Source of the DNA: Myxococcales bacterium
Lineage (GTDB): Bacteria; Myxococcota; Myxococcia; Myxococcales; Myxococcaceae
DNA length: 27,904 bases
Reading direction: 5' to 3'
NCBI GenBank assembly: GCA_003153055.1
Contig: PMBV01000241.1
Coordinates: forward strand, 174-28,077
The notes under the pieces are model-generated. The model was given only the letters and a program-made list of their open reading frames with translations. It was not told where the DNA came from and did no database searches. This document shows, in pieces, positions 1-27,904 of this stretch. How positions within the stretch are numbered: the first letter of the stretch is position 1; the number at the start of each line of letters is the position of its first letter. The position numbers and the translations under genes are program-made.

Positions 1-2
1 TG

Positions 3-440
3 TTCATCGCCCAGGCCACCAACACCCCGATGACGCTGGGTCAGCAGCTGACCTTGCTGGCGGTGCTGATGCTGACCTCGAAGGGCGCCGCTGGCGTCAC
101 GGGCAGCGGCTTCATCGTGCTCGCCGCCACCCTCTCGGCGGTGGGCGCGGTGCCGGTGGCGGCGCTGGCGCTCATTCTCGGCATCGACCGCTTCATGTCC
201 GAAGCGCGCGCGTTGACGAACCTCATCGGCAACGGCGTGGCCACGCTGGTGGTTGCCAAGTGGACCGGTGAGCTCGACATGAAGCAACTGCATCGGAGGC
301 TCGACGGGGAGACAGAGGTCGAGGCGAACGAGCCAGAGGTCATCCTCGATGCGGTGGAAGGCCACCTCGCGCCGGTCGATCGCGGCCCCCGTTTTTCTCC
401 GAGCTCTGTCGCCGCGGCCCCCGCGCCACCGGGACCGTGA
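3..440 (+). CDS. dctA: C4-dicarboxylate/proton symporter DctA, C-terminal part (5' end outside window)
   Basis: The reading frame is open from base 3 and gives the last 145 residues of a dicarboxylate/amino acid:cation symporter of the inner membrane. It contains the family's signature C-terminal stretch: [15 protein letters not shown], then [18 protein letters not shown] (the serine/glycine-rich transport segment), then [20 protein letters not shown] with the conserved Asp, Arg and Asn of the substrate/ion site, and [15 protein letters not shown]. These match DctA rather than GltP closely. The family takes up succinate, fumarate and malate with protons or sodium. The last 50 residues after GELD are an unconserved, charged then Pro/Ala-rich tail. 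The next gene downstream on the same strand is an outer-membrane porin, which may supply the substrate to the periplasm (inference). The start lies outside the window; the ATG at base 30 is internal. Confidence 0.93.
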
Positions 441-574
441 CTGGCGCCTCGGCCTCGGGAGCTCACTCGCCTCTTCCTTGAGAGGAGGAGTCTACTGTCG
501 TTGCGTTGGAGAGTTGTACGCCGTTACGTATGAGACAACACGCCCGCTCACCCGTTTGAACGAAACACAATGCC

Positions 575-2155
575 ATGAACATTAACTCAAGGCTCGCTGT
601 CTTGCTTGTCGGTCTCCTCGCGGCGCCCATGGTCAACGCCGCGCCTCCGGCCTCACCACCGGGTGCGGTCATCACCAACCCCGCGGCCTCTCCCTCGACC
701 TTCCTCCCGGCCGAGCCGGTTCCGGCGCCAGCCCCGGTCAAGCCGTTGATCGAGCTGACCACTCTCAAGCTGCTCCGCGCCAAGGGCGTCATCACCGAGG
801 CGGAGTACGAGTCGGCGCTCAGGGACGTGGGTGACAGTGCCGGTGGGCGCGCGGGAGATGGCGCGACCGTGAACGTCGCCGGCTGGAAGACCACGTTGTA
901 CGGCTTCGTTCAGACGGATTTCATGTGGGACTCCACGCAGAGCTTCAATGAATACCCGGGGAACTCGGCGGTCGCCCGGCCTGACACCTACGCGGGGACG
1001 CATCCGCGCTTCGAGGTGGCGATACGTCACAGCCGCTTTGGTTTTCGCTTCGCACCGCCCGCCGTGGGCTCGATCCGCACGAGCGGAACCATGGAGCTCG
1101 ATTTCCAGGGAGGCGCCGGGTCGGGCTCCATCGCCAGCACATCCGCGACCCTGAGTGAGGCGGGCTTCTTCACCAGCCCGGTGCTGCGCATTCGTCACGC
1201 CTACGCGAAGGTCGAGACGCCCATCGTCGACGTGCTGTTTGGTCAGACGTGGAACCTGTACGGGTTTGCGCCGAACTACGTGCCCGCGATCGTCGTGTGG
1301 GCGGGCCTGCCGGGAGAGGTCTACGGGCGCAATGTTCAGCTCCGCGTCTCCAAGACCATCAAGACCGAGTACGTCGACGTGGAGCTGGCCGTCGCAGCGA
1401 TGCGCCCAACCCAGCGTGATTCGGCCGTACCAGAGGGGCAAGCGGCCGCCCGAATTCTCTTCCCCAAGTGGACCGGGTGGCGCAGCGGCTCGATCTCTGG
1501 TACCGCCCTCGCTCCCGCGTCGATTGGCGTGTCGGGGACGGTTCGGCAGTTGGTCGTGGGAGTGCCGTACCCGGTCGGCAGCGCGTCGCAATCCGCTTCG
1601 AGCTACTTCCTCACTGGCAGTGGCCTTGCCGTCAGCGCACACATCCCTGTCATTCCTGGGAGCAAAGAGGACAAGAGCAACTCGTTGTCTCTCGTTGCTG
1701 AGGGGGCGATTGGCAAGTCGGTCAACGACCAATACACTGGCCTCACCGGTGGCGTCGCCAACGCCACCACAATCACGAGTTTGCCCCCCGTTACCACTGG
1801 CTCCAATTTTGGCACCAGCGGCGTCATCGACAGCGGCCTGGCAGCCTTCGACTCGTCGGGCAAGCTGATTCAGCCTCAGTGGCTGACCTGTGTGGCTGGC
1901 CTGGAGTATTACTTCCCCAGTGGCCGGGTGGCATTGTTTGGCACCTGGGGGCACTCGCAGCTCCAGAACGCCGCCGCCTTCGCGTCTCCGGCGAAGGTTC
2001 GGAACCACTCGAACTTCTATGACGGCGGGTTCTTCGTCGACGTGACGCAGCAGATCCGCGCGGGGCTCGACTATTCGCGCATCGTCGACGTGTACCAAGA
2101 CGGCGTCACCGCCGTGAACGACAGAGTGCAGGCCAGCGCCTACTTCTTCTTCTGA
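575..2155 (+). CDS. Outer-membrane porin, DcaP-like
   Basis: The 526-aa product starts with a clear signal peptide (hydrophobic LAVLLVGLLAAPMV, cleavage near VNA-A at residue 23). A Pro/Ala-rich linker follows, then a short helical segment at about residues 64-84 (LKLLRAKGVITEAEYESALRD-like, similar to the SHOCT-type segments often seen at porin N-termini). From about residue 100 alternating beta-strand patterns begin (TTLYGFVQTDFMWDS), with the porin-like motif RIRHAYAKVET...FGQTWNLYG, and the protein ends in YFFF, a terminal aromatic typical of Bam-dependent barrels. The layout resembles DcaP-type trimeric porins, one of which is known to pass dicarboxylates in Acinetobacter. Being next to dctA makes dicarboxylate uptake a reasonable guess, but specificity cannot be read from the sequence. 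No clear Shine-Dalgarno precedes the ATG. Its last 16 bases overlap the convergent kinase gene. Confidence 0.8.
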   Translation: MNINSRLAVLLVGLLAAPMVNAAPPASPPGAVITNPAASPSTFLPAEPVPAPAPVKPLIELTTLKLLRAKGVITEAEYESALRDVGDSAGGRAGDGATVNVAGWKTTLYGFVQTDFMWDSTQSFNEYPGNSAVARPDTYAGTHPRFEVAIRHSRFGFRFAPPAVGSIRTSGTMELDFQGGAGSGSIASTSATLSEAGFFTSPVLRIRHAYAKVETPIVDVLFGQTWNLYGFAPNYVPAIVVWAGLPGEVYGRNVQLRVSKTIKTEYVDVELAVAAMRPTQRDSAVPEGQAAARILFPKWTGWRSGSISGTALAPASIGVSGTVRQLVVGVPYPVGSASQSASSYFLTGSGLAVSAHIPVIPGSKEDKSNSLSLVAEGAIGKSVNDQYTGLTGGVANATTITSLPPVTTGSNFGTSGVIDSGLAAFDSSGKLIQPQWLTCVAGLEYYFPSGRVALFGTWGHSQLQNAAAFASPAKVRNHSNFYDGGFFVDVTQQIRAGLDYSRIVDVYQDGVTAVNDRVQASAYFFF

Positions 2156-3528
2156 TCGACCGGCGGAGGTGGGTCCCCAGCTGGCAGCTCGATGCGGACC
2201 TCGGCGCCTCGGGGAATGTCTGAGATGAGGGCCCGCCCGCCGTGAAGCCGGGCCACCTCGTGCACGATGGTGAGGCCCAGGCCGGCGCCGGGCTTCGAGC
2301 CGGGCACGCGGTGGAACGGCTCGAACACGGCGGCGCGCTCAGCCGGAGGAATGCCTGGCCCCTCATCGCGCACCGACAGCACCCAAGACGAGCCCTCGCG
2401 GGCGACCCGCACCAGCACCTCGGTGCCCTTGGGCGCGAACTTGAGGGCGTTGGAAAGCAGGTTGTCGAGGGCCTGGCGCAGGGAGTCGGCGTGGCCTTGG
2501 ATGGTCGCGGGGCCTGGTGCGTCGAGGCTGATTCTGAGCCCGCGCTCCTGGGCGTCCGGCCGCACCGCGTCGGTGGCGATCGCCGCGAGGTCGCGGAGGT
2601 CGGTCGGCGCTGGCACGAGCTCGCCCTTGCCCAGGGCGACCGTGTCGAGCAGCCGGTTGGCCAGAGCGGTGAGCCGCACCACTTCCTCGTGCGTCTCCCG
2701 CAGGGCCGACCTCAGCTCTCCGGGCGTGCGGTCTCGTCTGAGGGCGAGATCGAGGCTGGTGCGCATGAGCGTGAGCGGAGTCCTCAGCTCGTGCGCCGCG
2801 TCGGCGAGGAGGCGCTCCTGGGTCTCTTTGGCTTGCTTGAGCGCCGTGGTGGCCCTCGCCAGCACCTCTCGCAGCTCAGACAGCTCGTCGCGCTCCGACT
2901 CGGGGGCAAGCGTCTGCTCGAGATCGCCCTTTCGCACCGCCTCGAGGTGTCGCCGCAACCCAGACAGTCGGGCGCGGAGCTGGCTGCCTTGCGAGAGCTG
3001 CGCCAGGACCAGCAGCGTCGCCGCCGCCAGCGTCGAGAGGAAGCCCACCCAGTGAAAGGTGCTGGTCGACGCCTCGATGAGCGCCATCGATGCGGAGAGG
3101 CGCAAGCCATAGGGCCGGCCGCTGTCCGAGCCCACGGTCACCCAGAGACGCCGCTCCTTGGCTCCCCCCACGTCGACGGTGCTGAGCTGGGGCGGCTCGC
3201 CCGGCACGCCCGGGTACACCCGCTCCGAGGGGAGCTCTCTTAAGGGGTAGCTCACCACCGCCGCGCCGTCGGGGCCGAACACCGTGCCCTGGGGTGCGAA
3301 GAGCTGAACGGTCTCGAGCAACGGCGAGCTGGCCATGTGCAGGTGTGGCCGGTCTTCCGGCCCGTCGAACAGACTGACGCTCTCGACGGCCGCCTGAGCG
3401 AGCAAGGCCCGGTCGAGGGAGCTCGTCAACGCGAGGTGAAACAGTTGGTCAGCGATGACCAGGACCACCATCAACGCCCCGACGGGCAGCGCCGCCCCGA
3501 GGAGCCAGAGGCGGGTGGAGAGGGTCAA
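2140..3528 (-). CDS. Sensor histidine kinase of the metal-efflux operon
   Basis: The 462-aa protein is a membrane-bound two-component sensor. Transmembrane segment 1 covers about residues 8-28 and segment 2 about 156-178, enclosing a periplasmic sensor of about 125 residues. A HAMP-like linker (about 180-235) leads to the HisKA box AAHELRTPLTL with the phospho-accepting His246. The ATPase domain has the N box (DNLLSNALKF, Asn356 and Asn360), G1 box DEGPGIP (388-394) and G2 box GAGLGLT (415-421). The start codon is TTG and overlaps the TGA of the regulator gene (TTGA), so translation is probably coupled; Met20 lies inside the first membrane segment and would be too late. The periplasmic part has no obvious His/Cys cluster, so the ligand is not visible. 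By position it should report on a metal ion exported by the pump upstream (inference, by analogy with CusS and CzcS). Confidence 0.92.
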   Translation of the reverse strand: MTLSTRLWLLGAALPVGALMVVLVIADQLFHLALTSSLDRALLAQAAVESVSLFDGPEDRPHLHMASSPLLETVQLFAPQGTVFGPDGAAVVSYPLRELPSERVYPGVPGEPPQLSTVDVGGAKERRLWVTVGSDSGRPYGLRLSASMALIEASTSTFHWVGFLSTLAAATLLVLAQLSQGSQLRARLSGLRRHLEAVRKGDLEQTLAPESERDELSELREVLARATTALKQAKETQERLLADAAHELRTPLTLMRTSLDLALRRDRTPGELRSALRETHEEVVRLTALANRLLDTVALGKGELVPAPTDLRDLAAIATDAVRPDAQERGLRISLDAPGPATIQGHADSLRQALDNLLSNALKFAPKGTEVLVRVAREGSSWVLSVRDEGPGIPPAERAAVFEPFHRVPGSKPGAGLGLTIVHEVARLHGGRALISDIPRGAEVRIELPAGDPPPPVDQKKK

Positions 3529-4207
3529 GAAGGGGCGCCCAGCGTGGTGGGGTTGAGCCGGTAGCCCACCCCGCGCACGGTGGCGATCTCCACGTCGGTG
3601 GCCGCGAGCTGGCCGAGCTTCACCCTCAGGTAGCCGACGTAGACGTCGACCACGTTCGGCGCCCCGTCGAAGCTGGTGCCCCAGACGGCGGACAAGAGCC
3701 TCGCCCGCGTCAGCACTTCACCGGGGTGAGAGAACAGCTCGAGGGCCAAAGAGAACTCCCGCGCGGTGAGGTCGACCTCTTGATCGCCGCGCTTGAACGT
3801 CCGCCTGCGGGGGTCGATGGACACCGAGCCGCACGCCGGGCTGCTCATCGAGCCCCCTCGCCGCACCAGTGCCTCGATGCGCGCCAGCAGCTCCTCGAAG
3901 TCGAAGGGCTTCACCAGGTAGTCGTCGGCGCCCGACCTCAAGCCCGTCACCTTCTCTCCGGTGCTCCCGCGGGCCGTCAGCATGAGCACCGGCGTCGTCA
4001 ACCCGGTACTGCGCCAACTTCGCAGCACCGTCAGCCCGTCGACATCGGGTAGGGCCCAATCGAGGAGGATGACGTCGTACGTCACCGACTGGGCCTGGGC
4101 CTTCGCGTCTTCTCCTCGCTCGCACACGTCGACCTCGTGGCCCTCCTCTGACAGGCCGCGCTGGAGCATGCGCGCCATCTTGGGCTCATCCTCGACGAGG
4201 AGCAGCT

Positions 4208-4211
<4 letters not shown>
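3525..4211 (-). CDS. OmpR-family response regulator (CusR/CzcR-like)
   Basis: This 228-aa cytoplasmic regulator starts MKLLLVEDEP. The receiver domain shows the acidic pocket Glu7/Asp8, phospho-acceptor Asp51 (ILLDWALPD), Thr79 (LTARG) and Lys101 (LVKPFDFEELLARI). The C-terminal half is an OmpR-type winged helix, with VDLTAREFSLALELFSHPGEVLTRARLL, VVDVYVGYLRVKL and the closing TVRGVGYRL. The start chosen is the ATG that overlaps the TGA of the RND pump gene (ATGA); a longer frame would add 17 Arg/Gly-rich residues unlike the family. The stop overlaps the kinase start. The natural target would be the palindrome in front of the first gene of this operon, which would make the system self-controlled (inference). 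Confidence 0.93.
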
Positions 4212-7287
<3,076 letters not shown>

Positions 7288-7288
<1 letters not shown>

Positions 7289-8361
7289 CAGTTGGCCCTC
7301 ATCTCGACCAGGTCGCCGTCGGCCGCCACGTCGACGCCCTCGGGCAGCCCCTCGACCACCGCCTCGGCGCCCGAGGAGGCCACCACCCGCACCGGCACCT
7401 GGGCTGGGGTCTCACCCCTTCGAATCACGACCCGCGCGCCGTCGGCGTGGCCCACCACCGAGCGGGTGGGCACCGCCCGCCAGCTCTTCTCGGCGATGAG
7501 CCGCACCCGGCCTGGCGCACCGGGGAAGAGGTCGTCGTTCTCGGCCGCCGAGAACCAGGCCAGCCGCGCCCCATCACGGGCCTCGACCCGTGGCGAGACG
7601 GAGATGGCCTTGAGCGGCACGCGCACTCCCGAGGTGGTGATGAACTCGAACTGGGCGCCCTCGACGAAGGCCCCCGGCAGGCGCGCCTCGACCTGGCACT
7701 TGCCCTGGCCTGCCAGCTCGACGAAGGCGTGGCCAGTCGGCTCGCGCACCTCGCCTGGCACCGCGTCGACCGCCGTCACCAGCCCGGCGATGGGGGCCCT
7801 GAGCGAGACGGACCCGTCTGACGCGAGGAGCCCCTCGGCCTGGCGATCAGCGACCCCGGCGGCGCGGAGCGTGGCCCTGGCTGCCTGGGCATCGGCGCGC
7901 ACGGTGGCGATGGTCGCCTCGACCTCGGCCAGCTCGGCGCTGCGCACCAGCCCGTCGGCCTTGAGCGCGTCGAGCTGTGCCTTTCGCCGCGTGTACGCCT
8001 CGAGCTTCAACGTCGCCGCCGAGAAGGCGCCCGCCGCCTGCACCAGCTCGGGCATCATCACGTCGAGCAAGGGCTCGTCGCGAGCCACCCGCTGCCCCGC
8101 CTGGACCCTCACCTTGAGGACCCGCGCGCGCAGTGGGGGAGAGACGGCGGCCGCGGCTTCGGGCGCTGCCAGCACCCGCGCGGGGGCCTCGAGGAGCGAC
8201 GCCTCCGAGGCCGGCCGGGTTCGAACCCACCGGGTGGTGGAGCTCGGCTCGGAGGGCGGGGGCGCGGCCTCGGGCGCGGGCTTGGAGCACGAGAAGGAGA
8301 GGGCGAGCATGGCCGCGAGGAGCCCGCGGCGAGAGGTCGAGAGAGAGACGGCGGCGTTCAT
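7288..8361 (-). CDS. Periplasmic adaptor (membrane-fusion) lipoprotein of the RND pump
   Basis: The start chosen is the ATG overlapping the stop of the outer-membrane-factor gene (ATGA), giving 357 aa beginning MNAAVSLSTSRRGLLAAML. A longer frame would add 40 Arg/Pro-rich residues. The N-terminus is a signal with twin arginine-like charge and a hydrophobic core ending LALSFSC, so Cys25 is a probable but not perfect lipobox. The body follows the HlyD/CusB plan: a lipoyl-like half (VSPPLRARVLKVRVQAGQRVARDEPLLDV), a helical hairpin (about residues 110-185, rich in Ala/Leu/Glu), the second lipoyl half (SLRAPIAGLVTAVDAVPGE), and beta-barrel and membrane-proximal domains. The N-terminal methionine cluster of CusB is not present, which fits a divalent-metal rather than copper system. 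It links the RND pump to the TolC-like channel. Confidence 0.88.
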
Positions 8362-9596
8362 GGGGTTTCTCCGGTGGCGGCGGCGAGCTCGGCGGCCGCG
8401 AAGCGTGACATGGTGTGATCGGCCTGGGCCCTGAGCCGGCGGCCCTTCGCCATGAGAACGGTTCGGCGGGCCATGACCCACTCGAACGCGTTGCCCTCGC
8501 CACCCTCCATGCGCTTCTGGGCGAAGCGCGCGGCGTCCTCGGCGGCGGGGAGCAGGTCGCCCTCGACCATGTCGAGGACCTCCCTGGTGTGCTCCAGCTC
8601 GTGAATGATATCGACCCGCTCGGCACGGGCGCGAGCGAGCGCGTCTCGCCGGTCACCCTCGGCCCTGGCGGCGAGGGCCTTGTACCGCGCTTGGTCGCGC
8701 TCCCCTTGGTCGAACATCGGGAGCGTGAGCTGCAGCGTGCCCAGCCCAATCAGGTCTCCCGACCCCTCCCGACCGGCGTGCACCCCCACTTGGAGCCAGG
8801 TGCTGTTGGCGGCGCGCACCTCCACGAGGTGGGCTTCCTCTGCGTCACGGGCGTTGGCCCACTGCGCGACGCCCGGGGCGTGCTCGGCGCGCTCGAGGCT
8901 CTGGGACAGCTCGGCTGGCTGAGGGAGCGGCAGCTCGGGGAGCGCCTCCGCGGCCTGAGACGGCTCGGTCGCGTCGACGCCCAGCGCCGCGTTCAGCATC
9001 ACGCCGGCGGAGAACACCTCTCCCTCGGCGGCCAAAGCAGCCAGCGCCGCCTCGGCCTTCCACCCCCGCGCCGCCGCAGCGTCGGCCTTCGTCAGGCCAC
9101 CGGCCACCGCGGCCCGCTCCACCCGCGCGGACCAGTCGGTGGCCAGGTCGAGCTCGCGCTTGGCCTCGTGCAACGAGGTCTGCGCCGCCCAGGCCGACAA
9201 CCACGACCGGGCCACCCTCAGCCGCACGCCGAGGAGCACCGTCTTGCCGAGGGACTCCTCGTGCTCCAGCTCCCGGCTCAGGGCCGCGCGCCTCGCCCCG
9301 CCGTAGCCGGCCAGGTTCAGCGGTTGAGCGATGCTGCCGAACAGCTCGGGGCCCTGGTCTTTCTCGTGCTTGCGCCAGCCGGCCTGCACGCCGACTTGCG
9401 GGTTCGCCGTGAGCCCCGAGACTGTGGCCCCCAGGCGCTTGCGCGCGGTGACCGCTTCTCGTCCGCCTGCGACGACGGGAGCCTCAGAGGCAAGTCTCAA
9501 CGCGTCATCGAAACTCAAAGGGGAAGCGGTCAGGACGAGCGCGAGCGGGCTGAGCAACATGACGTGCACCGTAGGGGTGGATCTTTGGAACTGCAT
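8358..9596 (-). CDS. TolC-like outer-membrane factor of the metal-efflux pump
   Basis: The 412-aa protein has the two-repeat helical layout of outer-membrane efflux channels: SFDDALRLASEAPVVAGGREAVTARKRL near the N-terminus, NPQVGVQAGW and the strand GSIAQPLNLAGYGGARRAAL, long Ala/Glu/Arg helices, then the second repeat with VGVHAGREGSGDLIGLGTLQLTLPMFDQGERDQARYKAL. It is the first gene of the five-gene operon. Two starts are possible: the ATG at 9596, and an ATG at 9560 that would begin directly with the hydrophobic signal MLLSPLALVLTASPLSF. The first gives a signal with one Arg in its n-region and is kept here; neither has a strong Shine-Dalgarno. The shorter form is favoured if the palindrome at 9605-9622 is part of the promoter, because transcription would then begin close to or after the first ATG. 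Confidence 0.88.
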   Translation of the reverse strand: MQFQRSTPTVHVMLLSPLALVLTASPLSFDDALRLASEAPVVAGGREAVTARKRLGATVSGLTANPQVGVQAGWRKHEKDQGPELFGSIAQPLNLAGYGGARRAALSRELEHEESLGKTVLLGVRLRVARSWLSAWAAQTSLHEAKRELDLATDWSARVERAAVAGGLTKADAAAARGWKAEAALAALAAEGEVFSAGVMLNAALGVDATEPSQAAEALPELPLPQPAELSQSLERAEHAPGVAQWANARDAEEAHLVEVRAANSTWLQVGVHAGREGSGDLIGLGTLQLTLPMFDQGERDQARYKALAARAEGDRRDALARARAERVDIIHELEHTREVLDMVEGDLLPAAEDAARFAQKRMEGGEGNAFEWVMARRTVLMAKGRRLRAQADHTMSRFAAAELAAATGETP

Positions 9597-9604
9597 GAGA
9601 CATA

Positions 9605-9622
9605 GATGAGAGGGTTCTCATC
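9605..9622 (-). promoter_or_regulatory. Palindrome in front of the metal-efflux operon (candidate operator)
   Basis: A perfect 7-bp inverted repeat, GATGAGA-gggt-TCTCATC, lies 9 bp upstream of the first ATG of the efflux operon. CusR/CzcR-type regulators bind palindromic boxes near such operons, so this is the best visible candidate for the site of the operon's own response regulator. On the minus strand a TTGGCG-like hexamer lies at 9631-9626 and weak -10-like sequence at about 9605-9600, with the palindrome in the 20-bp spacer. The hexamers are poor matches, so the promoter itself is not established. Confidence 0.45.
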
Positions 9623-10081
9623 TTTCGCCAAATGGTCAGGTGGGGGAGGACCTGGGCCACGCGAGCGAGCTGCATTCACTTGCGGAGACTCGCCGTGGTC
9701 ATGACTGCATGGCCGACTCCAAGACCAGGTCTCACTGGAACAACCATCACCACCTGCTTCACATAGTACCTCGGGTCAGTGGATGGATGCTGTGGGCGAA
9801 TAGGCATGGAAGGGCCCGAGGCATGGCTCGCGGGCTGGAGGTCTGGGGCTCCGGGCGAGCATCACGAGCTCCTTCGCCGTCGGTGGAGTGCGCTCTCGTA
9901 CCGCGGTCGAAGGGTCGATCACTCCCTCGCCGTACGCCCCGCGTGTCTCGCCCTTTGCTCGCCCCTGTGGTAGGAGCAACACCGACGGCGCCGACGGGGC
10001 CAAGTGGCTGAAGTCGCGCCATCTTTCAGTGAGGTCCTCTTTGTTGGTTTCCTGTCTTCACCCTTCGTTGGTGCTGTCACC
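9623..10081. other. Intergenic region between efflux operon and the 115-aa gene; no convincing gene
   Basis: Both neighbouring genes point away from this stretch of about 460 bases, so it should hold two divergent promoters. Several open frames cross it, for example a minus-strand one from 10003 to 9776 (75 codons), but their third positions are not consistently GC-rich, unlike the real genes here, and none has a ribosome-binding site. No tRNA cloverleaf, long inverted repeat or mobile-element end was seen. I see no function beyond promoter space. Confidence 0.5.
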
Positions 10082-10429
10082 ATGACGCTCGAGGATCGTC
10101 CTCGCCCGCTCCGCTGGCCTCGGTCTCAGCGCTTCGGCCTCTCCGCGACTGGCACCGAGGCGGAGGCCTCGTACCGCTCGCTCATCGTGGCCTCCCGGGC
10201 CCAGAGTGGGCGCGCCTCGTTCGACGCAGCCCGCGCGGCCTGGGCGGGAACCTACCGGTTGCAGGCCGATGACGGCCTCTACCTCGCCGAGGTCGCGCCA
10301 GGCGGCGTCAACCTCACGCAGATCATCGCGGCCCTCGAGACCTGCGGGAAGACGCGACCAGATGCCATCGCCGCGATGGAGCGCCTCCTCGACGCGGGGC
10401 TCATCGCTCCGCTGAATTCGGCCACCTGA
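10082..10429 (+). CDS. Small protein of unknown function, first gene of a three-gene operon
   Basis: This 115-aa product is not recognised. It begins MTLEDRPRPLRWPRSQRFGL, with a basic N-terminal stretch, and has a middle segment GTYRLQADDGLYLAEVAPGGV followed by an amphipathic helical C-terminus (IIAALETCG...DAIAAMERLLDAGLIAPL). The last part resembles a small helix-turn-helix or winged fold in spacing (a helix, a turn with Gly/Lys, then ERLLDAGLI), but this is only a visual impression. No signal peptide or membrane segment is present. The frame remains open upstream to a GTG at 10004, but that extension is less basic and has a different composition. It sits 60 bp before the 490-aa gene on the same strand, and the pair may work together. 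Confidence 0.7.
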   Translation: MTLEDRPRPLRWPRSQRFGLSATGTEAEASYRSLIVASRAQSGRASFDAARAAWAGTYRLQADDGLYLAEVAPGGVNLTQIIAALETCGKTRPDAIAAMERLLDAGLIAPLNSAT

Positions 10430-10489
10430 CGAGGGGGGGCTGTCTCGCCGGGTTCTCCTCGGCGCCTCACTCGGGGCATACTCTCTCTG

Positions 10490-11962
10490 ATGTCCTTCGA
10501 GCGGCTCGGCGGCACCCAGGCAGAGGCTTTTCTCTCGGGCTCCTTCGCGCTCGCCCGCGACGCGGCGGTGACGCCGACCTGGTACGAGTCGGCCGTGAGG
10601 GCGCTCGAGGCCGCGTACACCGAGCGGCCTTTGATTCCCTCTCCGACGCTGGCCATCGACCTCACGGCGCTCTTGCACGGCGAGCGCTTGCTCCCGGTGA
10701 CGCCGCCGGCGCTGGTCTCGGTGCGAGACGCGCTGCGGGCCTATGAGGATCACGTGCTGGCCCGGCTCACGGCCGATCGCCGGTGGACTCGCCTCACCGA
10801 GGCCGTCGCCGCCGCTCCCAAGGAACTGCACGCCGCCGCCGTCGGCATGACCGTCGCCCAGGTGCTGCAGCGCCTCGGCGTCACCGTGGGGACTGGTCTG
10901 CCCACCGGCAGCGTGCGGCGGCTCGCTACCCGGCCCATCGACGAGGTGCTCGAGGCGGGTCGCGCGGCGCTCCATCAACAGGCCATGGCGGCGCGGTTGG
11001 CCGAGGGCTTCCAGGTGATGGCTAGAGCAGCGCGGCGCACCCGCGAGCTCTTGTCTGACGCCGAGGTCTTCCTCATCGAGAACATCGCCGCCCTCAAGGG
11101 GCTGGGCCCGCGCGTCGCCCTGGGCCAACTGGCCGAAGTGGCCCAGGCCATCGAGGAGCGGCTCCCCACCCGCCTGCGGGGGCACGCGCTCGACGAGGGC
11201 GAAACGCCAACCCGCCTCGAGGAGGACTCGGCCTACCCGGTGGGCGGCTTTTCGAGCATCTCGACTCAGGGCACCCTCGAGAACCTGGTCACCAGCGAGC
11301 TCATGTACATGGAGGCCAGCGCTGACGAGGCGTCGCGGCCCGACCTCTTCGACGTCCGCTTCGTGGAGAGCGAGCTCTTGTACTACGCCCGAGACGAGTC
11401 GGTGGCGGTGCGTCGCAAGCGCGTCTTGGTGCTGGTCTTCGACCCCTCGCTGGTTCGGGCGAGGGTGCTGGACGTCAAGGAGTCGTGGCAGCGGCTGGTG
11501 TGGCTCCTCGGCAGCGTCACGGCGCTCGTCCGGCGGTTGTCCGAGTGGCTCGACACCGAGGCGGTGCGCTTCGAGTTGGTGTTCACCCGAGAAGACGGAG
11601 AGGCCCCCTTGCAAGAGGAGAAAGACGTCCTGGCGCTGGCCCTCCGCGAGTACCACGAGCGCGGTCAACTCGAGCTGACCCTGGCCGACTCGTCGGCGGC
11701 GGCGATCACCCACGCTCGCGAGGTGCACGGCCAGCGCGCCCGGGTGATGGTGTTCGGCGCCAGCCCGCCCGAGCACCTCGAGGGAGACAGGGCGCCCGAT
11801 GCCTACGTCGACGCCTCGGGGTCGAGGCCCTTGGTGCGTTGGCTCGACGGCACCCACGTCGAGGTGGAGGGCGCCGGCGACGCCATGGAGGCTTGGGCCG
11901 CCACCACTCGCCAGGTGCTCGACGGGTTGCTCCGGCGACGAAAGGCGAGGGTCGCGGCGTGA
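10490..11962 (+). CDS. Large cytoplasmic protein with possible vWA-like C-terminal half
   Basis: The 490-aa protein has no signal peptide or membrane segment. The N-terminal half is alpha-helical and Ala/Arg-rich. From about residue 275 (LVTSELMYMEA...RPDLFDVRFVESELLYYARDE) the pattern changes to alternating strands and helices: RRKRVLVLVFDPSLVRAR, a long helix (SWQRLVWLLGSVTALVRRLSEWL), RFELVFTRE, then ARVMVFGASPPEHL. A strand ending in VFDPS followed by a helix resembles the start of a von Willebrand A fold, although the DxSxS metal site is incomplete (D-P-S-L-V). Similar proteins occur, as far as I recall, in the AAA+/vWA 'FtsH ternary' conflict systems described in multicellular bacteria; the AAA+ partner is not in this window, so the link is a weak inference. 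The stop overlaps the GTG of the hydrolase gene, so the two are translationally coupled. Confidence 0.75.
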   Translation: MSFERLGGTQAEAFLSGSFALARDAAVTPTWYESAVRALEAAYTERPLIPSPTLAIDLTALLHGERLLPVTPPALVSVRDALRAYEDHVLARLTADRRWTRLTEAVAAAPKELHAAAVGMTVAQVLQRLGVTVGTGLPTGSVRRLATRPIDEVLEAGRAALHQQAMAARLAEGFQVMARAARRTRELLSDAEVFLIENIAALKGLGPRVALGQLAEVAQAIEERLPTRLRGHALDEGETPTRLEEDSAYPVGGFSSISTQGTLENLVTSELMYMEASADEASRPDLFDVRFVESELLYYARDESVAVRRKRVLVLVFDPSLVRARVLDVKESWQRLVWLLGSVTALVRRLSEWLDTEAVRFELVFTREDGEAPLQEEKDVLALALREYHERGQLELTLADSSAAAITHAREVHGQRARVMVFGASPPEHLEGDRAPDAYVDASGSRPLVRWLDGTHVEVEGAGDAMEAWAATTRQVLDGLLRRRKARVAA

Positions 11963-13020
11963 TCTCTCGACGCTCGGTGTTCATCGTCGTGGGCGTAGGG
12001 GTCGTGCTGGCGCTCAGCCTCGCTCGTTGGTTCATCACCACGGCCCAGTCGCCCCTCTACGTGCCAGGCCGCGTGCGGGCCATGGCCTTCGAGGCCGTCG
12101 ACGACAGCGCCGACCCCGCGACTTGGCAGCTCGAGAAGGGCGTGTCGGTGCGAGTGCACCGCGTCGGCCGGGGTCGCCGGGTGCTCATCGTCCACGGGGG
12201 GCCAGCGGTGCCCCTCTCGGAGATTCCGGCCGGGTTCACCAGCCTCGCCTCGCAGTACGAGTTTCTCACCTGGGATCAACGGGGCTGCGGTGGCTCCACT
12301 CGGCCGGTGGAGAAGGTCGACGCCAAGGACTTCTTCCCCGCCGCGCGGAAGCTCGAGGCGGAGGTCGGGTTGACGGCGCAGGTGGCCGATCTCGAGCGAA
12401 TCCGGCGGACCCTCAAAGAGGAGCAGCTCATCTTGGTGGGCCACGGTTTCGGGGCGCTCCTGGCCTCGCTCTACGCCGCCGAGTTTCCCCAGCGGGTCAA
12501 GGGCCTGGTGCTGGTGGCGCCGGCCGATCTCCTCGCAGCGCCCTCGCGGCACGGAGGCCTCTTCCTCCAGATTCGCGCCCGGCTGCCCGAGGGCAAGCGG
12601 GCCGAGTTCGAGGCGTACCTCAGGCGTTCGTTTCAGCTCGATGCGCTGTTGGGCAAGACCGAGTCGCAGCTCACTGCCTTCAACGCCGAGCTCGGGCAGT
12701 ACTTCTCGCTGGCGGCAAAGGTGGCTCGCTTCGAGGTGCCACCGGTCGACCCCTCGGCGGTCGGCGGCTTCGCGGTACAAGCGGCCTACCTCGGGCTGGG
12801 CGCGCGCCACGACTGGCGGGACCTGATGCAGGAGGTGACCGTTCCGGTGCTGGTGGTGCACGGGGCGAGGGACCTCACCCCAGAGGTCGCCAGCCGCGAC
12901 TTCGCCTCGGCGTTCCCCCACGCCCGCTTTGAGCTGATGAAAGAGAGCGGTCACTTTCCCTTCGTCGACGCCCCCGAGGACTTCGCCAAGCTCGTGGGCC
13001 CGTTCTTGGCCGGGCTATGA
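11959..13020 (+). CDS. Membrane-anchored prolyl-iminopeptidase-like alpha/beta hydrolase lacking the nucleophile serine
   Basis: Translation most likely starts at the GTG that overlaps the previous stop (GTGA), giving 353 aa with an N-terminal membrane anchor (residues 6-25, VFIVVGVGVVLALSLARWF). The alpha/beta-hydrolase core follows: LIVHGGPAVP with the HGGP oxyanion-hole motif of the S33 peptidases (about 78-84), FLTWDQRGCGGST (102-114), the nucleophile elbow LVGHGFGALLASLYA (159-173), the acid in VVHGARDLTPE (Asp305) and the base in ESGHFPFVD (His332). The elbow should read G-x-S-x-G. Here codon 163 is GGT (bases 12445-12447), so glycine replaces the catalytic serine while the acid and His are kept. 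The frame is otherwise intact, so this looks like a non-catalytic or altered relative facing the periplasm. Its coupling to the vWA-like gene suggests a shared process that is not known. Confidence 0.85.
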   Translation: MISRRSVFIVVGVGVVLALSLARWFITTAQSPLYVPGRVRAMAFEAVDDSADPATWQLEKGVSVRVHRVGRGRRVLIVHGGPAVPLSEIPAGFTSLASQYEFLTWDQRGCGGSTRPVEKVDAKDFFPAARKLEAEVGLTAQVADLERIRRTLKEEQLILVGHGFGALLASLYAAEFPQRVKGLVLVAPADLLAAPSRHGGLFLQIRARLPEGKRAEFEAYLRRSFQLDALLGKTESQLTAFNAELGQYFSLAAKVARFEVPPVDPSAVGGFAVQAAYLGLGARHDWRDLMQEVTVPVLVVHGARDLTPEVASRDFASAFPHARFELMKESGHFPFVDAPEDFAKLVGPFLAGL

Positions 13021-13304
13021 CGGTGGGGAGCGGAACGTTCGAGGCGAGTTTGGGCATCGACGCGGCTGAGGAGGCTTTCGACGACGCAGCCCCAACGGGC
13101 GAGCAACAGGCCTCGAGGGGTGATGGGAGGGCCGGTGCCCACCATCGCCACCCCCACGATGCTCATACACGGAGGGTCTGACAGCTCGGGCCGCCAGCGT
13201 GCGCGTTTTGTCACGTCCCAACGCCCCTGGACGCGCACGCTGCCCCCAAATTCGGGAGTTTCGAGTGACCCGAAGTCACCGATCCGCGCCCCATCGCTGG
13301 GGAG
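13021..13304. other. Intergenic stretch before the lyase gene; no convincing gene
   Basis: No frame here has both coding-like composition and a start signal. A minus-strand frame from 13238 runs into the hydrolase gene and ends Lys/Gly-rich, as an antisense shadow would. No rho-independent terminator was seen after the hydrolase stop. The stretch presumably holds the promoter of the lyase gene. Confidence 0.45.
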
Positions 13305-15242
13305 GTGAGCGCGACGACTTCATTCCCCGGCTCTGGAGCCGCTCGACCTGATCGACCCGCGGGTCTGGTGCTGCTCGTCGTCCTCCTCGTGCTGACCCTG
13401 GGGTGTGGCGACGGGGTGGTCACTGACGTGGGAGGGCGGGAGGACGCGGGTAGAACCCCGGCCGGTGATGGCGGTGTCCCTCCGGCCGACGACGGCGGGG
13501 GCCTCCCTTGGCGGCTCGACGCCGGGCCCGTGGCGTTCGACGGGGGCTCAGCGGGGCCGGACGCCGGACCGTCACCGGACGCCGGACCCTCACCGGTCGA
13601 CGGTGGCGCGGGGTCACCTGACGCGGGGATCGAGCCCGGGCCGATCGACGCCGGGCCCCTGACGCTCACCAGTGACGCGACCACCTTTACCGTCGATACC
13701 GGCGCTGGCCTGGTGTTCAAGGTGCGCCGGCAGAACGCTGACGGCACCACCAAGCGCCTGGGCGACATCGCCTCGATGGTCTACCACGGGGTGGAGTACC
13801 AGGACTCGTCCAAAGGCAGCCAGATCAACTCGGGCTTCGACTACCTCTACACTGGCAAGACCGATGTGGCCGTCGAGGCGACCAAGGTGGACGCCGAGCA
13901 TGTCCGCATCACCGTCTCCGCGGCGGGCCTGACGCACTTCTACCTGGCGCATCGGGGGGAGGCGAAGATCTTCATGGCCACCCACTTCCCCTCCGAGCCG
14001 GACACGCTGGGGTTGGTTCGCTACATCGTCCGGGTCCCCATCGCGCGGCTGCCCAACGGCCCGCCCCCCGCGGACATCAGGGGGAACGTCGGCGCCATCG
14101 AGGCGTCGGATGTGTATGGTTTGACAGACGGCCAGACGCGCTCGAAGCACTACTCGAACATGCGCCTGAAGGACTGGTCGTCCATCGGCGCGACCGGGCC
14201 AGGCGTCGGGCTGTACGTCGTGCGAGACGACAACGAGGGGAACTCCGGCGGACCCTTCTACCGATGTCTGTTGGACCAGGCGACCGACACCACCCAGGAG
14301 CTCACCTACATCGTCAACTACGGCGAAGGGCAGACCGAGGCCTTTCGTCCGGGCATTCTCAACCAGTACACGCTGGTCTTCACCGACGGGGGCCCGCCGG
14401 GCGCGGTCGACCGGTCGTGGCTCGCCCGCATGAGCCTGGTCGGGTACGTGCCGGCGACCGGGCGCGGCGCGGTGGCGGGCGACGGCATCGACGGGCGCGC
14501 TCCCGCTTCGCCCTCTACCGTGAGCTTCTCCAGCCCCACCGCACAGTACTGGGCCGACGCCGCGGCGACCGACGGCGCCTTCCGACGCGAGGGGATGCTT
14601 CCTGGCACCTACACCATGAGGGTGTACAAGAACGAGCTGGCGGTGGACACCCGCACCGTGGTGGTCGAGGCAGGGAAGACGACCTCGGTTGGCCGAGTCA
14701 CCATCGGCGGCGACCCGAGCACGACCCCGGCGGTCTGGCGCATCGGCGTCTGGGACGGCTCTCCCGCCGAGCTCCTCAACGGAGACCGGGTCACCACCAT
14801 GCACCCTTCGGACACCCGCATGAAGCCGTGGAGCCCGGGCGACTACACGGTGGGCACGTCGTCTCCCGCGACCGGCTTCCCCGCCTACCAGTGGAAGGAC
14901 GTGAACGGCGCGCTCACCGTTCGCTTCACCCTCAGGGCTGACCAGGTGCGCGCCATGACGCTGCGGATCGGCATCACCACCGCCTTCGCCGGCGGCCGGC
15001 CGTACCCGCGGATCAACGGCTGGACCGGGTCTATCCCCACTCCGTCATCGCAGCCGTCCTCGCGGACCCTCACGGTGGGGACGTACCGGGGCAACAACAC
15101 CACCTTCAGCTACGACGCTCCGGCGACCGCCTTCGTCGAGGGAGAGAACGTGCTGACGCTGTGGGTCGCCAGCGGGACCACCGGCACCGGCTTTCTGAGC
15201 CCGGGAGTGTCCTACGACGCGGTGGATCTCGTCGCCCCGTGA
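13305..15242 (+). CDS. Secreted rhamnogalacturonan endolyase (polysaccharide lyase family 4), lipoprotein
   Basis: The 645-aa protein begins at GTG; an in-frame TGA at 13266 and no other start codon in between support this choice, though the GGGGAGG before it is too close for a normal ribosome site. The signal peptide (AGLVLLVVLLVLTLGC) ends at probable lipid-bearing Cys34, followed by an Asp/Gly/Pro linker to about residue 118. Three domains follow, as in family PL4: a large beta-sandwich (about 120-400; GLTHFYLAHRGEAKIFMATH, TRSKHYSNMRLKDW), a fibronectin-III-like domain (about 405-490; LPGTYTMRVYKNEL), and a jelly-roll domain (about 495-645) with the family signature VWRIGVWDGSP...LLNGDRVTTMHPSDTRM. 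Such enzymes cleave the rhamnose-galacturonate backbone of pectin by beta-elimination. It is a lone gene with no pectin-use cluster around it; its stop is 5 bp from the convergent GST stop. Confidence 0.88.
   Translation: MSATTSFPGSGAARPDRPAGLVLLVVLLVLTLGCGDGVVTDVGGREDAGRTPAGDGGVPPADDGGGLPWRLDAGPVAFDGGSAGPDAGPSPDAGPSPVDGGAGSPDAGIEPGPIDAGPLTLTSDATTFTVDTGAGLVFKVRRQNADGTTKRLGDIASMVYHGVEYQDSSKGSQINSGFDYLYTGKTDVAVEATKVDAEHVRITVSAAGLTHFYLAHRGEAKIFMATHFPSEPDTLGLVRYIVRVPIARLPNGPPPADIRGNVGAIEASDVYGLTDGQTRSKHYSNMRLKDWSSIGATGPGVGLYVVRDDNEGNSGGPFYRCLLDQATDTTQELTYIVNYGEGQTEAFRPGILNQYTLVFTDGGPPGAVDRSWLARMSLVGYVPATGRGAVAGDGIDGRAPASPSTVSFSSPTAQYWADAAATDGAFRREGMLPGTYTMRVYKNELAVDTRTVVVEAGKTTSVGRVTIGGDPSTTPAVWRIGVWDGSPAELLNGDRVTTMHPSDTRMKPWSPGDYTVGTSSPATGFPAYQWKDVNGALTVRFTLRADQVRAMTLRIGITTAFAGGRPYPRINGWTGSIPTPSSQPSSRTLTVGTYRGNNTTFSYDAPATAFVEGENVLTLWVASGTTGTGFLSPGVSYDAVDLVAP
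13560..13595 (+). repeat. 18-bp tandem duplication in the lipoprotein linker
   Basis: Two back-to-back 18-bp units with one mismatch encode DAGPSP twice in the Asp/Gly/Pro linker of the lyase. Linkers of this kind grow and shrink by slippage, so the copy number may differ between strains. Confidence 0.8.
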
Positions 15243-15247
15243 CGCGG

Positions 15248-15877
15248 TTACTCGGCCACCACCAGCTCGAACGTCTTCTTCCAGGCTGGCCGGGCCCAGA
15301 GGCGCTCGAGCCAACCCTTGATGCGAGGGTAGATGGCGAAGTCGAAGCCTCCCTCGGCGATGAACGTGAGATGCGGAGCGTAGGCGATGTCGGCCAGCGA
15401 GAAGTCTCGCTCCAGCCAGTCGCGCCCCTCGAGGGCCGCCTCGAGCACCGGCAGGTACCGGGCCAGCTCCTTGAGGCCCGCCTCGGTGGCCACGGCGTCG
15501 GGTTGGATGCCCCAGTGCCTCCGCATGCGGGCGTTGGTGGTGCGGAACACCTGGAAGCACGCTGGCGAGACGTGCGCTGACTGGAAGAAGAGCCAGCGCT
15601 GCACTCCCGCGCGGCCCTCGAGCGAGCTGGGGAGCAGCTTCGCCTCGGGGTACTTCTCGGCCACGTACCAGTTGATGGCGTTCGACTCCCAGAGCTGAAA
15701 TGAGCCGTCGACCAAGGCGGGGATCTTCCCCATCGGGTTGACGGCCAGGTACTCGGCGGATCGATTCTCCTGGGCGCGGGGGTTGAGGAGCCGAGGCGTG
15801 AAGGCGATGCCAGCTTCGCAGAGGCCAAGCATCGCGCGGGCAGAGTTCCCAGAGTGACGGCCGTAGAACAGGTCCAT
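15248..15877 (-). CDS. Glutathione S-transferase family protein
   Basis: The 209-aa cytosolic protein has the two-domain GST layout. The thioredoxin-like N-terminal domain (1-80) shows MDLFYGRHSGNSARAMLGL, where a Ser of the SGNSAR segment is in the position of the activating residue of theta/beta-like enzymes, then the cis-Pro motif NPMGKIPALVD and the glutathione-binding segment LWESNAINWYVAEKYP. The helical C-terminal domain carries the N-capping box region (RDFSLADIAYAPHLTFI) and the FAIYPRIKGWLERLWARPAWKK ending of the family. It follows, on the same strand and 36 bp away, the small barrel-like protein gene, and converges on the lyase gene. The substrate cannot be deduced. Confidence 0.92.
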   Translation of the reverse strand: MDLFYGRHSGNSARAMLGLCEAGIAFTPRLLNPRAQENRSAEYLAVNPMGKIPALVDGSFQLWESNAINWYVAEKYPEAKLLPSSLEGRAGVQRWLFFQSAHVSPACFQVFRTTNARMRRHWGIQPDAVATEAGLKELARYLPVLEAALEGRDWLERDFSLADIAYAPHLTFIAEGGFDFAIYPRIKGWLERLWARPAWKKTFELVVAE

Positions 15878-15913
15878 GCATCCGATTCTACGCCACCGCG
15901 GGGCTCTCTGCCG

Positions 15914-16384
15914 TCACGACACGGTCCAAGCGAGGTTCAGGGCTGGCACGATGCTCAAGCCGGGAGTGCTGAGCCCGGCGTACACGCCGATCGACGGCGA
16001 GAGGGTCCACTTGCCGAGGTAGAAGGACACCCCCGGGGCCGCGCCGATGAGAAAGACCGACTCCCTGAACCGCAGACCCGGCTGGTCGTGCGCCAGAAAC
16101 ACCGAGAGGTCGAGCCCCACGCGCCCGTTCAAGGGGAGGTCTGCGGTGGCGCCCAGCACCAGGCCTCCGCGCCCCTGGTCGAAGGACCACTCCAACGCCA
16201 GAGACGGAACGAGGGCCACCGGCCCGAGGGGGAAGGCGAGCGAGACGCCCGTGCTCAGGTAGACGCCGCCGTGCGCGGGTGGCGGGACGGTCACCGCCTC
16301 GAGGGCCGCGACGTTCAGCGCGACGTCGGCGGCGTGACTGGAGGCACTGCAGAGCGTGAAGAGAACGACGGGGAGAAGCCTCAT
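15914..16384 (-). CDS. Small exported beta-barrel-like protein of unknown function
   Basis: The 156-aa product starts with a signal peptide (MRLLPVVLFTLCSASSHA, cleavage before ADVAL). The rest is a series of alternating hydrophobic and Gly-rich strands (GGVYLSTGVSLAFPLGPVALVPSLALEW, GGLVLGATADLPLNGRVGLDLSVFLAH, VSFYLGKWTLSPSIGVYAGL, LSIVPALNLAWTV), which suggests an eight-stranded or similar outer-membrane barrel. The mature part has no cysteine. No family was recognised. It may be co-transcribed with the GST gene downstream. Confidence 0.75.
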   Translation of the reverse strand: MRLLPVVLFTLCSASSHAADVALNVAALEAVTVPPPAHGGVYLSTGVSLAFPLGPVALVPSLALEWSFDQGRGGLVLGATADLPLNGRVGLDLSVFLAHDQPGLRFRESVFLIGAAPGVSFYLGKWTLSPSIGVYAGLSTPGLSIVPALNLAWTVS

Positions 16385-16445
16385 GGCCCTGAGTATGGCG
16401 TGGCCGTGCCGCGCCGCGAGGAGAATCCCGTTATGGTTTTAGGGA

Positions 16446-17693
16446 ATGGTGGATTACCCCGCGCTCGTGGTGTTGGCGTTGACCACGCCCCTCCGTGACC
16501 GAGGCCACCGCCCCTCAGGTGAGCTGGGCACCCCTGGGCTGTCGGTCGGCCAACTGGTGCCGCTCACCGAGCACTTCGTCATCGGGCGCCGCCGCGACGC
16601 GGACCTCGACGTCGAGCTGGCCGGCCTCCAGCGCTCACACTGTCTGGTGGAGCAGCGGTACGGCCGGTGGTGGCTCCTGGATTTCGGGGGGCCCAACGGC
16701 ACGTTCCACAACGGCGAGCGGGTGTCGAACGTCGAGCTCGAGCACCTCGACGTCATCGAGCTGCCGGGCATCGTCTTTCGCTTTCTCGAGGCCCCTCCCA
16801 TCGAGGTGACCGAGCCGGTGATGGAGGCGGCCTTGGCGCGCGCGCCCGACGACGAGCGGTGCTGGGCGGTGTACGCCGACTGGCTGCTCGAGCGCGGCTC
16901 GGCCCTGGGCGAGCGCATCGCCAAGCCCAAGCGGGAGCACGACGGGCGGTGGCTCGGGGTGCTGGCGACCGCGTGGGCGCGAGGTGACGTGGAGGTCGAC
17001 TGGGCGTTTGGGTTGCCACGGGGGCTGGTGCTGCGCAGGCTCCAGCGAGCCCCCGCGCCGATGCTGCCCCGGTCTCTGTTGGCGCAGGTGGTGAGCGACC
17101 CGGTCTTCCGCTTCCTCCGCGCGCTCGAAGTCGACGTGGAGTCGCTCGTCTTCGCTCAGGACTGGGACGAGACCTTCGCCGTGGGCCTCGAGGTGCTGGT
17201 GCGCTCGCCCTTGCCCATGCTCGCGACGCTCCGGGTCGGTCCCGTGTCGAGCGAGCCCGCGGCGCCCCGCACCCTCGCGCGCGTGGAGGCGCTCCGGCAT
17301 CGCTGCCCCAACCTTAAGACCGATGCCACGAGCCTCTTCTTTCGAGCGGGGCCGCCCCGCCTGCAGGTGCTCTCGAGCCCGGCAGCCGTGGAGACGAAGC
17401 CGCGGCCGGGTGGCTGGGTGGCGCTGGCCGAGCAGGGCACCAACCTGGTGGGAAAGCTGGATGACTGCGCCGTGGTCATCGAGGCGCCCCCGGGGCACCC
17501 CGCCGGGTTGGTGGCCGTGCGCTTCGCGGCGACCGATGGGCGGTGGTGGGTGGAGGATCTCTTCGCGCGCTCTCGCCCGTACCGGCACCTGGAGTTCGCG
17601 TTGAGGGTCAATGACCGCGAGGTGGTCGAGGCGTCGCTCCGGCCGGGAGACACGCTGGAGCTCGCCGCGGGCCTGCTGGTTCGGTTCCTCTGA
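16446..17693 (+). CDS. FHA-domain protein with TIGR02996-type segment and second FHA-like domain
   Basis: The 415-aa cytoplasmic protein begins with a forkhead-associated domain: VIGRRRDADLDVELAGLQRSH (Gly47, Arg48, Ser64, His65) and GGPNGTFHNGERV (Asn84, Gly85, Thr86) contain the residues that hold phosphothreonine. Residues 124-160 (MEAALARAPDDERCWAVYADWLLERGSALGERI) match the short TIGR02996 'repeat-companion' pattern found in Myxococcota and Planctomycetes. A middle region of mixed helices without Cys or membrane segments follows. The C-terminal 90 residues (NLVGKLDDCAVVIEAPPGHPAGLVAVRF...GRWWVEDLF...LRVNDREVVEASLRPGDTLEL) have the strand pattern of a second, divergent FHA domain that lacks the Arg and Ser-His of the binding site. 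It probably acts as a scaffold for Ser/Thr kinase signalling; no kinase gene is nearby. Confidence 0.85.
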   Translation: MVDYPALVVLALTTPLRDRGHRPSGELGTPGLSVGQLVPLTEHFVIGRRRDADLDVELAGLQRSHCLVEQRYGRWWLLDFGGPNGTFHNGERVSNVELEHLDVIELPGIVFRFLEAPPIEVTEPVMEAALARAPDDERCWAVYADWLLERGSALGERIAKPKREHDGRWLGVLATAWARGDVEVDWAFGLPRGLVLRRLQRAPAPMLPRSLLAQVVSDPVFRFLRALEVDVESLVFAQDWDETFAVGLEVLVRSPLPMLATLRVGPVSSEPAAPRTLARVEALRHRCPNLKTDATSLFFRAGPPRLQVLSSPAAVETKPRPGGWVALAEQGTNLVGKLDDCAVVIEAPPGHPAGLVAVRFAATDGRWWVEDLFARSRPYRHLEFALRVNDREVVEASLRPGDTLELAAGLLVRFL

Positions 17694-17770
17694 CGTGGCT
17701 CGCTGGGAAGAAGGCTGGACGCTGAGCGGCATTCGTTGTGTCCTAGCGAGGTCGGGCCCGGGGAGGCTGC

Positions 17771-20362
17771 ATGAAGGAGCTCAAGGGAGCCGAGAGGCTC
17801 CTTCAGACACGACCGCCGGTGCTGAACCTCGACGGGCTGGTCGGGCTGTCGGAGGCCGTTGCGGCCCAGCGGCTGGGTTCGGAGGGGCCCAACGAGCTCC
17901 CCACGCAGGAGACTCGAAACGTCTTGGCCATCGCCCTCGGGGTCATCCGGGAACCGATGTTCCTCATGTTGGTCGCTGCTGGAGTGCTCTACCTCCTCGC
18001 GGGTGAGCCGAGCGATGCCTTGATGCTGCTCGGCTTCGTGGTGGTGGTGATGGCCATCACCATCACGCAAGAGCGGCGCACCGAGCGGGCCCTCGAGGCG
18101 TTGAGAGACCTCTCCAGCCCAAGGGCGCTGGTCATTCGAGATGGCGTTCGGCGCCGGGTCGCCGGGCGCGAGGTGGTGCGGGGTGACCTGGTGGTGCTGA
18201 GCGAGGGCGACCGGGTCCCCGCCGACGGGCTTCTCCGCCAGAGCATGAACCTCTCGGTCGACGAGTCGCTGCTCACCGGCGAATCGGTGCCAGTGCGCAA
18301 GGTGGCTTCGATCGAGGGGCGGCCGCTCGACGCCCCAGGAGGAGACGACTTGCCCTCGGTGTTCTCGGCCACGCTGGTCACCGCGGGGCAGGGGGTGATG
18401 GAGACCGTGGCCACCGGCGCGGCCTCCCAATTGGGCCGCATCGGCGAGGCGCTCGAGAAGGTCGAGGAGGAGCCGACGCTCCTGCAACTGGAGACCAAGC
18501 GCCTGGTGCGCGTCTTCGCGGTGGTGGGCCTGGGCTTCAGCGCGCTGGTGGTGGTGGTCTTCGCCATCGTTCGGGGTGGCGACTGGGCCGCCTGGAAGCA
18601 AGGGTTCCTCGCAGGCATTGCCATGGCCATGGCGATGCTCCCCGAGGAGTTCCCGGTGGTGCTGACCATCTTCCTCGCGCTGGGCGCCTGGCGCATCTCG
18701 AAGAGCAGCGTGCTGACCCGGCGCATGCCCGCGGTGGAGACCTTGGGCGCAGCGACCGTGCTGTGCGTCGACAAGACGGGCACGCTGACCCAGAACCAGA
18801 TGACGCTGCGCCGGTTGGGGGTGGCCGGCCGAGACGTCGATCTCGCGGCGCTGCGAGGGGAGCTGCCCGAAGAGCTCCATGGCCTCTTGGAGAACGCCAT
18901 TCTCGCCAGCAAGCGAGACCCCTTCGACCCGATGGAGCGGGCGCTCCACGCCGCGGGAGATCGGCTGATCAAGAACACCGAGCACATGCACCCGGACTGG
19001 TCTTTGGTGCGCGAGTACCCGCTGACGCCGGCGCTGCTGGCCGTGAGCCATGGCTGGCGCACGGTGGAGCAGGGCGCGGTGGTGGTCGCGGCCAAGGGGG
19101 CGCCCGAGGCCATCGCAGACCTCTGCCACCTGGGCCCTGAGGCGCAGGAGGCGCTGTTACGAGACGCGGCTACGTTGGCGACTCAGGGCCTGCGAGTGCT
19201 GGCGGTCGCCCGGGGCGCGTCTGGCCAAGGGAGCCTGCCCGAGAACCAGCACGACCTGACCTTCGAGCTGGTCGGGCTGTTGGGCTTCGAAGACCCGCTC
19301 CGGCCCACGGTGCCCGCGGCGGTGGCCGAGTGTCAGGCGGCTGGGGTGAGGGTGGTGATGATCACCGGCGACTACCCGACGACAGCCCAGAGCATCGCCC
19401 GCCAGGCCGGGCTCGCGAGGTGCGAGTCGATCATCACCGGCCCCGAGCTCGACACGATGTCAGACGAAGCGCTCGCCCAGCGCATCGGTGACGTGCAGAT
19501 ATTCGCCCGCGTGGTGCCGGAGCAGAAGCTGCGCATCGTCACCGCGCTCAAGGCCCACCGGGAGATTGTCGCGATGACGGGCGACGGGGTGAACGATGCG
19601 CCGGCGCTGAAGGCGGCCCACATCGGCATCGCCATGGGCGGGCGGGGCACCGATGTCGCCCGGGAGGCCGCCTCGCTGGTGCTCCTCGACGACGACTTCG
19701 CCTCCATCGTGGCCGCCATTCGGCTCGGCCGGCGCATCTTCGACAACATCAAGAAGGCCATCGTCTTCATTCTCGCGGTGCACGTGCCCATCGCCGGGCT
19801 GTCGATGGTGCCGGTCTTCTTCGCCGACTGGCCGCTGCTATTGATGCCGGTGCACATCGTCTTCCTCGAGCTCATCATCGACCCCTCGTGCACCCTCATC
19901 TTCGAGGCCGAGGAGGCGGAGGCCGACGTGATGCGGCGCCCGCCCCGCGGGTCAGACGAGCGTCTCTTCTCGACTCGCGCCATCGTCATGGCCGTGTTGC
20001 AGGGGCTCAGCGTGCTCGCGGTGTGTCTGGGGGTCTACCTGTGGGCCCGGGTCGACCACGTCGCCGAGGCCGCGCGGGCCCTCACCTTCGCAACGCTGGT
20101 GGTGGCCTTCCTCGTCATCATCCTGGTCAACCGCTCCTGGAGCCGCTCGGCGCTGGCGATGTTGCTGGTTCCCAACGTGGCGCTCCGCTGGGTCGCCGTG
20201 GGTGCCACGGCAGCGCTCTCCGCGGTGTTGCTGATGCCCTTGGGGCAGAGGGTCTTTCACTTCGCGCCGCTGCACTTCACCGACTTGCTTATCAGCCTTG
20301 CAGCTGGGGCCGTGTGTGTTCTGTGGTTCGAAGTGGTGAAGCTCGCTCGAAGAATCGGGTGA
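17771..20362 (+). CDS. P2-type cation-transporting ATPase
   Basis: The 863-aa protein is a complete P-type ATPase of the inner membrane. It shows an N-terminal cation-ATPase segment (VAAQRLGSEGPNELP), an actuator domain with TGES (169-172), the phosphorylation motif DKTGTLT (Asp334), the nucleotide-site motif KGAPE, MITGDYPTTA, and the hinge MTGDGVNDAPALKAAHIGIAMG. TM4 carries PEEFP (291-295) rather than the PEGLP of SERCA, and TM6 reads FLELIIDPSCTLIFEAE instead of the Asn/Asp-rich SERCA form. There is no N-terminal metal-binding domain and no CPC motif, so it is not a P1B heavy-metal pump. Ca2+ or another hard cation is the family expectation, but the changed TM4/TM6 sites make the ion uncertain. 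A Shine-Dalgarno GGGAGG at 17761-17766 precedes the ATG by 4 bases. Confidence 0.92.
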   Translation: MKELKGAERLLQTRPPVLNLDGLVGLSEAVAAQRLGSEGPNELPTQETRNVLAIALGVIREPMFLMLVAAGVLYLLAGEPSDALMLLGFVVVVMAITITQERRTERALEALRDLSSPRALVIRDGVRRRVAGREVVRGDLVVLSEGDRVPADGLLRQSMNLSVDESLLTGESVPVRKVASIEGRPLDAPGGDDLPSVFSATLVTAGQGVMETVATGAASQLGRIGEALEKVEEEPTLLQLETKRLVRVFAVVGLGFSALVVVVFAIVRGGDWAAWKQGFLAGIAMAMAMLPEEFPVVLTIFLALGAWRISKSSVLTRRMPAVETLGAATVLCVDKTGTLTQNQMTLRRLGVAGRDVDLAALRGELPEELHGLLENAILASKRDPFDPMERALHAAGDRLIKNTEHMHPDWSLVREYPLTPALLAVSHGWRTVEQGAVVVAAKGAPEAIADLCHLGPEAQEALLRDAATLATQGLRVLAVARGASGQGSLPENQHDLTFELVGLLGFEDPLRPTVPAAVAECQAAGVRVVMITGDYPTTAQSIARQAGLARCESIITGPELDTMSDEALAQRIGDVQIFARVVPEQKLRIVTALKAHREIVAMTGDGVNDAPALKAAHIGIAMGGRGTDVAREAASLVLLDDDFASIVAAIRLGRRIFDNIKKAIVFILAVHVPIAGLSMVPVFFADWPLLLMPVHIVFLELIIDPSCTLIFEAEEAEADVMRRPPRGSDERLFSTRAIVMAVLQGLSVLAVCLGVYLWARVDHVAEAARALTFATLVVAFLVIILVNRSWSRSALAMLLVPNVALRWVAVGATAALSAVLLMPLGQRVFHFAPLHFTDLLISLAAGAVCVLWFEVVKLARRIG

Positions 20363-20404
20363 GGGCTCACTTGGCGACCCCCGCTCCCCCTCCCGACGTA
20401 CGCT

Positions 20405-21175
20405 TCAGAGAAAGCCATCACAGGGCGTACCCAGGGTGAGCCCGCTGTAGGGCCCCAGGTCGAGGTAGATCATCCGCACGTTGTCTTCCACGGGCACCTC
20501 GATGAGGGGCGTCTCTTTGGTGCCCACCACCCACTTGAGGATCTGCTTCGGGCTGCCTGCCGAGCTGATGAGTCGGAGCGTGCCGTCCTTGGTGGCGAAG
20601 ATGGTGCCCTCGCTGTCGTCGACGATGTCCTTCAGGGGCAGTTGCTTCATCTTGCCTCTGGGACCCATGAAGACCCGGAAGTCTCGGCGGTCATTGTAAT
20701 CTTCGGTGCGGAGCCGATCGACCAGGAAGTAGTTCCCCGAGTCGTCGCGCATGAGCTTGTCGGGGCGGCGCGTCCACGGCGCGGGCAGGAGCGCGGCCGT
20801 GTCGAGGAGCTTCTTGAGCTCGGCCTCGGCCAGAGGGCTGAGCTTGGTGGTGCGCTTTCCGCAGGTGAGCTCGTAGGTCTTCCCCTCGTCGTGCATGGTG
20901 ATGCTGGGCCGGCCGGCCGAGAATGGCACCCGGGGATCCCAAAAGGAGACGTCCCAGCTCTCGTCGCCGCTCTTCCCTCCGCCGATGACTCGGCTCTGGT
21001 ACAGCTTCTTGGCGTCTCCCGAGAAGAGCATCTCGCCCAGCGGGTTCTCGGAGTTGTACACCACGTAGTGCCCGTGACCGTCGCTGAGGGCCTTGAGCTT
21101 CGTCTTGATGGCCGAGACGTCGACCGGCGTGGGCGCCTGCGTGAGGAAGATGGAGACCAGCACGAGTGCTTGCAT
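20405..21175 (-). CDS. Exported protein of unknown function
   Basis: With the start at 21175 the product has 256 aa and opens with a short signal peptide (MQALVLVSIFLTQAPTPVDVSA). The frame is open for another 107 codons upstream, but that extension runs through the divergent promoter region and into the antisense of the sulfate-binding gene, and its Cys-rich, AT-richer composition differs, so it was left out. The mature protein is mixed alpha/beta with no repeat: HGHYVVYNSENPLGEMLFSGDAKKLYQSRV, YELTCGKRTTKLSPLAEAELKKLLDTA, DKLMRDDSGNYFLVDRL, FRVFMGPRGKMKQLPLKDIV. Two cysteines could pair (in TCGKR and near the C-terminal PCDGFL). I do not recognise a family. It converges on the ATPase gene, 42 bp away. 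Confidence 0.72.
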   Translation of the reverse strand: MQALVLVSIFLTQAPTPVDVSAIKTKLKALSDGHGHYVVYNSENPLGEMLFSGDAKKLYQSRVIGGGKSGDESWDVSFWDPRVPFSAGRPSITMHDEGKTYELTCGKRTTKLSPLAEAELKKLLDTAALLPAPWTRRPDKLMRDDSGNYFLVDRLRTEDYNDRRDFRVFMGPRGKMKQLPLKDIVDDSEGTIFATKDGTLRLISSAGSPKQILKWVVGTKETPLIEVPVEDNVRMIYLDLGPYSGLTLGTPCDGFL

Positions 21176-21378
21176 GGGCCAAGACTCTAGCCGAGTCGGC
21201 TCTCCATGCACTTGTTGATCCCACTTCAAAGGGTCACGTGCTGCACCGACCTTGTTGCCTGAGCAGCAGCCAGTGAACGAATTCCAGCACTGGTCGCGGA
21301 AGAACTGCAAATCGTGCCACGACGAGTTCTGCGTGAAGCAGTAGACAGCCGAGTCCGTTCCGGCGGATTGGCGTCCGC

Positions 21379-21407
21379 TTGACCGGATATGGTGGTCGTT
21401 GTAGACA
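21379..21407 (+). promoter_or_regulatory. Probable sigma-70 promoter of the sulfate-binding protein gene
   Basis: A TTGACC hexamer (21379-21384) is followed after exactly 17 bp by TAGACA (21402-21407), 49 bp before the chosen ATG at 21456. The -35 matches consensus at five of six positions; the -10 is weaker. A GGAG ribosome site lies at 21446-21449. The surrounding gap 21176-21455 is AT-richer than the genes on either side and must also hold the promoter of the divergent exported-protein gene. Confidence 0.45.
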
Positions 21408-21455
21408 TTCGTCCAGTATCGCGGACACGCCACCAATCGGAGCACGGAGATGCAC

Positions 21456-22499
21456 ATGACGACCACGAAGAAGACCCTGAGCAGCCGCGGTGCCATCTTG
21501 ACCGGCCTTGGCTGCCTCCTCGCTCTCTCGGGCGCGGGTTCCGCTCAGGCCGCGGGAGGCAAGCGCGTCGAGCTGCTGAATGTCTCGTACGATCCGACCC
21601 GCGAGCTCTACGAGGCAGAGAACGCCGCCTTCGCCAAGCAGTGGAAGGACAAGACTGGCGACGAGCTGGTGGTGAAGCAGTCACACGGCGGTTCGGGGAA
21701 GCAGGCTCGGGCCGTCATCGACGGGCTCGACGCCGACGTGGTCACTCTGGCGCTGGCGTATGACGTCGACGCGGTGGCGAAGGCGGGGCGCGTGGCGCCC
21801 GACTGGCAGAAGCGGTTCCCCCAGAACTCCACGCCGTTCACCTCGACCATCGTGTTCCTGGTGCGCAAGGGGAACCCCAAGGGGCTCAAGGGCTGGGACG
21901 ACCTGGTGAAGCCGGGCGTGGCGGTCATCACTCCGAATCCGAAGACGTCGGGCGGGGCGCGGTGGAACTACCTCGCGGCCTGGGCCTATGCCTTGAAGAA
22001 GAACGGAGGCCAGGAGGAGAAGGCGAAGGAGTTCGTCCGGGCGCTGTACAAGAACGTGCCGGTGCTCGACTCAGGGGCTCGTGGGTCGACCACCACGTTC
22101 GTCGAGCGAGGCATGGGCGACGTGCTGCTGGCGTGGGAGAACGAGGCGTTCCTCGCGGTGGAGCAGCTGGGGAAGGGGAAGTTCGAGATCGTCGTCCCGT
22201 CGGCGTCCATTCTCGCTGAGCCGCCGGTGGCCCTGGTCGAGAAGAACGTCGAGAAGCACGGCACGCGGGCCTTGGCCGAGGCGTACCTGGGCTTCCTCTA
22301 CACGCCCGAGGGCCAGGAGATCGCCGCGAAGAACTTCTACCGCCCCCGTGACCCCAAGGTCGCCGCCAAGCACCCAGGGCAGTTCCCGCACCTCGAGCTG
22401 TTCACCATCGACGCCGTGTTCGGTGGGTGGACCAAGGCTCAGGCGGCACACTTCGCCGACGGGGCGATCTTCGATCAAATCTACACTCCGGGTGCGTAG
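21456..22499 (+). CDS. sbp: Sulfate/thiosulfate ABC transporter periplasmic binding protein
   Basis: The 347-aa protein starts [15 protein letters not shown] with a signal peptide cleaved near SAQA-AGG. The ATG at 21456 was chosen over one at 21450 because GGAG (21446-21449) is six bases from it and only touches the earlier one. The mature part follows Sbp/CysP closely: [43 protein letters not shown] (anion-binding Ser/Gly), [60 protein letters not shown], and the ending [30 protein letters not shown]. It binds sulfate or thiosulfate in the periplasm. The usual permease and ATPase genes (cysT, cysW, cysA) do not follow: the next gene is antisense and overlaps its last 19 bases, so this is an orphan or was cut off from its operon. 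Its last 24 bases recur at 25071-25094. Confidence 0.92.
22476..22499 (+). repeat. 24-bp direct repeat, left copy (3' end of sbp)
   Basis: This 24-bp sequence includes the sbp stop codon and the stop codon of the antisense helicase gene. It recurs in the same orientation at 25071-25094 with a single mismatch (T/C at the seventh base). The two copies bracket the helicase gene, 2,595 bp apart start to start. A repeat that rebuilds the 3' end of a host gene on one side is the usual mark of site-specific integration, but no integrase is present in between. Confidence 0.8.
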
Positions 22500-24856
22500 C
22501 CTCGGGGGCCTGGGGCATCTGGGGAGGGACGGCGGCTCTCCGTGGCGATGTAGCCTTCGCAGCAGGCTGCGGCCTGGCCCTGCCAGACGAGCACCGTGAT
22601 GGCACGGGCCGCCAACAACACATCGGTTTCAAGCACGGCGGCTAGGTCGGTCAACGAGAGCGGCGCGGCAGCCTGCACGAGTGCTGCAAGTGCCGTCTCA
22701 GCCCAGCGTCGCTCGCGTCGAGATGGTGGCGGTGGGCGCGCTCGAATGACGACCAGTTGGTGGACGTGGCCTGGTCGGATCGGGCGGCCCTCGTTGATCG
22801 CCCGTTCCTCGACAGGCATTCGGCGAGCGTACCAACGCAACTGGCGGAGCGCCTTGGCTTCGATTTCGCGCACGTGTTCGCGGGTGACGCGCTCCTCGTA
22901 TCCAAGCTGCTCGAGTGTCCTGGGGGCTTCACCATGGAGGCCAAACCTGCGCTCGACGACAGACAGCGGCCTTGGCGGGAGGGAACTCATCCAGCGCGAG
23001 GGTTGAGACAGGTACTCGGTCGTTAGAATCCGGTCGAGCGGCGTTGGGGACTCCGGCGCGTTACCGCCGCTGAAGATTCGAAGGGACTCGAGTGCTGCCA
23101 GGCGGTCCGCGCTCCTGCGCGCCTTGCGCGCGACCGCTCGTTCGAGATGCTCGAGGTCCTCGCCGCAGGTTTGTTCGCAGACGGAATGCTCGCCGGGTTC
23201 GAAGCCGGAGAGGAAGCGGGCACCCACGGCGTCGGGCTCGGCAACGCAGAGGAACCGCAGGTAGCCCGCCTCGTCCGCGGGGAAGCCCAACCACTCGAGA
23301 AGCGCCTCGCCCCGGCCCGTGAAGAGCCGATGCCGGAACAGGAGCGCCCGAAAGCGGTAGCGACTCGGCGGCTTCGTCGGGTCGAAGTCAGGGCAGGTCG
23401 CCAGGACGCGCTCGACCCCGGCTCGATCCCCGCGGCGCAGGGTCGGCTTCTTGAGCTCTGCCGCCAGCAGGATTCGTTGGCGCAGCCGAACGCCGGCCAC
23501 CGGCGTCGACAGGTGTTGTTGGAGCGCGCGCTGCCCACCGCCGCTGGGCTCCGGCTCGCCGAGCACCGTGCCGGCGAGATAGCCCCCGACGGGGGTCCCA
23601 AAGAGGTCTGTCGGGAGCGTGGGGAGCGCTGGAAGGTCGCGCGGCAGGAGCACGTAGATGTGCGCTTCCTCGGTGCCGCTTCGGGTCATGGCGCGGAAGT
23701 ACTTCTGAGTCGCTCGCACCCTGGACACGGACGGAGCGAGGTCGATGAGGAGCTTACAGCGTGGAGAGCTCCAGCCCTCGAGCAAGACGCCCACTTGGAT
23801 GAGGGTGTCGATTTCGCCCGCCTCGAAGCGCGCCAGGGCAAGCTCGCGCTCCTCTCGAGGAGTTCCCCCCAGCAGGAGCGCAGGAGTCGGGGCCCCGAGC
23901 GGACGGTGGGCCTCCAGGTACTTCGACAGATCGTAGGCCTGCTGCCGGGTCGAGCAGCAGAGCAGCGCGGCCTTTTCTTTGTTGCCTTGCGCGTACCGAA
24001 AGAGCTGCGTCGCCTTGAAGAAGGGGGCCGCGGACATCAGGCGACCGAGCGTGTCGCGCTGGTAGTCGCCGGCAACCATCTTCACGACCGAGCCGGCGTG
24101 ATCGACCTCCGCGACCCAAATTCGCGCGGGCGCCAGGAGCCCGAGCTCCAGGGCCTCGCCGAGGGAGACCTCGTGGATGAGCTCGGGGAAGAAATGGCAC
24201 AGGCGGCGCTCGGCGTCATAGTCGGGTGTCGCCGTGAGCGCGATCCGAAGGGCCTCGGGTTCGAAGGCGTCGCGCAGCAAGGCCGTGCGTGAGCCAGTCA
24301 TCGCCCGGTGCGCCTCGTCGACGAACACCAGCGCCGAGCGTCGCATGGGCCCAGGAACCGCCGCCGCGCCCAGTCGCTGGAGCATGGAGTAGGTGGTGAC
24401 GTTGATTCCGTCGGCGACGACGGCCCGCTCCTCGCCGCTCAGGACGCCGATGGGGGTCCGCGGCAGCATCTCGCCGAGGAGCCGCCGGGTTTGCTGGATC
24501 AACGTTCGAGTGGGGACGACGATGGTCGCGGTCAGTCCGCAGCGACCGATGATCTCGCCCGCGAGCACGGTCTTGCCAGTGCGGGGCGGCAGGACGATTC
24601 GGCAGAAACCGCTGTTCGGGATGGGCTCAGCGGCGCGTGCATGGCTGATGAGGTACTCAGCGAACCGCTCGAAGACCAGCGCCTGGTCCGCGCGAAGCGA
24701 GAAAGAGGCCGAGACAGGGCTCTCCCCTCGGTTTTGCAATCTGGAAGCCGCGCGCTCGAGACGCTGACGCATCGAGCAGGCGCTCTCGCCCGCTTCGAGA
24801 CCCAACGGCTGCGCGGCCGCCGCGTGTGGGAGCTTGCCGACCATGGTGCGACGCAT
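22481..24856 (-). CDS. SF2 DEAH-box helicase with C-terminal sigma-70 region-4 domain
   Basis: The 791-aa protein has a complete superfamily-2 helicase core: a Q-like motif ([12 protein letters not shown]), Walker A PPRTGKT (90-96), DEAH (180-183), LTATP (207-211), and in the second RecA domain [26 protein letters not shown] and motif [12 protein letters not shown] (384-393). A middle region (about 430-600) has two Cys (560, 564) but no full zinc site. Residues about 621-677 match sigma-70 region 4 closely: [18 protein letters not shown], then [18 protein letters not shown], the -35-recognising helix-turn-helix of principal sigma factors. The last 75 residues ([13 protein letters not shown]...[15 protein letters not shown]) look like a winged helix. 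No nuclease domain was seen. The first ATG (24856) lies inside a palindrome; ATGs at 24844 and 24772 are alternatives. No Shine-Dalgarno decides. It stands alone between direct repeats. Function is unknown; DNA/RNA unwinding at promoter-like or phage sequences is conjecture. Confidence 0.88.
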
Positions 24857-24875
24857 GCTACATGCAGTTGTCGCA
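24847..24875 (-). promoter_or_regulatory. Two-part palindrome over the helicase start (candidate operator or hairpin)
   Basis: Nested inverted repeats cover the helicase start: outer arms TGCGAC (24847-24852) and GTCGCA (24870-24875), inner arms GCATG (24853-24857) and CATGC (24861-24865) around CTA, with four unpaired bases on one side. If translation starts at the ATG at 24844 the palindrome is directly upstream, where a repressor or an RNA hairpin could control the gene. A helicase carrying its own helix-turn-helix could bind here itself (inference). Confidence 0.4.
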
Positions 24876-24905
24876 CAAGACGCTTTTTGAGCCCACTCGC
24901 GGTGA

Positions 24906-25094
24906 GGCTGTCGGCCTCCAGCTCAGTCGCGGGGAACACCCGCACCCGTCGGGGCTGGCCGCGAAGCTCCCAGGGACCTGGCCTCGGTGCACGTCGACCT
25001 CATGGGGCTGCGCAAAGACGTGGGCGCGCTCGATGGCGGCGCGGCCATGGGCGGCGATGGCCGTCTCGTTCAAATCCACACTCCGGGTGCGTAG
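24906..25094 (+). pseudogene. Possible 3' remnant of a gene ending in the right repeat copy
   Basis: After an in-frame TGA at 24903, this frame reads without stop to the TAG at 25092-25094. From about 24969 it looks coding (high GC at third positions; LASVHVDLMGLRKDVGALDG, then GRLVQIHTPGA). The last residues QIHTPGA-stop match the end of the sulfate-binding protein (QIYTPGA-stop) in the same frame, because the 24-bp repeat is read in the same phase in both places. It may be the displaced 3' end of another gene. The minus strand is also open here (24858-25157), so the coding strand is not certain. The rest of the 302-base gap 24857-25158 holds only the palindrome and no other gene I can support. 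Confidence 0.35.
25071..25094 (+). repeat. 24-bp direct repeat, right copy
   Basis: This copy has one mismatch to 22476-22499. Upstream of the repeat the two sites share only scattered bases, so the duplication is sharply bounded on the left by CAAATC; on the right the sequences diverge right after TAG. The segment CACTCCGGGTG within it is a near-palindrome, as in core sites of some recombinases. Confidence 0.8.
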
Positions 25095-25158
25095 GCACTG
25101 AGGGGGCGCATCAGACTGAAGGGACTCATCGCATCGGATGACGTAGGGTCCCCTCACA

Positions 25159-25869
25159 ATGGCTCACCCTCCGAGGACCATCATCACCGACTTCCGCGAG
25201 CTCCCCGAGGTCAGCCCTGAGGAGCTCGCCGCCGGCCGCTCCCTCCCAGCCTTCTTGGCGAGCATCGTCGCGGCCGCATCGATGGAGCCTGCCCACTCGA
25301 AGGCGCGACTGCCGCTCCGCTGCCGATGCCGGCCCGGACACCGCGCCTGCCCGGGCAACATCCTCATCACCCGCCACGTCGCTGCCCTCGACGTGCAGTG
25401 GCGCTGCTCGAAGTGCGACTTCAGCGGCGTCATCAGCCACTGGCAGGACTCAGCGTGGGACTTGGGGGCGCCTCAATACCCAGATGTCGAAGTCGTCGCG
25501 CCCGAGCTCCCCCGAAATCGCGTCCCAGCGGCGCTCGCGGGGCGGTGGCTCTTTACCGAGATGGAAAGCTGGGACGCCGACGCCATGGGTCTGGCGTACA
25601 TCGAGTTCGCGAAGCATGGCGGCTCGCTCCGCTTCATCGCCATCGAGGGTGGGCTCGATTGCCGCTACGGCGAGGTGGACGGGCGCCCGTCGGTCGAGTT
25701 CTCGTGGATGGGCGAGAATGAAGGCGACGCGGCCTGCGGGCGTGGCTGGGTTCACCTCCAGACCGACGGCTCCTTGGCGGGGCGAGTCTTCATTCACAAC
25801 GGCGACGACTCTTGCCTCATTGCGACCCGGGCCGATGGGCCCAAACCGCGCAAGTCCCGCCGCCGATAA
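25159..25869 (+). CDS. Zinc-ribbon protein with GRWxxxEMExWD-type C-terminal domain, function unknown
   Basis: The 236-aa cytoplasmic protein joins two conserved but uncharacterised modules. The N-terminal half has a zinc-ribbon pattern: LRCRCRPGHRACPG, then VQWRCSKCDFSGVISHWQ, the C-x-C/C and C-x2-C layout seen in many small bacterial hypothetical proteins. The C-terminal half (about 128-225) starts GRWLFTEMESWDADAMGLAYIEF and continues LRFIAIEGGLDCRYGEVDGRPSVEFSWMGENEGD...GRGWVHLQTDGSLAGRVFIHNGDD, a domain often encoded alone. The last residues are basic (KPRKSRRR). No enzyme motif is visible. It lies just right of the repeat that ends the helicase segment and is divergent from it. Confidence 0.8.
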   Translation: MAHPPRTIITDFRELPEVSPEELAAGRSLPAFLASIVAAASMEPAHSKARLPLRCRCRPGHRACPGNILITRHVAALDVQWRCSKCDFSGVISHWQDSAWDLGAPQYPDVEVVAPELPRNRVPAALAGRWLFTEMESWDADAMGLAYIEFAKHGGSLRFIAIEGGLDCRYGEVDGRPSVEFSWMGENEGDAACGRGWVHLQTDGSLAGRVFIHNGDDSCLIATRADGPKPRKSRRR

Positions 25870-25888
25870 GTGCACTGACCGTTTCGAT

Positions 25889-26356
25889 TCACCGACCGGC
25901 CGGTGAGCGTACGGCGCCGCCGGGCGTCACATCCCTCCAACGCCACGCGTACCAAACGATGAACGACGTGCAGGCGACTTCCACCGTGCCGAAGAGGAAG
26001 TAGTAGGGCTTCGGCAGGCTGCCCGTCGCGAACACCGACCCGAGCACCGCCACCGTGTGTAGCGCTCCAGCGATGATGTTCGCCAAACGGTTGGCGCGGT
26101 ATCGAAGGATGCGCGACAGCAGCACCATCGCTATGGCGGTCTCCATGAGCACCGCCGCGCCGAACAGGAAGCCTTGCGTGACGTGGACCGATCCGATCTG
26201 CCCCGTCATGAACTGGCGGAGCGACTCCGGGTCCATGAGTGACATGACGTCGGCGTACAAGTAGTTGAGCATCGCGAAGATCCACAGCGTCGAGAGCAGG
26301 ACCTTCACGCGGTCGTGGGAGTGCTTCGGGTGGTCTGTCACGGGAACTCCGATCAT
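25889..26356 (-). CDS. Small four-helix membrane protein (DUF6326-like)
   Basis: The 155-aa product has four transmembrane helices: VLLSTLWIFAMLNYLYADVM, VTQGFLFGAAVLMETAIAMVLL, NIIAGALHTVAVLGSVFATG and FLFGTVEVACTSFIVWYAW. The motifs LNYLYADVMSLMDPE, ITQ-like VTQGFL, SRILRYRANRLANIIAGAL and FIVWYAWRWRD fit a common bacterial membrane family of unknown role, which I believe is named DUF6326. The second of two adjacent ATGs (26356) was taken; a weak AGGG lies just before. A longer frame would add a Pro/Ser-rich stretch without conservation. It follows the RNA ligase gene on the same strand after 103 bp. An internal 84-bp part of its 3' coding region is duplicated upstream at 27639-27722. Confidence 0.82.
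   Translation of the reverse strand: MIGVPVTDHPKHSHDRVKVLLSTLWIFAMLNYLYADVMSLMDPESLRQFMTGQIGSVHVTQGFLFGAAVLMETAIAMVLLSRILRYRANRLANIIAGALHTVAVLGSVFATGSLPKPYYFLFGTVEVACTSFIVWYAWRWRDVTPGGAVRSPAGR
25918..26001 (+). repeat. 84-bp direct repeat, left copy (inside the small membrane protein gene)
   Basis: This 84-bp block is repeated in the same orientation at 27639-27722 with a single mismatch. It covers the codons for the last membrane helix of the small membrane protein but stops about 30 bases before that gene's stop codon. The two copies lie 1,721 bp apart and bracket the membrane protein gene and the RNA ligase gene. Confidence 0.9.
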
Positions 26357-26459
26357 CATGGCCCTGCGGTAGCTGCTCCAACGAAGGAGCCGGCAAGGTG
26401 ATTGCGGGTTGATCGGCGCTGGGCGAGTGAGGGGCGACGGGCGGATGGGAGGGCCTCCG

Positions 26460-27479
26460 TCAGTCCCGTTCACCCAGGAGGTAGGCGTTGGAGATGGCCT
26501 TGAACGAGAGACGCCCTGCGAGGACGTCACTGCGCAGCTCCTCCCGCGGGCGAATCACGATGCCTTCCCGCTGGCTCTTCGTCCCCGGGTAGAGGCCCTC
26601 CGCCTTGGCGAGGAGCGATTCGACCGTCTCGTCGAAGCGCTCGCCCTCGAAAGCCACGGGCACGGGCTCGAGGCCGTGCTCCCGGCAGAACGCGCGGAGC
26701 TCGGCGTCGTCGAGGCAGCGGCCGTCGCCAGTGTCGAAGACGCTGAAGACGAAGAGGTCCTTGTCCGCGAGGCCGACCGGGTTCCTCTGGATGCCTGGGC
26801 CCACGATCTCGCCCTGAATGGCAAGCCGCGGGGCCTTCGCCAGCACCTCGCCGATTCGGCGCTTCTTCGCCACGTACCAATAGAGGTTCTCGCCCTCGAG
26901 GATGGAGTGGTTCCGCCCGCAGACGTGGAGCTCGCCGTCGAGCATCAGGAAGGTCGTGCTCGTCCCGTCCATCTTCACCGTGGCCACGAAGGGCCTGCCG
27001 CGGAGTTCATCGAGCACGCTGGGCGCGGACTGCACGCGCTGCTCGTCTGTCTTCGGCACCAGGCCCGGGAACGGGCCGCGGTACTCGCCCATGCCGGTGG
27101 GCGGCGGCGGCTCGTACTTGGTGACACCGAGGCGCTCAGTGACGTCGTCACCCTCCTGCACACCGTCGATCCCAACCGCCTCGAGCGGCAGCAACAGCCC
27201 TTGCGACAGCACCCCACGGAGCGTCGCGGTGCGTATGCGGAACTTCTCGGGGCGGGGCACCGGAGCGGCCGCGCCCTTCGGCTGCCAGAGCCAGGCGTAG
27301 CGCGGGGAGTCGGGAGGCACCGAGTCGATCTCCAGGTACATCGCTAGGTCCCCAGGCCGTACCTCGCCCTTCTTCACCACACATTGCCAGCCGGAGACGC
27401 GAGCGAGCTCGATGCGATCGGCGTTGGCGATAGGCGCGACGGTGACGATTCGCACAACGGAGGCGAGCTTGCGCTTCAT
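26460..27479 (-). CDS. ATP-dependent RNA ligase, DraRnl (Rnl5) type
   Basis: The 339-aa protein has the size and layout of Deinococcus DraRnl. The N-terminal OB-fold-like module (MKRKLASVVRIVTVAPIANADRIELARVSGWQ...GDLAMYLEIDSVPP) is followed by a nucleotidyltransferase domain with motif I VKMDGTS (adenylated Lys169), GRNHSI, QGEIVGPGIQ, motif III FVFSVFD (243-249), motif IV EGIVIRP (305-311) and motif V SFKAIS (Lys327). Such ligases join 3'-OH and 5'-phosphate ends, preferring nicks where the 3' side is RNA, through ligase-adenylate and RNA-adenylate steps. A strong ribosome site precedes the ATG. No kinase/phosphatase or other RNA-repair gene is next to it. It may form an operon with the small membrane protein gene downstream. 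It lies between the copies of an 84-bp direct repeat. Confidence 0.93.
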   Translation of the reverse strand: MKRKLASVVRIVTVAPIANADRIELARVSGWQCVVKKGEVRPGDLAMYLEIDSVPPDSPRYAWLWQPKGAAAPVPRPEKFRIRTATLRGVLSQGLLLPLEAVGIDGVQEGDDVTERLGVTKYEPPPPTGMGEYRGPFPGLVPKTDEQRVQSAPSVLDELRGRPFVATVKMDGTSTTFLMLDGELHVCGRNHSILEGENLYWYVAKKRRIGEVLAKAPRLAIQGEIVGPGIQRNPVGLADKDLFVFSVFDTGDGRCLDDAELRAFCREHGLEPVPVAFEGERFDETVESLLAKAEGLYPGTKSQREGIVIRPREELRSDVLAGRLSFKAISNAYLLGERD

Positions 27480-27486
27480 GACGGAT

Positions 27487-27492
27487 CTCCTT
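27487..27492 (-). promoter_or_regulatory. Ribosome binding site of the RNA ligase gene
   Basis: The minus strand reads AAGGAG seven bases before the ATG at 27479. It is the strongest Shine-Dalgarno in the right part of the window and fixes the ligase start. Confidence 0.8.
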
Positions 27493-27638
27493 GGTCAGGT
27501 GGTCGAGCGGTGGACGGCCGCGTGTCGCGCCCCTGACTCGGCGTGTCCGGGGCTGACGGGCATCCTCGAGATACTCCGCGTGCTTTCGGAAATGGCGTCA
27601 TTCCCTTGACCAAAGGCACAATCGTAACGCTCCGGCCT

Positions 27639-27722
27639 CGCCGGGCGTCACATCCCTCCAACGCTACGCGTACCAAACGATGAACGACGTGCAGGCGACT
27701 TCCACCGTGCCGAAGAGGAAGT
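27639..27722 (-). pseudogene. 84-bp repeat, right copy: fragment of the small membrane protein gene with a nonsense change
   Basis: Read on the minus strand, this copy encodes FLFGTVEVACTSFIVWYA and then a TAG where the intact gene has TGG (Trp). That base is the single difference between the copies. Upstream of the fragment (27723 onward) the sequence is unrelated, so the 5' part of the gene is missing. It is therefore a dead fragment, left by duplication or by recombination at the edge of a mobile segment. Confidence 0.82.
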
Positions 27723-27852
27723 GGTGTTCACTCGGAGTGGCCCTTCGCACTTCTACATCTTCCCTTCGGTCGAGGTGCCGCACCGCTGCAGCGCCGAGCC
27801 GAAGCGCTGGATGCTCACCAGACCTCGACCCGAAGCCCAGCGACTCGCCTGA
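27721..27852 (+). pseudogene. Possible C-terminal fragment of an unrecognised gene joined to the repeat
   Basis: Right after the repeat a plus-strand frame reads VVFTRSGPSHFYIFPSVEVP, then HRCSAEPKRWMLTRP, and ends at TGA 27850-27852. It looks protein-like and begins where the repeat ends, as if the repeat had replaced its 5' part. It overlaps the convergent PIN-domain gene, and the fragment is too short to name. Confidence 0.25.
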
Positions 27853-27904
27853 ACTCCCGCTCGTTTCTGGTGGCCAGGGTCGCATCGCAAGCCAGCGCCG
27901 TCGC
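27815..27904 (-). CDS. VapC-like PIN-domain toxin, C-terminal end (5' part outside window)
   Basis: The last 90 bases on the minus strand read ATALACDATLATRNEREF, then RRVAGLRVEVW and TGA. This matches the end of VapC/PIN-domain ribonucleases: an alpha/beta segment with the conserved Asp (ACDATLATRN, the metal-site acid and the following Thr-Arg-Asn) and the closing F-x-R-V-x-G-L-x-V-x-x-W. The antitoxin and the catalytic N-terminal half would lie beyond the window. The call rests on 29 residues. Confidence 0.65.
   Translation of the reverse strand, partial: ATALACDATLATRNEREFRRVAGLRVEVW

Follow-up and report, generated by a model that had tools for sequence, protein, structure and literature searches.

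The window (the whole 27,904-nucleotide stretch of DNA analysed here, with a G+C content of 69%) encodes on its minus strand, at positions 22481 to 24856, a protein of 791 amino acids (787 if translation starts four codons downstream) that combines the motor of a superfamily 2 (SF2) helicase with region 4 of a principal-type sigma factor. Region 4 is part of the promoter-recognition subunit of RNA polymerase. The reading that we favor, with a confidence just short of even, is that the protein is a duplex-DNA translocase of the RadD/XPB type that has captured the sigma helix-turn-helix as a DNA anchor.

The motor shows the features that define SF2, namely Walker A, a DExH box, and motifs III, V, and VI in two RecA-like domains. 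The first of these domains (Pfam ResIII, residues 53 to 212; positions 24221 to 24700, minus strand) contains PPRTGKT, DEAH, and TATP, and the second (Helicase_C, residues 290 to 384; 23693 to 23989, minus strand, extended to residue 388 to include motif VI) contains EGW and QKYFR. A family-specific middle domain follows (residues 478 to 551; 23204 to 23425, minus strand), predicted with block-mean pLDDT values of 85 to 97 over most of its length; both glycines and the first leucine of its FxGxGxxL motif are invariant in all 135 family members. None of the PDB matches listed covers this domain, and the structural comparison barely spans the region. The Pfam scan of the protein, which served as a check for a type I/III restriction subunit, returned no nuclease family.

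The sigma-70 region 4 with its preceding linker helix occupies residues 604 to 688 (22793 to 23047, minus strand). Its core, residues 622 to 674, matches the Pfam model Sigma70_r4 (PF04545) with an E value of 1.4e-9 and 37.8 bits against a curated cutoff of 24.1, so the profile match that an earlier note on this DNA had set as the test of the domain is significant. NCBIfam sigma models also hit this stretch (the best is RpoD, with 2e-13 over residues 605 to 675), with scores far below the cutoffs for whole sigma factors, as expected for a single domain, and solved chains of RpoS, SigA, and RpoD match residues 602 to 680 at about 1e-8. Compared with RpoD/SigA, region 4 and the linker helix are homologous (37 to 42% identity in alignments of about 70 amino acids with six host sigma factors), but here the domain lies behind a helicase and its base-reading residues are relaxed across the family. 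Region 2, which recognizes the −10 element and makes the main core contact, is absent from the Pfam matches of the protein at E values of ≤10, and the protein is therefore not a sigma factor of the sigma-70 family. The 18-residue recognition-helix stretch comprises residues 657 to 674 (22835 to 22888, minus strand; E. coli 582 to 599). Structure prediction places a winged helix at residues 713 to 771 (22544 to 22720, minus strand); by sequence, it is found only in the window protein and its seven nearest relatives among the 135. The order of SF2 helicase, principal-sigma-type region 4, and winged helix was thus borne out, and the coordinates and motifs given for it in the earlier note were correct. 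The predicted structure has a pTM of 0.53 to 0.55, at which the orientation of region 4 toward the motor is not fixed by the model.

Database relatives of the protein numbered 259 in a protein search (E ≤ 0.001) and 275 in a profile search; since a sequence had to share words with the query to be considered, these counts probably understate the family. The best 120 of each search were pooled into a family set of 135 proteins, including that of the window. A profile of region 4 derived from 10 sigma factors found in carrier genomes matched 124 of the 135 members at E values of ≤0.01 (100 at 1e-5) and none of 1,350 shuffled sequences, which excludes both chance and an assembly artifact as the source of the fusion and supplies the fused homologues that the earlier note had called for. 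The 11 members with no match may be truncated or divergent. Four of five members scanned with sigma models in addition to that of the window matched, and P0029 and P0130 exceeded the cutoff of the sigma70-ECF superfamily model; the copy at locus L111 had no sigma model match at E values of ≤1e-5. Source names of the relatives include Myxococcales, Polyangiaceae, Kofleriaceae, and Thermodesulfobacteriota, and genome records add carriers in Deltaproteobacteria and in Patescibacteria such as Uhrbacteria. Judging from these relatives and from its G+C content, the window probably derives from a myxobacterium-like host. Existing annotation calls members either a helicase or a sigma-70 factor, and one source labels P0132 with both domains.

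Within these groups, the gene is sparse. With strict cutoffs, carriers were 4 of 282 genomes sampled in the phylum of genome G001 (three already known), 4 of 332 in the phylum of G009 (one known), 3 of 240 in the class of G003 (all known), and 1 of 16 in the order of G118, with the sampled sets overlapping in part. None was found among 297 genomes in the phylum of G011, a count with no positive control because the sole known carrier there has a broken gene that falls under the cutoff. This copy (locus L011, on contig C21 of G011) lies in pieces with a stop and is apparently decayed. Each of the 11 genomes reached by the loci has one family-level place (in pieces in G011), and their weaker matches cover either a portion of a motor or just region 4. 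A virus-borne gene was also considered and rejected: a tblastn search found 113 relatives in viral contigs, and all 80 that were kept are partial matches of 22 to 28% identity, confined to the motor or extending only slightly past it. The six matches in phage records are partial as well, with the motor hit once and region 4 five times, and plasmids gave five, all to region 4 and its flank.

In structural comparisons, the motor lies near RadD and XPB, and Mfd is also among the matches. Its resemblance to the repair translocase RadD (YejH) stops short of equivalence, with 20.9 bits against an NCBIfam equivalog cutoff of 720. XPB/Rad25 is alike in the fold of its two motor domains, and here too the score (24 bits against 610) is far from an equivalog. 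To our knowledge, XPB carries no sigma domain. RadD is reported to have a zinc ribbon (PMC9049331), and XPB/Ssl2 to stimulate promoter opening within TFIIH, which also serves repair (PMC9557730).

BrxL, of the BREX system, is a motor-type DNA-binding ATPase. PMC12839542 describes it as of the AAA+ type, with an N-terminal, tri-helical sigma-type helix-turn-helix, recognized by structural homology and followed by an OB fold; in the window protein, by contrast, the sigma domain is C terminal, clear by sequence, and attached to an SF2 motor. Another protein with region 4 at its C terminus is MzaA of the MZA antiphage system, whose model gives the window protein 49.5 bits against a cutoff of 800, over residues 620 to 679 only. 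About 480 of the 726 positions of this model (NF041931) align with sigma-like proteins, and the model matches 270 of 291 genomes at E values of ≤1e-100, none above the cutoff; because a match that was checked (contig C110 of G011) is a sigma factor (L124), MzaA appears sigma-like over most of its length. It is thus a sigma-type protein, not a helicase, and was ruled out as a sister fusion.

The literature covered on the architecture and its relatives, mostly outside subscription journals, yielded no description of a helicase-region 4 fusion. PMC12458937 gave no match to the sigma terms tried, and passages of PMC7824862 and PMC8195603 discuss sigma factors without linking them to helicases. The protein is thus a combination, not found described, of known parts, and the BrxL helix-turn-helix (PMC12839542) is the nearest printed case. 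Fixed in a DNA motor across at least about 260 database sequences, region 4 has here been put to another use.

For the residues of region 4, 134 members (one of the 135 was too short) were aligned with 10 sigma factors of carrier genomes. Numbering follows the tail of E. coli RpoD. The fold is kept, with G564 present in 131 of 134 members. R554 is found in 115, R586 in 122, and serine or threonine at position 583 in 119. According to PMC2613000, R584 and E585 contact the bases at −31 and −33, and promoter DNA is bound even by peptides that contain no sigma region other than region 4. Of the presumed base readers, R584 is found in 55 members, E585 in 61, R588 in 74, and Q589 in 104; R584, E585, and R588 are all present in 30 members and all absent in 36. 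Taken together, the base readers show no more conservation than positions drawn at random from the domain (P = 0.48), and the same holds for 16 positions for the −35 box (P = 0.30) taken, together with six for the polymerase core, from a passage of PMC4943231 that draws no split between backbone and base contacts; this split is our own. Region 4 as a whole is conserved less than the motor. Since the base readers vary so widely, −35 reading cannot be a rule of the family, and the docking on −35-like DNA put forward in the earlier note is not supported as a family property. It is possible for the window protein itself, which retains R584, E585, and R588 (with histidine at 586 and glutamate in place of Q589) and 11 of the 16 box positions, a level of at least 11 that only 10 members reach.

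The origin of the sigma domain was addressed with a tree over 109 columns that contains 28 members selected by hand and 11 sigma sequences, the E. coli tail among them. One branch (100/98) separates the sigma sequences from the rest, P0093 adjoins them (98/92), and many other forks are weak. The last 82 to 83 residues of P0093 are 58 to 65% identical to sigma factors of six genomes, and its C-terminal 304 residues align with seven listed family members at 39 to 48% identity. These sequence relations suit either descent of region 4 from a principal sigma factor or a later replacement in P0093, between which so short a tree does not choose. A recent domain replacement in P0093 is possible.

The idea of a translocase anchored by region 4 starts from what was observed: the protein has these domains, its ATPase motifs are intact, the fusion extends across the family, and the gene is sparse and present once per carrier genome examined. 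Judging from the nearest folds, an ATP-driven, stand-alone motor would move on duplex DNA, and region 4 would grip the duplex through its retained contact residues, placing or anchoring the motor. In the subclade that has both the −35-reading residues and the winged helix, the anchor may have a preference for −35-like sites. The role might be DNA repair or the clearing of obstacles such as R-loops and stalled complexes, and not phage defense. If region 4 is a DNA anchor only, the family would clearly exemplify the reuse of a sigma domain as an ordinary helix-turn-helix. Several findings speak against this anchor: position 586 is histidine in the window protein itself, neither base readers nor box positions rise above random, region 4 escaped detection in the 11 members and the L111 copy mentioned above, the RadD and XPB scores fall far below their cutoffs, BrxL belongs to a defense system, and repair genes adjoin the family gene at only 2 of 16 loci.

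Alternatively, region 4 might dock the motor on the β flap of RNA polymerase or on polymerase-bound promoters, making the protein a transcription-coupled translocase with a role like that of Mfd or RapA, or of eukaryotic XPB within TFIIH; we regard this as possible but rather unlikely. It is consistent with the principal-sigma type of region 4, a motor fold near XPB and Mfd, and the close sigma likeness of P0093. The window protein keeps four of the six polymerase-contact positions (five with similar residues), and the family mean is 2.5 (4.7 with similar residues), compared with 5.4 identical in host sigma factors. These positions are slightly more conserved than random sets, at a level (P = 0.07) that is not significant, and those kept better (565, 577, and 598) also shape the fold in our own reading; moreover, E555 is present in only 23 of 134 members, R562 in 74, and F563 in 81, and P0093 has replaced both R562 and F563. 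The polymerase docking suggested in the earlier note finds its contact positions partly kept, several of them being also fold positions, and this decides nothing. Mfd, RapA, and HelD are motors bound to RNA polymerase, whose role would be comparable if docking were true. They contact polymerase through other domains, and none of them is known to do so through region 4. Docking would also accord with small helix-turn-helix proteins, T4 gp33 and minimal phage sigma factors among them, which PMC7824862 describes as reaching polymerase by way of the flap domain. That an XPB-like translocase is brought to promoters or to RNA polymerase by a captured principal-sigma region 4 is, in its broader form, likewise doubtful. 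If true, targeting by a sigma/β-flap or −35 code would be known for the first time in a bacterial SF2 motor, whose gene is a sparse accessory retained in genomes ranging from myxobacterium-like ones to those of candidate phyla with small genomes, and targeting of promoters or polymerase would connect transcription with DNA processing in a new way.

An improbable alternative is a single-gene antiphage or antiplasmid effector for which strong promoters or foreign DNA are the signal. It would fit the sparse occurrence, weak PADLOC matches of the window protein to the helicase parts of PbeA and mREase_IV, and the sigma-type domains of the defense proteins MzaA (PMC9523054) and BrxL (PMC12839542). 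Two neighborhoods also gave candidate matches: a 1,440-amino-acid protein adjoining the family gene of L010 (L010:1967-6289) matched the PADLOC candidate defense model PDC-M26A (4.2e-23), and L106:10303-14046 matched REase_III (5.7e-11). Against this stands a BLAST comparison (1e-5) of 16 neighborhoods, those of 15 relatives and the window, in which no neighbor was common to more than three loci and no conserved defense partner was found, a scan that is blind to a one-gene system. PADLOC was applied to 81 of about 201 called neighbor ORFs from the relatives' loci, with the best 25 of 189 matching families considered; nine of these neighbors and one further were resolved singly. Apparently strong Dpd, Zorya, and mads matches might have marked a defense island; those resolved singly fell on a RecQ (L108), on a helicase of the SNF2 type (L114), and on the ATPase of an ABC transporter (L004), and no defense system was seen in the parts scanned. 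The neighbors scanned lend no support to the phage sensing proposed in the earlier note.

Region 4 as a relic or internal scaffold that stabilizes the motor or an oligomer and binds neither DNA nor polymerase would accord with its lower conservation and its absence from some profile and model matches, but this is improbable given that R586 and R554, DNA-contact positions in sigma factors, are among the most conserved of the domain and that the fold is kept in members only about 40% identical to the window protein.

The identified near neighbors of the family gene are varied and include glutamyl-tRNA synthetase, a racemase, an S58 peptidase, RecQ, UvrB (in 2 of the 16 loci), a glycosyltransferase, an epimerase, an M50 protease, an aquaporin, and an ABC transporter; 6 of 20 neighbors scanned singly had no Pfam match. 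ABC ATPases occur in three loci (22 to 28% identity), and an SNF2-type helicase in two (L114:6340-9204, which adjoins the family gene, and L002:6990-7658; 40% identical to each other). One gene of L108 matches one of L111 (27%), and the two-component genes of the window match one gene in L011. At L004:5182-6681, a protein combines Schlafen-AlbA and Fic-like parts.

The flanks of the gene in the window encode a solute-binding protein, a cation ATPase, an RND efflux set, a two-component pair, a rhamnogalacturonan lyase, a GST, and an RNA ligase. The ORF at 10490 to 11962 (plus strand) encodes a vWA domain of FtsH ternary systems (PF19997, E value of 7.4e-36, and PF19996), for which the window ORFs scanned contain no FtsH partner. 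A Pfam-negative protein of 236 amino acids with several cysteines in its first half is encoded at 25159 to 25869 (plus strand), divergently from the helicase gene. The RNA ligase, with a PHA02142-type OB fold, is encoded at 26460 to 27479 (minus strand), about 1.6 kb upstream of the helicase gene.
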